Source: Terriglobales bacterium (GTDB lineage Bacteria > Acidobacteriota > Terriglobia > Terriglobales > Acidobacteriaceae). From it: a DNA stretch of 64,000 bases. The translations under genes were made by a program, and so were the position numbers. Positions 1-64,000 of this stretch are shown here, one piece after another. A model generated the notes under the pieces. The model searched no databases and was not told where the DNA came from. It worked only from the letters and a program-made list of their open reading frames with translations. Each line of letters opens with the position of its first letter. The first letter of the stretch is position 1. The DNA lies in NCBI GenBank assembly GCA_035691485.1, contig DASSIZ010000047.1, forward strand, positions 1 to 64,000, written 5' to 3'.

Positions 1-67
1 TGAGGAATCGGTTTTTCGGGATAGCGTGAGCGTTGGAGTTGCGTTTGACTCGCCACTGGCAACTGAC

Positions 68-865
68 TCATGCTTCCCTCATCCCATAAAGATGATGCAG
101 CGGCCCTTTCCCTTTTCCCACGCGGTACGCCCGCTCGATGGCGCGTCTCACATACTGTCCCGCCGCGCTCACTGAATCCTTCAGCTCGAATCCGCGCGCT
201 AAATTGCATGCCAGCGACGTGGCAAACGCGCATCCTGTCCCGTGCGTCGACTGCGAATCAATGCCTTTACCGGCGAACGTAGTTACTTTTCCGCCGATGC
301 TCAAAACGTCCACCGGCGACTTCAAATGCCCGCCGGTTACGACCACCGCCCGCGCTCCCATCTCGTGCAGCCTTGCCGCCGCCCGCTTCATGCCAGCCAG
401 GTCTGAAACCTCCGCCCCGCTCAGCGCCGCCGCCTCGTTCAGATTAGGCGTGATCACGTCCACCAGCTCGAGCAGCCTCTTCCTGACCACCCCCACCCCC
501 CGCTCATCCAGCAGGTCCAGCCCCGACGAAGCCCTCAGCACCGGATCCAAGACCACGTTCCTCAGCCGGCGCTTCCCCAGGAACTCCGCTACCGCTTCCG
601 CCACATCTCCCGACCCCAGCATTCCTATCCTGACCGCCGAAAGCGCCACATCCCCCGCCAAAGCCTCCAGGGTCTCGGCTACCAGGCGTCCCGGGACCGC
701 TTCCACCCTCTTGACCCCCTGCGTTGTCTGGATCGTGAGGGCTGTAATGCAGGTCACCCCGTAGCAACCATGGGCGGCGATCGTCTTTATGTCTGCCGTG
801 ACCCCCGCCCCCGACGACGGATCGTATCCGGCGATGCTGAGCACTATCGGTCTGGTTTCAGGCAT
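68..865 (-). CDS. thiD: Hydroxymethylpyrimidine/phosphomethylpyrimidine kinase ThiD
   Basis: A 265-residue ribokinase-fold kinase that phosphorylates HMP and then HMP-P to HMP-PP in cytoplasmic thiamine synthesis. The N-terminal substrate loop GYDPSSGAG lies at about residues 13-21. The anion-hole motif HGTGCAFA lies near residue 208, with the family's active-site cysteine at about 212. The length is normal for ThiD. The ATG start has only a weak ribosome-binding site. It stands alone and is transcribed away from the RlpA-like gene; thiE is 52 kb away in this window. The family assignment is secure from the motifs. A dedicated HMP kinase without HMP-P activity cannot be excluded from sequence alone. 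Confidence 0.95.
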   Translation of the reverse strand: MPETRPIVLSIAGYDPSSGAGVTADIKTIAAHGCYGVTCITALTIQTTQGVKRVEAVPGRLVAETLEALAGDVALSAVRIGMLGSGDVAEAVAEFLGKRRLRNVVLDPVLRASSGLDLLDERGVGVVRKRLLELVDVITPNLNEAAALSGAEVSDLAGMKRAAARLHEMGARAVVVTGGHLKSPVDVLSIGGKVTTFAGKGIDSQSTHGTGCAFATSLACNLARGFELKDSVSAAGQYVRRAIERAYRVGKGKGPLHHLYGMREA

Positions 866-1173
866 GGCAGGAGTTTACACCGGTGTTACGGCGGTACATG
901 CCCGTCTCGTTCTGATACCAGCCAGAAAGGCCTTCTGACCGGCCAACTACCCCTCAAAAGGTCGCTTCTAACTCCTAGACAGCAGGGGGAATCAGGTTGG
1001 TAACTGCTTCCTTTCGGCCTCCTGTCCGCGCCTCTTCGCCACGCCGTTTTGTCTCATTTCGGGACTCCAAGTTACCTCTGGCTGGGGCTCCCGGTTGACT
1101 TTCCCCCCTCGTCTGCTAGCCTTTAACGATCGTTTCTCGGGGGAGGGACGACTATAGAACGCGCGAGGTGACA
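866..1173. other. Divergent spacer between thiD and the RlpA-like gene
   Basis: About 300 bp without a supportable gene. It holds a possible plus-strand promoter for the RlpA-like gene: TTGACT near 1095, and either TAGCCT about 16 bp further on or TATAGA near 1154. Neither is close to consensus. No repeat or RNA gene was recognised. Confidence 0.4.
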
Positions 1174-1647
1174 ATGCGACGAGTACTGTCTTACATCCTG
1201 GCGGCCGTTTTACTGGCCACCGGCCTGGAGGCGGCACCCCGAACGAACACGCACCCCGATCCATTAGAGCACGCGATCCAAAGCAACGCCTCCGGGCCCC
1301 GATTGAAGCCGCATAAGCCTTATCAGGTCGGCACCGCCTCCTGGTATGGCCACCAATTTGACGGAAAACAAACCGCCAGCGGCGAAACCTTTAACATGTA
1401 CCAATTCACCGCCGCCCACCGGCATCTGCCCTTGGGAACCATTGTCCGGGTAACGAACCTGCACAACGGCGAGTCCGTAGTGGTCCGCGTGAACGACCGC
1501 GGCCCCGTGCCCTCGGCCCGGATCATCGACTTGTCCTACGGGGCGGCCCGGCAGATCGGCATGAGCGGCGCGGGTATACAGCCCGTGCGCCTGGATATCG
1601 TCCAGCCGGCGCCGGAAATCGCACAATCTCAGGCCTTTATGCCTTAA
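1174..1647 (+). CDS. rlpA: RlpA-like septal ring lytic transglycosylase (double-psi beta-barrel)
   Basis: An exported protein of about 157 residues with a hydrophobic signal peptide (VLSYILAAVLLATGLEA) followed by one RlpA/DPBB domain. The domain shows the family features GTASWYG, the TASGE segment and the VNDRGP loop that carries the conserved catalytic aspartate. RlpA proteins cleave denuded peptidoglycan glycan strands, usually at septa. There is no C-terminal SPOR domain, so septal targeting is not evident. I place the start at ATG 1174 because GAGGTGA precedes it; an in-frame GTG at 1168 sits inside that ribosome-binding site. pyrF begins 10 bp after the stop and may be co-transcribed. 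Confidence 0.88.
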   Translation: MRRVLSYILAAVLLATGLEAAPRTNTHPDPLEHAIQSNASGPRLKPHKPYQVGTASWYGHQFDGKQTASGETFNMYQFTAAHRHLPLGTIVRVTNLHNGESVVVRVNDRGPVPSARIIDLSYGAARQIGMSGAGIQPVRLDIVQPAPEIAQSQAFMP

Positions 1648-1657
1648 ACTGGCAGGC

Positions 1658-2422
1658 ATGGCCGACGCCCGCGAGCGCCTGATTGTTGCCCTTGATGTTC
1701 CCAGTGCCCCCGAGGCTCGAAGAATCGTGGCAACGATTGGCGACTCGGCCCAGATTTATAAGGTAGGTAAGCAGTTATTTACGGCCGAAGGACCCCAGAT
1801 CGTACGCGACCTGGTGGCCTCCGGCCGTGATGTCTTTCTCGACCTCAAGTACCACGATATCCCCAATACCGTCGCCAGCGCCGTCCGCATGGCCGCCCAG
1901 CTCGGTGTCCGCATGCTTACCGTCCATGCCTCCGGCGGCCTCCGGATGCTCAGGGCCGCCGTCGAAGCCGCGGCCACCGCTTCTGTAGCGACGGCCTTGA
2001 GTCCGTCCGGGGGAATCAATTCCGCCGCTACGCGCCCCCTGATCCTGGCCGTTACCGTCCTAACCAGCCTCAAAGACGAGGATCTCACCGAAATCGGCGT
2101 CTCCGGGCGGGTCATCGACCAGGCGCTCCGGCTCGCTGCCCTGGCCCGCACCGCCGGCTGCGGTGGGGTGGTTACCTCCGCTCGCGAGGTCCGGGAGATC
2201 CGCCGCGAACTCGGCACCGGCTTCGCCATCGTTACCCCCGGCATCCGTCCCGCCGGCAACGCCAAGGCCGACCAGGAGCGCGTCGTCACCCCGGCCGAAG
2301 CCATCTCCGCCGGCGCCAGCCATATTGTCGTGGGACGACCTATTACCGCTTCCCCCGACCCTGCCGCCTCCGCCCGCCGTATCCTCGACGAAATCGCCTC
2401 CGCCACTGCAGTCACCGTTTAA
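1658..2422 (+). CDS. pyrF: Orotidine 5'-phosphate decarboxylase
   Basis: A 254-residue cytoplasmic TIM-barrel enzyme that converts OMP to UMP, the last step of pyrimidine synthesis. The catalytic signature DLKYHDIPNTV (Asp-x-Lys-x-x-Asp) is at about residues 62-72. The C-terminal phosphate-binding part VTPGIRP and GRPIT is also present. The length is typical of the bacterial family. It begins 10 bp after the RlpA-like gene with no clear Shine-Dalgarno sequence, so translational coupling or co-transcription is likely. Confidence 0.96.
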   Translation: MADARERLIVALDVPSAPEARRIVATIGDSAQIYKVGKQLFTAEGPQIVRDLVASGRDVFLDLKYHDIPNTVASAVRMAAQLGVRMLTVHASGGLRMLRAAVEAAATASVATALSPSGGINSAATRPLILAVTVLTSLKDEDLTEIGVSGRVIDQALRLAALARTAGCGGVVTSAREVREIRRELGTGFAIVTPGIRPAGNAKADQERVVTPAEAISAGASHIVVGRPITASPDPAASARRILDEIASATAVTV

Positions 2423-2499
2423 ACAGTAGCCCTAGCCCTTGTTTTCTCTCGCTCACCCTTCCCTCTTCCACTCGTCCAACCCCTCGTACGGGGGGCATT

Positions 2500-3390
2500 A
2501 TGAAACTGGACCGCTCCATCATTCTTGGCCTTTTCTTCGGCGCTGTTGCCGCCGTATCCGCCAATGCGCAAACGTCATCGGCGTTTCAAGAGGAGTTCCA
2601 CCACGCCTACACGCTCACACCGGGCGGAAGCATCCAGCTCAAGAACATCAACGGATGGGTGAAGATCAGCTCCTGGGACCGCAACGAGGTCAAGGTTGAC
2701 GCCCTTAAGTACGCCGGGACTCGCGAGCGCTTCGACCAGGCCAAAATCGAGGTCGACGCCAGCCCCAGCTCTATCTACATCAGAACCCATTACGACGACG
2801 GGCACGAGCTCAACTACAGCAGCGACGACCCCATCCACAACCCCGCCACCGTGGACTACACCCTTACTGTGCCCGCCAGTGCGCGCCTCGACGGCATCAA
2901 GCTCATCAACGGCAATCTTGACATCCAGAACGTCACCGGCGACGTCGACGCGCATTGCATCAACGGAAATCTGCGCGCCTCCGGCCTCCGCGGCCGCACT
3001 GATCTCTCCACCATCAATGGCGCATTGGAAGTGACACTCGACACTGTTTCCGGACCCGTCATTTCCGCCAATCGTCAGTCCGACAATGCGCGTGACGTCG
3101 CGCTCAAATCCGTCAACGGCGAAGTCGCCGTGACTCTTCCCTCGGACACCGACGCCGAAGTCCACGTTCGCACCGTGCACGGCAGCATCAGCAACGACTT
3201 CGGACTTCCCGTCGACGACGGTCGCTATGTCGGCCACTCCCTCGCCGGGCGGCTCGGCTCCGGCGCCGTCCGCATCCAGCTGAAAAATGTGAACGGTCCG
3301 GTCTCTATCCACCGCGCCTCCGACGGCAAACCTCTCTCCGCCGTGCAAAACATTCTTCCTCCCAGAACCCCGCGAGAGACTTCGTTTTAG
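2500..3390 (+). CDS. Exported DUF4097-type beta-repeat protein
   Basis: A 296-residue protein with a clear signal peptide (residues 1-24, ending SANAQ). The rest is a series of short beta-strand repeats: alternating segments of the type GSIQLKNINGWVKI, KLINGNLDIQNV, STINGALEV, SVNGEVAV and NVNGPVSI. This is the hallmark of the DUF4097 adhesin-like beta-helix family, whose molecular role is not established. It is predicted to be periplasmic or surface located. A GGGGG stretch 6-10 bp before the ATG acts as the ribosome-binding site. A second member of the same family lies at 26216-27202. No enzymatic motif is visible. Confidence 0.82.
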   Translation: MKLDRSIILGLFFGAVAAVSANAQTSSAFQEEFHHAYTLTPGGSIQLKNINGWVKISSWDRNEVKVDALKYAGTRERFDQAKIEVDASPSSIYIRTHYDDGHELNYSSDDPIHNPATVDYTLTVPASARLDGIKLINGNLDIQNVTGDVDAHCINGNLRASGLRGRTDLSTINGALEVTLDTVSGPVISANRQSDNARDVALKSVNGEVAVTLPSDTDAEVHVRTVHGSISNDFGLPVDDGRYVGHSLAGRLGSGAVRIQLKNVNGPVSIHRASDGKPLSAVQNILPPRTPRETSF

Positions 3391-3715
3391 CGTCTCGGGC
3401 CGCGCAGGGCTTTAGCCCTGGAAAGCATGCTTTTTTCGGAGACTTGTCATTTCGAGCGGGCTTCAGCCCGCAAGGAATCTCGGTTTCCTTTTCCGTCTTC
3501 TTGCCATTGCTCGCAACTCGTCGCCGCTTCTTCCTCCGCTCCCCGCCGCCAGTCAGACCGAAAACCCCAGGCTACCTGCCCAAAACCTCAGGTTATCTGG
3601 ACCTAACTCGCTGATTCCGCTCACCACCAAAGGAGCACCTATGCCGTCCCGATCGTCCGGTTTTTAGGCCCGACGACGATGTCGCGGAGCGCATCTGAAC
3701 ATGCGGAGCGACCTC
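3391..3715. repeat. Spacer with two GGCT-AGCC palindromes and a mini-ORF
   Basis: Two near-perfect palindromes of one family lie here. The first, at 3405-3420, has arms CAGGGCT and AGCCCTG. The second, at 3456-3471, has arms GCGGGCT and AGCCCGC and sits in a context (TCATTTCGAGCG ... AAGGAATCT) I associate with acidobacterial dispersed repeats. The remainder is pyrimidine-rich filler. At 3641-3667 an AAAGGAG ribosome-binding site precedes an 8-codon ORF (MPSRSSGF, stop), just upstream of the next gene. Confidence 0.55.
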
Positions 3716-3979
3716 ATGGCTAAGAACCGCGAAAACGACGAACTGGGACCCAACTCCGCCGGGCAATCCGGCGACACGCAGCAGATTTCGAACCTGCCCG
3801 ACGCGGATTCTGAAAGCGTCGAGGAGTTAGTCGAGGAAGGAAACGCCTTGGAGGCCGGCCTCGTCGAGGGCGTGGAAGACGCCGAGGACCCCGACGTCTC
3901 GGAGGTCACTACGCGCCAGGTGCCGGAGGACGATGTTCCCGCCGAGTACCTGGATGACGAGAACAAGAACGTTGCGTGA
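3716..3979 (+). CDS. Small, highly acidic hypothetical protein
   Basis: About 87 residues, dominated by Asp and Glu (runs such as ESVEELVEEGN and EDAEDPDVSE), with no cysteine, signal peptide or membrane segment. It looks soluble and probably partly disordered. I do not recognise a family. I choose ATG 3716 (MAKNREND...) because GGAG stands 7 bp upstream; an in-frame ATG at 3701 is the alternative. A strong terminator follows 60 bp downstream. Function unknown. Confidence 0.6.
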   Translation: MAKNRENDELGPNSAGQSGDTQQISNLPDADSESVEELVEEGNALEAGLVEGVEDAEDPDVSEVTTRQVPEDDVPAEYLDDENKNVA

Positions 3980-3983
3980 GAAG

Positions 3984-4139
3984 AGTAGCTAGTACCGAGT
4001 ACCTGGTGCCAGGCGCCTGGTGCAGTTTAGCGAGTCGCCAAAAAAAAGCGCGGCCCTTTCGGCCGTGCATTTTTATGACGGTTCTCGGTTGTCGGCTAAC
4101 CCGTCATCAGTAGTCAGTGCCCGCTACTTGGTACTCACG
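3984..4139. repeat. Heptad-periodic inverted element wrapped around a terminator
   Basis: The left arm (3984-4039) reads in 7-bp words: AGTAGCT, AGTACCG, AGTACCT, GGTGCCA, GGCGCCT, GGTGCAG, TTTAGCG, AGTCGCC. The right arm (4080-4139) is also 7-periodic: GGTTCTC, GGTTGTC, GGCTAAC, CCGTCAT, CAGTAGT, CAGTGCC, CGCTACT, TGGTACT. Reverse-complemented, the right arm resembles the left (AGTACC-A-AGTAG against AGTACC-G-AGTAC, and TTAGC at the far end), and many differences are transitions. The terminator hairpin sits in the middle. The element fills the convergent gap between the acidic protein and the BON gene. Confidence 0.6.
4040..4075. terminator. Bidirectional intrinsic terminator
   Basis: The stem GCGCGGCC / GGCCGTGC (one G.T pair) at 4048-4068 has a CTTTC loop. 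It is flanked by eight A on the left and five T on the right, so U-tracts exist on both strands. It serves the convergent acidic-protein (+) and BON (-) genes. Confidence 0.88.
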
Positions 4140-4889
4140 CTAGCGCGCGACTTCCTTGTCGGTCTGCAGGTGGTTCTCCACTGAGAACACGCCTGGGACC
4201 GCGCTGGCGCGGATGAAGGCTACGTTGCGATCGAAGTTGTCCATGACGACGCCGTAGAGCCCGACATGGCCGCCGTCGACCACGATGCGGATCGGCGCCT
4301 GTGGATCCAGGCTGTAGCGGCTGAGCGCCGGATCGCGATAGATGGCGCGCGCCACGCTGAAGCGCACCCGGTCGTCGTAGAACGAGGCCGGCGCAACCTT
4401 CACCTGGTTCACCACGCCCTTCACGCCGGGCGTGTTGACGACCTCGGCGATCGCGGATTCGCGGTCCACCGGATTGCGGACTTCCCCGCCGACGGTGGCC
4501 ACGCCGTTGTCGACTCCGACGGTGAGCACGTTCCAGACGTTGCCGTAGCCGACGCGGTCGTAGGCGAGCTTCTTCGCCAGCTTGTCGCGCAGCGCGGCGT
4601 CGGAAATTTCCGGTCCGGCAACGCTGATTTCGTCGCGTACGTTGTGGCTCTGTTTGCGCGCCTTCTTCTCCGCGTCGAGCTTGTGTTTGTAGGAGTCAAC
4701 CGTGCCCTGGAGCGTGACCACGCCATCGGACACGCTGGATTGCACATTCTTGAACTCGGATTTCTTCTGCAGTTCGGCAGCGAGTTTGGCCTGCAGGGCA
4801 GCGTCGCTGGCTGCGTCAGCCAGCGCCAATCCGCCCAGGCTCATGATCGCGGCCAACAGAATCGCCGCAAATTTCGCGTTGCTTTTCAT
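4140..4889 (-). CDS. Periplasmic triple BON-domain protein
   Basis: About 249 residues with a signal peptide (KFAAILLAAIMSLGGLALADA) and three consecutive BON-like domains: roughly residues 27-90 (SDAALQAKLAAELQ ... VTLQGTVDS), 95-165 (SDAALRDKLAKKL ... ATVGGEVRN) and 170-245 (the most degenerate). BON proteins bind phospholipid or stabilise the envelope under stress (OsmY-like). The start is ATG 4889: GAGGAG lies 7 bp upstream, whereas the upstream ATG at 4928 has none. A perfect AT-rich palindrome about 40 bp upstream may be an operator. Confidence 0.85.
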   Translation of the reverse strand: MKSNAKFAAILLAAIMSLGGLALADAASDAALQAKLAAELQKKSEFKNVQSSVSDGVVTLQGTVDSYKHKLDAEKKARKQSHNVRDEISVAGPEISDAALRDKLAKKLAYDRVGYGNVWNVLTVGVDNGVATVGGEVRNPVDRESAIAEVVNTPGVKGVVNQVKVAPASFYDDRVRFSVARAIYRDPALSRYSLDPQAPIRIVVDGGHVGLYGVVMDNFDRNVAFIRASAVPGVFSVENHLQTDKEVAR

Positions 4890-4930
4890 ATGCTTTCTCC
4901 TCACGAATGCGAACCTATTCGTCCCCACAA

Positions 4931-4952
4931 TAATTAACCGTTTGGTTAATTA
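4931..4952. promoter_or_regulatory. Perfect palindrome upstream of the BON gene (operator candidate)
   Basis: TAATTAACC and GGTTAATTA are perfect 9-bp arms around GTTT, the most AT-rich stretch nearby. It lies 42-63 bp upstream of the BON start and just before its ribosome-binding site region, where a repressor could cover the promoter. It lacks a U-tract, so it is unlikely to be a terminator. The binding factor is unknown; a TetR-like dimer would suit the size. Confidence 0.45.
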
Positions 4953-5109
4953 ATTAGACGCAGGCGGGAGGGAAAAGTCTCCGGATAGAAGTAAAAGTTT
5001 GTAAAGATGGTGTCGCTGAAAGTAGGGAAGTCGACGAGCCGCTGGCGTCGGCTGCAAGTTTGGGCTTGCCAGAGGTCGCGGGTGGCGATGATGCAGCGAG
5101 GCTAGCGAC

Positions 5110-5490
5110 AAAAAATTAAAAGGGCTATGACATTGGTTATGGTCTAGCCGCCAACTCCTGCGAGGGAGTTAACGACGTGGACGCATGTACCGTCACAGCC
5201 CCTTGATGCGATCACTGCTTTCGCAGTACCGAACCCCAACGGAACCTCGCAGTATCCGTCGGTTTTTTCGGGTCCGGCCGCTCGACGAGTTGCCTCGCCT
5301 GGCGGACCACTCAGTCTACTTTGGACTGGCGACCGATGATTGAAGCCAACCCTTTCGACCGTCGACGGGCGGGATAGTAACACTGAACCAAAAGCAGTCA
5401 ACGCCCAACATCGGTGCAGTGGAAGATAATCCGAGGGCGCTAAGGCAGCAGTGTTTAGCGGAGATTTCCACTCATTTCCCACATGGAATG
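5110..5490 (-). ncRNA. Candidate structured non-coding RNA with its own terminator
   Basis: Read on the minus strand, this stretch is dense in hairpins. CGCTAA/TTAGCG is near 5450. GGTCCG/CGGACC encloses CGAG-GCAA-CTCG near 5290 (a GNRA tetraloop). ACTGC-GAAA-GCAGT is near 5220 (a second GNRA loop). AACTCC/GGAGTT is near 5165. The stretch ends in a GGCTA...TAGCC stem (5123-5149) followed by CTTTTAATTTTTT, an intrinsic terminator on the same strand. The GAAA and GCAA loops occur only in the minus-strand reading, which fixes the orientation. I could not match it to tmRNA, RNase P RNA, SRP RNA or 6S RNA. An overlapping 112-codon ORF exists but looks incidental. Confidence 0.45.
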
Positions 5491-5497
5491 AAAGCCT

Positions 5498-5588
5498 CTA
5501 GTTTCTGGTCTCTAACTTCCAGTTCCTGGTTTCCAGCTCTTAGCTTTTAGCTTTTAGCTCCAGGCTCTTATCTTTTGACTTTTCTGGC
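5498..5588. repeat. Heptad-periodic spacer upstream of cspA
   Basis: Twelve to thirteen consecutive 7-bp words: CTAGTTT, CTGGTCT, CTAACTT, CCAGTTC, CTGGTTT, CCAGCTC, TTAGCTT, TTAGCTT, TTAGCTC, CAGGCTC, TTATCTT, TTGACTT. The rough consensus is YTRGYTY. It lies between the candidate RNA and the cold-shock gene. CTGG/CCAG words alternate in the left part and could fold locally. Confidence 0.6.
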
Positions 5589-5645
5589 TATAGCTTGCGC
5601 CGTGCTAAGGGCGCGAAGTATCATCTGCTGGGTTAGGAGAGCACC

Positions 5646-5846
5646 ATGCAAGGAACGGTAAAGTGGTTCAATGATTCCAAAGGATTCGGTTTCATCACCC
5701 CCGATGACGGAAGCAAAGACGTCTTCGTTCATCACAGCGCGATCGTCAGCAGCGGCTTCCGGTCGTTGGCCGAAGGAGACAAAGTCGAGTTCCAGACCGA
5801 GCAGGGGCCCAAGGGACCGCAGGCGAAAGACGTCAAGAAAATTTAG
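5646..5846 (+). CDS. cspA: Cold-shock protein (CspA family)
   Basis: A 66-residue single cold-shock domain that binds single-stranded RNA/DNA in the cytoplasm. RNP1 (KGFGFI) and RNP2 (VFVHHS) are intact, and the opening [17 protein letters not shown] is canonical. An AGGAGAGCACC ribosome-binding site precedes the ATG. It is monocistronic. Upstream lies a heptad-repeat spacer rather than an obvious long cold-box leader, so temperature control is not evident. The family assignment is certain; which csp paralogue this is cannot be told. Confidence 0.96.
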
Positions 5847-5935
5847 TCCGGTCCAACTCACAAAATAAAATCTTTGCCACAAGGTTGCGGCTGAACCAAC
5901 CAGAGGTTCAGCCCGACTTGCGCGGTCGCGCGCGC

Positions 5936-6190
5936 TCATGCGAGGCGCGGGAGTTGGCTTGGGTTCTCGTAGGATTCACGAAGCAGGTTGACGACACGCC
6001 CAATCCAGAGGTTTAATGCCCGGCACATCGTGGGGTCGTAATGCCGGAGCAAGCGGAACAGCAACCCGCCGAGCCAGCGCCGTTCTGCTGCTTCGCGATG
6101 ATCACCGAGATCAGGCAGAAATAAGCACAGTCGCCGGTTAACACGATGGGAAATTCCGGGCCGACGACGCCGACGCGCGAAGGGCCACCA
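5936..6190 (-). pseudogene. Open frame without start, possible C-terminal gene remnant
   Basis: One minus-strand frame stays open for about 80 codons and gives a protein-like C-terminus (segments CLFLPDLGDHREAAERRW and LWIGRVVNLLRESYENP) that stops at 5936. No ATG, GTG or TTG with a ribosome-binding site is visible upstream in frame, where the translation becomes Arg-rich and unconvincing. It may be the tail of a decayed gene. I do not recognise the family. The rest of 5847-6390 shows nothing else. Confidence 0.25.
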
Positions 6191-6390
6191 GCAGCAATTG
6201 TGCTGTGATTAGCAAAAGTTTAAAGAAGCTTCCGCTTCGACGCTAGGATACACTCACTTTGTAAATTGTGGTCGGCAGAGCCTAGGGAGGTTCGCGCGCT
6301 CCGCGCCCAGCTGATTGGAGAACCCGGCGCGGTGCCGCTGAGGTCACAGAACTTTCAATTGCATGCTGAGCAGTTTGAGGCAGGAGCGCG

Positions 6391-6708
6391 ATGACTGACA
6401 CCACCCGCAATGAACGACGCTGCGAGCAGCGGATTCGCTTTGAAGCCCCGGCGACTATCGCTGCGGCGGAGCACCGGATCGCCGCATCGACCAAGGACAT
6501 CAGCCAACGAGGTTTATTCTGTTTCACCGATGCCAAGGTCGAAGTTGGCAGCGATATCGACATTCTGCTTATGCTGCCGGAAGAGGTGGGGTTGCCGGTA
6601 AGCGGGATGGTCTGTTGTCACGGGCGGATCGTTCGCTCGAAGTCCGAAGGCGGGCAGTATGGGATGGCAGTGGAGATCGACCGTTTGGAACCGGTGCCCA
6701 CAGTCTAA
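6391..6708 (+). CDS. PilZ domain protein
   Basis: A 105-residue single PilZ domain, a likely cytoplasmic c-di-GMP receptor. The first ligand motif is an RxxxR-type cluster (RRCEQRIRFEA, residues about 6-16) and the second is DISQRG (D/NxSxxG, residues about 37-42). The C-terminal barrel strand ending GMAVEIDRLEP is typical. It is flanked by unrelated genes and is probably transcribed alone. With the type IV pilus genes elsewhere in the window, a motility or adhesion role is plausible but unproven. Confidence 0.85.
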   Translation: MTDTTRNERRCEQRIRFEAPATIAAAEHRIAASTKDISQRGLFCFTDAKVEVGSDIDILLMLPEEVGLPVSGMVCCHGRIVRSKSEGGQYGMAVEIDRLEPVPTV

Positions 6709-6736
6709 GGCGAGCCCGACAGAAACTTTTCACTCC

Positions 6737-7141
6737 TCAACTTGTTGAGCTAGAACGCCGCCGCGATGAAAATGCGTATGATCGCGTGGTGGCAAAGACG
6801 CCGGCTCGTGCGTAGCGGAAAGAGTCTGTTGTTCTTGAGAGCGCGGCGCGGGTTCGAATGTTGGAACGGTTCGTACCCGGCGCATCAAAGGTGTAGAGCT
6901 TGGAGTCACACTTGAGATAGGGCCTCAGCATCCTCTGCAAGTCTGAATAACATTCACTGCTGTAGTGCTCAGCAGCCGACGCCGACTCCCAAATACTCAC
7001 TTCCATCACGGCTTGTCCACGAATTTGTACGAGCGTGGCAATGCATCCCGAGCGGTCGCGAAGCGCTGTTTCTTCGACGACCTTTGTGAACTCGGCAGCG
7101 GCAACGGAAGCAGCCGAAAACGCGACGACACGGGCCAACAT
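6737..7141 (-). CDS. Dimeric alpha-beta barrel / antibiotic-biosynthesis-monooxygenase-like protein with odd tail
   Basis: 134 residues. Residues 1-88 look like a compact ABM-type ferredoxin-like domain: LARVVAF, the GCIATLVQIRG strand, VMEVSIWESASAAEHY and a final LYTFDA. Such proteins are small oxygenases or heme-related enzymes, or simply dimeric binding domains. Residues 89-134 are Arg/Ser-rich, low complexity and unlike the family, as if the true stop was lost by a frameshift near 6875. GGGGAG stands 9 bp before the ATG. Assignment is moderate; specific chemistry cannot be inferred. Confidence 0.5.
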   Translation of the reverse strand: MLARVVAFSAASVAAAEFTKVVEETALRDRSGCIATLVQIRGQAVMEVSIWESASAAEHYSSECYSDLQRMLRPYLKCDSKLYTFDAPGTNRSNIRTRAALSRTTDSFRYARAGVFATTRSYAFSSRRRSSSTS

Positions 7142-7279
7142 CTGGGTGAGCTCCCCTGCACTTCGATCTGTGCATCATACCCCTGCCCCAAAAGAGTGCA
7201 ACAAGAAACATCAAGTGGTATGCGAAAAGCTGACCGACCGGGGGTACCTGGGCGTTGCGTCCGGTGCTAGCCGGTTCTC

Positions 7280-9835
7280 TTATATGCAGGGGCGCTGCGA
7301 AGGGGAGGCGAGGTGAGCAAAGCCGGAACCAGGGTGGTCGCTGTGCAAGGGTGGCGGTCCCACGTGATCCGGGAGAAGCGGACATGAAAAAGCGCCATCC
7401 GGGACCGTGACTCCCAGGCGGTCGCCCAACTGCACAAAGTGCTCAAACCAGGCGCCCGGGATCTCATGCGCCAGCGCGTTTGTGGATACTTCCTGGAGCA
7501 GCCGGTAATACACGTTTTGCGCCTTCCACAGGTCCACGTCGAACGGCAGGACGCGGGCCAAGCAGACGATGGCGGAGACGGTTTCCAACAAGTCACGATC
7601 GTAAGGCTTCTGCGACCACTGATCCGCCAGCGCATTCAGGCGTTCGCGAATGGCGAACTGCAGAGCGGGAACGTCGAGCTGGATGCGGTCGCGCGAGGCC
7701 TTCTCAATGAGGGCACGGATGCGCTCCAGGTCAACGTCATGATCGGTCAGCGCGCGCTGGACACCGCGGTTCAGGACGAAATCGCTGGTGGTGCGCAAGA
7801 TGCCAGGCAACGGCATCTGCAAGTCCGAGAGGAAACACATGAGCTGCGCGTGTTGGTCGTAAACCTGGCGATAGACGGACTCGGCTTCGCCCAGGGTGGA
7901 GTTAACGATTTGCGAAACGATGCGGCGCTGCTCATCGCGGAACAGCGACTTCAGGGAATGAGCCGCGCCGGGAAAATGGCGGTCGAGCACGCGCAGACAC
8001 TCAGGCAAATCGGCCGACTGGAAAGCGCGTGTGGCCTGCGTCACGAGGCCGCGGAATTCCTCCTCGCGCAATGACGGACGAACCCCGGCAGTGAGGTTGT
8101 GATCGCCGAAATGAAGTACGGCGAAGTTGAGGGTCAACTGCTCGCGGGTGAGACGAGAAGAGACGTCGGCGCGGCCGAGAGCGAGCCGGGCTTTCCCCGA
8201 CTCGAGCACACGCGATTCGAGCAAGTCGACGCTATAGCAGTAAACGTAACTGCGGCCGCGGTAGCCATCAAATAACGAGCTGATGGCGTAATGCGCGCCG
8301 ACTCCTTCCAGATCGAGCATGGCCGGCCGAACGAAGCGTTCGTAAACCTGGCGTCCGCTGCCGCAGGCGGGAAGGTTGCTCCAAGCCTGCTCCAGGCGAC
8401 AGAGGAATTGTTCTTCGGGGTCCACGGCCAGCAATTCCCGGGCGAGCTGGAGGGCGCGGCCCGCATATTGCAGCGACTGCACCGTTTCAAGACCGGTGAG
8501 CTCGTCGAAGAACCATCCGCAACTGGTGAACATGAGCATGAGGTGGCGCTGCAATTCCAGCAGCTTGAGGGCGCGTACCTGCTGCTCGCGCGACAAGCCG
8601 GGAACGGCATGGCGGGCAAGAAAAGCATCGGCGACCCAAGGAGATCGATCGACCACGACGCGGATATAGTCGTCGCGAGCGCTCCAGGGATCGCGCAATA
8701 ACGGCTGTGCCTCCAAATCGTAGAGGGGCGCCAGATGATCGCGCAGCCAATTCAGGGCATCGCGGAAAGGGCGGCGCCACTGCTGATTCCAGGAGAGGTG
8801 CGTGCCGGAGTTACAGCCGCAATCGGATTCCCAGCGCTCGATGCCATGACAACAACTCCAGGAGGTCTTCTCCGCAATCGCGACTTCCTGCGTCGCGGGG
8901 TGCAGGGCAAGGAATTCACCGTAGTTGGTGATGCGCGCGAGGTGATTGCGTTCGATGTACTCCAGCGCGTAGGCCAACGCCATGTCGCCGCGCGGATGGT
9001 GATGGCCGTAGGTCTCGCCGTCCGTGGCGATGTGCATCAACTGCGGCCAGGTGCGAGCGTCGTTGAAACCGGTCATCAAGCGACGGGCGAAATTCTCGCC
9101 GTTCGAGAGCAATTTTTCGAAAGCCACGGCGTGCGAGATCGGTCCGTCATAGAAGAAGAGGCTGATCGAGCGGCCGGAGCTGAGGTTGCATTGATAAGCG
9201 CGGGTGGGGTCGATCGCGCCACCGTCGCAGGTCACCCAATCCTGCCACGGGCGGTTGCGCCAGCGCAGCGCCTGATGCGGAGCCAGGATGGTGAACTTGA
9301 TGCCCAGGGAACTCAAGCACTCCAAGGTCTCAAGGTCCACCGCAGTTTCCGGCAGCCACATGCCCTCGGGATCACGTCCGAAGCGGTGCTGAAAATCGCG
9401 CATGCCCCAAAGCACCTGGGTGTATTTGTCGCGCGGATTGGCCAAGGGGAGAATGAGATGGTTGTAGGCCTGCGCCAGCGCGGCGCCGTGGCCGGAGAAG
9501 CGCTCGCGGCTCAGGCGATCGGCGGCAAGGATCTGCTCGTAAGTCCAAGGCGCTTTCTCTTCCAGCCAGGAAAGCAACGTGGGAGCGAAGTTGAAGCTGA
9601 TGTGCGAATAGTTGTTGGTGATCCTGGCGATCCGCCCTTGGTCGTCGAGAATGCGGCAGGCGCTGTTGGGCGCGTAGCACTCGGCGCAGATGCGTTCGTT
9701 CCAGTCGTGGTAGGGAGTGGCGGACGCTTGAAATTCAACCGCGGCCAGCCAAGGATTTTCGCGGGGCGGTTGGTAGAAGTGCCCGTGAATACAAATGTAA
9801 CGGTCCACTTGGCCGTAAGCCTCCCGAACCGGCAA
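7280..9835 (-). CDS. Glycoside hydrolase family 57 protein with DUF3536 domain
   Basis: 851 residues, a large cytoplasmic enzyme. The GH57 catalytic barrel spans about residues 10-320, with the opening IHGHFYQPPREN, the region EGMWLPETAVD and the HIATDGETYGHHH segment. A helical DUF3536 region follows. GH57 enzymes act on alpha-glucans (amylases, branching enzymes, 4-alpha-glucanotransferases); the DUF3536 subgroup has no firmly known substrate. The reading frame opens at TTG 9835; GTG 9808, preceded by GGGAGG, is an alternative start that loses only nine residues. It is not in an operon with other glycan genes here. Confidence 0.88.
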   Translation of the reverse strand: MPVREAYGQVDRYICIHGHFYQPPRENPWLAAVEFQASATPYHDWNERICAECYAPNSACRILDDQGRIARITNNYSHISFNFAPTLLSWLEEKAPWTYEQILAADRLSRERFSGHGAALAQAYNHLILPLANPRDKYTQVLWGMRDFQHRFGRDPEGMWLPETAVDLETLECLSSLGIKFTILAPHQALRWRNRPWQDWVTCDGGAIDPTRAYQCNLSSGRSISLFFYDGPISHAVAFEKLLSNGENFARRLMTGFNDARTWPQLMHIATDGETYGHHHPRGDMALAYALEYIERNHLARITNYGEFLALHPATQEVAIAEKTSWSCCHGIERWESDCGCNSGTHLSWNQQWRRPFRDALNWLRDHLAPLYDLEAQPLLRDPWSARDDYIRVVVDRSPWVADAFLARHAVPGLSREQQVRALKLLELQRHLMLMFTSCGWFFDELTGLETVQSLQYAGRALQLARELLAVDPEEQFLCRLEQAWSNLPACGSGRQVYERFVRPAMLDLEGVGAHYAISSLFDGYRGRSYVYCYSVDLLESRVLESGKARLALGRADVSSRLTREQLTLNFAVLHFGDHNLTAGVRPSLREEEFRGLVTQATRAFQSADLPECLRVLDRHFPGAAHSLKSLFRDEQRRIVSQIVNSTLGEAESVYRQVYDQHAQLMCFLSDLQMPLPGILRTTSDFVLNRGVQRALTDHDVDLERIRALIEKASRDRIQLDVPALQFAIRERLNALADQWSQKPYDRDLLETVSAIVCLARVLPFDVDLWKAQNVYYRLLQEVSTNALAHEIPGAWFEHFVQLGDRLGVTVPDGAFSCPLLPDHVGPPPLHSDHPGSGFAHLASPSQRPCI

Positions 9836-9855
9836 TGCAAAGGCCTCGCCTGAGA

Positions 9856-10540
9856 CACGATACCGCTGACACTAGAGGAGAGGGAGATACAGTCTTGGTA
9901 CGTGCAGTTTCCCGGCACTCAGGCGCCGGGCTGGGTTCTGACGTCCCTGCGGTGGAGTTGATGTAACCGTATGACCCTCTCTTGCGCCCCAGAGTTACAC
10001 ATTGTGCCGCCGCTGCGCGGCCGGATGTCTTGGTGTTGATCGCAGCGTGTTTCGGGCTGTCGTCCTCAACAAAAACGTGTCGGCCTCGCGTTCGCTCGGG
10101 CTGGCTTGGTTTTGCGAATCCTACCCAACGCTAACGCGTTGGGCTGGCGAAGCATGCCGGGCTCGCTGCGCTCGCGCTCAAGCACGTGCAGGCCGCTCGT
10201 TCGTGTGGTCCCTCGGACAGGCTTCCCGCCACTTAGGTGGCGGCTATGAACTGCCGCGCTGGACTCAGGTTGTTTATGACTGCGTTCCCGGCACTCACCC
10301 TTCGGCTTTGCTCAGGGCAGGCGGTGCCGGGCTATGAACCGTCGTGCCTGCCGGAGTCGCGCTCGAGGGCGAGCGCGCTCCAACCGATATCCGGAAGGGA
10401 AACTGCCGTTCCGGCGGGACTCAGGATTTCAAGAGGTAGTGGCAAAAGGCGCGGCTAAAGCCGCGACCCGTCAAAAGCGGGCCAACTTATCAGGTGAGAG
10501 CAGATTTCAATTGGTGGCGCCGCTACTTTCATGGTCGGGC
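9856..10540. repeat. Spacer packed with palindromic repeats
   Basis: About 690 bp without a credible gene. It contains at least six inverted repeats: CCCGGC/GCCGGG near 9913; CCCAACGC/GCGTTGGG at 10124-10143; CCGCCAC/GTGGCGG at 10226-10243; CCCGGCAC/GTGCCGGG around 10289-10335; CGCGCTCG-AGGG-CGAGCGCG at 10358-10377; and CGCGGCT-AA-AGCCGCG at 10450-10465. The fifth is the same unit found three times inside nnr at 47829. The open frames here look like artefacts of the palindromes. Confidence 0.65.
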
Positions 10541-10543
10541 GGG

Positions 10544-12793
10544 TTACCCATTGTCGGGCCGGTTGCCGACCCGGCCATCCAGTTCCTGCTGCAGCAGGGC
10601 CATGAGGCGATCACGATCAGGGCCGGTCAATTCGCGTTTCAGTTCCTTGAGCGCGAGGCCAACCAAATCGTAGTGGTGCAGGCCGGAGTAGCGTGGGTCG
10701 GTGGTGAGCTGAAGCCATAGGTCGTGCAGCAATGCCAGGTCTTCGTCGCGCAGTCGCGGAGTGTGAGGTCCGAGCAGGTATTCCTTGCGGCTGCCGTCGG
10801 GGGAGATGATTTCCAGCGTCAAACGCGGCTTGGGTTCGGGCAGCCGTTCCCAAGCGTCGCCGGTAAGCTTGGCTTGCTCGTCGGCGGTAAGCTTGGTGGA
10901 GAGGCCGCACACCAGCTTCGCCGCTTCCAATCGCTGCGCCGTGAGCAGGATCGTATCAAACACGTCGGCGCCGGGAACGACCAGCAGCGACACCGGCTTC
11001 CCTTCCTTCTCCGCCACAGCCACGACCCGCGAAAACAGTTCTTGCTCGTAGGTGTCGAAAATCTCTTTGGCCTCATACATGCGGTTGCCGCTGAAGGAGT
11101 GCTCGCGCGGGGTAACCCGGGCGGTCATGACGACAACGTCCTGCTTGGCGGTCTCGGTGCGACGAAGGATGTCACGAAGATAGTAAAGACTGGGATCGCG
11201 GACGGGAACCAGTACGTTGCCGGGCCGGACGCGCACTTGCTGGGTATCGAGCTCGGGATCGGCGAAAACGCGGAACTGCTCCAGCGCGTGGTGCTTCCCC
11301 TCCTGACGGCGCAGCGTATAGCGCTCGCTGACGGTAAAAATAGCAAAGAAGACCAGGCTGAAAGCGACGCCGGCGATGGTCGCCTCCTGCTTGGTGAAGA
11401 GGTTGATCAGCGCGGTGGCGAACAATACCAGCGCTATTCCGACGAGCCCGAGCGGAATTTCGCGCCCGGCGATATGAAGATTCCCCGGGACCTTCCATTC
11501 GCGATTTTCCGGCTCGGTATAGCGGAGCACGAGCACGGCGAGAGCTTTGAAGGCGAAACTCCAAATCACGCCGAAGGCGTACAGTGCCGCCAGCAAGTAG
11601 ACGTTGCCGCGACTGACGATGATGGTAAGAACCTGCAGGCCGACGATGAGATTAATGATCCGGAAACTGGTGCCGTAGCGCTTCTGCGGCCGCTGGAACC
11701 AAGGCATCAGTACACCGTCTTCGGCCAGCCGGTTGAGCACACCACTGGCGCCGACGATGGCGGTGTTCACCGCGCCCGACAAGATCAGGGCGCCAACCAG
11801 GACCACGAAGGCGTGGAAGATCAGCTTCGGCAGGGGCGGGCCGACAAGATACATGGCAATGCCGCCGATGAGGTTGGCGAAGAAGTCGGGCCGGACATTG
11901 TCGGGGATGATCATGACCGCGAAGAAGGAGACCAACCCGGTAAAAAGCAGGCTGTAGAGGAAAATCACAAGACCGGCGCGTTCGAGGTTCTTAAGCTTGG
12001 GGCTCTCAATTTCGCGGTTGACCTGGGCCAGCGTTTCTTCGCCGCTCATGGCCAGCACGGAGTGGCCGAAGCCCACCAGGAAGATAAGCCAGGTGAGTGA
12101 CTGCGCCCAGGTGCCATGCAGCCAGCCCCATGCCTCCTTATCCATTTTGAAATTGCTGGGCGATGGCAAGGGCGGGATATGGGCGCCGCGGCTGAAGATC
12201 GTGATCAGCGACCAGGCGATGAGAATGACCACCATCACGGTGGTAATTTTCATGATCTGCATGGCCTTGTCGCTGGATTCGTGGATGCCTTGAATGTTTT
12301 TCCACCAGAAATAGATGGTGACTATGACGGCGAAGACGGCGGCGAAGTGATCTTCGTTAAAGCGCACCCCGTGCCCGGCGTAAACGGAAATTTCCAGGAC
12401 GAAGCCGCCGAGGTATTGGCCGGCGGATACGGCGCTGATCGGACCGGTGAGGATGTAGTCAAAGAGCAGCGCGGAAACCGACATCTTGGCGAGAGTGGCG
12501 CCGAGAGCTTCCTTGACAACGCGGTACACGCCGCCGCGCACGAACATGCTGCTGGATTCGATGTAGACGGAGCGGACGGCATAACTGAACAGCATTACGG
12601 CGAGGATGAACCAGGGCGCGCTCTTGCCAATCACCTTCTCGGCATCGCCGCCGACGTAATAGGCGGAGGAGGCCAAATCCGCCAGCACTACCGCCGCCAC
12701 CCGCCAGAAGCTGATGAAGCTCAGCATGACGGTGGTGGCAATGAACACCGGGATGACCGGACGCTTCAGCTTCGAGTTTTGAGCAAGACCCAT
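10544..12793 (-). CDS. APC-family amino-acid permease with C-terminal cytosolic domain
   Basis: About 749 residues. Residues about 10-480 hold 12 or so membrane helices of the amino acid-polyamine-organocation superfamily. The last 230 residues are soluble, beginning VRPGNVLVPVRDPSLYYL, and resemble a universal-stress-protein-like nucleotide-binding domain with a charged helical tail. It is an inner-membrane transporter; the substrate is unknown. I start at ATG 12793 (MGLAQNSKLKRPVIP), because the 44 residues upstream of it in the open frame are Arg/Cys-rich and not family-like. Such tails often regulate transport. Confidence 0.82.
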   Translation of the reverse strand: MGLAQNSKLKRPVIPVFIATTVMLSFISFWRVAAVVLADLASSAYYVGGDAEKVIGKSAPWFILAVMLFSYAVRSVYIESSSMFVRGGVYRVVKEALGATLAKMSVSALLFDYILTGPISAVSAGQYLGGFVLEISVYAGHGVRFNEDHFAAVFAVIVTIYFWWKNIQGIHESSDKAMQIMKITTVMVVILIAWSLITIFSRGAHIPPLPSPSNFKMDKEAWGWLHGTWAQSLTWLIFLVGFGHSVLAMSGEETLAQVNREIESPKLKNLERAGLVIFLYSLLFTGLVSFFAVMIIPDNVRPDFFANLIGGIAMYLVGPPLPKLIFHAFVVLVGALILSGAVNTAIVGASGVLNRLAEDGVLMPWFQRPQKRYGTSFRIINLIVGLQVLTIIVSRGNVYLLAALYAFGVIWSFAFKALAVLVLRYTEPENREWKVPGNLHIAGREIPLGLVGIALVLFATALINLFTKQEATIAGVAFSLVFFAIFTVSERYTLRRQEGKHHALEQFRVFADPELDTQQVRVRPGNVLVPVRDPSLYYLRDILRRTETAKQDVVVMTARVTPREHSFSGNRMYEAKEIFDTYEQELFSRVVAVAEKEGKPVSLLVVPGADVFDTILLTAQRLEAAKLVCGLSTKLTADEQAKLTGDAWERLPEPKPRLTLEIISPDGSRKEYLLGPHTPRLRDEDLALLHDLWLQLTTDPRYSGLHHYDLVGLALKELKRELTGPDRDRLMALLQQELDGRVGNRPDNG

Positions 12794-13313
12794 TTCAGTG
12801 GGAGGGCTTAGCCAACGATTGCCGAATTGCTCCCAGCTTGCGCGGCAGGAACATAAGCATGAAAGCGATCTGGCCCAGTGATGATACCTAACGTCGCAAA
12901 ATCTGCGCCGGAACTCCGCCCGCAAGCCAGAAATTCAGCCGAATTGTAATTGGAAGAGGCGAGGGCCTGAAAGGTTTAAAGGAAAATTGCAGATTCGTGG
13001 CGTGCGGGCGCCGCGGGCGAGGGCGACGGCCGCTCGGGTCCATTCCTTGGTCAAAATTGCACGTCGACAGTCGATCGGCGCAGCGCATCCGCGTTTCCAG
13101 CGCTTCGGGCGTCCGATCAGGCCACATCTTGCTAATTCGAAGTGGGCTACAATCCGGCACTGTTACAGTTTGGCCGACAGTGCTTACAATCCTGCAAGCA
13201 TGTGCAGGCTCAAGGCTGCAGGCCTGAAGCCCTATACTTTGCCTGATAGGTAGAGCGCGCCGAAGTTTCCGATGGGCGGTGAAACGAACAACATGGTAGG
13301 AGGAGAAGACGCT
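12794..13313. other. Divergent spacer before the glycosyltransferase
   Basis: About 500 bp with no convincing gene. TACAAT in a GTGGGCTACAATCC context near 13143 and TATACT near 13233 are possible -10 elements reading toward the glycosyltransferase. The stretch 13190-13230 repeats a GCAGGCT/GCAGGCC word. Nothing else was recognised. Confidence 0.35.
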
Positions 13314-14459
13314 TTGGCCAGTTTCCCTGGCGTTGAACACGGAGCTACTACCGGCATGACGGGCCAGACCTTGGAACTGGCGGTGATCATTCCCACCTAC
13401 AACGAGCGGAGTAACGTCCCTTTGCTCGTGGAACGCTTAAAAAACGCGCTTGACGGAGTTTCCTGGGAGGCGATTTTCGTGGACGATGACTCGCCGGACG
13501 GGACCGCCGACGTGGTCCGCGAGTTGGGCGTCCGCGAGCCCCGACTCCGCGTGCTGCAACGGATCGGGCGGCGCGGCCTCGCCTCCGCCTGCGTTGAGGG
13601 GATGCTGGCAACGAGCGCACGCTTCCTGGCCGTAATGGATGCGGACCTGCAACACGATGAGTCGATCCTGCCGGTGATGCTGGCGGCGATCCGGCGGGGC
13701 GATGTCGACCTGGTAGTCGCCACGCGCAACGCCAGCGGCGGCAGCAAGGGCGATTTCGCCAGGAAACGTGCGCTGCTCAGCGATTTTGGGGCAAAGCTCA
13801 GCGGCGTTGTCTGCAAAACGCGACTATCGGACCCGATGAGCGGATTTTTCATGCTGACCCGCTCCTGCTTCTTCGAGGTGGTCCGAAAAATGTCGAACAC
13901 CGGGTTCAAGATCCTGGTGGACATTGTTGCGTCGGCCGACCGCAAGCTGCGCCTTGCCGAAGTGCCCTACACCTTCGGTCTGCGCCAACACGGAGAAAGC
14001 AAGCTCGATGTCAATGTCGGGTTCGAATACCTGTACCTCGTCGTTGACAAGCTTACCCATGGTCTGGTGCCGGTGCGTTTTGCGATGTTTCTCCTGGTAG
14101 GCGGCAGCGGACTGTTGGTGCACATGGCCGTGCTGTCCTTCCTGTTTGTAGTGCTGCATGCGCAGTTCCTTATCGGGCAGACGGTGGCGACGGTGGTCGC
14201 GATGACGTGGAATTTCTTCCTCAACAACACGATCACCTTCCGCGACGCCCGCCTGCACGGGTGGAAAATGCTGCGCGGCTTGCTGGTCTTCTACCTCGCG
14301 TGCTCTTTCGGCGCGCTGACCAACATTACGGTTGCGCAATTCGCTTTCGGACATGCGTGGCCCTGGGTGTTGGCAGCCATCACGGGTGTGATCGTCAGTT
14401 CGGTCTGGAATTTTGCGGTCAGTTCAATCTTCGCGTGGCAACGCAAAGGGTCCGGGTAG
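13314..14459 (+). CDS. GT2 glycosyltransferase with C-terminal GtrA membrane domain (DPM1-like)
   Basis: About 381 residues. The GT-A domain opens with LAVIIPTYNERSNVP and carries FVDDDSPDGT and the MDADLQHD metal-binding DXD region, as in polyprenyl-phosphate mannose/glucose synthases. The last 125 residues form four membrane helices of the GtrA type, presumably flipping the lipid-linked sugar. The start is uncertain: ATG 13272 and 13293 lack ribosome-binding sites, while TTG 13314 has GGAGGAG eight bases upstream and is my choice; ATG 13356 is also possible. It likely feeds surface-polysaccharide or protein glycosylation, perhaps the PMT-like protein at 38033. Confidence 0.85.
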   Translation: MASFPGVEHGATTGMTGQTLELAVIIPTYNERSNVPLLVERLKNALDGVSWEAIFVDDDSPDGTADVVRELGVREPRLRVLQRIGRRGLASACVEGMLATSARFLAVMDADLQHDESILPVMLAAIRRGDVDLVVATRNASGGSKGDFARKRALLSDFGAKLSGVVCKTRLSDPMSGFFMLTRSCFFEVVRKMSNTGFKILVDIVASADRKLRLAEVPYTFGLRQHGESKLDVNVGFEYLYLVVDKLTHGLVPVRFAMFLLVGGSGLLVHMAVLSFLFVVLHAQFLIGQTVATVVAMTWNFFLNNTITFRDARLHGWKMLRGLLVFYLACSFGALTNITVAQFAFGHAWPWVLAAITGVIVSSVWNFAVSSIFAWQRKGSG

Positions 14460-14523
14460 AGCCGCGGCATGGTTGGGCTCATCCAGCGCGGCCCAAAAAG
14501 TCGGATGGGCTACAATCCTGCGT

Positions 14524-15963
14524 GTGAAAAGGCCGGCACAGATCCTGCGCTTTATCACCGCCGCGGCCATCGTGGTGATAATCGTCTGGGTCTATTTCCG
14601 GCTGATCCGGGTAAATCCAACGACGGTGGGCTTCACGTTCCTGATGGCGGTCCTGGCCGTTTCCGCAGCCTGGGGACTGCGCGTGGCACTGTTCATGGCG
14701 ATCGTGTCGACCCTGGCCTACAACTATTTCTTCCTTCCGCCGGTGCTCAAATTCACCATCGCTGATCCGCAGAACTGGGTCGCATTGTTTGCATTCCTGG
14801 TCACGGCGATCATCGGCAGTCAGTTGTCGGAGCGGGCACGGCGTGAGACGCAGCAATCGAACCAACGGCGCCAGGAGGTAGAACGGCTGTACGCCTTCAG
14901 CCAGCGATTACTGGGCACGGAAAACGTGTTCGGTTTGCTCAACCGCGTACCCAGTTTCATCGTGGAGTCGTTCGGAGTGGTGGGAACCGCCATTTACTTT
15001 GAAAACAAGCAGAAGACTTACTACTCCGACATCGTGGTCCAAGCCGCGATTCCGTTGGAACAGCTCCAGGCTGTCAGCGGCAGGGGTGAGCCGGTGCTGG
15101 ATCGAAAGAATGGCCTCTGCTACATGCCCATCCGGATGGGAGTGCGGCCGATCGGAAGTCTTGGCTTGGTGGGCTGCAATGTTTCCCGGGAGACGCAGGA
15201 AGCCATCGGCAGCCTGATTGCTATCGCCATCGAGCGCGCGACCACGATGGAGAAGCTGACCAAGGCGGAAGCGACTCGCGAGAGTGACCGGCTCCGCTCC
15301 TTACTGCTGGATTCGGTGACGCATGAATTCCGCACCCCCCTGACCGCAATCAAAGCATCGGCCGAAACCCTGTTATCCGAGGTCGAACTGGACAAACCGC
15401 AACTGAAAGAGCTGGCCACCGTCATTAATGAAGAGAGCGACCGGCTCAATCACCTGGTTGGAGAGGCAGCCGAAGTTGCGCAATTGGATGCGCACCAGGT
15501 CGAGCTCAATTTTGAGCCACACTCGATTCGCGACGCGATCCAGCTGGCCTTGCAGGAGTCGAAACAAGCTACGGAGCGTCACAGCATTGAGGTGAATGCT
15601 CCGGATGATCTTCCGGCTCTGCGCATGGACGTGAAGAGAATCGCGGAGGTCCTCACGCAACTGCTGGACAACGCAAGCAAGTATTCCCCGCCCAATACGC
15701 CGATTCACGTCACGGCCGAGCTGCGGAACGGACAAGTGGTCACCTCGGTAGCCGATCACGGACCGGGCATCGAGGAAGTGGAGCAGTCCATGATCTTCGA
15801 GAAGTTCTATCGCGGGCGCAACGAAAGAGTCTCGATCCAGGGCACGGGCATGGGGCTGTCGATTGCGAAGGCGATTGTCGAATTACATGGCGGCAACATC
15901 AACGTCACGAGCCAACCGGGACATGGTTCGGTCTTTTCCTTCACCCTGCCTGCTGAATCCTGA
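14524..15963 (+). CDS. DUF4118 sensor histidine kinase (KdpD C-terminal-like)
   Basis: About 479 residues. Four membrane helices of the DUF4118 type (residues about 10-100) lead to a coiled segment, a GAF-like region, HisKA with the phospho-acceptor box SVTHEFRTPLTAI, and HATPase with QLLDNASKYSPPN, DHGPGI and GTGMGLSIAKA. It resembles the C-terminal half of KdpD but lacks the N-terminal K+-sensing/USP part, and no response regulator is adjacent, so it is an orphan kinase. I start at GTG 14524: TACAAT lies only five bases upstream, as expected for a leaderless transcript. Confidence 0.85.
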   Translation: MKRPAQILRFITAAAIVVIIVWVYFRLIRVNPTTVGFTFLMAVLAVSAAWGLRVALFMAIVSTLAYNYFFLPPVLKFTIADPQNWVALFAFLVTAIIGSQLSERARRETQQSNQRRQEVERLYAFSQRLLGTENVFGLLNRVPSFIVESFGVVGTAIYFENKQKTYYSDIVVQAAIPLEQLQAVSGRGEPVLDRKNGLCYMPIRMGVRPIGSLGLVGCNVSRETQEAIGSLIAIAIERATTMEKLTKAEATRESDRLRSLLLDSVTHEFRTPLTAIKASAETLLSEVELDKPQLKELATVINEESDRLNHLVGEAAEVAQLDAHQVELNFEPHSIRDAIQLALQESKQATERHSIEVNAPDDLPALRMDVKRIAEVLTQLLDNASKYSPPNTPIHVTAELRNGQVVTSVADHGPGIEEVEQSMIFEKFYRGRNERVSIQGTGMGLSIAKAIVELHGGNINVTSQPGHGSVFSFTLPAES

Positions 15964-16060
15964 GATTGCTTGAAGGCCCGGTGCCCGGCTTGCTAATAGG
16001 AACCGGCGTGGAATCATGGCAATTTGAACCTGCCCACTGCAAGCAATCGGAAGGTGATCA

Positions 16061-16381
16061 GTGTTCTTCCGCGCTACCACCGCTCCTCTATGCGACCGAC
16101 ACCACGTCCCGATGTCATTTGCAGCTTACGAAGATAACGGAGTCGCGCTCGAGGGTTACGGTTACCTATGCTGGCAAGCGGGTTGCGGCCGCTGGTATGA
16201 CGCCACGATTGGCTACTTCGACATGATGAACGGCAGTCCAATGCCGGACCCGCCATTTCTAACCTGCCCTGCCCACGACGTGCCGCTGTACGAAGGCCAG
16301 TTCGATTTCCTGGCAGAGGCGGCGCAGTTGCGTTGCCCGCAAGCGTACTGCCCGCATCGCTTGGTGCAATCTGCGCCGTAA
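16061..16381 (+). CDS. Small Cys/His-rich hypothetical protein
   Basis: 106 residues with repeated metal-site-like pairs: CDRHH, YLCWQAGCGRWYD, LTCPAHDVPLY and LRCPQAYCPHRL. The spacing suggests one or two zinc ribbons of a fold I cannot name. It is soluble, with no signal peptide. GTG 16061 is preceded by GGAAGGTG. It is transcribed after the sensor kinase with a gap of about 100 bp. The function is unknown. The frame is credible because of the Cys/His pattern. Confidence 0.6.
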   Translation: MFFRATTAPLCDRHHVPMSFAAYEDNGVALEGYGYLCWQAGCGRWYDATIGYFDMMNGSPMPDPPFLTCPAHDVPLYEGQFDFLAEAAQLRCPQAYCPHRLVQSAP

Positions 16382-16393
16382 AGGCCAGCCCGC

Positions 16394-16696
16394 TCACAAG
16401 ATCTTGCGATAGCCGGCTACCGATTCCACAGGCTTAGCAGAAATTTTTGGAGAGGGTTTGTGCGCGTCGAGCAGGTCGGGAGTCTCAGAATTCTGCTCAA
16501 TACGGCTAAGCCGAGTCATATGCTCCCAGTCATATTCGTACTCCATGCCGCACCGGATGCAGACCTGGTAAGTCCGGTGGCTCCCGGGATTGGTGACCGG
16601 GAACCCAAACTTGTGCTTGCATTCGAAGAGCAGCCTAAACAGTCTGGGCAGCATATGAGCTGGGCTAAAGCTACGTTCAGTCGGCTTCGAGGTCAA
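16394..16696 (-). CDS. Small zinc-ribbon-like hypothetical protein
   Basis: About 100 residues. The core FECKHKFGFPVTNPG ... YQVCIRCGMEYEYDWE holds a Cys-x-His and a Cys-x-x-Cys pair, consistent with one zinc site. The C-terminal 45 residues are low complexity. Translation may start at 16696 or at the later ATG 16654 (MLPRLFRLLFECKH), where homology to small acidobacterial proteins would begin in my judgement. It is convergent with the preceding Cys-rich gene. Function unknown. Confidence 0.65.
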   Translation of the reverse strand: MTSKPTERSFSPAHMLPRLFRLLFECKHKFGFPVTNPGSHRTYQVCIRCGMEYEYDWEHMTRLSRIEQNSETPDLLDAHKPSPKISAKPVESVAGYRKIL

Positions 16697-16998
16697 TTAC
16701 CCGTAATTGGTGCAGCCGGTCCGACGGTGTAGCGGCGAGTTTCGCGCCCAGTTAACCAGTTGACGGTTGTCAGAAAAGAGAAGCCGCCCTTGCGGGCGGC
16801 TTGTGGGGAGGGACGGCCCTGCGCTGTTTGGCGCGGCGCGATTCCTCGACCCGCAAACTTTCGAGCGCCAACTTATCCGCTAATGGTGCGGCACGCAATT
16901 ACCAAGAGGAACTAGCTCGATGGGTTAGCCCTTTGACCGACTATTTTTAGCCATAGGGCCGCCCGGGTATCCAACCGTTACTTACCCTATGCACTAAC
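16697..16998. terminator. Divergent spacer with an orphan terminator hairpin
   Basis: At 16781-16802 a perfect 9-bp-arm hairpin (AAGCCGCCC-TTGC-GGGCGGCTT) is followed on the minus strand by TCTCTTTTC. It lies between two divergent genes, so no annotated gene ends here. It may close an unannotated short minus-strand transcript starting between 16803 and 16998. No gene was recognised in the rest. Confidence 0.5.
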
Positions 16999-17508
16999 GT
17001 GCTCTTCCCTACTCTTTCCGCACGCAATAAAGTCACAACGAATCCAATGCCAGTGAAGCGAATCTTACGCAAGTTCTCGCTTTTGCTGCCGAGCAAGGTG
17101 GCGGCCCGAGCCTCAAAGAACCCCCTGGGGCCGCCTCGTGAGCATCCACGTGCAGCTTTAGCTACCGACGTCAAGGTGGAAGGACAGGACTTCAGCTTCA
17201 ACGCACGCAGCGTACAGCTGGGCACAAAAGGTATGTCGCTGGAAGACGGAGACCACCTTTCGTTGGGACAACCGGTTCAACTGTCATTCGCTTTGCCCAC
17301 AGGCTGTCGCCTAAGCGTCGGGGCAGTCGTATGGTGGAAAAGAAATGCTCTGACCGGCTTGCGCTTCGACCCGCGAGAAGACTATTACGCGATTCAAGAA
17401 TGGATCGAGATGGAGAATGGAGACGCCTTCTCAGGGCGCTCCGATTCGAAGGATCCGCAGTTGGCGCAGCCGACGGCGCCGGAAATAAGCTTGGACCAGA
17501 AGCGGTAG
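16999..17508 (+). CDS. PilZ-like domain protein
   Basis: Up to 169 residues. The central part, LATDVKVEGQDFSFN through LTGLRFDPREDYYAIQEW, has the strand pattern of a PilZ barrel, including VGAVVWWKRNALTGLRF. The arginine motif is degenerate and the D/NxSxxG motif is replaced by KGMSLEDG, so c-di-GMP binding is doubtful. The Lys/Arg-rich N-terminus may be overextended; ATG 17047 (MPVKRILRKF) is another start. It is upstream of the GAF-TonB gene in the same direction. Moderate confidence. Confidence 0.6.
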   Translation: MLFPTLSARNKVTTNPMPVKRILRKFSLLLPSKVAARASKNPLGPPREHPRAALATDVKVEGQDFSFNARSVQLGTKGMSLEDGDHLSLGQPVQLSFALPTGCRLSVGAVVWWKRNALTGLRFDPREDYYAIQEWIEMENGDAFSGRSDSKDPQLAQPTAPEISLDQKR

Positions 17509-17796
17509 TAAGAACCCACCCGGACCGCTACCGATGATTCGTCATTGCAACTGCAGCGTTATGACGTCGGGGCTCGAATAGCCGCGCAGCTTGCAGTGTT
17601 CCGGCCAATCCTCAGTCTTTCAAAATCGCTAACGACGCAGGGTTCCGCTAACGCCGATGAGGGCAGCATATATACTGCAGGAAATTTCCATCGTGGGCTG
17701 CACGCGCTCTGGCGAGGGTTGGCGGCCTGCCAGAGGCAAAAATCAGGTGCAATACCTGTTTTTTTCTCACCTCTGGCGTTGTATAACAGGCCTACC

Positions 17797-19041
17797 GTGC
17801 GTACCGCAGATGTGCCCCGGCTTGACACCCTAACTGCCCTGGAATTGGCGGCTGAGGAGGCAGCCCGTATCACGGGCGCCGATGGCGCCGCCATTGCCAT
17901 CGGCAATAGTTCGGCCATGTGCTGCTGCGCCAAGGCGGGCAATGCGCCGGATGTGGGCGTGCTGCTGGGGCCCGATTCCGGTCTTTCGGGAGTCTGTCTG
18001 CGGACCGGCCAGTTGGTGCAGTGCGACGACACCGCGAACGATCCTCGCGTGGGCGCCCAAGCGGGCCAGCAATTAAGTATCCGGTCGGTGCTCATCGCGC
18101 CGGTGCTGGCGGACGGCCGCCTGCAGGCAATCCTGGAAGTCATGTCTTCAAAGCCGCGAGCGTTTAGCTCGCGGCATCGGGATGAATTGTCCCGCATGGC
18201 AAAAGGGATTGCGATGGTGCTCAGCCACGGCAGCGCACAACCGCAGCCAAGTGCGCCGGCACAACCACTTCAAGCAGATTCCACAGCGTCTGTAGCAGAC
18301 GGGAGACGACTCGAACGTAAGCCTCCCGGCGCCCCACCGATTTCGAGCTATAGTGCGGGTGTAAGCCCGGCGCCCACGGTTGCACCCGGCGCATCGCAGC
18401 CTACAGCGCGGGTCACCGAGATTCGAAAGCAACCGGATGATGTCAGGACCGCCGCTCCCGCAGTAGAGCCGCCAGCGGAGGAGGTGGCCGCTTCACCGTT
18501 GGCACTGAGTTCCCTATCTTCCAGGGCCAAGATTGGCATCGGCGTGGCCGCGCTGGCGATGCTTGCCATCGGTTTGTACATGGTCGGCGGGAGTCGCAAT
18601 TCACCGCCTGCAGAACCTGTAGCATCCTCGTCAAGCAAGGCTAGCGTGGCATCGTCGACCGAGCCGGGAGAAGCATCGGCAGGGACACCCGAAATCACGG
18701 TCGAGCAGAATTCCCTTTCAGTTTCCGGCTCGGAAGCAGGGCCCAACGTGAGCGGTACCGCACCGCAACTCAAGCCGGGGAAGCTGGCGCACATGGTCGA
18801 ACCGGCTTATCCGGCCTCCGCGCGCGCCCGAGGCGTCAGCGGGTCTGTGGTGCTCACTGCTATTGTCACCAAGCAAGGCCGGGTGACGAACGTGAATTTC
18901 GTGAGGGGACCAGACGAATTGGCCGCGCCCGCGATCGCGGCGGTGCAGCAGTGGGTTTACGAACCGTACCGGCTCGGCGGTGAACCGGTGGCGGTAGAAA
19001 CCATGATCTCCATCAAGTTCGCCCTCCGCAAGCGACCCTGA
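17797..19041 (+). CDS. GAF domain - TonB C-terminal domain fusion protein
   Basis: About 414 residues in an unusual order. A GAF sensor domain (residues about 8-142, ending RAFSSRHRDELSRMAKG) is followed by a Pro-rich linker, one membrane helix (about 246-264), a Ser/Ala/Pro-rich periplasmic linker and a TonB C-terminal domain (about 335-414: MVEPAYPASARARGVSG ... YEPYRLGGEPVAVET). The GAF domain would be cytoplasmic and the TonB domain periplasmic. I choose GTG 17797, with TATAAC nine bases upstream. The open frame extends 84 codons further, but that part is not protein-like. A perfect palindrome lies inside the GAF coding region. Confidence 0.78.
   Translation: MRTADVPRLDTLTALELAAEEAARITGADGAAIAIGNSSAMCCCAKAGNAPDVGVLLGPDSGLSGVCLRTGQLVQCDDTANDPRVGAQAGQQLSIRSVLIAPVLADGRLQAILEVMSSKPRAFSSRHRDELSRMAKGIAMVLSHGSAQPQPSAPAQPLQADSTASVADGRRLERKPPGAPPISSYSAGVSPAPTVAPGASQPTARVTEIRKQPDDVRTAAPAVEPPAEEVAASPLALSSLSSRAKIGIGVAALAMLAIGLYMVGGSRNSPPAEPVASSSSKASVASSTEPGEASAGTPEITVEQNSLSVSGSEAGPNVSGTAPQLKPGKLAHMVEPAYPASARARGVSGSVVLTAIVTKQGRVTNVNFVRGPDELAAPAIAAVQQWVYEPYRLGGEPVAVETMISIKFALRKRP
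18153..18175. repeat. Palindrome inside the GAF-TonB coding sequence
   Basis: GCCGCGAGC and GCTCGCGGC are perfect 9-bp arms around GTTTA. The GCT/AGC core with covarying flanks matches the dispersed palindromes at 3405, 10450 and 19147. Here it encodes part of the KPRAFSSRH segment near the end of the GAF domain. Confidence 0.6.
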
Positions 19042-19271
19042 AGATTTCGGACGTTTCGGAAGTTTCGGAAACGCAGGCTCCCGCGACTCGCACTCCGTCG
19101 CATCCACTCCGTCGTGCTCGCTCGGGATGACACAGGGATTCTGTGCGGCACGGCTAAAGCCGTGCCCTACCCAATATTTGCCAATTCGATAAGTCTGCAG
19201 GTCGTACAAGAGAAGATTGGCTGCAGGAGTCGTCCGGCACGCACCTGCTGGATCCGATCCGGAAGCCATCT
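19042..19271. repeat. Convergent spacer with two dispersed repeat types
   Basis: The stretch 19090-19135 ends in GCTCGCTCGGGATGACA; its last 14 bases recur near 46550. Directly after it comes a palindrome at 19147-19166 with arms GGCACGGCT and AGCCGTGCC around AA. Both look like acidobacterial intergenic repeats. No gene was found. Confidence 0.6.
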
Positions 19272-20669
19272 TTATTTCCTAAGCCAGATCTCCACTCGCC
19301 GGTTCCGCTCCCTGCCTTCCGGCGTGTCGTTGGTTGCAACGGGGAGGTTGTCGCCAAGACCTTTCACCAGGCCTGGCTTGAGGCCACGCTGAATGAACTG
19401 TTCCGCTACGGCATAGGCGCGCGCCTGGGAGAGGTCGACGTTGAATTGCGGATTACCCGTGTTGTCGGCGAAGCCGAAAAGCAGAATGTTGTTTCCGCCG
19501 TAGCCCATGTCGCCCATGAAATCGACGACCTTATTGATGTCCGTGATCGCCTTGTTGTCCAGCGCTGCGCCTCCGGGCAAAAAACGGAAGTCCAGCGATA
19601 GCCGACCTGCCCCACGGGTCATCCGGCTATATTCGACGGGAGCCAACCGTGGCGTGGCGACAGGAGTCTCCTCCGTCACGTTCTGCGGAACGAAGCCAGC
19701 GGAGGCGACAAGATCCTGGCCGGCCTTCGATGCCGCGAAGTCCACGAAGCGTTTCACGTAATCATTTGCCGGCTTGGCCGCAGTGTAGAGGTACATACGG
19801 CGCGTAAGCGGGTAGTCTTCAGTCGCAATGGTCATGCGGTTGGGCAGCAGAGCCGTGGTGCCACGCTCCGAGACGGGGACCGCACGAGCACTGCCAATGA
19901 ACCCGGAGCCCACGAATCCGATGCCCATGGGATCGGCGGCCACGGCCGTGGCAACCGAAGCCATGTCCTTTGTCCGTTTCACACTGGGCGCTACCGTTCC
20001 GCCGCCGAGCACCAGGGACCGGAATCCATCTTCGGTCGCGGAGTTCGCGAACGGGGCATAGAGCACTATGGTTCCCTTGGTGTTGCCAACCTTCGACCAG
20101 TCTGTGATTGTGCCGGAAAAGATTCCGGCGAGTTGCTCGGTGTTGAGAGAAGCAACGGGATTAGCGCTATTCACCAGGATGGCAATGCCATCCAAAGCCA
20201 GCACATGCTCGTTGGAGGGCGAAGTCATGTCGCCCATGAAAGGAAGGTTCGTAATCTCTTCCTGGTTGATGCGACGCGCCGACATGCCAATGTCGCAAGA
20301 GCCATCCGCCAGACGATTAAAGGCGACCCAATTCGCTCGACCGTCAATTTCAATGGAGGAGGGTGACGTTGCTCCGGGAAGGGTCCCTTGTACCGTGGCT
20401 ACGCCGGAGGCCGAACCAGGCAGGACTTTGACCTCGGTGGCGCCGATTTGCTGCAAGAAAGCCTGCGCCAGTGACGGCGCCAATTTCGTCCCAATGGTGT
20501 TGGCGCCGGCGAGGCACAGTATCGGGCGTCCGGCGGCGGCGACCGCGCTTTTGCGGTCGGCACGGTGGTACGTCGCGTACGCACCTATGCCGGCGGCGCC
20601 CAACATGATGAACGCCACTGCAATCCACCACAACCAGGCTGGTTTTTCGAGAGCGCTAGTTTCCGTCAT
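19272..20669 (-). CDS. PstS-like phosphate-binding domain fused to OmpA domain
   Basis: About 465 residues. An N-terminal membrane helix (WLWWIAVAFIMLGAAGIGAY) anchors it. A PBP domain of the phosphate type follows (residues about 45-330: CLAGANTIGTKLAPSLAQAF, the CDIGMSARRINQEE region and GIGFVGSGFIG). An OmpA peptidoglycan-binding domain ends it (about 345-465: LFGFADNTGNPQFNVDLSQA ... ERNRRVEIWL). The protein would tie a solute-binding domain between inner membrane and cell wall. The start is ATG 20669 with GGAGG five bases upstream. It lies 55 bp behind the LivK-type gene, probably in one transcript. No Pst permease is nearby. Confidence 0.82.
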   Translation of the reverse strand: MTETSALEKPAWLWWIAVAFIMLGAAGIGAYATYHRADRKSAVAAAGRPILCLAGANTIGTKLAPSLAQAFLQQIGATEVKVLPGSASGVATVQGTLPGATSPSSIEIDGRANWVAFNRLADGSCDIGMSARRINQEEITNLPFMGDMTSPSNEHVLALDGIAILVNSANPVASLNTEQLAGIFSGTITDWSKVGNTKGTIVLYAPFANSATEDGFRSLVLGGGTVAPSVKRTKDMASVATAVAADPMGIGFVGSGFIGSARAVPVSERGTTALLPNRMTIATEDYPLTRRMYLYTAAKPANDYVKRFVDFAASKAGQDLVASAGFVPQNVTEETPVATPRLAPVEYSRMTRGAGRLSLDFRFLPGGAALDNKAITDINKVVDFMGDMGYGGNNILLFGFADNTGNPQFNVDLSQARAYAVAEQFIQRGLKPGLVKGLGDNLPVATNDTPEGRERNRRVEIWLRK

Positions 20670-20724
20670 AGGGGCCTCCAATAGACCGTAACTGAATTGG
20701 CGATTGGGTTGGATTCGGACTGCT

Positions 20725-21957
20725 TCATTGCTTCGACCCTTCCGAACTACGTTCGGCCCAGGTCGGCGTGGGCACAATGGGCTTGGCTTCAGCGGCGTCG
20801 GGCGGCCACACGACTCTATATTGCTGGTTTTGAACCTGTGTAATCAGCACCGGGTGCGCATTTTGGCCGTGCGCGTCAAACTTGATGGGGCCAAAAGCGG
20901 TCTGGGGCAAGTCCGTATTGCGGATGGCATCACGAATTGCCGCCGGCTCCGCTGACGCGCTGCGTTTAATTGCGTCCGCAGCGACCAACAATGCGGCGTA
21001 CGCTTCCACGGCGTGATACGCCGGGTGAGTACTCGTCAGTTGCAAATACTTTTCGTCGAATTCCTTCGAACCCGCCCACTTCGCCATGGGCAGCCACTGC
21101 GAAACCGAGAAAGTGTAATTCGCATATTTTCCCGCGCCCTTGTCGGTGGGAAATTCAGCCGCGGCGAAGCCGGTTCCAGCCGAGGTGTAGTACCTGGTGT
21201 TCAGATCCACCTGCGCCGCCTGGCGCATCAGCGCATTAGCGTCGAACAGGTACGAGGCAAAGTAGATGACTTCGGGATTCCGCGCCTTGATGCGCTGTAA
21301 CAGCGCCTCGTAGCCGGGGGACTTGGCCTGGTACCCTTCCTCGGCAACGACGTCGAGCGCCGCCGCCTTCGCCGCAACCGACATGGAATTGCGATTCGCC
21401 TGGCCGAACGTGGTGTTCTCATACACGATGGCCAGGGTTTTGGGATTGCCGTTGTTCTTGAGGAAATCCAGCGTGGACCGCGAATATTCGCCCGAACCCG
21501 CGCACACGCGAAACACCCACGGCGAATTGGCTTTCATAATGTTGTCGGCCACCGCCGTCGGGATAATCAGCGGAACCTGCTTCGCCGTCAACACCGGAGC
21601 AATCGCGCTCGTGCTCTCGCTGGAATAGGCGCCCAGCAGGAGGGGGACATGATCCTCGTCCACCAGTTTGGAAACACCGCGCACTGCACGGTCGGGCTTG
21701 CTTTGGTCGTCGTAATAAATCAGCTGAATTTTTCTGCCATTTACGCCGCCGGCGGCGTTGATCTCATTCTGGGCGATCGTGTATCCAGCCTTGTGTGCCT
21801 GGCCGAAAGCGGTGTTGCTGCCGGTCAGCGACGTGATCACGCCGATCTTGACCGGTTCGGTGGTGCTGGGTCCGGATTTGCCGCACGCAGCCAGCAATAA
21901 CAGACTGGCGAGCAAGCTGGGAACCCCGGCGAGGAGTTTGAAAATTCTCGTATTCAT
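20725..21957 (-). CDS. LivK-type branched-chain amino-acid binding lipoprotein
   Basis: 410 residues. A lipoprotein signal peptide with lipobox LLAAC (cysteine near residue 25) is followed by a type I periplasmic binding fold (KIGVITSLTGSNTAFGQAHK ... VPLIIPTAVADNIMKANSPW). These proteins deliver leucine-type amino acids or other small ligands to ABC permeases. No livHMGF genes are adjacent, so it is an orphan receptor. The true ligand is uncertain. It is followed by the PBP-OmpA fusion and preceded by a DppB-like permease, all on the minus strand. Confidence 0.88.
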   Translation of the reverse strand: MNTRIFKLLAGVPSLLASLLLLAACGKSGPSTTEPVKIGVITSLTGSNTAFGQAHKAGYTIAQNEINAAGGVNGRKIQLIYYDDQSKPDRAVRGVSKLVDEDHVPLLLGAYSSESTSAIAPVLTAKQVPLIIPTAVADNIMKANSPWVFRVCAGSGEYSRSTLDFLKNNGNPKTLAIVYENTTFGQANRNSMSVAAKAAALDVVAEEGYQAKSPGYEALLQRIKARNPEVIYFASYLFDANALMRQAAQVDLNTRYYTSAGTGFAAAEFPTDKGAGKYANYTFSVSQWLPMAKWAGSKEFDEKYLQLTSTHPAYHAVEAYAALLVAADAIKRSASAEPAAIRDAIRNTDLPQTAFGPIKFDAHGQNAHPVLITQVQNQQYRVVWPPDAAEAKPIVPTPTWAERSSEGSKQ

Positions 21958-22124
21958 TTGTGCCGATTGAGGTGGATTTTAACACTTTAAGGGCGGTTGG
22001 ATTTCCTCAGGTCGTTCGCTGAGTTATGGGGACTGGATACCGTACTAAGGCGGCCATTTCTACCGCCGCTGACCTCGAGAGCATTGGCAACTTCGGGAAC
22101 AGTCATACGAGGGGCTTTCAGTAT

Positions 22125-23042
22125 TTATTGCCGGATCCGTGGATTGAACGCCGAATAGAGCAGGTCGGTAAGGAAATTCACGGCAACATAGGTCAATCCA
22201 ATCGCCAGGATACAGCCCTGCACCAAGTAGTAGTCTCGGGTGTTGATCGCCTGAATGGTGAGGCGGCCGATCCCGGGCCAGGAAAAGATGGTTTCCGTGA
22301 CGATAGCGCCCGCCAGCAGCGCGCCGAACTGCAGACCAATGACGGTGAGCACGGGGACCATGGCGTTGCGCAGCGCGTGGCGGTATACGACCGTGCTTTC
22401 CGGCAGACCCTTGGCGCGCGCGGTGCGAACGTAATCCTGGCTTAGCTCCTCCACCATCGAAGTGCGAACCATGCGGGTGAGGATGGCCGCCAGCGCGCCG
22501 CCCATGGTGATCGCCGGCAACACCAGGTGCGCCATGGTGCCGCTGCCGGAGACAGGCAGGATGCCGAGATTCACCGCGAAGAACAAGATCAGCACCGGGC
22601 CGAGGGCAAAGTTCGGAAATGAGAGCCCCAGCAGGCTGATGAAGCTTATGGCGCGATCGTCCCAGCGGTTGCGGCGGCGCGCGGAGCGCACGCCAGCGGG
22701 AATGGAGAGCACAAGGGCGACAAGGAGGGACGCCAGGGTGAGCTTGAGTGTGAACGGATAGCGCTCGGCGATGAGACGACCGACGTTTTGATTGAAGCGC
22801 AACGATTGGCCGAGGTCGCCGCGCAATACACCCTTCCAGTAATTCAGGTATTGCTGCGGCAGGGGCAGGTCGAGGCCATAGGCATGGCGCGCCGCCTGGA
22901 TATCGGCGGCGGCAGCGCCTTCGCCGAGCATCTGCTGGATGGGGTCTCCGGGCACGAGGTGAATCAGGAGAAAGACCACCGACACGACCAGCCACACGAC
23001 GGGAAGCGTGTAGGCCAGGCGCGTGAATAGGAACCGCAACAT
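22125..23042 (-). CDS. DppB-like ABC transporter permease (orphan)
   Basis: 305 residues with the DppB/OppB architecture: six membrane helices, an N-terminal opening FLFTRLAYTLPVVWLVVS and the EAA-type loop around YVRTARAKGLPESTVVYRHA. It would form the pore of a peptide or nickel importer together with a DppC partner. No dppC, ATPase or peptide-binding gene is in the window, which is unusual. Its 5' flank is a strong heptad-repeat element. A neighbouring LivK lipoprotein belongs to a different transporter class. Confidence 0.9.
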   Translation of the reverse strand: MLRFLFTRLAYTLPVVWLVVSVVFLLIHLVPGDPIQQMLGEGAAAADIQAARHAYGLDLPLPQQYLNYWKGVLRGDLGQSLRFNQNVGRLIAERYPFTLKLTLASLLVALVLSIPAGVRSARRRNRWDDRAISFISLLGLSFPNFALGPVLILFFAVNLGILPVSGSGTMAHLVLPAITMGGALAAILTRMVRTSMVEELSQDYVRTARAKGLPESTVVYRHALRNAMVPVLTVIGLQFGALLAGAIVTETIFSWPGIGRLTIQAINTRDYYLVQGCILAIGLTYVAVNFLTDLLYSAFNPRIRQ

Positions 23043-23049
23043 CGTCGTG

Positions 23050-23158
23050 GTTGTTAGTAGTCTGTCGTTGGTCGTTGGTCGTTCGTCGTTAGTCGTTCGT
23101 CGTCGGTCGCCGGTCGTTGGTTCGTCGCACGGTCGACCAAATACTACCCGACTACAAT
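23050..23158. repeat. Heptamer tandem array GTCGTTN with inverted right arm
   Basis: Ten 7-bp units in phase at 23050-23119: GTTGTTA, GTAGTCT, GTCGTTG, GTCGTTG, GTCGTTC, GTCGTTA, GTCGTTC, GTCGTCG, GTCGCCG, GTCGTTG. The segment 23135-23158, reverse-complemented, gives GTAGTCGGGTAG and TTTGGTCG, which mirrors GTAGTCTGTCGT and TTGGTCG of the left arm. It fills the gap between the CNNM/CorC gene and dppB. This is the cleanest tandem example in the window. Confidence 0.8.
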
Positions 23159-23160
23159 TC

Positions 23161-24525
23161 CTAGTCTCCTGCCTGCTGCGCGGCCCGGGGTTCGACGGCC
23201 TCGATCAGCACGCGGGCAATGCGGCGGTTCTCCATTTCCAGCACGGTAAAGCGGCGTCCCCCGAACTCGAACGACTCGCCCGGATTCGGAATGCGCTGGA
23301 ACTCCGCCAGCATGAACCCGGCGAGGGTCTCAAAGCCCTGATCCGAGGGGAGCACGACGTGGTACTGCGTTTCCAGGTCGCGGATATTGACCGCGCCTTC
23401 CAGCACCATGCTGGTGGCGCCGGCCGGAAGGGGCTGCGGCGCAATGTCAAATTCGTCCTCGATTTCGCCGACGAGTTGCTCGAGAACATCTTCGACGGTG
23501 ATGACGCCCGAGGTGGAGCCGAATTCATCGACCACCACGGCAAGATGGCGTTTACGCTGGCGGAATTCGATGAGCAAGTCGGTGAGCGGCTTGGTTTCAG
23601 GCACCACCAGCACATCGCGCATGATGTCACGCACCACCATGCGCGCCAGGCGCGGCAAGGCGGGATCGGAGGCCGGCTTGGTATAGCGCAGGCGCATCCA
23701 GCGCGTGAGGTCCTTGCTATAGAGAAGGCCGATGATGTGTTCAGGACCGCTCTGCGGGTCGAAGACGGGCACACGCGAGTGCATCTCTTCGACCACGCGC
23801 GCCAGCGCCTGCTCCAGCGGCATGTCGGCGGGAAGAGAAAAAATTCCCGGGCGCGGAACCATCACCTGGCGCACCGTGATCTCGCCGAGTTCAAGCGCGT
23901 GCACGATCATGTCTTCCTCGACGGCGGGCACGATGCCAAAACGGCGCGCGGAGGTGACCATCAGCTTCAGCTCCTCGGGGGAATGGACGCCGGAGGAACG
24001 TATCTCGCGGGCGCCGAAGCTGCGCAGCACGAAACGAGCGGAAGCGCTCATGATGCGCAGAAAGGGACGCGCCACGGTCATGAAAAAGTCCATGGGCGCA
24101 GCCACGGCGAGCGCGACGCGGTCAGCGCGCTGCAGGGCCACCGACTTCGGCACCACCTCGCCGAGGACAACGTGGAAGTACGTAATGAGAATGAAGGCAA
24201 TGGTGACGGCGATGGTGTGGGCAAGCACGGTGGGGTGATCGCCGCCGCCCAATGGCCGTTGAATTAAGGCAGCCAGCGTGGGCTCGCCCACCCATCCCAG
24301 GCCCAGACTGGCGAGGGTAACGCCGAGCTGAACGGCGCTGAGCAAATCGTCCATGCGCTCGTGCAGCTTGCGGACGGTGCGGGCGCCGACGCGGTTGGCA
24401 TCGATGAGCTGCTGAATGCGGGTATCGCGAACGCTGACCAGAGCGAACTCGGCGGCCACAAAGAAGGCGTTGGCCGCGACCAGCAGCAAGACGGCAAAGA
24501 CCCGCAGAAACACGAATCCGGCCAT
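23161..24525 (-). CDS. CNNM/CorC (HlyC) family transporter-associated protein
   Basis: About 454 residues. An N-terminal DUF21/CNNM membrane domain (residues about 1-190, with AANAFFVAAEFALVSVRDTR) is followed by a CBS pair (about 205-330) and a C-terminal CorC/HlyC domain (FGSTSGVITVEDVLEQLVGE through VEPRAAQQ). Members are linked to Mg2+/Co2+ efflux. I start at ATG 24525; an upstream GTG at 24576 exists, but its N-terminus would run into a heptad-repeat spacer, which argues against it. It is probably monocistronic. Confidence 0.9.
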   Translation of the reverse strand: MAGFVFLRVFAVLLLVAANAFFVAAEFALVSVRDTRIQQLIDANRVGARTVRKLHERMDDLLSAVQLGVTLASLGLGWVGEPTLAALIQRPLGGGDHPTVLAHTIAVTIAFILITYFHVVLGEVVPKSVALQRADRVALAVAAPMDFFMTVARPFLRIMSASARFVLRSFGAREIRSSGVHSPEELKLMVTSARRFGIVPAVEEDMIVHALELGEITVRQVMVPRPGIFSLPADMPLEQALARVVEEMHSRVPVFDPQSGPEHIIGLLYSKDLTRWMRLRYTKPASDPALPRLARMVVRDIMRDVLVVPETKPLTDLLIEFRQRKRHLAVVVDEFGSTSGVITVEDVLEQLVGEIEDEFDIAPQPLPAGATSMVLEGAVNIRDLETQYHVVLPSDQGFETLAGFMLAEFQRIPNPGESFEFGGRRFTVLEMENRRIARVLIEAVEPRAAQQAGD

Positions 24526-24563
24526 TGCCGGAAATTCTACAGCACGGATGCTGCGGATGGAGG

Positions 24564-24650
24564 CATCAGGCTTCACAGGTCAGGGTTCAGAGTATTGGGC
24601 TTGAGGTTTCAGATCTTCCGGCCTCTAGCCTTTAGCCTAAAGCCGGAGCC
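24564..24650. repeat. Heptad-periodic spacer
   Basis: About twelve 7-bp words in phase: CATCAGG, CTTCACA, GGTCAGG, GTTCAGA, GTATTGG, GCTTGAG, GTTTCAG, ATCTTCC, GGCCTCT, AGCCTTT, AGCCTAA, AGCCGGA. The left half favours GTTCAG-like words and the right half AGCC-like words. It sits upstream of the CNNM/CorC gene. The mirror pairing of the halves is weak here. Confidence 0.5.
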
Positions 24651-24862
24651 TGTTTTTGTTGCTTTCCTTTTGAAATCTGCACGGTCTAAGACGAGGTAAC
24701 CGACGCGGCTGCAGTTCGTACCAGATTGGTCCCCAGGGAAATAAGACGGCGAAGGTGGAACCAAATGCGCACCCGGTGCGTAGACAATGGCAGGGAGAAG
24801 GCAGTACCCCGGCATGAGGCGAGCTGCGTGGCAAAGTCCGGCGGCTAAGGCAGGAGGGCGAT

Positions 24863-26071
24863 ATGGCAAATGGCAATGGTAAGAAAAAGAAGAAGCGCTG
24901 GCTTTATATCGCAGGTTCGGTAGTGGGCGTACTGCTAATCGTGTTTGGGGTTGTGGCTGCTACCCGCGGCGGGACCAAGATTGATTCGTCGAAGCTGGCC
25001 AAGGTGGACCGCGGCGATCTGGCCAAAAGCGTGGTCGCGACCGGCAAGGTCGAGCCGATCACGAAGGTAGAAATCAAGTCCAAGGCGAGCGGCATAGTAA
25101 AGAAATGGAACGTCGATGCCGGCCAGACGGTGAAGGCCGGGCAGGTGCTGGTCGAACTGGACAAGGTGGAAATCGAGGCGCAGGTGCGGCAGGCCAAGGC
25201 GCAGCTGGAGGCAGCCGAGGCGAGCGAACGCGCCGCTATCGCCGATTATGAACGGGCCAAGGTCGATGCCATCAGCCCCGACATCCCGATGCTGAAACGC
25301 GCCTACGACCGCGCCCTGAGCATGGCGAAAGACGGCGTGGTTTCGCAGTCGCAGCTTGACGACGCGCAGAAAGCGTACGAATTGGCCACGAATAAACAGC
25401 AGGTGGCGCAGGCGCAGCTGGGAGTTCTGAAGGCAAAGGAAAAGCAGGCGGCGGCGCAGGTGGCCCAAGCCAGCGCGACGCTGGCGCAACTGCAGGAACA
25501 ATACACCTACTACACGATCGTGGCGCCGATTGACGGCATCATCCTCTCGCGTGACGTGGAAATCGGAAATGCGGTGAGTTCCATTCTGGTGATGGGCTCC
25601 TCGGCAACGCTGGTCATGACCGAAGGCGACACCAGCGAGGTCTACGTCAAGGGCAAGGTGGACGAGAGCGATATCGGCAAGGTTTACCTGGGGCAGCCGG
25701 CGCGCATCAAGGTGGAGTCGTTCAAGGACAAGAGCTTTACCGGCAAGGTAACGAAGATCTCGCCCATGGGAGTAGAGAAGGACAATGTCACCACCTTCGA
25801 AGTGCGGGTATCGATCACCAACCCCGGCGGCGAGCTGAAGGCGGCAATGACCGCGAACGCGGAGATAATTTTAGAAGAGCACAAGAACGTCCTGCGCATT
25901 CCCGAAGGCGCCGTGGTCTACGACAAGGACAAGAAGGCATCCGTAGAAGTTCCGGACCAGAACAAGAAGGACGGAAAGAGAAAAGTCGCCGTGAAACTTG
26001 GGATCTCCAACGGAGCGAAGGCGGAAGTGCTGGACGGACTCAAGGAAGGCGACCAGGTCGTGCTGCAATAA
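24863..26071 (+). CDS. RND/HlyD-type periplasmic adaptor (MacA-like)
   Basis: 402 residues. A Lys-rich cytoplasmic start (NGNGKKKKKRW) and one membrane helix (WLYIAGSVVGVLLIVFGVVA) lead to a barrel-sandwich (VEPITKVEIKSKASGIVKKW), a long alpha-hairpin (about 95-205) and a beta-barrel domain. It would bridge an inner-membrane pump to an outer-membrane channel. The C-terminal domain contains a Lys-rich insertion (DKDKKASVEVPDQNKKDGK). The ribosome-binding site GGAGG is good. No MacB-type ATPase or RND pump is adjacent, so the partner is unknown. Confidence 0.88.
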   Translation: MANGNGKKKKKRWLYIAGSVVGVLLIVFGVVAATRGGTKIDSSKLAKVDRGDLAKSVVATGKVEPITKVEIKSKASGIVKKWNVDAGQTVKAGQVLVELDKVEIEAQVRQAKAQLEAAEASERAAIADYERAKVDAISPDIPMLKRAYDRALSMAKDGVVSQSQLDDAQKAYELATNKQQVAQAQLGVLKAKEKQAAAQVAQASATLAQLQEQYTYYTIVAPIDGIILSRDVEIGNAVSSILVMGSSATLVMTEGDTSEVYVKGKVDESDIGKVYLGQPARIKVESFKDKSFTGKVTKISPMGVEKDNVTTFEVRVSITNPGGELKAAMTANAEIILEEHKNVLRIPEGAVVYDKDKKASVEVPDQNKKDGKRKVAVKLGISNGAKAEVLDGLKEGDQVVLQ

Positions 26072-26135
26072 CTTGGGTGCGGCACCCCGGGGATCGCCCA
26101 GGAACCCTCCAGCTTGGGGATCCCCGGAAATTCAG

Positions 26136-26198
26136 GCGTAAGGCTTATGGCTTAAGGCACAAGGCTGAAGGTTCTCCTTGAGCCTGGCGCCTTTTGCC
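26136..26198. repeat. Heptad-periodic hairpin (9 units, 63 bp)
   Basis: Nine 7-bp words: GCGTAAG, GCTTATG, GCTTAAG, GCACAAG, GCTGAAG, GTTCTCC, TTGAGCC, TGGCGCC, TTTTGCC. The second half mirrors the first: AGGCTGAAGG pairs with CCTTGAGCCT around TTCT, and AAGGC pairs with GCCTT further out. It lies just upstream of the DUF4097-type gene's ribosome-binding site. Confidence 0.65.
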
Positions 26199-26215
26199 TT
26201 TCATGAGGAGTCACG

Positions 26216-27202
26216 ATGAATAAGTCGGCGCGGGTTGCGTTCTACCTGGCACTGCTCTGGATCGCCCTTCCGATGCTTGCGGAAGAGGCGACATTTGACC
26301 GCACGCTGCAGGTCAGCGGGCCGGTAGACCTGGAAGTGGTGACCGGTTCGGGTCACATCACGGTGCGCAGCGGCGCGCCGGGAGCCATCACGGTGCACGG
26401 GGTAGTGAAAGAGAGCTGCTGCAACCTTTTCGGAGGATCCCAGGAAGGCGCGGTGAAGGCGATCGCCGCCAACCCGCCGATCGAGCAGAGTGGGAACACG
26501 GTGCGCATTGGTCATCTCGGCGAAAGCCAGAAGTACAACAACATCTCGATCAGCTACGAAGTGACGGTACCCGCAGAGACAAAGCTGTTATCAAAAACAG
26601 GTTCCGGCGGGCAGGAGATCAGCGGCCTGACCGGTCCGGCCGAAGTGCGCTCAGGTTCCGGCAGCCTGACAATAACCGGTATCGCCGGGCAGGTGAGCGC
26701 GCGGACAGGTTCCGGCGGAATCACCCTGACCAACGTTGGAGGTTCGGCAAGCGCGCATACCGGAAGCGGCGCGATACGCGGCGAGCACATTGGGGGCGGG
26801 CCATCAAGCGCGACCAGCAAGCGGGGCGCGGCCGCGAACAGTTTTGCCGGCAACCCCGGCACGAGTTCCGCAGAATTTGATTTTGAAACCGGTTCGGGGA
26901 ATATTCATATTGATGACTTGCGCGGCGCAGTGCGCGCGCAAACCGGCAGCGGCAGGATCGAGCTGGAGGGCCAACCGATGGGAGATTGGCGCCTGGGCAC
27001 AGGTTCTGGCGGAATCACGGTGCGCCTGCCGGCGCAAGCGGCGTTTAACCTGAACGCGCACAGCAGTTCCGGATCGATCAATACCAACCGCCAAGTCTCG
27101 GTCCAGGGAACGATGGGGAGACACGAACTGCGCGGCACGGTAAACGGCGGCGGATTTCATCTTGACCTGAAAACGGGGTCAGGCAGCATCAACATCGATT
27201 AG
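26216..27202 (+). CDS. Exported DUF4097-type beta-repeat protein
   Basis: 328 residues with a signal peptide (VAFYLALLWIALPMLAEE) and at least nine repeats built on TGSG: GSGHITVRSG, TGSGGQEISGL, RSGSGSLTITGI, TGSGGITLTNV, TGSGAIRGEHI, TGSGNIHIDDL, TGSGRIELEG and TGSGSINID. This glycine-rich beta-helix style is typical of DUF4097 and head-GIN-like surface proteins. GAGGAG lies before the ATG. It is larger and more regular than the paralogue at 2500. It follows the adaptor gene in the same direction, 145 bp away. No function is established. Confidence 0.82.
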   Translation: MNKSARVAFYLALLWIALPMLAEEATFDRTLQVSGPVDLEVVTGSGHITVRSGAPGAITVHGVVKESCCNLFGGSQEGAVKAIAANPPIEQSGNTVRIGHLGESQKYNNISISYEVTVPAETKLLSKTGSGGQEISGLTGPAEVRSGSGSLTITGIAGQVSARTGSGGITLTNVGGSASAHTGSGAIRGEHIGGGPSSATSKRGAAANSFAGNPGTSSAEFDFETGSGNIHIDDLRGAVRAQTGSGRIELEGQPMGDWRLGTGSGGITVRLPAQAAFNLNAHSSSGSINTNRQVSVQGTMGRHELRGTVNGGGFHLDLKTGSGSINID

Positions 27203-27404
27203 AGAGCGTGCGTTGCGATGATCTCAGACGCGCGCGTGCACGGGTCAAGAATCCGTGCACGCATTTCTGCATGGTTGGACATCTTCGCAGCTCTGAACAA
27301 CACGCTATTATCTGATTACCTACAGCCAAAGCTCATTCCTTGACTTCAGTTCCGCGCTCGCGCTAACGTCGCGTAACTTTCGATTCATCCCGGAAAGAGG
27401 TTGC

Positions 27405-28229
27405 GTGCAGCGGCTGATCACGTTTACCACTGATTTTGGAGTGAACGATCACTACGTCGGGACGATGAAAGGCGTCATCCTGGCCATCAACCCGTCGGCG
27501 CAGATCGTGGATATCTGCAACGCGGTGCAATCGTTCGACGTGCTGGACGGTGCCATCACCATCGCCCAAGCGTACAAGTACTTCCCTTCCGATACGGTCC
27601 ACCTGGTGGTGGTGGATCCGGGCGTGGGCACGACTCGACGCCCTCTGCTGGTCACTACGGAAAGGCACCTGTTCATCGCGCCGGACAACGGCGTGCTGTC
27701 GTTCGTCTATGAGCGCGAGGAACGGATCTCGGTGCGCAACATCACCGCCAGCCACTATTTTCTCCAGCCCGTGAGCCAGACTTTCCAAGGCCGCGACGTC
27801 TTCGGTGCCGTGGCCGGTTGGCTGAGCAAGGGAGTCGAGGTGGCGAAGTTCGGGGATGAAATAGGCGACTACGCCCGCTTTGCCGCGCCCAAACCCAAAG
27901 CGGTGAACGACAAACTGCTCAAAGGCGTAGTGCTGAAGGTGGACAAGTTTGGAAACCTGATCACCAACATCACGCCCAACGACATCCCGCAACTGTTTGC
28001 TCCCGCGCCGCCGCCCTTCAAGGTGCTGATATCAAAAAGCGAAATCAGCAAGATGACGCAGTCCTACGCGGAAGGTACGCCGGGCGAGGTGTTCGTCATC
28101 CTGAACTCGATGGGTTTTCTGGAAATCGCCAGCCACCGCGGGTCAGCGGCGCATATCGTGGGCGCAGCAAAGGGTTCGGACGTGGGAGTGTTGTTCGAGA
28201 GCGCGCAGATCGGGGCGGTGACGCTGTAG
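27405..28229 (+). CDS. SAM hydroxide adenosyltransferase (DUF62 / chlorinase-fluorinase fold)
   Basis: 274 residues. The family opening LITFTTDFGVNDHYVG and the VVDPGVGTTRRP segment (conserved Asp and Arg of the catalytic set) are intact, and the C-terminal barrel (KVDKFGNLITNI) is present. Characterised DUF62 members hydrolyse S-adenosylmethionine to adenosine and methionine. The halogenase-specific loop is not evident, so a hydroxide adenosyltransferase is more likely than a halogenase. The start is GTG 27405 with AGAGG upstream. It ends directly in a heptad-repeat hairpin. Confidence 0.9.
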   Translation: MQRLITFTTDFGVNDHYVGTMKGVILAINPSAQIVDICNAVQSFDVLDGAITIAQAYKYFPSDTVHLVVVDPGVGTTRRPLLVTTERHLFIAPDNGVLSFVYEREERISVRNITASHYFLQPVSQTFQGRDVFGAVAGWLSKGVEVAKFGDEIGDYARFAAPKPKAVNDKLLKGVVLKVDKFGNLITNITPNDIPQLFAPAPPPFKVLISKSEISKMTQSYAEGTPGEVFVILNSMGFLEIASHRGSAAHIVGAAKGSDVGVLFESAQIGAVTL

Positions 28230-28293
28230 GCTTCGCGTTTCATGTTTCATGACTGAACCGGGACTTTGCCAACTTGAAACGTGAAACCGTAAA
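28230..28293. repeat. Heptad-periodic hairpin with GTTTCAT/TGAAACG arms
   Basis: Nine 7-bp words: GCTTCGC, GTTTCAT, GTTTCAT, GACTGAA, CCGGGAC, TTTGCCA, ACTTGAA, ACGTGAA, ACCGTAA. The left arm GTTTCA-T-GTTTCA is mirrored by TGAAAC-G-TGAAAC on the right. It starts at the last base of the DUF62 stop codon and ends just before the convergent 77-residue gene. Confidence 0.72.
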
Positions 28294-28298
28294 GCTTT

Positions 28299-28532
28299 TT
28301 AAGGATTCTTAGGTTTGGGGCGAGCATACCGTTCCATCTCCGCCGTCCAGTGCAGAAACCTGACCAGCTCGCCGCGTTCCCGCCACAGGAAATCGAAAAA
28401 TTCCAGGAAGCCGATGTCCTTCATTTTTACGCCGGTGTAGGTCTCAATGCGCCAGCGCAGGTAGGGACTTCGCCACGGCGCCAGGTGATGTCCACGCGTA
28501 GCGTTCCACAGGAATCGGAGAAGGTAGCGCAT
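28299..28532 (-). CDS. Small hypothetical protein (77 aa)
   Basis: A basic, aromatic-rich protein: YLLRFLWNATRGHHLAPW, SPYLRWRIETYTG and GFLEFFDFLWRERGELVRFL. It has no signal peptide; one amphipathic helix may contact the membrane. The even amino-acid composition and the sharp boundaries between two repeat elements support a real gene. I associate it with short conserved acidobacterial proteins but cannot name a family. The ribosome-binding site is weak. Confidence 0.65.
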   Translation of the reverse strand: MRYLLRFLWNATRGHHLAPWRSPYLRWRIETYTGVKMKDIGFLEFFDFLWRERGELVRFLHWTAEMERYARPKPKNP

Positions 28533-28542
28533 CTTAGCCGGT

Positions 28543-28697
28543 CAGACTGACAGCTGTTCAGTCTATCGCGTGCGCCCCGGGGTTCGTCGATTGACTGATC
28601 TGAGGCTGATCGACCCGACGCACGAGGATAACTAACCGAAACACGAACCGACTTGAGGGCCTGATTGACTGAAAGACCAACCGGCTGACAGACTGTT
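28543..28697. repeat. Long heptad-like inverted element in a divergent gap
   Basis: The left arm (28543-28569) carries GTCAGACTGACAGC and TTCAGTCTATC. The right arm, reverse-complemented, carries GTCAGCCGGTTGG and TTCAGTCAATC: about 18 of 27 positions match. Words of the type GACTGAT, GGCTGAT, GACTGAA and GGCTGAC recur between them. It occupies the whole divergent promoter space between the 77-residue gene and the TPR gene. Confidence 0.5.
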
Positions 28698-28700
28698 GCC

Positions 28701-29057
28701 ATGTCCGATCCGCGCCAGGCCGCTGAAGACCACTACTACCATGCGCTCGATCTTTATGCCGAAGGTCAGCATGAAGAGGCGGTCGCCGCATACAAGCAGT
28801 CGATCGAAGCCGATCCTACGTTCACGGAGGCGATGCATGGACTCTCGCGCGCCTACCAGGACATGAACCGGCTTGATGACGCCATCGAAATCGCGAGCCG
28901 CATTGCGCTACTAGATCCCGACGACGTGCTCGCCCACACTTCTCTGTCTATCCTCTATCAGAAGAAGGGCATGGTTCCCGAAGCAGAAGCGGAAGGAAAC
29001 AAGGCGCGGATTTTGGGTTGGAAGCAACAGTTGAAGCAAGGGAAGCAAGGTGGCTAA
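28701..29057 (+). CDS. TPR-repeat protein
   Basis: 118 residues forming about three tetratricopeptide repeats: DHYYHALDLYAEGQHEEAV, ADPTFTEAMHGLSRAYQDM and LDPDDVLAHTSLSILYQKKG. It is cytoplasmic, without signal or membrane segment, and presumably a protein-interaction scaffold. The last 20 residues are Lys/Gln-rich. It lies between repeat elements on both sides and is probably monocistronic. The partner is unknown. Confidence 0.85.
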   Translation: MSDPRQAAEDHYYHALDLYAEGQHEEAVAAYKQSIEADPTFTEAMHGLSRAYQDMNRLDDAIEIASRIALLDPDDVLAHTSLSILYQKKGMVPEAEAEGNKARILGWKQQLKQGKQGG

Positions 29058-29118
29058 GGTTTAGCAGCTAGGAGCTAGGGGGGCGCAGCGGCCAGCCGCA
29101 AGCTACCAGCTGCCAGCC
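29053..29118. repeat. Heptad-periodic hairpin (9 units)
   Basis: Words: GCTAAGG, TTTAGCA, GCTAGGA, GCTAGGG, GGGCGCA, GCGGCCA, GCCGCAA, GCTACCA, GCTGCCA. The right end reverse-complemented (GGCAGCTGGTAGCT) aligns with the left AGCAGCTAGGAGCT at most positions. It begins at the TPR stop codon and ends just before the pilR stop, so it fills the convergent gap. Confidence 0.65.
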
Positions 29119-29121
29119 ATG

Positions 29122-30504
29122 CTAGAGATCATATTTTTTTAGCAGATGGCGGAAAGACCTGTAGGAAAGCTTTAACATTTCCGCGGCCCGGGTCTGGACT
29201 CCGTTGCATTGGCGCAGCGCGGATTGGATGAGCGCGCGTTCCAGGTCGGCGACGTAGCGTTCCATATCCATTCCATCGGCGGGGATGGAAACCGCGGAGG
29301 GCGCGCCACCGGAGCTGGCGGCCGCGGCCCGCACCAGCGTACGTTCCACCGGCAGCTCGACTTGCAATTCATTGCCCGAGCACAGAGCGACCGCGCGCTC
29401 GATGGCGTTTTCCAGTTGGCGCACGTTGCCTGGCCAGTCGTATCCGGCGAGCGCGCGCAAGGAATCTTCGGAGATGCGCAGGATGCTCTTTCCCGCCGCC
29501 GGCGCATATTTCTTCAAGAAGTGGTTCGCCAGCATGGGAATGTCTTCGCGACGTTCGCGCAACGCCGGGACATGGATGGGAATCACGCTCAGGCGGTAGT
29601 AGAGGTCCTCGCGGAAATTGCCTTCCGCGGTGGCGCGTTCCAGATCACGGTTGGTGGCGGCAATCACGCGGACGTCGACCGAGGTTTCAGCCGCCGACCC
29701 GAGCGGCCGCACGGCGTTTTCCTGGAGCACGCGCAGCAGCTTCACCTGCATGGCCAGGCTCATCTCGCTGATCTCGTCCAGGAAGACGGTCCCGCCATCG
29801 GCCTCCTCGAATAGCCCGCGCCGGTTCTGGTTGGCGCCGGTGAAAGAGCCCTTCAAGTATCCAAACAATTCGCTTTCGAGCAGCGTTTCGGTGAACGCGC
29901 CGCAGTTGGCGGGCAGGAATGGCATCCCGGTGCGTGTAGAGCAGGCATGGACGGCACGCGCCACCAGTTCTTTGCCGGTGCCGCTCTCGCCATGGATGAG
30001 CACGGTGCTGGAGGTGGGTGCAATGGTTCGAATCGTCGCCTTCAGCTTTTCAATGGTCGGGCTGACGCCGACGATGTTGTCGAGCGAATTGCGGCTGGCA
30101 GCATCACGCTTGAAGGCCAGATTCTGACGCCGCAGCGAAAGTTTTTCGACCGCCTTGCTGATGGCGAACTTGACGTCGTCAACCAGGCCGGGACCCTTGC
30201 GGATGTAATCGAAAGCTCCCCCCGCCTTTACCGCCTGCACCGCGGATTCCAGGTCATCGACGGCGGTAATGAGCACGACCGCGGTATCGGGAGATACGGT
30301 ATGGGAATAGCGGAGCACCTCGATGCCATTGGTATGCGGCATCTTGATGTCGGTCACGATCACGTCGAAGAGAGCGGAATCGACCTTTTTCTTGGCGTTG
30401 TCACCGGAGTTGACGGTTTCAACCTTGTGCCCGTCCTTGCGCAGTGCAATTTCCAGCAATTCGCAAATGGAGCGCTCATCATCAACTACCAGGACGTTAC
30501 CCAA
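29122..30504 (-). CDS. pilR: PilR-type sigma-54 response regulator
   Basis: 460 residues. Receiver domain (1-120) with acidic pair D8-D9 and phospho-acceptor D52 in VTDIKMP; AAA+ domain with Walker A GESGTGKE and Walker B-like GGTVFLDEIS; C-terminal Fis-type HTH (GVQTRAAEMLKLSYRSFRHL). The sigma-54 contact loop reads GSFTGA instead of the usual GAFTGA. It overlaps the partner kinase gene by 8 bp and lies downstream of pilBTC, which supports control of pilin transcription. The cognate promoter is not in this window. Confidence 0.88.
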   Translation of the reverse strand: MGNVLVVDDERSICELLEIALRKDGHKVETVNSGDNAKKKVDSALFDVIVTDIKMPHTNGIEVLRYSHTVSPDTAVVLITAVDDLESAVQAVKAGGAFDYIRKGPGLVDDVKFAISKAVEKLSLRRQNLAFKRDAASRNSLDNIVGVSPTIEKLKATIRTIAPTSSTVLIHGESGTGKELVARAVHACSTRTGMPFLPANCGAFTETLLESELFGYLKGSFTGANQNRRGLFEEADGGTVFLDEISEMSLAMQVKLLRVLQENAVRPLGSAAETSVDVRVIAATNRDLERATAEGNFREDLYYRLSVIPIHVPALRERREDIPMLANHFLKKYAPAAGKSILRISEDSLRALAGYDWPGNVRQLENAIERAVALCSGNELQVELPVERTLVRAAAASSGGAPSAVSIPADGMDMERYVADLERALIQSALRQCNGVQTRAAEMLKLSYRSFRHLLKKYDL

Positions 30505-32158
30505 GGGCCCCCCTCGTTGCCGCCGCTGGCTGTAATTCCGCGGACTCAGTTTTCACGGCAGCCTGCCGCAAGTGGACGATAAACGTGGTTCCTTGCCCGA
30601 GCTTGGAGTTCACCGAAACCTTGCCCTCGTGGGCCTGAACCACCTGGTACACGATCGCCAGCCCGAGCCCGGTTCCGCCGTCGAAGCCGGACTGGAAGGG
30701 CTCGAAAATCTTCTCCATCTCGGGGCCGCGCATCCCGTGGCCGGTGTCGTTGAAGCTGATCATCCAATACGGCTGGTCGGCGCGGACCGTGACCGTCAGT
30801 ATCCCGCCCTCGGGCATGGCGCGCACGGCGTTATCGCAGATGTTCCAGAACACCTGCTTGATGCGGTCGCCGTCAATTTGCGCCATCGCCTGCGAGACTT
30901 CGAAGCGGCGGACGATCCGCACGGCTCCCGTACCCGGCTGCTCGCGGTTCTGCAACAGCGTGAGCGTGTCTTCGAGCAGGGGAAGCAGGTCGAGGGTGGC
31001 GAACTGGTACTTGTTTTCGCGCGAGTAGGTGAGGAAATCGGAAACGATGTTGTTGAGACGCTCCGACTCGCGGGTCACGATGTCAACCAGGGTGCGCTCC
31101 TCCTCGTTCAGCACCGCCACGTCGGCAAGCACCTTGACCGAGCCGGCAATCGAAGAAAGCGGGTTGCGGATTTCGTGAGCGATGGCGGCGGCCATGCGGC
31201 CCACCGCAGCCATGCGGTCACGCAAGCGCACCTCGCGCTCGAGGCGGCGAAGTTCAGTAAGGTCGTCGAAAGTGTAGACGTACCCCTTGGTCTCGCGCTC
31301 CGGCGTTTCCAGCACGGAGCGGCTCATGCCGAATGTCCTGGTTCCCCCCGCGGGAAGCGCGGTACGCACTTCGCAGCGAATGGCGGTCATGCCGGGCTCG
31401 GGCAAGGGATCGAGGAACAACGATTCCACGCCGCGCTCGATGACGTCGCTTTCACGCCGGCCGAGCAGCCGTTGCCCGGCGGCGTTGATGAGGCGCACCC
31501 GGCCATCGACTCCGGTGGTAATCAGTCCGCCGCTGATGGAATTGACAATATTCTCGTGCAGGACCTGGAGGTTTTCCAACGCGCCGCTCTGCTCCAGCAA
31601 CCTGACATCGGCCTGGCGCAGCTTCATGGACAGGAGGCTGGCCAGATACGCGATGGCCGCGTAGGCGAACAGGTTGATGATGATGCTGGCCTGCAAGCTG
31701 CGAAGATCGGGCCGATTCACGGAATACGAATGAAACACCTCGAAGTAGGACAGTTCCAGGATTCCGCCGAAGATGATGAACGACAGCGAGGCGGTCAGGA
31801 ATGTCCAGACACGCGAGAACAGCATGGCCGCAACGATGATGATGAGCGGAAAAAGGAAGTTGAAGGAGCTGTCGATGCCGCCGGTCAAGTACACAATGCC
31901 GGCGGCGATACAAAGGTCGGTGAGAACCTGCACCCGGGCCTGGAACTGAGCGTCGCGCCAACGGGACAAAAGGAGCAGGTAAAAGGCTGCAATCGTGTAC
32001 CACAGGAGAATGGCGATGATGAACAGCCGCTTGGGAAGGTTGGTGGGAGTAAGAACGGCGACCGCCAGCTCGATGCCGAAGACAAAGGTGATGACAATGA
32101 TCCTCACCTTGCCCAGCCAAATCAGCCAGCCTCGCTCGTTGAACTGCTCACCCATCAA
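30497..32158 (-). CDS. pilS: PilS-type sensor histidine kinase with PAS domain
   Basis: 553 residues. About six membrane helices (residues 10-190), then a PAS domain (about 215-310), HisKA with AAAIAHEIRNPLSSIAG, and HATPase with NICDNAVRAMPEGG, NDTGHGM and GTGLGLAIVYQVVQ. The membrane topology and the partner regulator resemble PilS/PilR, which tunes pilin synthesis in other bacteria. It ends inside the start of the response-regulator gene (8-bp overlap), so the two are translationally coupled. It could also be an NtrB-like kinase with another role. Confidence 0.87.
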   Translation of the reverse strand: MMGEQFNERGWLIWLGKVRIIVITFVFGIELAVAVLTPTNLPKRLFIIAILLWYTIAAFYLLLLSRWRDAQFQARVQVLTDLCIAAGIVYLTGGIDSSFNFLFPLIIIVAAMLFSRVWTFLTASLSFIIFGGILELSYFEVFHSYSVNRPDLRSLQASIIINLFAYAAIAYLASLLSMKLRQADVRLLEQSGALENLQVLHENIVNSISGGLITTGVDGRVRLINAAGQRLLGRRESDVIERGVESLFLDPLPEPGMTAIRCEVRTALPAGGTRTFGMSRSVLETPERETKGYVYTFDDLTELRRLEREVRLRDRMAAVGRMAAAIAHEIRNPLSSIAGSVKVLADVAVLNEEERTLVDIVTRESERLNNIVSDFLTYSRENKYQFATLDLLPLLEDTLTLLQNREQPGTGAVRIVRRFEVSQAMAQIDGDRIKQVFWNICDNAVRAMPEGGILTVTVRADQPYWMISFNDTGHGMRGPEMEKIFEPFQSGFDGGTGLGLAIVYQVVQAHEGKVSVNSKLGQGTTFIVHLRQAAVKTESAELQPAAATRGALG

Positions 32159-32186
32159 TCTTCTACGTCGTGGAATTCATGCTGTC

Positions 32187-32326
32187 GTCAGTTGAGTTGT
32201 GCGTTGAGAGTTGTGAGTTAGCGCATTCCAGTTCCGGTTCGAGATAGCGCACCCGGCAAGCGGATTTCCGCACCGCGTTTCACCGCTCACGACCCAGAAC
32301 TCACACCTCAGAACTGCCGCCCAAGT
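32187..32326. repeat. Heptad-periodic hairpin between pilC and pilS
   Basis: The left arm in 7-bp words: GTCAGTT, GAGTTGT, GCGTTGA, GAGTTGT, GAGTTAG, CGCATTC, CAGTTCC, GGTTCGA, GATAGCG. The segment 32285-32315 reverse-complemented (CAGTTCTGAGGTGTGAG, GGTCGTGAG) aligns with the left arm at about 18 of 24 positions. It fills the 170-bp gap between two genes read in the same direction. Confidence 0.6.
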
Positions 32327-32328
32327 CT

Positions 32329-33540
32329 CTAGCCTCCGGACAGTTTGGAGATCATGGAGAACAAAGGCATGTACAGGGAGATCACGATACCGCCGACAGC
32401 CACACCGAGGAACGAGATCATCACCGGCTCCAGCAGGGTGAGCATGTCCTTGGTGGCGGCGTCGACTTCGTCTTCATAGAAGTCGGCGATCTTCTGCAGC
32501 ATGGCATCCATGGCGCCGGTCGCTTCGCCGACGCCGATCATCTGCGTCACCATGTTGGGAAAGACGCCGCACTCCTTCAAAGGATCGACGATGGTGCGGC
32601 CTTCCTCGATCGCCTTGCGCACCTTCATGAGGGCGGTTTCCATGACCGCGTTGCCGGAGGTGCGCGCGGTGATGCTGAGCCCTTCCAGGATGGGCACGCC
32701 CGAGGTAATCAGCGTTCCCAGGGTCCGGGTGAAGCGGGCGACCGCGATCTTGCGCAGCACCATGCCGAAAACCGGCGTGTGCAGCATCATGTTGTCCCAC
32801 ACGTAGCGGCCGCGGGGATGCTTGCGGACCTGCTTGACCCCCACCACCAGCGCAATGATCACGACGAAGAACACCCACCAGAAGTGGCTGACGAGGGAGC
32901 TCAGGCTCATGACAAAGCGGGTGGGCGCGGGGAGTTCAACACCCAGGCCGGCAAAGAGGTTGGCGAAAATAGGCACGACGAACTTCAGCAGCGCACCCAC
33001 GATGAGGACGGCGATGCTAATGACCGATACGGGGTAGATCAGCGCCGACTTGACCGCCGCCCGCAGTTTCACCGCCTTCTCCACGTAGCTGGAGAGGCGC
33101 TGCAGGATGGTATCGAGGATACCGCCGGTTTCGCCCGCCTCGATCATGTTGGTGGTGAGGTCGTCGAAAATCTTCGGGTATCCGCGCATCGCGTTCGACA
33201 GGGTGGCGCCGCCTTCCACTGTCTGCCGGACCCCCGTGAGCGCCTTCTGGAAGACCGGATTTTCCTGGTTGGCGGCCAGGATCTCCAAGCACTGCACCAG
33301 CGGCAAGCCGGCGTCGATCATCACCGAGAACTGGCGAAAGAAGATGGCAATGTCCTTGGTCGCCACCTTGCCGGAACCAAAGGTGGGCATGACAAACTCC
33401 TTGCCCTTCTCCTTGATCATGGTTTCGGTGATGCGCTCGCGGCTCAAGGCCGCCTTCAAGACCTGTTTGTTCTCGGCAACCCGCTCTCCGGCCACTTTCT
33501 CGCCGGCTGCGTTCTTTCCCGAAAATGTGAAAACTGGCAT
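32329..33540 (-). CDS. pilC: Type IV pilus inner-membrane platform protein PilC
   Basis: 403 residues with two GspF domains (about 70-195 and 270-395), each with an Ile/Leu-rich membrane pair (SVISIAVLIVGALLKFVVP; VAVGGIVISLYMPLF). The duplicated signatures ETGGILDTILQRLSSYVEKA and EATGAMDAMLQKIADFYEDE are clear. PilC couples the PilB/PilT motors to pilin assembly. The start is ATG 33540. The gene order pilB-pilT-pilC on one strand suggests one operon. Confidence 0.96.
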   Translation of the reverse strand: MPVFTFSGKNAAGEKVAGERVAENKQVLKAALSRERITETMIKEKGKEFVMPTFGSGKVATKDIAIFFRQFSVMIDAGLPLVQCLEILAANQENPVFQKALTGVRQTVEGGATLSNAMRGYPKIFDDLTTNMIEAGETGGILDTILQRLSSYVEKAVKLRAAVKSALIYPVSVISIAVLIVGALLKFVVPIFANLFAGLGVELPAPTRFVMSLSSLVSHFWWVFFVVIIALVVGVKQVRKHPRGRYVWDNMMLHTPVFGMVLRKIAVARFTRTLGTLITSGVPILEGLSITARTSGNAVMETALMKVRKAIEEGRTIVDPLKECGVFPNMVTQMIGVGEATGAMDAMLQKIADFYEDEVDAATKDMLTLLEPVMISFLGVAVGGIVISLYMPLFSMISKLSGG

Positions 33541-33608
33541 GTGTACCTCGCTTAATGTGTCGCTCTACGGCTTTCGGACACGAAACCCATTGCCCGTTGT
33601 GCGATGGA

Positions 33609-34727
33609 CTATCTTCTCCCCTGCGCTGCCGCCGCATTGCTTGCCGGCTTGCTGAGTCCAGCGCCCCGATTAATCATTTCCTGTAATTCATCCGGCATGG
33701 AGGAACGCTGTATTGCCGTCTCCAGCGAGATCTGCTTGGTCATGTAGAGCGTCGCCAGCGACTGGTTGAACGTCTGCATGCCGAACTTGTCCTGGCCTGA
33801 CTGCATGGCGGAATAAATCTGGTGAATCTTGTCTTCGCGAATCAGGTTGCGCACGGCAGCGTTAGGGATCAGGATTTCCATCGCCATGGCGCGACCCTGG
33901 CCGCCGATCTTGGGCAGCAACGATTGGCACATGATGCCTTCCAGCACCAGGGACAGCTGGGCGCGAATCTGCGACTGCTGGTGCGATGGGAAGACGTCGA
34001 TCACGCGGTTGATGGTGGAGGCGGCGGAATTGGTGTGCAAGGTGCCGAAGGTGAGGTGACCGGTCTCCGCGATGCGCAAGGCGGATTCGATGGTCTCCAA
34101 GTCGCGCATTTCGCCGATCAGCACGACGTCCGGATCCTCGCGAAGCGCCGCGCGCAAGGCGTTGGAGAATGACTTGGTATCGGCGTGGACCTCGCGCTGG
34201 TTCACCAGGCAGTTCTTGTGCTGGTGCACGAACTCGATCGGGTCTTCGATGGTGATGATGTGATCGTGACGGTCGGCGTTGATCTTGTCGATCATGGCCG
34301 CCAGGGTGGTAGATTTGCCCGAGCCCGTCGGTCCCGTCACCAGGATGAGGCCGCGCGGGCGGTCGCACAATTTGGAGACGACCGGCGGCAGGTTGAGCTG
34401 CTGGAAGCTCTTGATCTCGAACGGAATCACGCGGAAGACAGCCCCGGAAGCGCCGCGCTGGTTGAAGATGTTGGCGCGGAAGCGGGCCAGCCCTTTCATG
34501 CCGAAGGAGAAGTCCAGCTCCAGGTCTTCTTCAAAGCGGTGCTTCTGCGCGTCGGTCATGACGCTGTAGGCCAGCGCCTTGGTCTCGGCCGGGGTGAGCG
34601 GCGGCATGTCCAATGGCTGCAAGTGGCCGTGGACGCGGATCTGCGGCGGCGTGTTGGTGGTGATGTGCAGGTCGCTGCCGTTCAATTCCAAAAGCTTCTT
34701 CAACAGATCGCTTAATGTGACTGCCAT
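33609..34727 (-). CDS. pilT: Twitching motility ATPase PilT
   Basis: 372 residues, the hexameric motor that retracts the pilus. Walker A GPTGSGKST, the Asp box, Walker B GEMRDLETIE and the His box GHLTFGTLHTNSA are present. The C-terminal AIRNLIRE-type motif appears as AVRNLIRED, which PilT needs for retraction. The Ala-rich end (KPASNAAAAQGRR) is variable. It follows pilB by 90 bp, and that gap is a heptad-repeat spacer. Confidence 0.96.
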   Translation of the reverse strand: MAVTLSDLLKKLLELNGSDLHITTNTPPQIRVHGHLQPLDMPPLTPAETKALAYSVMTDAQKHRFEEDLELDFSFGMKGLARFRANIFNQRGASGAVFRVIPFEIKSFQQLNLPPVVSKLCDRPRGLILVTGPTGSGKSTTLAAMIDKINADRHDHIITIEDPIEFVHQHKNCLVNQREVHADTKSFSNALRAALREDPDVVLIGEMRDLETIESALRIAETGHLTFGTLHTNSAASTINRVIDVFPSHQQSQIRAQLSLVLEGIMCQSLLPKIGGQGRAMAMEILIPNAAVRNLIREDKIHQIYSAMQSGQDKFGMQTFNQSLATLYMTKQISLETAIQRSSMPDELQEMINRGAGLSKPASNAAAAQGRR

Positions 34728-34732
34728 AGGGT

Positions 34733-34815
34733 GCGTTCTCAGTTATCGGTTATCGGTCTCAGTTACCGTTCGTTACCGGATTTGCCTCTAGCCAGTAGCT
34801 ACTGACCACTAGCCA
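34733..34815. repeat. Heptad-periodic spacer between pilB and pilT
   Basis: Words: GCGTTCT, CAGTTAT, CGGTTAT, CGGTCTC, AGTTACC, GTTCGTT, ACCGGAT, TTGCCTC, TAGCCAG, TAGCTAC, TGACCAC, TAGCCAC. The right half reverse-complemented (GGCTAGT, GGTCAGT, AGCTACT) parallels the left half with mostly C/T exchanges, which G.U pairs would tolerate in RNA. Confidence 0.55.
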
Positions 34816-34817
34816 CT

Positions 34818-36533
34818 TCAATGAACGGTTTCCCTTGCCACTTCTTCCAGCGTCGTTAGTCCCGCCATGGCTTTGACCAAGCCGCTACGCCGCAGCGTGA
34901 TCATGCCGCGCTCGATGGCTTTTTTTTTCAACTCGACCGCCGAGGCGCCGACCAGGATCAACTCGCGGATCTCGTCGTCAATTTCCATTACTTCGTACAG
35001 CCCGGAGCGGCCTTTATAGCCGCTGTTATTGCAAACGCCGCAACCCTTGCCCTTGTATACCTTGACCGTCTTCGCCTCCTCGGGTGTGAAGCCGGCCTCG
35101 ATCAAAGCTTGCGGCGGCAAGTCCACCTCCGCCTTGCACTCGGCGCAGACGCGGCGCACCAGGCGCTGGGCCACGATCATGTGGACCGAAGTCGCGACCA
35201 GGAAGGGCTCGATGCCCATGTTCATCAACCGGCTGATCGTTTCCGGGGCGCCATTGGTGTGCAGCGTGGAGAGCACCAGGTGTCCGGTGAGGGCGGCCTT
35301 GATGGCGATTTCAGCCGTTTCAAAGTCGCGAATTTCGCCCACCAGGATGATGTTCGGGTCTTGGCGCAAAAAGGCGCGGAGAGCGGCGGCGAAATTCAGC
35401 CCGATGGATTCTTTCATCTGCACCTGGTTTACGCCGGCCAACTGAAACTCCACCGGGTCCTCGGCGGTCATGATGTTGGTGTCGGGCTGGTTCAGGCGCG
35501 AGATCGCGGAATACAGCGTGTTCGTCTTCCCCGATCCGGTGGGGCCGGTAACCAGCACCATGCCGTACGGCTTCAAGATTGCTTTCTCGAACTTGACCAG
35601 CGATTCGGCCTCGAAGCCGAGCTTGGTCATGTCAAGCCGCAGGTTTTCCTTGTCGAGAAGCCGCATCACGATCTTTTCGCCCCACAGCGTGGGCAGGGTG
35701 CTGACGCGGTAATCGAGCTGCTTCTTCTTTCCCCCCAGGTTGACGCGCAACATGATGCGCCCGTCCTGCGGCAGCCGTTTCTCGCTGATGTCGAGCTTCG
35801 CCATGATTTTGATACGGCTCGTGATGGCGTCTTTGAGCTTCATCGGCGGGCTCATGATGGACTGGAGCATTCCATCCACGCGAAAACGGACGCGGTATTC
35901 CTTTTCGTAGGGCTCGACGTGAATATCGCTGGCGCCACGCTTGACCGCATCGGTCATGATCAAGTTGACCAGCTTGACGATGGGCGCTTCCTCGGCCGCT
36001 TTCTCCAGGTCGGAAAGCGCCATGTCCTCCTCTTCGGCCTGGAGTTCGACATCGGCATCGGCGCCCTCGGTCATTTCCATCATGACCCGTTCCAGATCTT
36101 CCTCATGGGCGGAGCCATACGCCTTCTCGATGCCGTCGAGAATGGAACTTTCTGAGGCCACCACGGGCTCAATGTTGAAGCCGGTCATGAACTTGATATC
36201 GTCCATGGCGAAAACGTTGGTGGGATCGACCATGGCGATGGTGAGGGAGGCGCCGACCCGGCTGAGGGGCAGGATCTGGTAGCGCTTGGCGGTCTCGTAC
36301 GGAATCAGCTTGACGACCGTGGGATCAATTTCAAAGAAGGTGAGGTTAATGGCAGGAACGCCATACTGGCGGGAAAGGAAGTTGGTGACGTCCTCATCGG
36401 AGAGATAACCCAGCTTGACCAGGATCGATCCCAGGCGGGTGCCGGAGTCCTTCTGGACCTTCAGTGCCTGGTCCAGCTGCTCCAGCGTAATTACCTTCTC
36501 TTTAACCAGAAGGTCGCCCAATCGCTGAGACAT
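34818..36533 (-). CDS. pilB: Type IV pilus assembly ATPase PilB with MshEN domain
   Basis: 571 residues, the extension motor. The N-terminus (residues 1-150) is an MshEN domain: RLGDLLVKEKVITLEQLDQA then a second RLGSILVKLGYLSDEDV, the tandem pattern that binds c-di-GMP in MshE. The ATPase core has Walker A GPTGSGKTN, GEIRDFETAE and GHLVLSTLHTNGA. A tetra-cysteine zinc site (CAEC ... CGVC) lies near residue 470. It is the first gene of the pilB-T-C-S-R group; its 375-bp upstream region carries two palindromes. Confidence 0.96.
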   Translation of the reverse strand: MSQRLGDLLVKEKVITLEQLDQALKVQKDSGTRLGSILVKLGYLSDEDVTNFLSRQYGVPAINLTFFEIDPTVVKLIPYETAKRYQILPLSRVGASLTIAMVDPTNVFAMDDIKFMTGFNIEPVVASESSILDGIEKAYGSAHEEDLERVMMEMTEGADADVELQAEEEDMALSDLEKAAEEAPIVKLVNLIMTDAVKRGASDIHVEPYEKEYRVRFRVDGMLQSIMSPPMKLKDAITSRIKIMAKLDISEKRLPQDGRIMLRVNLGGKKKQLDYRVSTLPTLWGEKIVMRLLDKENLRLDMTKLGFEAESLVKFEKAILKPYGMVLVTGPTGSGKTNTLYSAISRLNQPDTNIMTAEDPVEFQLAGVNQVQMKESIGLNFAAALRAFLRQDPNIILVGEIRDFETAEIAIKAALTGHLVLSTLHTNGAPETISRLMNMGIEPFLVATSVHMIVAQRLVRRVCAECKAEVDLPPQALIEAGFTPEEAKTVKVYKGKGCGVCNNSGYKGRSGLYEVMEIDDEIRELILVGASAVELKKKAIERGMITLRRSGLVKAMAGLTTLEEVARETVH

Positions 36534-36908
36534 ACCACTCCCTATCGCCTAAATCCAGCCGGCTCGATCGTGTCGCAAAACGCGACTACGCGCACATCTC
36601 GGGGGAAAGATGTTCAACTCTGGGTAAGGCGAATCGTATGTTCAGTGACACAAATTGTCAATTGAGAACGGCCTTTGAAAAGGTAACAAAACAGGCTCTC
36701 TAGCTCACTTCAGGACATGTCCCAGTGGGACAAAAACTGGCAGCAATACAGGCATTAGCTTTCAGATGGTAATTGGCGTTCAGTGGTCGGTTGTCGATGC
36801 CGTGCGGGAATGAGTTGTGAGCTGAACCGTGTGGCCACCGGATGTGCCTGCTGCCGGCTGATGACTCCGGAGATCTGCCACGTCGACGTCTTGGTATAGT
36901 ACCGTGCT
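36534..36908. promoter_or_regulatory. Divergent control region of pilB with overlapping palindromes
   Basis: A 375-bp gap between pilB (-) and the DAO-like gene (+). GGACATGTCC (36713-36722) overlaps TGTCCCA-G-TGGGACA (36718-36732), a perfect 15-bp palindrome about 185 bp upstream of pilB. The TGTC-N7-GACA layout is the kind of site NtrC-family activators bind. No GG-N10-GC sigma-54 promoter was found near it. TATAGT eight bases before GTG 36909 may be the -10 of a leaderless transcript for the plus-strand gene. Confidence 0.4.
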
Positions 36909-38027
36909 GTGAACCGACGCACGCTCCTGAAAGGCGCCGCGTTGACCTCCGCCAGCCTGCTGTTGGAAGGCTGTGCGGCGCGACGTGTTCGGCCAGTGGC
37001 CGCAGCGGTTCCTCCGCCTATAGATCTTGCCAAGGTCCTAGTCTCGCCCGAGCGCGAAATCCGCACCACTGTGTGCCTGCGGCCGTTCCGTCCCAGTGGT
37101 TTTCGCCTGGAGCCGCAAAAACTCGACGACAAGCTTTGCGTCCACAACTATGGCCACGGCGGAGCGGGCATAACACTGTCGTGGGGGACTGCCCAGCTTG
37201 CAGCCAGCGAAATTCTCGCTTCCGGCCAGAGGCAAGTCGCGGTACTCGGTTGTGGCGTCGTCGGGCTGGCGACGGCGCGCACGCTGCAGCAGATGGGCAA
37301 AGCGGTCACGATTTACGCCAAGGCCATTCCTCCCGAAACCACGTCCAACTCAGCCGGGGGGTTCTGGTTTCCCGTCACCGTCTTCGACCGGGGCCACGAA
37401 GCACCGCTGTTCCAGCAGCAGTTCCCGCGCGCGGTGAGGCTCTCCTATACATATTTCCAGCAGTTTGTTGGGGAAGACTACAGCGTACGCTGGCTGCCGA
37501 CGTACTACCTGAACGAACACCCTTTCAACGAGACCGGAATGGTCGGGCCGAAGGGGCCGTTCGCCGATTTCGAACCAGCGGCGCGCGACCTGCAGCCCCA
37601 GCAACACCGCTTCCCGGCCGCGTTTGTCCGCGAATTCAAGTCCCTGCTTATCGAGCCGCATCATTACTTACGGGCGCTGGTGCGCGATTTTCAAGCTGCG
37701 GGCGGATGCATCCTGGTGCGAGAGTTTCGCGACGTTGCCGAGATCTCCGCCCTGCCGGAGCGCGCCATTGTCAACTGCACCGGCCTGGGAGCAAAGTCCT
37801 TGTTCTCCGACCCAGACCTGGTGCCCATCAAAGGACAGCTTACGTTCTTGTTGCCCCAGCCTGAGGTCAACTACAACCTGATTGCCGGCGAGCTGTACAT
37901 GTTTCCGCGGCGCGACGGAATCGTGCTGGGCGGCACGCATGGGCGCGGCGAGTGGAGCCTGGAGCCGGACCTAAATGCAAAGGCGCGCATCTTGGAAGGT
38001 CATGCCAGGCTGTTCAGCGGACTGTAG
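36909..38027 (+). CDS. Exported D-amino-acid-oxidase-like flavoprotein with permuted segment order
   Basis: 372 residues. An RR-containing signal with lipobox-like LLLEGC (residues 3-22) suggests Tat export and lipidation. The DAO family's C-terminal signature, RPFRPSGFRLE and HNYGHGGAGITLSWG, comes first (residues 58-68 and 79-93). The FAD-binding GCGVVG (114-119), normally N-terminal, follows, then GGFWFP and the late DAO segment GGTHGRGEWS (about 341-350), where the protein stops. In ordinary DAO the HNYGHGG segment follows that point, so this looks like a circular permutation. It likely oxidises an amine or amino acid in the periplasm using FAD. The start is GTG. Confidence 0.85.
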   Translation: MNRRTLLKGAALTSASLLLEGCAARRVRPVAAAVPPPIDLAKVLVSPEREIRTTVCLRPFRPSGFRLEPQKLDDKLCVHNYGHGGAGITLSWGTAQLAASEILASGQRQVAVLGCGVVGLATARTLQQMGKAVTIYAKAIPPETTSNSAGGFWFPVTVFDRGHEAPLFQQQFPRAVRLSYTYFQQFVGEDYSVRWLPTYYLNEHPFNETGMVGPKGPFADFEPAARDLQPQQHRFPAAFVREFKSLLIEPHHYLRALVRDFQAAGGCILVREFRDVAEISALPERAIVNCTGLGAKSLFSDPDLVPIKGQLTFLLPQPEVNYNLIAGELYMFPRRDGIVLGGTHGRGEWSLEPDLNAKARILEGHARLFSGL

Positions 38028-38032
38028 CGACA

Positions 38033-40162
38033 TTAGTGGATGGGAATTCCCAGCGCGGTCATGAATCCCCTCATCGATGCCTCATCGAGCGGGGTGGAAT
38101 TGGGATCGTCCTTCATCAGCTTCAAGGCCAGGTTGCATTCGCGTTCGGCAACGTCCGATTGTTCCCTGGTGCGAGCCAGAGAGCAGACCAGGCCGTGAGC
38201 GCTGGGACTGTCCGGCGATAGCCGAGCTGCGGTTTCCGCGTGCGCCCGCGCGAGGTCAAGGTTTCGGCCCGATTCCTGGTTGGCCAGGTTGATATAGGCG
38301 TAGGCTGCGGTCACGCTGAGGTCGAAATCTCCCTCGTAAACCAGCAGAGCGCTCCCTCCCAGCTTTGCCTTCGGTTCGCGGCCGCGAAAAGTGGCGGCAA
38401 GCCGCGCTCCGCCGAGTGCCGTGTCGAATCCCGCCAGGCTTTCACTGCTCACGATGAGCGTGCCATGGTAGTGAACCGGCGGAATCTGCTGGATCGAGCC
38501 GGACGTTTCACCGCATGGAATCCCGTAGTCCTGATTGGTGGCATAGAAAGCGCGAATGATCCAGCAGGGACTTGACGGCGTGCGGTCGACATAAGCCTTG
38601 GCCTGTTTCAGCGCCTGTCCCCAATCGCTATCCGACAGCGAAAGGTGCTTATACGTGGCACCTGGTCCACCCCAGATTTCGTTGCTATAGCTGAGGTAAT
38701 TCGGAAACGCGCGCAATGAGCTTGCGATGTGCAGCCCGAGCAAGAGGGCCAGCGCCACTTGCGCTTTTCTGCTGTGCGCCAGCAACTCGCCGGATCCCGC
38801 GGAAGCAAACAAGATGACGAACACCATCACCGGAAGCAGGTGCCGCACGCCCATATTCAATCCGGAGGTCATGGCCGATCCCAGATAGACGAGCGGAAGG
38901 ACTGCCAGGAACAGCAGTTCGCGCCGCCGCGCGCGCCAAAAACGCAAGGCGCAGCAGGACAAGGCAGCCATTACCAGCACCGCCAGGGAAAACTTAATTG
39001 CGATCGCAAGCGGGAAATAGAACCACTGTCCGCGTCGATAAAGCCGCCCCAAGATAAAGGCGGGACGGCCGACTTCCGACGTCACCACCACATCCTGCAA
39101 ACCCTTCAGGTAAGCTTCCGGCAAGAGATGTGCGTCTTCCAGCCTTGGAATCGCCTGGGCCACCGGGCCGGCGAACTCCGGCCGACCCCAACCCCAGGTC
39201 TGTGCGCCGTGTGGGCGGCTCTGGTAACGCCAGCCATAGACTGTCCACAGCACAACCAACGCAAGCAAGAGGATTCCGGCGACCGCTAACAGATTGCGTC
39301 CCATGCGCCGCCCCACCGGTTCGCCGTTCCGCTGCACGAGAGGATCGGCAACCGCCAGGATCAGCAGGATCGGCACCAGCAGCATGGTGGAGTGCTTTAA
39401 TGAGAAAGCGACACCCGTAACCAATGCCGCCAGCAGCCATCGCGCGCGCGTACGATTCACCAGGTACGCGTACAGGGCAAACACCGATGCCAAGGTTCCG
39501 AACGCCGCCGGCACGTCGGTGGCAATCAATGCGCCATGCGCCAGCAGGTTGGGTTCAAACGCCAGCAGGGTTCCGGCCACGCACGCCGCCGCAAGTCCAA
39601 ACATGCTGCGCGCAACGACCCACACGACTCCTAACAACATCACCGCGAACAGGGATGCAGCCAGGCGCGCGGAAAACAGAACACTCTCCGGGTTGGCGAA
39701 TACGAAGGCATGGCCGATGCGATTATCCAGTTCCCGGGTGTTGGGGAAGCCGCAAGCCTTGGGAAACGGATCGCGGATGCGCTGGAATAGCAGCGGGATT
39801 GCATCCACCATCTTGGCCAACGGAGGATGCTCCGGGTTCCAGCCGAAATCACCGCATGTCAGGTATCGATAGCCGGCATGGAGATGGTCAGCTTCATCCC
39901 AGGTGATCGACAACCGTCCGACGCTGGTCCACAACTGTGCGAGCAACACAAGGCCGAACGCAGCCAGTATGAGCCACTCCCAGGCTCGACGAGGGCAGGA
40001 GGCAGGCGGAACCAGGGCAGCGGCGGGCGATACGGTGTGCACTCCAACGCCGCTCGAGGGCGTGGATTGTGCCTCGATGGTCGTTTCTCCAGCCAAAGCT
40101 GCGCCTTCCCCGGAACCAGCGCCGCGCGAAATCGACGGAAGGGCACTCGACGCGGCCGGCAA
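38033..40162 (-). CDS. PMT/GT39-family membrane glycosyltransferase with C-terminal TPR-like tail
   Basis: 709 residues. About 11 membrane helices. The first periplasmic loop carries the family's acidic pair in TWDEADHLHAGYRYL, followed by WNPEHPPLAKMVDAIPLLF, typical of PMT-type enzymes that move a sugar from a polyprenyl phosphate donor. The last 90 residues form a helical, TPR-like tail (LARAHAETAARLSPDSPSAH). The first 40 residues are Ala/Ser/Pro-rich and may be overextended. It ends 5 bp from the convergent DAO-like gene. The acceptor is unknown. Confidence 0.85.
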   Translation of the reverse strand: MPAASSALPSISRGAGSGEGAALAGETTIEAQSTPSSGVGVHTVSPAAALVPPASCPRRAWEWLILAAFGLVLLAQLWTSVGRLSITWDEADHLHAGYRYLTCGDFGWNPEHPPLAKMVDAIPLLFQRIRDPFPKACGFPNTRELDNRIGHAFVFANPESVLFSARLAASLFAVMLLGVVWVVARSMFGLAAACVAGTLLAFEPNLLAHGALIATDVPAAFGTLASVFALYAYLVNRTRARWLLAALVTGVAFSLKHSTMLLVPILLILAVADPLVQRNGEPVGRRMGRNLLAVAGILLLALVVLWTVYGWRYQSRPHGAQTWGWGRPEFAGPVAQAIPRLEDAHLLPEAYLKGLQDVVVTSEVGRPAFILGRLYRRGQWFYFPLAIAIKFSLAVLVMAALSCCALRFWRARRRELLFLAVLPLVYLGSAMTSGLNMGVRHLLPVMVFVILFASAGSGELLAHSRKAQVALALLLGLHIASSLRAFPNYLSYSNEIWGGPGATYKHLSLSDSDWGQALKQAKAYVDRTPSSPCWIIRAFYATNQDYGIPCGETSGSIQQIPPVHYHGTLIVSSESLAGFDTALGGARLAATFRGREPKAKLGGSALLVYEGDFDLSVTAAYAYINLANQESGRNLDLARAHAETAARLSPDSPSAHGLVCSLARTREQSDVAERECNLALKLMKDDPNSTPLDEASMRGFMTALGIPIH

Positions 40163-40295
40163 TCTTGTGATTGGAGCGGATCATACCGTCATACGGTGAC
40201 GGCGACAATCGCTGGTTCAGGCAGGAATCAACGAATGCACAAACCAGGACAATGTCCTGCCCTGGCCGTTTTGGAGCGCGGATGCAGACTCCGCC

Positions 40296-41819
40296 TCACT
40301 TCCCTTGAGACATGCGCACTTCGTAGACGGTCGGAAGCGGCTCCGAAGTTGGACGAACGAAGCTGCGCACCAGTTCGGTGCGCGAGAAGTGGCCGAGGCT
40401 GAGCAATCGAATGCATTCGTCGGTGGCACAGGTCTCCCACGAGCGTTTCTGGCCCCAGGGGAAGCAGCTGGCCTCGATCACGCGCACCGGAAGCTGGTCC
40501 TGGAAGCCGGCGTCGATTTGCTCGCGCAGCCAGCGCATGTAATTGAGCTTTTCCGCGATCGCCTCCTTGGGATCCCGCCGGACAACAACCCCGGGAAAAT
40601 CCGGAATATCGGGCCGGAGCGTGTGAATATGGCCGTGGCCTTCGACGAGAATTTCAACATCGAGTTCCATCAGACGTTCCAGGCTGGCGAGCCACTTGCG
40701 GCTGTCGACATCCGGGTTTGGAGTCGCAAAATAGCTACCCATGAAGGCATCGCCCGCCAGCAGCAGCTTCTCCTTGGGGTCGTACAAGGCAATGTGATCG
40801 TCACAGTGGCCGGGGGTGGCCAATACTTGCAAACAGCCGGAATCGGAATCCAGGGTGTCGCCGAGTATTTTGAAAGGCGGCCGCAAATCGGGCGGCTGCC
40901 CGATTATGGTGGCGCGCACTCGTGGCAGCTTTTTGAAAGGCGACAGAAACCGCGCCGTCATCTCGGAAACATAGATGGGCGCAGCCGTCATTTGCGCCAG
41001 CCAATTCAGGTTCCCGACATGCTCTTCGTGCGCGTGCGTGGCCACAATCTTGGTGATCCTGGGCGGTCCCCGGCGAAGGTGGCGCGCCAGCGAGCGCCGC
41101 ATCTTGGGCGAGCCGGGATCAATGGCGATGCCGTCATAGAGCACCGTGGTGAACAGTTCCCCGAACAGGATGGGCACGGTGTTGGGCAAGGCACCGTTCA
41201 AGAACAGAATCGTCAGCCTGCCGCCGAGCAGTTCAAGCCGCCGGTTATAGGTCCGGACAAACGTGCTGATTCTTCCCGCGGCAGCCTTCAACGCGGCCCA
41301 CGCGACTAAGGGAAGGCGAAGCAAGAGGCCCAGCGTGTAGCACGACCAGAAGGCTCCCAGGCGCGCTTTCCGCTTGACCGTTTCGGGCTGTGCGACGCGG
41401 CATGCGCCGCCACGACACTTGCTCAGTGCGTAGCGATTGCGCGCGACAAAGCCGTACCCCAGCCGACCCAATTGACGGAACGGGAAATGCGATCCCAGCG
41501 CGCCGATCATCCACGTCGGAGGAAACAATCGCGCCAGCCGGGCAACGGCATCCCAGCCGACATAAATCCGGCCATCAGGCGCTATTACGTGCAACTGGCG
41601 CAGGCAATCGTCCAAATTGAGGCGTGGGTCCACCTGGAGCAGGACGTCCTGGGTGATGGGCAAAGCGAGGGTCTTGTGGTGGCGATCGAGAGTATTCAAC
41701 CAGGCCACGCAAGCCTGGCAGACTTCGCACTGCCCGTCGTATAGCACACGATAGGCCGCGGCGGCGGCGGCATGCATGTCATCGTGTGCTGGGACGGGTT
41801 CTGTTATTGGCGTTCCCAC
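40296..41819 (-). CDS. DCC thiol-disulfide domain fused to metallo-beta-lactamase-fold hydrolase
   Basis: 507 residues. Residues about 22-145 are a DCC/DUF393 domain with YDGQCEVCQAC (D28, C31, C34), a putative thiol-disulfide oxidoreductase. A hydrophobic stretch (about 155-182) may touch the membrane. Residues about 195-480 are a metallo-beta-lactamase fold: THAHEEHVG (H262, H264, H267, with E266 where D is usual), TPGHCDDH (H338), LAGDAF (D357) and EGHGHIH. I know of no common architecture joining these domains in this order. The substrate is unknown; a glyoxalase-II-like or thiol-linked hydrolase is possible. Confidence 0.82.
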   Translation of the reverse strand: MGTPITEPVPAHDDMHAAAAAAYRVLYDGQCEVCQACVAWLNTLDRHHKTLALPITQDVLLQVDPRLNLDDCLRQLHVIAPDGRIYVGWDAVARLARLFPPTWMIGALGSHFPFRQLGRLGYGFVARNRYALSKCRGGACRVAQPETVKRKARLGAFWSCYTLGLLLRLPLVAWAALKAAAGRISTFVRTYNRRLELLGGRLTILFLNGALPNTVPILFGELFTTVLYDGIAIDPGSPKMRRSLARHLRRGPPRITKIVATHAHEEHVGNLNWLAQMTAAPIYVSEMTARFLSPFKKLPRVRATIIGQPPDLRPPFKILGDTLDSDSGCLQVLATPGHCDDHIALYDPKEKLLLAGDAFMGSYFATPNPDVDSRKWLASLERLMELDVEILVEGHGHIHTLRPDIPDFPGVVVRRDPKEAIAEKLNYMRWLREQIDAGFQDQLPVRVIEASCFPWGQKRSWETCATDECIRLLSLGHFSRTELVRSFVRPTSEPLPTVYEVRMSQGK

Positions 41820-41921
41820 GCGAATGGCCGACGGGTGTCGGTGGAATGTTAGGTCTGATACGGAAGCAACGTCAACGCGGCAGGCGTAGAAAGGCAGTGC
41901 GCAAGGCTGCCGCTTCGCGGA

Positions 41922-44843
<2,922 letters not shown>

Positions 44844-45020
44844 GGTTGTGCGGATCCCCGGTAGGCCCGGCGCAAACAAGGCCGGAGCAGATTTCCAGTA
44901 CAGGCTAACATATATAGATGCCGCAGTTTTGAAGACGGCTCTGGGCCGACAAGCCGGGCATCGACCATCGAAGGTCAACCTGCTATTCTCTTCGATTTGA
45001 ATCCACAGCCGGGGAGACGT

Positions 45021-45791
45021 ATGGCAACCCTGCTCGAAGGACGCACCGCGGTAGTTTTCGGAGTCGCCAACAAACGCAGCATCGCGTGGGCCATCGCGCG
45101 GCACCTGCACGGGGCCGGAGCGCGCCTGGCGCTTACCTACCAGAATGAACGGCTGGCGCTGGAGGCCAAGGACCTGGTGGAGTCGCTGCCCGGAACGGAA
45201 GGGTTCCAGTGCGACGTGGCGAACGAGGGCGAAGTCGAGCGCCTGTTTCAGCAACTGAAAGACCGCTACGGGAAGCTGGACGTGCTGGTACACAGCATCG
45301 CATTTGCGCCCGCCGCCGAGCTCAGTCGGCCGTTTCGCGAGACCTCGCGCGAGGGATTCCGGATCGCGCACGACGTCAGCGTGTATTCACTGATCGCGCT
45401 GGCGCGGGCTGCCGCGCCGCTGATGACCGACGGCGGCAGCATCATGACGCTGACTTATTACGGGGCGGAAAAGGTCGTGCCCAATTACAACGTCATGGGG
45501 GTGGCAAAAGCGGCGCTGGAAGCCACGGTGCGTTACCTGGCCGCGGACCTGGGGAAAGACAGGATTCGCGTCAACGCCATATCCGCGGGGCCCATCAAGA
45601 CGCTGGCGGCGCGAGGCATTGCCGGCTTGGGCGACATGCTGAAGGGACACGCGGAGCGCGCGCCGCTGGGACGAAACATCGAACCGGATGAGGTCGGAAA
45701 GGCTGCGCTGTTCCTGGCATCCGATCTTTCGACCGGCGTGACCGGGGAAACGCTCTACGTGGATTGCGGGTACAACATCATGGGGTTCTGA
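45021..45791 (+). CDS. fabI: Enoyl-[acyl-carrier-protein] reductase FabI
   Basis: 256 residues, an NADH-dependent short-chain dehydrogenase that reduces the trans-2-enoyl-ACP in fatty-acid elongation and is the target of triclosan-type inhibitors in other species. The nucleotide-binding [13 protein letters not shown] and the catalytic [18 protein letters not shown] (Tyr-x6-Lys) are intact. The start is ATG 45021 with GGGGAG upstream; an in-frame TTG at 44997 is less likely. It is divergent from secA. Confidence 0.96.
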
Positions 45792-45856
45792 AAGTTGAGA
45801 GGGGTAAGGCAAGGCTGCTTTTTACTTTACGCAAGTACCGGATTATCCTTGCTTAC

Positions 45857-45985
45857 ATGCGTAGCCGCCGGGAACGGTTCATCTTGTTTGCTGCCTTTGC
45901 GTTGGCCATTGGCGCGGCGATAGCGCACGAATATCAGATTCCGCAGTACTGCCTGCGTCTGTATCACCAAGCTATAAACCGCTGA
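45857..45985 (+). CDS. Very small single-pass membrane protein (42 aa)
   Basis: A short frame downstream of fabI: RSRRERFILFAAFALAIGAA with a basic N-terminus and one hydrophobic helix (residues about 8-24), then HEYQIPQYCLRLYHQAINR. TTATCC lies seven bases before the ATG and could be a -10 of a leaderless message; no ribosome-binding site is visible. The stop overlaps the convergent tsaE stop by 14 bp. Unknown function. Confidence 0.45.
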   Translation: MRSRRERFILFAAFALAIGAAIAHEYQIPQYCLRLYHQAINR

Positions 45986-46403
45986 CGCGGATGCGGCGCT
46001 TGTTCTCGCCCAAGCGCTTCACGCTGACGTCTACGTGCCGGTCGCGTCCCAGGCGCGGAAACTTGTTCCCCCATTCGATCAACAGGACATTGGCATCGCC
46101 GTAGAGGTCGTCGAGGCCGAGCGTCTCCAGTTCGCGCTCGGTGTCGATGCGGTAAAGATCGATGTGAAAGACGTTGACCTCAGGACCGTGATATTCGTGG
46201 ATGAGGGTGAAGGTGGGACTGGTGACATCCTCCTGCGAAGCGGCCTGAAAGCCCTCGGCAATTCCCTTCACCAACGTGGTCTTCCCTGCACCCAGATCGC
46301 CGCGCAGGATCACCAGCCGCGGCGGCTTTAGCTCGCGCGCGAGATGGCGGCCACACTGGATGGTCTCATCGGCGGAGTGGGTGGTGAATTCTGAGGTGGC
46401 CAT
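45972..46403 (-). CDS. tsaE: tRNA threonylcarbamoyladenosine biosynthesis ATPase TsaE
   Basis: 143 residues. Walker A GDLGAGKTTLVKG, the SPTFTLIHEY segment and the LLIEWGNKFP motif define TsaE (YjeE), the ATPase partner of TsaB/TsaD that makes t6A37 on ANN-reading tRNAs. The length is normal. It is the last gene of a run with nnr on the minus strand; the 174-bp gap between them holds dispersed repeats. Confidence 0.95.
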   Translation of the reverse strand: MATSEFTTHSADETIQCGRHLARELKPPRLVILRGDLGAGKTTLVKGIAEGFQAASQEDVTSPTFTLIHEYHGPEVNVFHIDLYRIDTERELETLGLDDLYGDANVLLIEWGNKFPRLGRDRHVDVSVKRLGENKRRIRVSGL

Positions 46404-46577
46404 TTCAAATTCATTTAACCACAGAGGGCACGGAGGAACGGGAAATGACGAATTAAGACGTCAGAATGAAAAATGTCGCGTTGAAATGCGTGTCGGCGGC
46501 ATTGCAGATGCGAACGAACGCGGGGTCCCTCGACTCGGGCATTCGCCCTCGCTCGGGATGACAAAACACCGGATGAA
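46404..46577. repeat. Spacer with dispersed repeats between nnr and tsaE
   Basis: It contains AACCACAGAGGGCACGGAGG (46419-46438), a word I recognise from many bacterial spacers. It also holds a second unit, 46520-46563, ending CGCTCGGGATGACA, shared with 19117-19133. No gene was found. Confidence 0.5.
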
Positions 46578-48266
46578 TTATTCCAACCTACGACGCAGTC
46601 CGGCTATGTCTTGAATGCTGACGAAAGAATCTTCATTCATCCGCCACCACATCGATTCACTCACGTACGCGTTTTCCAGAAGATCGGTCGCGGTGAGGGC
46701 CTGCTCGGACGAGTCGTTGCAGATGGCGCGATCGCCGGCGTACCCGTGGAGCCAGACTGCGGCACAGACGGCGCGCATCAGATTGTTTGGGAACTGGGCA
46801 ATCATGCCGGCGATCAGACCGGTGAGCACGTCGCCGGTGCCGCCGGTGGCCATTCCGGGATTGCCGGTCATGTTGACCCAGACATGGCCGTCCGGCTCAG
46901 CCACGAGCGTGCGATGTCCCTTGAGCACAACAATGCATTGGTGACCGGACGCGAATGAACGCGCCACGCCAATGCGATCCTGCTGCACTTCTTTCGTTGA
47001 AAGTCCCGTCAGACGCGCCATTTCGCCGGGATGGGGCGTCAGAACCAGCGGACGGGACCGGCCATGGAGGCGGTCGGTCATGCCTTGGAATGCGTTCAGG
47101 CCGTCGGCGTCAATCACCAGCGGCTGCGGATACTTGTCCACGATCGCGCGAATGAACTGAATAGTGTCGGCGTGGCGCGAGATTCCCGGGCCAAGGGCAA
47201 GCACGGTCTTGCCCTGCATAATGGCGTCGAGACGGCCGTACTCGACGGCGGACAGCGAGATAGTGCCGGCTTCGGTTTCGGCCAGCGGCTCGGTCATGAG
47301 TTCGGCGGCGAAGCCGGCGACCGAAGGCAGCACGGAGCGGGGGGTGGCGACGGTCGAGAGGCCTGCTCCGGCGCGAAGGGCCGCCATGCCCGCCATCGCC
47401 GCGGCACCCGACTTTCCTAAGGATCCGCCGATGGTCAGCACGTGCCCGAAGCTGCCCTTGTTAGCGTCAACGGCGCGCGGTGCGAAGCAGGGCGCGATGT
47501 CGGGCCAGGCGATGACGTCGAGATTCAATTGCGATTGAATTGCTTCCGGCGGGGAGCCAATCTGGCCGACGACAATCTCATCGCGAGTGAGATCGCCGAA
47601 AACGTGCGCTGGACGCGGGGCGGTAAAGGTGACGATGGCGTCGGCGCGACTTCGAAGATGGGATTCGGGCGCGAACGCGTCGGCACTGGCGCCGGAGGGG
47701 ATGTCAACGGCAAACACCGGTAGGGTGGACGCGTTGATCCTTTCAATGGCGGCGGCGAAGAGGCCGGTGACGGGAGGTTTGAATCCGGTGCCAAGGATGG
47801 CGTCGAGGATAAGGTCGCAGTCATTCAACGCGCTCGAGGGCGAGCGCGCTCCAACGTTCCCCATCGTGTTCGAGGGCGAGCGCGCTCCAATTTCTCCCGC
47901 CGCGCTCGAGGGCGAGCGCGCTCCAACTTCGTTCAGCTCCTCCTCATTTCGGATGAGGATGGGGGCGACCGGAAGTCGCTTCAGCATTACTGCCGCGTCA
48001 CCTTTGACTGCCGCCGGATCGCCGAGGAGCAGGACCTGCACTTTCTTTCCCGCTTCGTGAAGCTTGCGAGCAGCCACGTAGCCATCGCCGCCGTTGTTGC
48101 CTTTGCCGCAGACGATGCAGACCCGCTCTGCTCGCGGGTATCGGCGCAGCACATAATTGGCGACGTGGGTACCCGCGTTCTCCATGAGCGTGAGAGAGGG
48201 GACGCCGTAGCGCTCGCTGGTGAGGCGATCGATGTCGCGCATTTCGGCCGAAGTCGTGACTTTCAT
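46578..48266 (-). CDS. nnr: Bifunctional NAD(P)H-hydrate epimerase / ADP-dependent dehydratase
   Basis: 562 residues. The N-terminal YjeF epimerase domain (about 1-235; GKGNNGGDGYVAARKL) repairs R-NADHX to the S form. The C-terminal dehydratase (about 265-540; LTIGGSLGKSGAAAMAGM, LTPHPGEMARL, NPGMATGGTGDVLTG) dehydrates S-NADHX. Residues about 113-148, just before DLILDAILGTGFK, are a three-fold 12-residue repeat (GARSPSSAAGEI-type) encoded by 36-bp DNA repeats that the family lacks. It lies between the channel gene and tsaE on one strand. Confidence 0.93.
   Translation of the reverse strand: MKVTTSAEMRDIDRLTSERYGVPSLTLMENAGTHVANYVLRRYPRAERVCIVCGKGNNGGDGYVAARKLHEAGKKVQVLLLGDPAAVKGDAAVMLKRLPVAPILIRNEEELNEVGARSPSSAAGEIGARSPSNTMGNVGARSPSSALNDCDLILDAILGTGFKPPVTGLFAAAIERINASTLPVFAVDIPSGASADAFAPESHLRSRADAIVTFTAPRPAHVFGDLTRDEIVVGQIGSPPEAIQSQLNLDVIAWPDIAPCFAPRAVDANKGSFGHVLTIGGSLGKSGAAAMAGMAALRAGAGLSTVATPRSVLPSVAGFAAELMTEPLAETEAGTISLSAVEYGRLDAIMQGKTVLALGPGISRHADTIQFIRAIVDKYPQPLVIDADGLNAFQGMTDRLHGRSRPLVLTPHPGEMARLTGLSTKEVQQDRIGVARSFASGHQCIVVLKGHRTLVAEPDGHVWVNMTGNPGMATGGTGDVLTGLIAGMIAQFPNNLMRAVCAAVWLHGYAGDRAICNDSSEQALTATDLLENAYVSESMWWRMNEDSFVSIQDIAGLRRRLE
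47829..47936. repeat. Three in-frame 36-bp repeats inside nnr
   Basis: Each unit has about 26 conserved bases built on CGCGCTCG-AGGG-CGAGCGCG plus CTCCAA, and 10 variable bases. The starts are 47829, 47865 and 47901, an exact 36-bp period. The central copy has two changes in its left arm. A further stand-alone copy lies at 10358-10377. On the minus strand they encode GARSPS three times. Confidence 0.85.
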
Positions 48267-48270
48267 GAAA

Positions 48271-48350
48271 GTTTCACGTTTCGCGTTTCACGTTTCACGT
48301 CGTGAGGATTTTGGACGAGATTTCGACAATGTGAAACGTAAACTTGAGAC
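48271..48350. repeat. Heptad-periodic hairpin with GTTTCAC words
   Basis: Words GTTTCAC, GTTTCGC, GTTTCAC, GTTTCAC, GTCGTGA run from 48271 to 48305. The far end has GTGAAAC, GTAAACT, TGAGACT (48331-48350), the mirror of the left arm. It fills the gap between nnr and the channel gene and shares its word with the element at 28230. Confidence 0.72.
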
Positions 48351-49349
48351 TTAGCTTGCGACTCCTGCGGCTTCCTCCAGCTTGCGCAGGCCCGCCGGTT
48401 CCCCCATGGCGATGAGGGTATCGCCGGCTTCGATACGGTCATCGGGCGCGGGATTGAAGCGCATGGAACCGTCGCGCTTGACGGCCAGCACAATGATGCC
48501 GGTATCGCTGCGCATTTTTGAGGTCCGAAACGTCTGCCCGACGTAGCGCGAACGCGCGCCGACCTCAATCTCCGCGATTTCCAGGTCTACACCAAGACGC
48601 ACGGTGGCGGAGTCGATGAAGTCGAGCACATGCGGACGCAAGAAGGACTGCGCGATGCGATGACCGGCAAAGTGATAGGGCGATATGACGGAGTCGGCGC
48701 CGGCGGTCTTCAGGTGCTTCTCGGCATCCTCCTCGCTGGCGCGGGCAATGATCTTGAGCTCCGGGTTCAAGCCGCGCGCGGTGAGCACGATGTAGATGTT
48801 GGTGGCATCCGTTGTCGTCGCCGCAACCAGGCCGCGGGCGCGCTCGATTTGCGCTTGGCGAAGAGTAGCTTCCTGCGTGGCATCACCTCGAATGACCAGC
48901 CACTCGGGCGGAAGGCGTTCCATTTTCGTGTCCGCATTTTCGATGATGACAAAAGGCGCGGGCTTGCGCGCCAGTTCGCGCGCGGTGCTGCGCCCGACGC
49001 GTCCGGCGCCGCAGATGATGAAGTGACCGCTGAGGCGGTCGATCTCGCGTTCCATGCGCCGCCTTCCAAAGAACTGCGTGAGCTCGAATTCTAGCAAAGC
49101 CTGTGCCACAACCCCGATCAACAGAAACACCAGGCCGACACCGATGATGATGATGAATACGTTGAAAACCTCACCGGAATGCGAGAGCGGGTGGACTTCC
49201 GAGTACCCAATGGTGGTGACCGTGATCAGGACCATGTAGAAGCTGTCGAACCACGTCCAGCCTTCCATGACGTGGAAGCCCGCGGTGCCGAGTCCGAAGA
49301 GCACGGCGAGGGCGAGCGCGACGAGCTTGAGATTGCGGATGGCTTTCAT
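48351..49349 (-). CDS. K+ channel with TrkA-N and TrkA-C (RCK) domains
   Basis: About 332 residues. Two membrane helices flank a pore with the selectivity filter TTIGYSE (Ion_trans_2/KcsA type). A Rossmann RCK/TrkA-N domain (IICGAGRVGRSTARELARK) and a C-terminal TrkA-C domain (about 245-325) follow. It is a single-gene MthK-like ligand-gated K+ channel of the inner membrane, not a Trk transporter subunit. I start at MKAIRNLK (49349); the 23 residues upstream in the open frame are not family-like. Confidence 0.9.
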   Translation of the reverse strand: MKAIRNLKLVALALAVLFGLGTAGFHVMEGWTWFDSFYMVLITVTTIGYSEVHPLSHSGEVFNVFIIIIGVGLVFLLIGVVAQALLEFELTQFFGRRRMEREIDRLSGHFIICGAGRVGRSTARELARKPAPFVIIENADTKMERLPPEWLVIRGDATQEATLRQAQIERARGLVAATTTDATNIYIVLTARGLNPELKIIARASEEDAEKHLKTAGADSVISPYHFAGHRIAQSFLRPHVLDFIDSATVRLGVDLEIAEIEVGARSRYVGQTFRTSKMRSDTGIIVLAVKRDGSMRFNPAPDDRIEAGDTLIAMGEPAGLRKLEEAAGVAS

Positions 49350-49384
49350 GTGGGATGCGGCTGCTGAGTGTAGAACAAATTGAG

Positions 49385-49475
49385 GCATTGCCGAACTGCG
49401 GAATTGCCGAATCGGCAACTATTCAATCCGGCAATTAACAACAAGCCCCTCGCCGAGGCGAAGGGCTTGTTGCAA
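49385..49475. terminator. Terminator hairpin preceded by word-repeat spacer
   Basis: AACAAGCCC and GGGCTTGTT form a 9-bp stem at about 49441-49472, downstream of the minus-strand APC gene; the minus-strand 3' side is only moderately T-rich. Next to it (49385-49438) ATTGCCG-like words recur (CATTGCC, GAACTGC, GGAATTG, CCGAATC) with an AATTGCC/GGCAATT inversion, a looser form of the heptad spacers. Confidence 0.5.
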
Positions 49476-49498
49476 CCAATGGGCGACGAATCGAGAAA

Positions 49499-51094
49499 CT
49501 AATCCGCCATGACGGTTCCCGGCTTAGGTTTCTTCTCGGGCTCGCTGCCGGCCAGTTGGACCTTGCTGTGCTTACGGCCGTAGGTGAAGTAGACGATCAT
49601 GCCGATGATGAGCCAGACGAACAAGCGGATCCAGGTTGCAGTGTTCAGCGACACCATCATGAGCAGCGAGATGATGATCCCCATGATCGGAACCAAGGGA
49701 ACCCACGGCGTCCGGAACGGGCGCGGAGCATCTGGGCGCTTCTTGCGCATGGTCCAGATACCGGCACAGACAATCACGAATGCCATCAGGGTGCCAATGG
49801 ACACCATTTCGCCCAGGTCACCAATTGGAACCAGCGAGCCTATGACCGCAACGCAGAGACCTGTGATCGCCGTCGATTTCCACGGGGTGCGGAATTTTGG
49901 ATGGATTTCTCCAGCCCACTTCCATAGCAGACCATCGTGCGCCATGGAATAGAACACACGCGACTGGCCCAGCAACATGACCAACATCACCGTACTCAAG
50001 CCGGCGAGTGCGCCAGCGTTCACCACGTAACTGCCCCACTTCACGCCCGTATGGCGGATGGCCAGCGAGACCGGCGCGCCAATGTTGAGCTGCGAATAGT
50101 GGACGGTGGCGGTGAGAAGACCGGAAACCAACAGGTAAAGGACGGTGCAGATGATCAGCGAACCAAGGATGCCGATGGGCATGTCCTTTTGCGGGTTTTT
50201 CGCTTCCTGCGCTGCCGTGGACACCGCGTCGAACCCAATGTAGGCAAAGAACACCACGCCGGCGGCTCGCGCTATACCCGACCATCCGTACGCGCCGTAG
50301 TGGCCAGCATTGGGCGGGATGAAGATAGACCAGTTCGCAGCCGCCTCGGCGCGATGGCTCATCACGTACATGCCGGCGACGATGATGAAGGTGATGACGG
50401 CAATCAACTTCACGAAAACGATCGTTGTGTTGAAGTTCGCCGATTCCTTGATGCCGACGATGAGTATGGCAGTCACCGCGATGATCGCCAGGAACGCGAC
50501 AAGATTGAACGCTGCGGTGGCATGCGGCAGCGTGTGCCAGTCGATGTGGGCGCCGGTGAGGACCTTTTCGACCGTGCTCAGCGGCTGCCAGTAAGGCACG
50601 GTGGCCGGCGGTGTTGCATACTTCACCCACACCGTACCGGGCGTGTCGCAGATCTGCGGTGGCAGGTTAATTCCATAGTCCTGGAGGAATGCGACCAGCG
50701 TGCTGCTCCAGCCGGAAGCAACGGTGGCCGCGCCAAAGGCGTACTCCAGGATGAGGTCCCAGCCGATGATCCAAGCGAAGATCTCGCCCAAGGTCGCGTA
50801 GCCGTAGGTGTAGGCGGAGCCCGCGATGGGGATCATGGAAGCAAACTCGGCATAACACAGTCCGGCGAACACACAGCCGAGTCCTGCCAGAACGTACGAG
50901 AGCATGATGGCCGGACCTGCGTACTGCGCGGCGGCTTGGCCGGTCAGCACGAAGATGCCGGCGCCGATGATGGCGCCGATGCCGAGGGTGATGAGGTTAA
51001 TCGGCCCGAGGGCGCGCTTTAGACTGTGCTCACCGGTTTCGTGAGCTTCCGTCATAAGCACGTCGAGCGACTTGGTTTTCAGAAGGTTGGACAT
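49499..51094 (-). CDS. APC-family amino-acid permease (CAT/YfnA type)
   Basis: 531 residues with about 12-13 membrane helices. The N-terminal GPINLITLGIGAIIGAGIFV signature of cationic/aromatic amino-acid APC transporters is intact, as is the EAKNPQKDMPIGI segment. A long extracytoplasmic loop lies after helix 3. It imports or exchanges amino acids at the inner membrane; the substrate is not predictable. It follows a second APC gene by 15 bp and is likely co-transcribed. AGGAG precedes the ATG by 12 bases. Confidence 0.92.
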   Translation of the reverse strand: MSNLLKTKSLDVLMTEAHETGEHSLKRALGPINLITLGIGAIIGAGIFVLTGQAAAQYAGPAIMLSYVLAGLGCVFAGLCYAEFASMIPIAGSAYTYGYATLGEIFAWIIGWDLILEYAFGAATVASGWSSTLVAFLQDYGINLPPQICDTPGTVWVKYATPPATVPYWQPLSTVEKVLTGAHIDWHTLPHATAAFNLVAFLAIIAVTAILIVGIKESANFNTTIVFVKLIAVITFIIVAGMYVMSHRAEAAANWSIFIPPNAGHYGAYGWSGIARAAGVVFFAYIGFDAVSTAAQEAKNPQKDMPIGILGSLIICTVLYLLVSGLLTATVHYSQLNIGAPVSLAIRHTGVKWGSYVVNAGALAGLSTVMLVMLLGQSRVFYSMAHDGLLWKWAGEIHPKFRTPWKSTAITGLCVAVIGSLVPIGDLGEMVSIGTLMAFVIVCAGIWTMRKKRPDAPRPFRTPWVPLVPIMGIIISLLMMVSLNTATWIRLFVWLIIGMIVYFTYGRKHSKVQLAGSEPEKKPKPGTVMAD

Positions 51095-51109
51095 TCGATT
51101 GTCATGCTC

Positions 51110-52669
51110 CTACGACGAGGCGATGGATTGCTGATTTCTTCGGGACCACACGAAATACACGGGAATCCCCACCAGAACAATAATCAGCCCCGGCCAGGTG
51201 TACTGGGGCTTGTAGCGCAGCAGCACTATATCAATAAAGAGGGCCATCACAATGTAAATGGCGGGTAAGACCGGGTAGCCGATGGCGCGATAGGGACGGG
51301 GCGCGTCCGGCAGCTTGGTTCGCAGAACAAACAGGCCGAGGATGGTAAGAATATAGAACACAAGCACCGCGAAGATGATGTAGTCGAGCAACTGGCCGTA
51401 GGTCCCGGAGAGGCACAGGATGGAGCACCAGACCATCTGCACCATCAGAGATACCGCCGGAGTCTTATACGTGGGGTGCAGGCGGGCGACGCCGCGGAAG
51501 AAGAGGCCATCCTTAGCCATGGCGTAATACACGCGCGCCCCGGCGAGGATGAGGCCGTTGTTGCAACCGAAAGTTGACACGAGGATGGCGGCCGCCATCA
51601 TGGCCGCGCCCGCGCTGCCGAAGATGCCTTGCAGCGCAGCGGTGCCGACGCGGTCTTCGGCGGCGTACTGGATGCCGCGCGCGAAGACCGTGGCGCCGTT
51701 GGGGTCACCATGCAGCGGCAGGACCGAGAGATAGGCGAAATTCGCCGCAATGTAGAGCAAAATCACGATGCCGGTTCCCATGGCCAGCGACAGCGGCAGG
51801 TTGCGGCTGGGATTGCGGACCTCGGCGGCGGTGAAGGTCACGTTGTTCCATGCGTCGGCGGAAAACAACGAGCCGACCTGCGCGACGGCGAGAATCTTCA
51901 GCACGCTGACCATCGCGATCGGGCCGCCAACCCCAACTTCCACCGGGAAACGGGCGCTCCAACTGAAGTGACGCCAGAATTCGGGGCCGAAGTTGGCGGC
52001 GCTGGCGACCGCATTGCCGCCGACGAACAGGCCGAGAAGAACCAGGCCCAATAACGCCGCCACCTTGGCGAAGGTGAAAACGTTCTGCACCATCGCCCCG
52101 GTGCGTACGCCGAAAACATTCACGATCGATAGCAAAACAATGATGATGATGCCGGCGAGGTTGGCGGTGTTCAGGCCGACGTCCATGTTGCCCAGAACCA
52201 TGGGGCCAACATGCAGAGCGGGCGCTTTCCAGAAGTGGAGGATCCAGTGCGTAGAAGAAACGGACGGGAAGAACACGCCCAGGAACTTTCCGAACGCCAC
52301 GCCGACAGCGGCGATGGTGCCGCACTGGATCACGAGAAAAAAGGTCCAGCCGTAGAGAAAGCCCCATAGTGGCCCGAGGGAATCCCGCAGGAATACATAC
52401 TGGCCTCCCGCCTTGGGCATCATGGCCGCCAGCTCGCCGTAGCAGAGCGCGCCGACCACGGTCATGAACCCGGTGACGACCCAGGCGGCTATCAGCAGGA
52501 CGGGGGAATTGACGAGGCGGGCAATGTCGGCGGAAACGATGAAGATTCCCGAGCCGATCATGGAGCCCATGACAAGAGTGGTGGCGCTGGTCAGGCCAAG
52601 ACCCTTGACGAGTTCCTGGTCTTGGGCGGGAGCGGTGGGACGGCTTGCCGTGCCGATTTGAGGGGTCAC
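51110..52669 (-). CDS. APC-family amino-acid permease
   Basis: About 519 residues, 12 or so membrane helices with the opening GLGLTSATTLVMGSMIGSGIFI and the AEVRNPSRNLPLSLAMG segment of the APC superfamily. It is distinct in sequence from its neighbour, so it is an ancient paralogue rather than a recent duplicate. I choose GTG 52669 because AAGGAG stands 4 bases upstream; the open frame adds seven residues. It is the first gene of a two-gene amino-acid transport unit. Confidence 0.91.
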   Translation of the reverse strand: MTPQIGTASRPTAPAQDQELVKGLGLTSATTLVMGSMIGSGIFIVSADIARLVNSPVLLIAAWVVTGFMTVVGALCYGELAAMMPKAGGQYVFLRDSLGPLWGFLYGWTFFLVIQCGTIAAVGVAFGKFLGVFFPSVSSTHWILHFWKAPALHVGPMVLGNMDVGLNTANLAGIIIIVLLSIVNVFGVRTGAMVQNVFTFAKVAALLGLVLLGLFVGGNAVASAANFGPEFWRHFSWSARFPVEVGVGGPIAMVSVLKILAVAQVGSLFSADAWNNVTFTAAEVRNPSRNLPLSLAMGTGIVILLYIAANFAYLSVLPLHGDPNGATVFARGIQYAAEDRVGTAALQGIFGSAGAAMMAAAILVSTFGCNNGLILAGARVYYAMAKDGLFFRGVARLHPTYKTPAVSLMVQMVWCSILCLSGTYGQLLDYIIFAVLVFYILTILGLFVLRTKLPDAPRPYRAIGYPVLPAIYIVMALFIDIVLLRYKPQYTWPGLIIVLVGIPVYFVWSRRNQQSIASS

Positions 52670-52744
52670 GCAGCTCCTTGAACTGAGCAAGAATTTACAC
52701 CGCTTGGGCCACCGCCTGCAAATAACAAAAGTCCACTAAAGTGC

Positions 52745-52918
52745 CTATTTACGCGGGGTTTCCAGCGCTTCCGCCCAACCGGTCTTGCGCAGCGGTTCCT
52801 CAGGATCGTAGTCCCGCCAGCCGCGAAGTACCTTGTTAAGCGGCTTCTTCCGTATTGCGACGAATGATATACCGGCCCGGTGGCCGGCGATTGGTTCTCG
52901 CTTGGGCGGTACCCACAA
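52745..52918 (-). CDS. Small hypothetical protein (57 aa), TTG start
   Basis: A minus-strand frame that opens at TTG 52918, just after the thiE stop, and gives a protein-like sequence: SFVAIRKKPLNKVLRGW and WRDYDPEEPLRKTGWAEA. The composition is balanced and the frame has no internal stops, but no ATG and no clear ribosome-binding site are visible. It may be translated by coupling to thiE. I do not recognise a family. Confidence 0.4.
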   Translation of the reverse strand: MWVPPKREPIAGHRAGISFVAIRKKPLNKVLRGWRDYDPEEPLRKTGWAEALETPRK

Positions 52919-52936
52919 CAGTTAACCGCCCTGTGG

Positions 52937-53599
52937 TCAGTAGGGGAAGCGGAGGAATTCTCCCACGGCACGGCGTGGGTCCCCCAACAGATCGGAAATG
53001 ACGGCGACAGAGTCGGCACCGGCCTGGAGCACGGAAGTTGCATTCTGTCGCGTGATTCCCCCGATGGCGACCAGCGGTTTGCGGGTCAGCGACCGTGCCG
53101 AGCGCACGCCCTCGAGGCCGACGACAGGGTCAGGCTTGGCCTTGCTGCGGGTCGCGAAGACCGGACCGATGGCGAGGTAGTCGGCGTCGGTTTGGTCCGC
53201 GGCCCGAAGCTGGTCCACGTTATGGGTGGAAACGCCCATCCAGAGCTGGATTTGGACGATCCTCCTGACGGCCGGCGGGGGAAGATCGTCCTGGCCGACA
53301 TGGACGCCATCGAAAGCGGCAGCGAGGCAAAGATCGGCACGGTCATTCATAATGAGGCGCGCGCGATTGCCGGCGATGCGGCGCAACTCTCGCGCCTGCG
53401 ACAGCATCTGTCGCGGACTGCCATTTTTATTGCGGTATTGCAAGAGCGTAACACCTGCGGCGAGCACATCTTCGGCAAATTGGAAGAGTTCGCGATCACC
53501 GGGAAAACAGAATGCGTCCAGAATTGCATAGAGCTTTGGAAAAGCGGCGGTTCTAAGGATTCCGATCGGCGAAGACAGAGATGGATCGTGGCTGGTCAT
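52937..53599 (-). CDS. thiE: Thiamine-phosphate synthase ThiE
   Basis: 220 residues, a TIM barrel joining HMP-PP and HET-P to thiamine phosphate. Substrate-binding [24 protein letters not shown] and AIGGIT elements are present. The start ATG overlaps the accC stop by 4 bp, so it is translationally coupled to the biotin carboxylase gene, an uncommon pairing. The length is typical. thiD is at the other end of the window. Confidence 0.94.
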
Positions 53600-54960
53600 T
53601 GTGAGCCGGCGGCCTTGGGCGGAGCCAGCAAGCGTTCCATAAACTTGGTATCGGTGCGGCCGGCGCGAAAATCGGGATGGGCCAGAATGCGGCGGTGCAG
53701 CGGAATGGAAGTGTGGATGCCCTCGATAATGAACATCTCGAGGGCGCGCGACATACGGGAAATAGCCTCTTCGCGATCCCGTCCGCGAGCGACCAACTTA
53801 GCGATCAGTGAATCGTAGTACGGCGGCACGACGGATTCGGCATAGGCAGCGGTGTCAACACGGACCCCGGTTCCGCCCGGCGGATTGAAGGTCGTGATCT
53901 TTCCCGCCGACGGGGTGAACTTCTCCGGATGCTCGGCATTGATGCGGCACTCGATAGCGTGGCCGCGGGTTGCGACGGGGCCGTTCAAAACCTTCTCGAG
54001 ACGTTCTCCCATGGCGAGCCGGATCTGGCTTTTGACCAGATCAACGTCGGTCACCATTTCTGTGACCGCGTGCTCCACCTGGATGCGCGTGTTCATCTCG
54101 ATGAAGTGCAGGCTGCCGTCCTCGTCCATAAGGAACTCGACCGTGCCGGCATTCACGTACCCGATCTTCGCCAGCGTTTCCGACAGTATCTTGGCCATGC
54201 GCGCGCGCAGCTCGGGCGTGACCACGGCGGAGGGAGACTCTTCCAGCAACTTCTGGTGGCGGCGCTGGATGGAACATTCACGTTCGCCCAGGGAAATGAC
54301 GTTACGGTACTGGTCGGCGAGGATCTGGAACTCGATATGCCGCGGGCGCTCGATGAACTTCTCCATGTAGAGGTCGCCATTGCCGAACGCGGCCGCCGCC
54401 TCCGATTGCGCCGCCTGAAAGAGATTGGGAATCTCCTCCTCGCTGCGGATGACGCGCATGCCGCGACCGCCGCCACCTGCGGAGGCTTTCACGATGACCG
54501 GGAACCCGACTTCCCGTACCCACTCGGCCGCTTCACCGGCTGACTGGACGACGCCCTCGGAACCGGGGAGGATGGGCACGCCGGCTTGCTTCATCGCCTG
54601 ACGCGCTTTTTCTTTTTCGCCCATCAGACGGGTGATCTCCGGCGGCGGCCCGATGAACTTGATGCCGCAGGTTTCGCAGACCTCGGCGAAATTGGCATTT
54701 TCGCTCAGCAGGCCATAGCCGGGATGGATCGCGTCCACATTGGCGATCTCGGCGGCACTGATGACGGCTGGGATGTTGAGATAGCTCTCGCTCAGGCGGG
54801 GAGGACCGATGCAGATAGCCTCGTCGGCAAAGCGCACGTGCAGCGAGTTGCGATCGGCATCGCTATAGATGGCCACGGCGCGAATGCCGAGTTCCTTGCA
54901 GGCGCAGATGACACGGAGCGCAATTTCCCCGCGATTGGCGATGAGGATTTTCTTAAACAA
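53596..54960 (-). CDS. accC: Biotin carboxylase subunit of acetyl-CoA carboxylase
   Basis: 454 residues. An ATP-grasp enzyme that carboxylates biotin on AccB. The opening [17 protein letters not shown], the glycine loop [11 protein letters not shown] and the [13 protein letters not shown] core are canonical. The start must be TTG 54960, because the conserved N-terminus begins there. No Shine-Dalgarno sequence precedes it; the upstream sequence is a word-repeat element. It follows accB by 108 bp. accA and accD are not in the window. Confidence 0.96.
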
Positions 54961-55066
54961 GTTTCAGTTTCAATTTCAGTTTCAGAGTCTGTCGGTCCGT
55001 TAGTCCTTCAGCCATGTAGACGCTTGCCGAGAAACTCTACGACTGAGAGACGGACCGACTAAGAGA
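54961..55066. repeat. Heptad-like inverted element between accB and accC
   Basis: It begins with TCAGTTT, CAATTTC, AGTTTCA, GAGTCTG, TCGGTCC, GTTAGTC, CTTCAGC. The right arm (about 55042-55066), reverse-complemented, has AGTCTCTTAGTCGG, TCCGTCT and CTCAGTC, which mirrors AGTCTGTCGGTCCGTTAG on the left. It covers the place where an accC ribosome-binding site would be expected. Confidence 0.6.
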
Positions 55067-55068
55067 CT

Positions 55069-55578
<510 letters not shown>

Positions 55579-55602
55579 ATGAATTGGTTCGTCCGGCCCG
55601 AC

Positions 55603-56682
55603 TCACAGCTCGATAAAATCTTTGGGGGCAGGCGTAAGAACCTCGCAGCCGCCGCCGGTCACCAGGACCATGTCTTCAATGCGAACGCCGCCTTTGCCGT
55701 CCACGTAGACACCGGGTTCGATGGTGATCATCATGCCGGCCTGCAGCGGTTCCCGCTGCCCTCGGCCGATACGCGGCGGTTCGTGGATTTCCAATCCCAC
55801 GCCGTGACCGGTGGAATGCGTGAAATGTCTCGCCAATCCGGCGCTACGCAGCCTAGATCGAGCAGCCTGATCGACCTGTCCACACAAGGTACCGGCGCGC
55901 ACCGCATTGACCGCCGACTGCTGCGCCTCAAGCACCGAGTTATACATCCTGCGCGCGCCGGCGGACGCTTTGCCGACATGCACAGTGCGAGTCATGTCCG
56001 AACAATAACCGTGGAGTATAACACCGAAATCCAAGACGACGAATCCGCGCGCTGGAATGGGAAGAGCGGAAGCAATGCCGTGCGGCATGCCGGAACGTAC
56101 GCCGGCAGCGACGATCGTTTCAAACGACATGGCCTCCGCCCCGGCACGTCGCGCAGCGAATTCAATTTGCGCTGCAACCTCCGCTTCAGCGATGCCTGGA
56201 CGAATTGACTTCAGTGCGACGTCCAGCAAGCTGGCGCCGAGATTCACGGCATCGCGAATGAGGGCGACCTCCTCGGAGTCCTTGATCATCCGCAGCTTTT
56301 CCACCACCCCGGAAACGCCGCGCAGCCGCGTTGCAGCGCCCAGCGCGGTGCGAAGCGCGGCGTGCATGCCGAGGGTGACGTGATCGCGCTCAACTCCGAG
56401 GGCGCGCAACCCCCTTTTCCCGGCAAATTGGGCGGCGGCGAGCAGCGGTGATCCCTTGCTGATGAAAACGCCAGCATGCGCAACCTGCTCTCGCGCCTGC
56501 GCTGTGTACCGCCCGTCGGTGAAAAAGGCCGGCCGGCCGTCATGCAGGAGCAGCGCCCCGGCGCTTCCGGCAAAGCCACACAGGTAGCGAACATTGGCGG
56601 GATGGGTAGTGAGAAAGGCGTCGAGGTGAAGTTTCTCCAGGTGCGCTTCTACGGCAGACTGGCGGCCGAGGTAGTCCATCAA
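55603..56682 (-). CDS. pepP: Xaa-Pro aminopeptidase (M24B)
   Basis: 359 residues, a pita-bread metallopeptidase that removes N-terminal residues before proline. The five metal ligands are visible: the Asp pair in DFGVILHGYCSDMTRTVH, His in HSTGHGVGLEIHE, and the two Glu in TIEPGVYVD and VRIEDMVLV. An N-terminal creatinase-type domain precedes them. It stands upstream of accB in the same direction (24-bp gap), a common acidobacterial pairing in my recollection. The specific substrate is unknown. Confidence 0.92.
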   Translation of the reverse strand: MMDYLGRQSAVEAHLEKLHLDAFLTTHPANVRYLCGFAGSAGALLLHDGRPAFFTDGRYTAQAREQVAHAGVFISKGSPLLAAAQFAGKRGLRALGVERDHVTLGMHAALRTALGAATRLRGVSGVVEKLRMIKDSEEVALIRDAVNLGASLLDVALKSIRPGIAEAEVAAQIEFAARRAGAEAMSFETIVAAGVRSGMPHGIASALPIPARGFVVLDFGVILHGYCSDMTRTVHVGKASAGARRMYNSVLEAQQSAVNAVRAGTLCGQVDQAARSRLRSAGLARHFTHSTGHGVGLEIHEPPRIGRGQREPLQAGMMITIEPGVYVDGKGGVRIEDMVLVTGGGCEVLTPAPKDFIEL

Positions 56683-56772
56683 GGGAAGAGTATCAGAATG
56701 GATGGTAGCTTTAGATTCACTTCATGACGGCTTTTCGCGATCGCAACCGGACACTTTGGGCAACAAAAGCGA

Positions 56773-56795
56773 AGCCCCCGAACCAGCCGGGGGCT
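56773..56795 (-). terminator. Intrinsic terminator after pilQ
   Basis: Arms AGCCCCCG and CGGGGGCT around AACCAGC, followed on the minus strand by TCGCTTTTGTTG. It lies 26 bp beyond the pilQ stop and separates the pilus operon from pepP-accB-accC-thiE. Confidence 0.8.
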
Positions 56796-56820
56796 CCTGG
56801 TTAGGTGATTGGTTTGCCGA

Positions 56821-59286
56821 CTATGTCTGCACGATCTTGGGAGTGATAAAGAAGATCAACTCCTGCGTCTGAGTGGAAACGCTCCGACGCTTGAAGAGGT
56901 TGCCGAGGACCGGAATGTCGCCCAGGAGAGGCACCTGGGTCACAGACACCGAGTTTTGCGTCTGGATGACACCGCCGATGACCACCGTGCCGCCGTCCGT
57001 CACCAACACCTGCGTGGTGGCCTGTTGCGTGAGCAGTGTGGGATTGCCTTGCACCTGGTGGCCAAAGTCGGGCGAGGTATTCTCCACATCCACGTTCAAG
57101 AAGATGGTGTTCTCCACCGTGATTTGCGGAGTCACCTGCAACCGCAGTTCGGCGTCAACATACGTCGTGGTCGGCGGGCCGCCCAACTGCGCCGCGGTTA
57201 CCACCGGAATCTTCACGCCCTGCTTCACGGTGGCGCCAATGTTGTTCTGGGTCACCACCCGCGGCCGCGACAGAATCTTCAACAGGCCGCGGCTCTCGGC
57301 CATGGTGAGGATGGTGTCGACGCGGTAATTGTTGGTCGCGTTCGACACGCTGAAGCCGGAGGTCGGACCTACAGCGCCCAGGTTTGAGAACAGCGGAATC
57401 GCATTGCCAGTGGTGAAGTAGGTTGGGCTCGGGATGGCGACGAGGAGCGGACTGGTTCCGACCGCCGTCGCGCCGCCGACTGCCGTGGGAGTGTTACCCC
57501 AGGCAAATCCAAGCTGTACACCGATGTCACGCGCAAAGTTACGAGTAGCCGAGACGACGCGGGCTTCGATTTCAACTTCCTGCGTCTTGCGGTCCAGTTG
57601 TCCGAGCAGGCGCTGGACCTCAGGAATGGTGCTGGGAATGTCGGTGATGATCAACGCATTGGTGCGCGGATCGGCGACAACATCGCCACGCGCCGAGAGG
57701 AACTTCTTGACGATCGGCATTACATCCTGGGCGTGAGCGTAGCTGAGGAAGTGCGTTACCTGGACCTTGTCCACGGCCAGGGCCTGCGCTTCGGCTTGCT
57801 TGCGGCGCGACTCGGCCTCGTTGGTGAAGGTGTCCCGGGTTGCGATGCGGAGCACGTTGCCTTCTAAACGCCGGTCCAGCCCGTTGTTCTGCAGAACGAT
57901 GTCGAGAGCCTGATCCCACGGCACATCGTCCAGCACGAGGGTCAAGCTGCCACGCACATTGGGATCCAGCACGATGTTGAGCCCGCTGATTTCGTGGATC
58001 AGGCGGAAGAAATCCTTCAGGTCAACATCCTTCAGGTTCACCGAAATGGGTTCGCCGGTATAGCGCTGGCCAGGTTGGGCGGGCGCTTGCGCCGCACGTT
58101 GCATCTGCTGTTGCTGCTGAGCTGCCAAGTTGGTCGCCGGCGCGCCGCTGGCGGGAGGCAGCACGCTGGGGTCAGAGACCTGCGGCGAACTGCTCTTGGC
58201 CAGGAGCTGAGCGGCAGTTTCAGTTTGTGCTTTGGTTTCGGTTTGGGCCTGGGTATCAGTTTCGGGTGTCTCCGGTTTGACCACGAAGCTTGGTTGGACC
58301 GCAACCACCTCAGCCGCCGCTTGCGGCTTCGACGGTTCGGTCGTAGTCATGGCGGCCGCGATGATCTGCGGCTTGGGCGATTCCGACGTCATCGCGGCGG
58401 GAACAACCATGCCCGCAAGCGATGGCCTCGCCGGGGTATGAATCGTCATCTGAGCCTGTGCTACAACCGCCGACGGTTCCGGCCTGACCTTCAGAACCAG
58501 CTTGTTGCCGACGGGCATAATATCGAACTCGCGAGCGCCGGCAAGGTCGACCACGACCCGCGTCACGGGCGGGTCTTGCTGAAATTGTCCCATGCGCACC
58601 GACTTGATGTCGGCGCCGTTGACCACGATCGAACGCGGATGTCCGGTCGGAATGGCATTGGGCAGGTCGACCACGACTCGATCCGGATCCGTTAGCGTCA
58701 GCGTCTTCGGGGTAAGCGGGGCGCTGGCGGAGATCTCAACCTGAATGCCGCCCTGGCCGCGCGTAACCGCGATATTCCGCACCATCACCGGCCCGGTGCT
58801 CGCGACGACCGCGTGCGCGGGCTTGGCCGGTTCCGCCGTCTTCATAGCGGCAGGAACCGGATTGGCTTGCTGCGGGGCGTCACCTGTGCTCACTCGCACC
58901 TGAAGTCCGCCGGCGATCTCGGAAACATTGACCACGGCGCCGGCAGTGAGCGTAATCTCCAGACGAGTTACCTCGCTGCCGCGGTTGCCGGTATATCCCA
59001 GCACACGGTAGGAGACAACACCCGGCAGATCGACAGCCTTGCTGGTGTCCTTCAGGCTGCCGGCTTGCACGCCCGTGAGATCCACCAGCAGCATGTTGTC
59101 GACCGGGCGATATTCAGTGTGGGTGAACGCGCCGCTCGCGTGGAGGACAAGGGTGGACGTTTGGGCCTGGCCCGTTACATTGACGCTGGTGAGTTGGGGG
59201 CCAGCGGCGGCCGCCATCGTGCTCACAAGGAGCAACAGGAATAAAACACCCAGCAGTTGCTTAAGCCTCATCTCGAATCTCCCCAC
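56821..59286 (-). CDS. pilQ: Type IV pilus secretin PilQ
   Basis: 821 residues, the outer-membrane pore for the pilus. A signal peptide (FLLLLVSTMAAAA), two AMIN domains for peptidoglycan binding (about 30-130 and 165-265), a Pro/Gln/Ala-rich linker (about 285-405), STN (about 405-480) and secretin N domains, and a C-terminal secretin (about 600-820, ending FKRRSVSTQTQELIFFI) are present. A terminator follows. The linker is longer than in proteobacterial PilQ. Confidence 0.95.
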   Translation of the reverse strand: MGRFEMRLKQLLGVLFLLLLVSTMAAAAGPQLTSVNVTGQAQTSTLVLHASGAFTHTEYRPVDNMLLVDLTGVQAGSLKDTSKAVDLPGVVSYRVLGYTGNRGSEVTRLEITLTAGAVVNVSEIAGGLQVRVSTGDAPQQANPVPAAMKTAEPAKPAHAVVASTGPVMVRNIAVTRGQGGIQVEISASAPLTPKTLTLTDPDRVVVDLPNAIPTGHPRSIVVNGADIKSVRMGQFQQDPPVTRVVVDLAGAREFDIMPVGNKLVLKVRPEPSAVVAQAQMTIHTPARPSLAGMVVPAAMTSESPKPQIIAAAMTTTEPSKPQAAAEVVAVQPSFVVKPETPETDTQAQTETKAQTETAAQLLAKSSSPQVSDPSVLPPASGAPATNLAAQQQQQMQRAAQAPAQPGQRYTGEPISVNLKDVDLKDFFRLIHEISGLNIVLDPNVRGSLTLVLDDVPWDQALDIVLQNNGLDRRLEGNVLRIATRDTFTNEAESRRKQAEAQALAVDKVQVTHFLSYAHAQDVMPIVKKFLSARGDVVADPRTNALIITDIPSTIPEVQRLLGQLDRKTQEVEIEARVVSATRNFARDIGVQLGFAWGNTPTAVGGATAVGTSPLLVAIPSPTYFTTGNAIPLFSNLGAVGPTSGFSVSNATNNYRVDTILTMAESRGLLKILSRPRVVTQNNIGATVKQGVKIPVVTAAQLGGPPTTTYVDAELRLQVTPQITVENTIFLNVDVENTSPDFGHQVQGNPTLLTQQATTQVLVTDGGTVVIGGVIQTQNSVSVTQVPLLGDIPVLGNLFKRRSVSTQTQELIFFITPKIVQT

Positions 59287-59461
59287 GCGCAGGACAAAAG
59301 TCCAAAAGCGTGTGCGACAACTTACGACGCTTGCAGAATAGCCCCACCGTTCGCCTGCGCCGCAATTAGCTGCAGCGTGGAACCACGGCGGTTACTGCTC
59401 CTACGGTTCGGCCGAACTGAGGTACTGCGACTGCGAGTTCCAGAAAAAACTTTTTCCCACT

Positions 59462-60112
59462 TTAAACGACGGGCGCAACTACCTTCATGACGACGTCGCG
59501 CGTGCTCTGCTTGCCAAGGCGATCCATAACATTTTCACGGAACACCACCGTGTCGGCAGTAATCCTGACCACGTAGCCGTTGAACACCGGATCGTTTTCG
59601 CGGAGGAAGTAGCTGATCTTGCGCGTCGAACTCTCGACGACGGCGATCATACCGGCTTGCGATTTCACGATGCCTCGCAGAGACATGGCATTAATCGCAA
59701 GGCATTTCTTGCCGACCGAGCAGGTGGGCCCGACCGATCCTTGTTCGCGAATGGGACTGGTGAACGGGTCGCGCTTGGATACGGCCACACCGGAGGGTGT
59801 CTTCACCGCCGCTTTCTTGACCGCCACGGTCGCGGGCATGGCGGCGGGCTTAACTTTTACGGCGACCGCCTTGGGCTGCATCGGCGATTGGGACGGGGCA
59901 TGGTCGGCCATTTTCGCCTTCGGCTGCATGGGTGACGGAGCAGCCGCAGGCTTGACGACATGCACCGCCGGTGCTGCCGGTTTAACCTGGGTCATTGGCT
60001 TGGCAGCGGCAGGTTTGGCATTGGGCGCGACCATTTGACTGGGAGGCGCGGTTTGCGCCGCCACCATGCTGCTTGCCATCACCGACATCAGAGCAATTGT
60101 TCTAGCCTTCAT
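59462..60112 (-). CDS. pilP: PilP-like pilus alignment protein
   Basis: 216 residues. A signal peptide (IALMSVMASSMVAAQ), an extended Ala/Pro/Lys linker (about 25-110) and a C-terminal beta domain with the PilP-type KRDPFTSPI entry and SLRGIVKSQAGMIAVVES ... YFLRENDPVFNGYVVRI. PilP links the inner-membrane PilN/O pair to the secretin. Two cysteines (C-x5-C, TCSVGKKC) may form a disulfide. It is not a classical lipoprotein, because no lipobox is evident. The position in the operon supports the call. Confidence 0.82.
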   Translation of the reverse strand: MKARTIALMSVMASSMVAAQTAPPSQMVAPNAKPAAAKPMTQVKPAAPAVHVVKPAAAPSPMQPKAKMADHAPSQSPMQPKAVAVKVKPAAMPATVAVKKAAVKTPSGVAVSKRDPFTSPIREQGSVGPTCSVGKKCLAINAMSLRGIVKSQAGMIAVVESSTRKISYFLRENDPVFNGYVVRITADTVVFRENVMDRLGKQSTRDVVMKVVAPVV

Positions 60113-60120
60113 GGCTTCCC

Positions 60121-60738
60121 CTACTTCATCGAGGCGCTGGGCCCCGGCGTAATTTCACGGCTGAAGAAAGTGGTGGCGACCGCGGTTACGGCCACGGTTT
60201 CGGTGGGCGCGTACTGGTACTGCTTCTTGACGCCGGCTTCGCCGGCTTTGCGCAGCGAAGCCATCTTCAGCCCCGAGACGTTGATGATGCGATCCAGATG
60301 CGCCACATTCTCGAAGAAACGCAGCAGCGAATAGTACGAACCGTCAAGTTCGACATCGAACGGCACCTCGGTGAAGAATTCCTTCTGCGAGGTCGCCTTG
60401 GCGGCGTAACGCCGCACTTCTATGCCCGCCTTGCGCGCTTCGGCCTGGACCATCTCCATGAACTGAGGAGCTTCTTTCTCGTCGGGGACGATGCGTTTCA
60501 TCTGCTCCAACTGGTCCTTCAGCGTGGCCAGCTTGCGCTCCATGTCGGCTTTCTTGTCCGCGTAGGGACGCAAGGCCGCGTTCTCATCTTCCTTGGCCTT
60601 CAATTGAGTCCGCATCGCCCGATTGGCATTGTCCATGTCGCGGTAGACGAACCAGTAGGCCGCGCCGCTGATCAGGACCGCCAAGCCAACCACGATTCCC
60701 AGTTGTACTGCCGAGGATAATTCTGAAAATTTCGCCAT
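60121..60738 (-). CDS. pilO: Type IV pilus assembly protein PilO
   Basis: 205 residues. One N-terminal membrane helix (LGIVVGLAVLISGAAYWFV), a coiled coil (about 35-85) and a ferredoxin-like periplasmic domain (FMEMVQAEARKAGIEVRRY ... FDVELDGSYYSLLRFFENV). PilO pairs with PilN in the alignment complex. It starts 10 bp after pilN and ends 8 bp before pilP. Confidence 0.93.
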   Translation of the reverse strand: MAKFSELSSAVQLGIVVGLAVLISGAAYWFVYRDMDNANRAMRTQLKAKEDENAALRPYADKKADMERKLATLKDQLEQMKRIVPDEKEAPQFMEMVQAEARKAGIEVRRYAAKATSQKEFFTEVPFDVELDGSYYSLLRFFENVAHLDRIINVSGLKMASLRKAGEAGVKKQYQYAPTETVAVTAVATTFFSREITPGPSASMK

Positions 60739-60748
60739 ATTCGCCGCC

Positions 60749-61348
60749 CTAACTCTTCTGTTGAGGCTGCTTTTCGCAGACCAGGGTGAAGGTAAACGCG
60801 GTCATGTCCTTGACCACATCGTCCTGAAACGATTCCTTGATTTCGATGTTCTTGAAATATCCGGTCGCCTTCAGGTTCTTCATCAACTGCGCCACCGCGT
60901 CCACACTCAGCGCGATGCCGTCCAGATTGATGGCGGCACCGTCATCTTTCATGCTGTTCAGCCATACCGCGTCGGTCCGGTTCACCGTATCGCCGATGGT
61001 GGTCAGCAGGGTGGCGGGTCCAGACTGGTTGGCCTGCAGCTGATGAATCACGTTGACCCGGCGCTCGTAGATGTCTTTCTGTTTTTCCAGTTCGATGTAC
61101 TTGGCCTTGATGTCGGCCAAGCGCTGATTTTCCCGCTTGGCCTCCTCCATCTTGATTTTGAGGTTGGCGGCGTCCCGTTGCAGGCTCGAGTAGTAGTAAT
61201 AGTTGCCGCCCGCGGCCAGAGCGGTGATGACCAGCAGCACCACCAGCATATTGGGGCCGCCGCCGGAGACGGTCGTGGTGGCGGCGGCGACGGCGGCGCG
61301 CTTGCCCTTCTTCCCGGAAGTTACGCCCAACAAGTTTATGCGGATCAT
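60749..61348 (-). CDS. pilN: Type IV pilus assembly protein PilN
   Basis: 199 residues. The cytoplasmic N-terminus MIRINLLG is the segment that docks into PilM. A membrane helix (MLVVLLVITALAAGGNYYYY), a coiled coil and a ferredoxin-like domain follow. The N-terminus carries an extra Lys/Ala-rich insert (TSGKKGKRAAVAAATTT). The start overlaps the pilM stop by 4 bp, so the two are coupled. Confidence 0.93.
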   Translation of the reverse strand: MIRINLLGVTSGKKGKRAAVAAATTTVSGGGPNMLVVLLVITALAAGGNYYYYSSLQRDAANLKIKMEEAKRENQRLADIKAKYIELEKQKDIYERRVNVIHQLQANQSGPATLLTTIGDTVNRTDAVWLNSMKDDGAAINLDGIALSVDAVAQLMKNLKATGYFKNIEIKESFQDDVVKDMTAFTFTLVCEKQPQQKS

Positions 61349-62403
61349 AAGTCGTCAAAGCTCCTCAGGGCCAAGCCCACGGCAACCGCGAGTTGTCCCG
61401 CGTTCTGATCGATCAAATCGGCGGCGGAGGTGCCCTCCGCGTAGCTGATCCGTGCGAAGGGATTCAGCACTTCCACCGGTAGGGAAAATTCCTGGCGCAG
61501 CGCTTCCATCAGGCCTGTGACCTTGGAAGAACCGCCGGCCAGGTAAATGCGCTCGATATGCTCGCCGGCGGCAGTGGCGCGGAAGAAATCGAACGTTTTC
61601 TGGATTTCCAGCACGATGATCTCGGTCACCTGCTGCAGGATGGGAACCTTGGCGTCCTCGCTGACGGTGCCCACTTTGTGGCCCAGTTTGAGCGACTCGG
61701 CGTCATCAAAGGTGAGGTCCAGTTCCTTCTGCAGCGAGTCGGTGTACTGGTGACCGCCGACGCTGACGTCGCGGGTGAACAGAGGCTTGCTGCCTTTGAC
61801 GATATTGATGTTCATCACGCTGGCGCCAATATTGAGCAGCGCCACGGTGGTGCCCGGCGCGGGCTCGTAGTTGTACTCGTAACAGTTCTGCAGTGCGAAG
61901 GCGTCGATGTCGACGACGGCAGGGGTCTTGCCCGCCATGTTGAGCACGTTGGTGTAGTTGAGGATCTTGTCCTTCTTCACTGCGACCAGGATGATGTCCA
62001 TCTGCGGACCGGTCATGTCCTCGGAGAGAAGTTGATAGTCGATATTGACGACGTCGATGTCGAAGGGGATATGTTGCGCCGCCTCGGTCTTGATGTCGTC
62101 TTCCAGTTCGCTTTCCGACCGGGTCGGAATCGAGATCGGCTTGACGATCACGGAGTGGCCGCTGACGCTGGTGGCCACGGCGCGCGCCTTGATGCCGTTG
62201 TCGTTGAATAGCTTGGTGATGGCGCTGGAAACCGAGGGGGAATCCATGATCATGGAATCCACGACCACATCGGAGGCCAGCGGCTCCACGCCCAGATGAG
62301 CAACTTCGATCCCTCCGCGGGACCGCTTCAGCTCGACGGCCTTGATGCAACTGGAGCCGATGTCGAGCCCGACGATGGTCTTGCTTCCACCCAATCCAAA
62401 CAT
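61345..62403 (-). CDS. pilM: Type IV pilus inner-membrane-associated ATPase PilM
   Basis: 352 residues of the actin-like PilM/FtsA fold. Phosphate loops KTIVGLDIGSSCIKAVEL and TVALLNIGASVMNINIV and the late YLAGGSSKVTGLM adenosine motif are visible. PilM forms a cytoplasmic ring that binds the PilN N-terminus. It follows the HTH gene by 10 bp in the pilus operon. Confidence 0.95.
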   Translation of the reverse strand: MFGLGGSKTIVGLDIGSSCIKAVELKRSRGGIEVAHLGVEPLASDVVVDSMIMDSPSVSSAITKLFNDNGIKARAVATSVSGHSVIVKPISIPTRSESELEDDIKTEAAQHIPFDIDVVNIDYQLLSEDMTGPQMDIILVAVKKDKILNYTNVLNMAGKTPAVVDIDAFALQNCYEYNYEPAPGTTVALLNIGASVMNINIVKGSKPLFTRDVSVGGHQYTDSLQKELDLTFDDAESLKLGHKVGTVSEDAKVPILQQVTEIIVLEIQKTFDFFRATAAGEHIERIYLAGGSSKVTGLMEALRQEFSLPVEVLNPFARISYAEGTSAADLIDQNAGQLAVAVGLALRSFDDL

Positions 62404-62413
62404 GCGTTCGCCC

Positions 62414-62647
62414 CTATTGCCCAGCCGCCATGCGCGCAGCCTTGGGCTTCTTCTTGTCGCGAGTCTCCCTCATGGTGCTCTTCTCTTCCATCCACTGGTC
62501 GAGCTTCGACTTCTTGAAGCGCCAGCGGTTTCCCAGCTTGAAAGCCGGAATTTTTTCTTCGTAGACGTACTTGTAGAGCGTGTCGGGACTCACGCCCAGG
62601 TACTGGGAGGCCTGGCGAATATTCATGACTTCTCGCGAATCGGCCAT
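62414..62647 (-). CDS. Excisionase-like HTH (MerR-type) small DNA-binding protein
   Basis: 77 residues. MNIRQASQYLGVSPDTLYKY with VYEEKIPAFKLGNRWRFKKS is the winged HTH_17/excisionase fold; the basic tail (RDKKKPKAARMAAGQ) may add DNA affinity. No integrase is nearby, and the gene heads the pilMNOPQ operon with a 10-bp gap to pilM. It is more likely a regulator of pilus genes than a phage excisionase. AAAGGG stands 12 bases before the ATG. Confidence 0.85.
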   Translation of the reverse strand: MADSREVMNIRQASQYLGVSPDTLYKYVYEEKIPAFKLGNRWRFKKSKLDQWMEEKSTMRETRDKKKPKAARMAAGQ

Positions 62648-62864
62648 AAAGCGCTAAGCCCTTTCCAAAAATATGACAGCGACCCTGGTCGCGCTCTGCC
62701 CCTACGGGCGATTGCGGCCCTGCCAGGACCCCGCTCCCGGTCGTTCCCGGGCAGTGTCCGAACGGGGAGAGGAAGCTCCTGCAAGAGGAATTTCCTCTGC
62801 TGTCTCGGGGGGAGTTATCGTTGAGCGCTGCACCTTATATCAGTGTTAAGCAGGTGTGTGTCAA
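62648..62864 (-). promoter_or_regulatory. Promoter and long leader of the pilus operon
   Basis: On the minus strand TTGACA (62859-62864) is followed after 17 or 18 bp by GATATAAG (around 62834-62841), a near-consensus sigma-70 promoter. Transcription would start near 62827, leaving a leader of about 180 nt before the HTH gene. The leader contains a GAGGAAATTCCTC-type hairpin and several GC-rich inversions. No known riboswitch was recognised. Confidence 0.65.
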
Positions 62865-63101
62865 TAACTACTTTGGTTGTTGTCCTGTAGTTTTGCCTGT
62901 TGTTTGGAAATTTCCGGAATTGAACTTCACGAGTATCTACCAGCTGTTGTGGGGGGTAACCAAAAATGACCCAATGGGCAGGGGTGTTGCCCGTTAGGGT
63001 TCTGCAATTTTGCCTGATTGGAACACTAGGGTAGTAGACCGGAAGTCATCGCCTTCGGGTTCATAACCAGGGAAGCAGGGGTCCGGGAACCCGGCCCCTG
63101 C
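62865..63101. other. Spacer with a GC-rich hairpin downstream of the AhpD-like gene
   Basis: At 63075-63101 GCAGGGG-T-CCGGG pairs with CCCGG-CCCCTGC around AA, a strong hairpin 45 bp beyond the minus-strand AhpD-like gene. It may be its terminator, although no T-run follows. GGGCA...TGCCC near 62977 is a weaker inversion. No gene was found. Confidence 0.4.
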
Positions 63102-63145
63102 ATCGCGCATCGGCGCATTACTTGGGGTTCGGCGCCCTCCGCTGC

Positions 63146-63472
63146 CTAAGCCTGGTCGAACAACTTCACCGCCAATGCGCCGTGAGTGACGGCGGCGCCT
63201 GCCCGGAGTGCGGCCGCCAACATTGCCGCTTCGACCACTTCCTGGCGACTAACGCCGGCACGCTTTGCGGCGCGTGTATGCACGTCGAGGCAATAAGGGC
63301 ATTGGGTTGTGCATGCCACCGCAATTGCGATCAACTCACGATATTTCCGCGGGATGGCGCTGTCATCACGACCGACAATCTTGTCGAATTCTACAAACGC
63401 GGAAAATTCGGCCGGCACCAGTTGTTTGAACTCGCCCAACTTTTTCATGTCATCAGAATCGTGATAGTGCAT
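63146..63472 (-). CDS. Carboxymuconolactone decarboxylase / AhpD-like protein
   Basis: 108 residues of the CMD/AhpD all-helical fold. The redox motif TQCPYCLDVHTRAAKRAG (Cys-x-x-Cys with the downstream His) points to alkylhydroperoxidase-type thiol chemistry rather than decarboxylation. PRKYRELIAIAVACTTQ is the usual preceding helix. It is monocistronic. The substrate and electron donor are unknown. Confidence 0.88.
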   Translation of the reverse strand: MHYHDSDDMKKLGEFKQLVPAEFSAFVEFDKIVGRDDSAIPRKYRELIAIAVACTTQCPYCLDVHTRAAKRAGVSRQEVVEAAMLAAALRAGAAVTHGALAVKLFDQA

Positions 63473-63630
63473 ACGCCTTCACTCCTGTCGTTCGGGGCAT
63501 TCGAGTCAATAACCGCCCGCCGATGTTAGGGGAAGCGCATGGAGGGGTCAAATCCGCGCCTTCGGTTGAGAAAAAGCGCGCCCAGTTGCGAGCGCGCTGC
63601 AGTTGATATCCGAGAGCTGCCAGGTCAGAG

Positions 63631-64000
63631 CTACAGGTCAAACTGCTCCTGATGCAGCGTGGCGTCGGGCTTGATGATAATGCTCTTGCCGGTCAATTCC
63701 TCCAGATCGTTCAGCCACTTTGCGTTATTGGCCTTCAGTTCCTTGGCGACCTCAGGATTAACGCGCAGCAGGATCTCCGTCCCTTCCAGGTGTCGGCGCA
63801 TCTTCTTCATTTCGACATAGATTTCGTTGCACACCGTCTCCACTGATTTCACCAGCCCAGTGCCGGTGCAGTATGGGCAGGGGGTCCCAAGCGTGCGCTC
63901 CAGGGAGTGCTTGACGCGCTTGCGCGTAATCGCCACCAGTCCGAAATCGTTGAACTGGAGGACCTTCGAAGGCGCGCGGTCGCCGCGCAAAGCTTCTTCG
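63631..64000 (-). CDS. Ribonuclease E/G family protein, C-terminal part (cut by window edge)
   Basis: The visible 123 residues match the end of the RNase E/G catalytic region: SKVLQFNDFGLVAITRKRVK, then the zinc-link cysteines TPCPYCTGTG and the C-terminal small domain (EILLRVNPEVAKELKAN). The protein ends at 63631 soon after that domain, as in RNase G rather than the long-tailed RNase E. The 5' part lies beyond base 64000. It processes rRNA and mRNA 5' ends in other bacteria. Confidence 0.88.
   Translation of the reverse strand, partial: EEALRGDRAPSKVLQFNDFGLVAITRKRVKHSLERTLGTPCPYCTGTGLVKSVETVCNEIYVEMKKMRRHLEGTEILLRVNPEVAKELKANNAKWLNDLEELTGKSIIIKPDATLHQEQFDL

Follow-up and report, generated by a model that had tools for sequence, protein, structure and literature searches.

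D-amino-acid oxidase (DAO) is among the best-studied flavoenzymes. The DAAO and DASPO enzymes (Pfam PF01266; PDB 6rkf, 1kif, 2du8 and 1c0k) share an FAD-binding GxGxxG motif, a substrate domain, the arginine of an RPxRP motif and an HNYGHGG motif, with GxGxxG in the N-terminal part of the chain and RPxRP and HNYGHGG in the C-terminal part. Both segments, the same motifs and a 25-35 kDa core recur in bacterial DAOs of ordinary order, FAD strand first and HNYGHGG last, which are encoded in the phylum of the organism studied here and on Streptomyces and Nocardia plasmids (L106/L111, L107/L112, L108, L109, L115-L117, L137-L141 and L062). ThiO (TIGR02352), a member of the same superfamily, also has the ordinary order. 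Indeed, in the VIA-align rows shown the solved members of the superfamily start with the FAD strand, barring extra leading parts in MnmC and in Proteus deaminases, and a permuted order is therefore taken here as derived.

Natural circular permutations are known for saposin/swaposin and for transhydrogenase, in which termini were joined and reopened and the fold was presumably kept, as in the protein described below, although the folds differ (PMC3320104, in the part drawn on here). Engineered circular permutants have been made in another FAD protein, LucY/MurB; these are man-made and of another fold, with termini likewise joined and reopened (PMC4408115, again in part). A permutation survey method has yielded thousands of new permuted pairs (PMC12667903, in the part drawn on here); the terms amino acid oxidase, FAD and flavo are absent from its main text, and a permuted DAO pair could be in its data tables. 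We found no report of a permuted DAO in the open-access literature, a scope that leaves most subscription journals outside.

The gene described here lies at 36909-38027 on the forward strand of a 64,000-nucleotide stretch of a Terriglobales genome (the window) and is an open frame of 372 amino acids plus stop, with a GTG start and a TAG stop. The Pfam DAO model matches residues 110-371 with 120.5 bits, above its 27.9-bit cut-off, which places the protein in the DAO family. Both parts of the DAAO/DASPO arrangement are present, and since their order is swapped we file the protein as a permuted variant and not as an ordinary member. The earlier note, made from the letters of the sequence, had placed RPxRP and HNYGHGG ahead of GxGxxG, and its motif coordinates were confirmed in this frame: LRPFRP occupies residues 57-62, HNYGHGGAGITLSWG residues 79-93 and GCGVVG residues 114-119, and the protein ends in GGTHGRGEWS...ARLFSGL.

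By hhalign and the structure model, residues 45-105 (37041..37223) correspond to the C-terminal segment of ordinary DAOs, that is, to their three strands and last helix, here placed at the N-terminus. This segment holds R58 (37080..37082), which phmmer aligns with Arg283 of pig and human DAO, and the HNYGHGG motif at H79-G85 (37143..37163), also seen in the phmmer alignment. In the secondary structure of the model, helix 87-105, which marks the former C-terminus, runs through three junction residues, 106-108 (37224..37232), into strand 109-113, which marks the former N-terminus. Residues 109-372 (37233..38024) then match, by hhalign and VIA-align, the N-terminal part of ordinary DAOs, with its FAD-binding Rossmann and substrate domains; they include the dinucleotide-binding motif GCGVVG (GxGxxG; 37248..37265), whose G114, G116 and G119 are present in 51/51 rows of an alignment of permuted proteins (A1). 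The ORFs on either side, 34818-36533 and 38033-40162, are both on the reverse strand, so the gene probably stands alone. By eye, reverse-strand ORFs at 32329-36533 resemble homologues of the type IV pilus proteins PilC, PilT and PilB, and a further one at 40296-41819 combines a thiol-disulfide-like N-terminal part with one of metallo-beta-lactamase fold.

When the protein was compared with PDB sequences by phmmer, human DASPO (E 6.6e-30) aligned in two blocks of swapped order, query residues 108-363 with 13-265 and query residues 50-100 with 279-332, and the same swap was obtained with pig DAO (109-368 with 2-266; 57-97 with 282-325). Profile-profile comparison with hhalign used A1 (51 permuted rows), an alignment of the N-terminal segment (A2, 29 rows) and one of ordinary proteins (A3, 13 rows). 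With A1 against A3, window residues 109-372 paired with 11-268 of the ordinary protein L111 (E 4e-40), and with A2 window residues 49-104 paired with 268-322 of the same protein (E 9.9e-24, 49% identity). The two ranges tile L111 with a break at residue 268, and no segment is lost or doubled.

We also built an HMM from 13 ordinary DAOs and scored permuted proteins against it before and after their N-terminal segment was shifted to the end. Unrotated, the window protein gave two matches, of 140.3 bits (model 25-279) and 57.9 bits (288-336); rotated, it gave a single stretch of 210.9 bits (model 28-335). Among the 58 permuted proteins taken from a set of 61 rows (L010, L026 and L034 being left out), rotation raised the highest score for any one stretch in 51, with medians going from 98.85 to 155.0, and did not raise it in the other seven; L032, for example, still matches in two pieces. 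As a reverse control, the C-terminal segment of each ordinary DAO was put first in a leave-one-out design, and the score fell in 13/13 cases. A second copy of the HNYGHGG segment, which the earlier note had considered might have been lost downstream, is absent from all six frames of the window.

The AlphaFold2 model of the window protein, made with A1, reached a pLDDT of 90.8 and a pTM of 0.86, with blocks covering residues 41-100 at 90-98. It contains strands at 50-60, 66-72 and 75-81 and a helix at 87-105, and the FAD strand (109-113) follows three residues on. The first 33 rows of a Foldseek search with this model were DAAO/DASPO chains. By VIA-align the best match was human DASPO 6rkf_A (Z 23.6, rmsd 2.4, 255 aligned, model 105-372 on 1-265), with pig DAO 1kif_A at Z 22.9 (model 108-371 on 1-269) and ThiO at a Z of about 18; both structure aligners are sequential, and the VIA-align rows span model residues 104-372 only and are uninformative on residues 45-103. 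Identity to the window protein in the DAAO/DASPO fold matches is 24-28%. Modelled alone, segment 37-106 had a pLDDT of 66.3, as against the values given above for the full model; this low confidence agrees with a segment that depends on the remainder of the protein and is no proof of its placement. The full model, for its part, is only consistent with residues 50-95 occupying the C-terminal position of DAO.

Judged from the sequence, it is close to certain that the protein is a DAO fold that has undergone natural circular permutation. The claim of the earlier note that the order had been swapped with nothing lost is borne out by contiguous, non-overlapping profile matches in swapped order, by the rotation test with its reverse control and by the single clade that permuted proteins form in two trees (see below). 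The sequence shows that what is ordinarily the C-terminal segment now forms the N-terminus. About three residues bridge the former termini, linking the last helix to the first FAD-binding strand, and the chain has been opened in the loop behind the helix that comes after the GG-T-x-W strand.

Relatives of the gene were found in a range of bacteria. A class-wide search matched 85/399 genomes at E 1e-3 and, at E 1e-49 or better, 57 places spread over 56 genomes. Counting only frames that hold both segments, 61 of the 62 distinct frames in the first set of relatives are permuted, the exception being the ordinary-order L062, as are 80 of the 95 in a wider set; ordinary-order DAOs are under-sampled in these counts because relatives were gathered with permuted queries. 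Phylum-wide, 28/247 genomes match at E 1e-10, some with the permuted and others with the ordinary order. The class of a Stenotrophomonas genome yielded two matches in 274 genomes, one permuted (Stenotrophomonas itself) and one ordinary, and that of a Caulobacteraceae bin 15 in 289, 14 of them permuted and one ordinary. The permuted form is thus found in Acidobacteriota, the window's own phylum, in Proteobacteria and in Nonomuraea, with carriers that include Stenotrophomonas, Xanthomonas massiliensis, Lysobacter (with a broken frame), the Caulobacteraceae bin, Niveispirillum, Kozakia, Bradyrhizobium, Rhizobium and Mesorhizobium (also with a broken frame). Some of these genes are on complete plasmids.

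Several single loci deserve mention in their own right. The frames of the permuted genes at L136:4917-5980 and in L034 are broken, and in the Mesorhizobium gene the break falls inside the GxGxxG codons and the gene is annotated as two proteins. In L007 (from position 3473 on) and in L067 the permuted gene has a partial tandem copy some 1 kb downstream, a 158-aa frame that repeats the gene's last 105 residues at 51% identity. At L117:5117-7315 (G813) an ordinary-order DAO is fused to about 366 further residues without a Pfam match at 1e-4. A mobile or phage origin was considered and rejected, with no match in the phage collection; three IMG/VR viral contigs (L160, L161 and L162) do encode relatives and may be host DNA, and by eye a ParA-like gene lies near the one in L160.

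To place both forms in the same trees, their segments were laid in one common order. In the first tree, from which near-identical rows had been dropped (97 to 93), with L136 excluded for its broken frame and only the first piece of L034 used, 77 permuted rows are split from 16 ordinary ones, including human DASPO and pig DAO, by a branch with 100/99 support, and one order change suffices in 100% of 200 bootstrap trees. The second tree, of 57 rows, combined 27 rows chosen by hand from the 77 permuted ones with 13 new ones among its alphaproteobacterial additions, and shows the same 100/99 split between 40 permuted and 17 ordinary rows. Accordingly, the permuted order forms one clade in both trees, a point that the earlier note had left to an alignment of homologues. 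Permuted enzymes from Nonomuraea, Bradyrhizobium and Rhizobium form a deep branch, separate from the signal-bearing ones in either tree. L154 groups with the signal-less enzymes; L154 (3.49 changes per column) and L084 (2.41) are long branches whose placement is unsure. L154, together with L159 (G1029:C93:13252-13707 region), is a very divergent permuted DAO (47 and 54.5 bits) from an alphaproteobacterial-class genome of 1.9 Mb, and possibly represents a second permutation or a deep branch.

Two other accounts of the unusual order can be weighed against these data. Misassembly, a wrong gene model or chance motif matches could make an ordinary DAO merely look rearranged, and the window genome is indeed a draft of 145 contigs and the frames of two relatives, L034 and L136, are broken; yet the same order recurs in most frames of both sets of relatives, in many independent genomes and on complete plasmids, and the two profile E-values are far from chance, so we reject such an artefact, whose probability we regard as negligible. 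The permuted order might instead have arisen more than once, in which case the permuted enzymes would not be one family. For this one can cite L154, which on its long branch and with its own type of signal may represent an independent event, its place being an effect of that branch length; however, a single order change is enough on both trees and in every bootstrap tree, and the break point is alike across A1. We therefore hold multiple origins to be quite unlikely and a single origin of the permuted family very probable.

The earlier note had also claimed an export signal with twin arginines and a lipobox, and had paired it with the permutation. Residues 1-22 (36909..36974) comprise a twin-arginine sequence (NRRTLLKG), a hydrophobic stretch and an imperfect lipobox, LLEGC, ending in C22 and with Glu at -2, where many relatives have LAGC, LTGC or LSGC. 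An RR pair lies within the first 22 residues in 59 of 61 permuted rows, a count that is somewhat favoured because start codons were chosen near RR motifs and that includes L035, whose chosen start is probably wrong, while L019 is cut at a contig end; RR is combined with [GASN]C in 53/61. L032-L034 have RR without the lipobox cysteine, and L061 has neither. The arginine half of the claimed signal thus stood well, and the lipobox of the window protein proved weak. As for a Tat prediction, the RR motif speaks for it, and the Pfam TAT_signal match to residues 1-19, at 14.8 bits, falls below the cut-off of 22.7. The window genome encodes both TatC (238.7 bits) and Lgt (200.7 bits). We consider the window protein likely to be exported by Tat and, with less assurance, would favour its being lipid-anchored. 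By eye, a permuted gene in another locus (L170:136-3144, G1141) lies directly upstream of tatA-, tatB- and tatC-like genes.

The pairing of export with permutation holds for most rows but not for all. In the rhizobial and Nonomuraea permuted proteins hardly any residues precede the moved segment, and inspection by eye reveals no signal peptide; L154 has a Sec-like N-terminus by eye. Since the permuted rhizobial, Nonomuraea and L061 proteins show no signal on inspection, export signal and permutation are separable.

Within A1 the residues of the moved segment are strongly conserved: R58, Y81, G82, G84 and G85 are present in 51/51 rows, H83 in 50/51 and H79 in 48/51. R58 gives the window protein the equivalent of Arg283, a substrate-binding residue of DAO. 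Y330 (37896..37898) aligns by phmmer with Tyr228 of pig DAO, and this position is Y in 24/51 rows and N in 16/51; the partner of pig Tyr224 falls in an alignment gap. The active site is thus not conserved across the family in the way it is in DAO. The window protein differs from DAAO/DASPO in its swapped segments, its RR export signal and its gap at the Tyr224 position. The best NCBIfam match is ThiO TIGR02352, at 63 bits far below the equivalog cut-off of 250.8.

A conserved neighbour of window-type genes was sought and none was found, clusters of 5-8 loci being scattered or reflecting synteny among close relatives. All four rhizobial/Nonomuraea loci (L132, L134, L135 and L136), each with a signal-less permuted DAO, carry a ThDP decarboxylase gene after the permuted one, as against none of the other 64 loci examined; the model that fits this decarboxylase best, indolepyruvate/phenylpyruvate decarboxylase, scores 222.1 and 213.5 bits, short of the 554.5 cut-off. 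A berberine-bridge-type FAD oxidoreductase gene precedes the permuted gene in both rhizobial copies tested (L132 and L135). This arrangement is an undescribed small operon on rhizobial plasmids, and the decarboxylase adjacency fits a path from amino acid to 2-oxo acid to aldehyde, a hint and not proof of amino acid oxidation. The Kozakia copy lies among genes for Beta-lactamase-fold, S9 and S15 peptidase proteins and a DAO-family gene of ordinary order, and a cytochrome c gene comes after the copy; these surroundings again hint at amino acid oxidation without proving it. Over 68 loci, some of them overlapping or refetched and with flanks of differing length, cytochrome c occurs once (Kozakia) and the S9 peptidase and beta-lactamase-fold hydrolase four times each; as linked neighbours they were set aside as too rare to build on.

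These observations bear on why the order changed and on what the enzyme oxidises. If selection had favoured the permutation for leaving an N-terminus available to an export signal, the RR signals at the start of nearly all window-type rows would agree; however, the signal-less permuted enzymes of the rhizobia and Nonomuraea form a deep branch, and we know of no obvious bar to a signal on a DAO of ordinary order, so we find this explanation improbable. A substrate other than a free D-amino acid, for example an N-substituted or peptide amine oxidised by the permuted DAO scaffold, is a more serious contender. The variable Tyr228 position, the gap at Tyr224, the closeness of ThiO among named models, albeit well under its cut-off, and the peptidase genes near a few copies would all accord with it; against it stand the retention of R58 and of the glycines of HNYGHGG, the presence of Y330 in the window protein itself, and the fact that DASPO (Z 23.6) and DAAO (Z 22-23) are the closest among solved structures. 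We thus regard another substrate as possible, if somewhat doubtful, and lean slightly towards a D-amino acid, as far as the sequence allows. For the window protein, then, we propose a permuted enzyme that would be exported by Tat folded and loaded with FAD, would probably be lipid-anchored, and would oxidatively deaminate D-amino acids, such as those of peptidoglycan or peptides, yielding 2-oxo acids, with electrons passing to oxygen or to a periplasmic carrier. To this reading as a whole, the permutant with its proposed export and function, we assign a probability of roughly 0.8.

More speculatively, the permuted DAO family, of which we found no report in print, may have a single origin that either preceded export or was unconnected with it, one branch being intracellular and encoded ahead of a 2-oxo-acid decarboxylase and a large branch consisting of Tat-exported, probably lipid-anchored periplasmic D-amino-acid dehydrogenases that feed the respiratory chain, in line with the Kozakia cytochrome c gene. 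This wider scenario we consider rather unlikely in full; if true, a textbook oxidase fold would have been both re-wired and relocated to a new compartment. What the sequences do indicate is that a textbook flavoenzyme has undergone a genuine circular permutation, which is inherited and present in more than one organism. The finding also carries a warning for annotation, in that PF01266 covers only the second part of these proteins and the generic name 'FAD-dependent oxidoreductase' hides the rearrangement. A natural permutant with relatives of ordinary order lets one ask how chain order affects folding and FAD binding and when the change took place, and its exported members would put D-amino-acid oxidation in the periplasm, adjoining peptidoglycan turnover.
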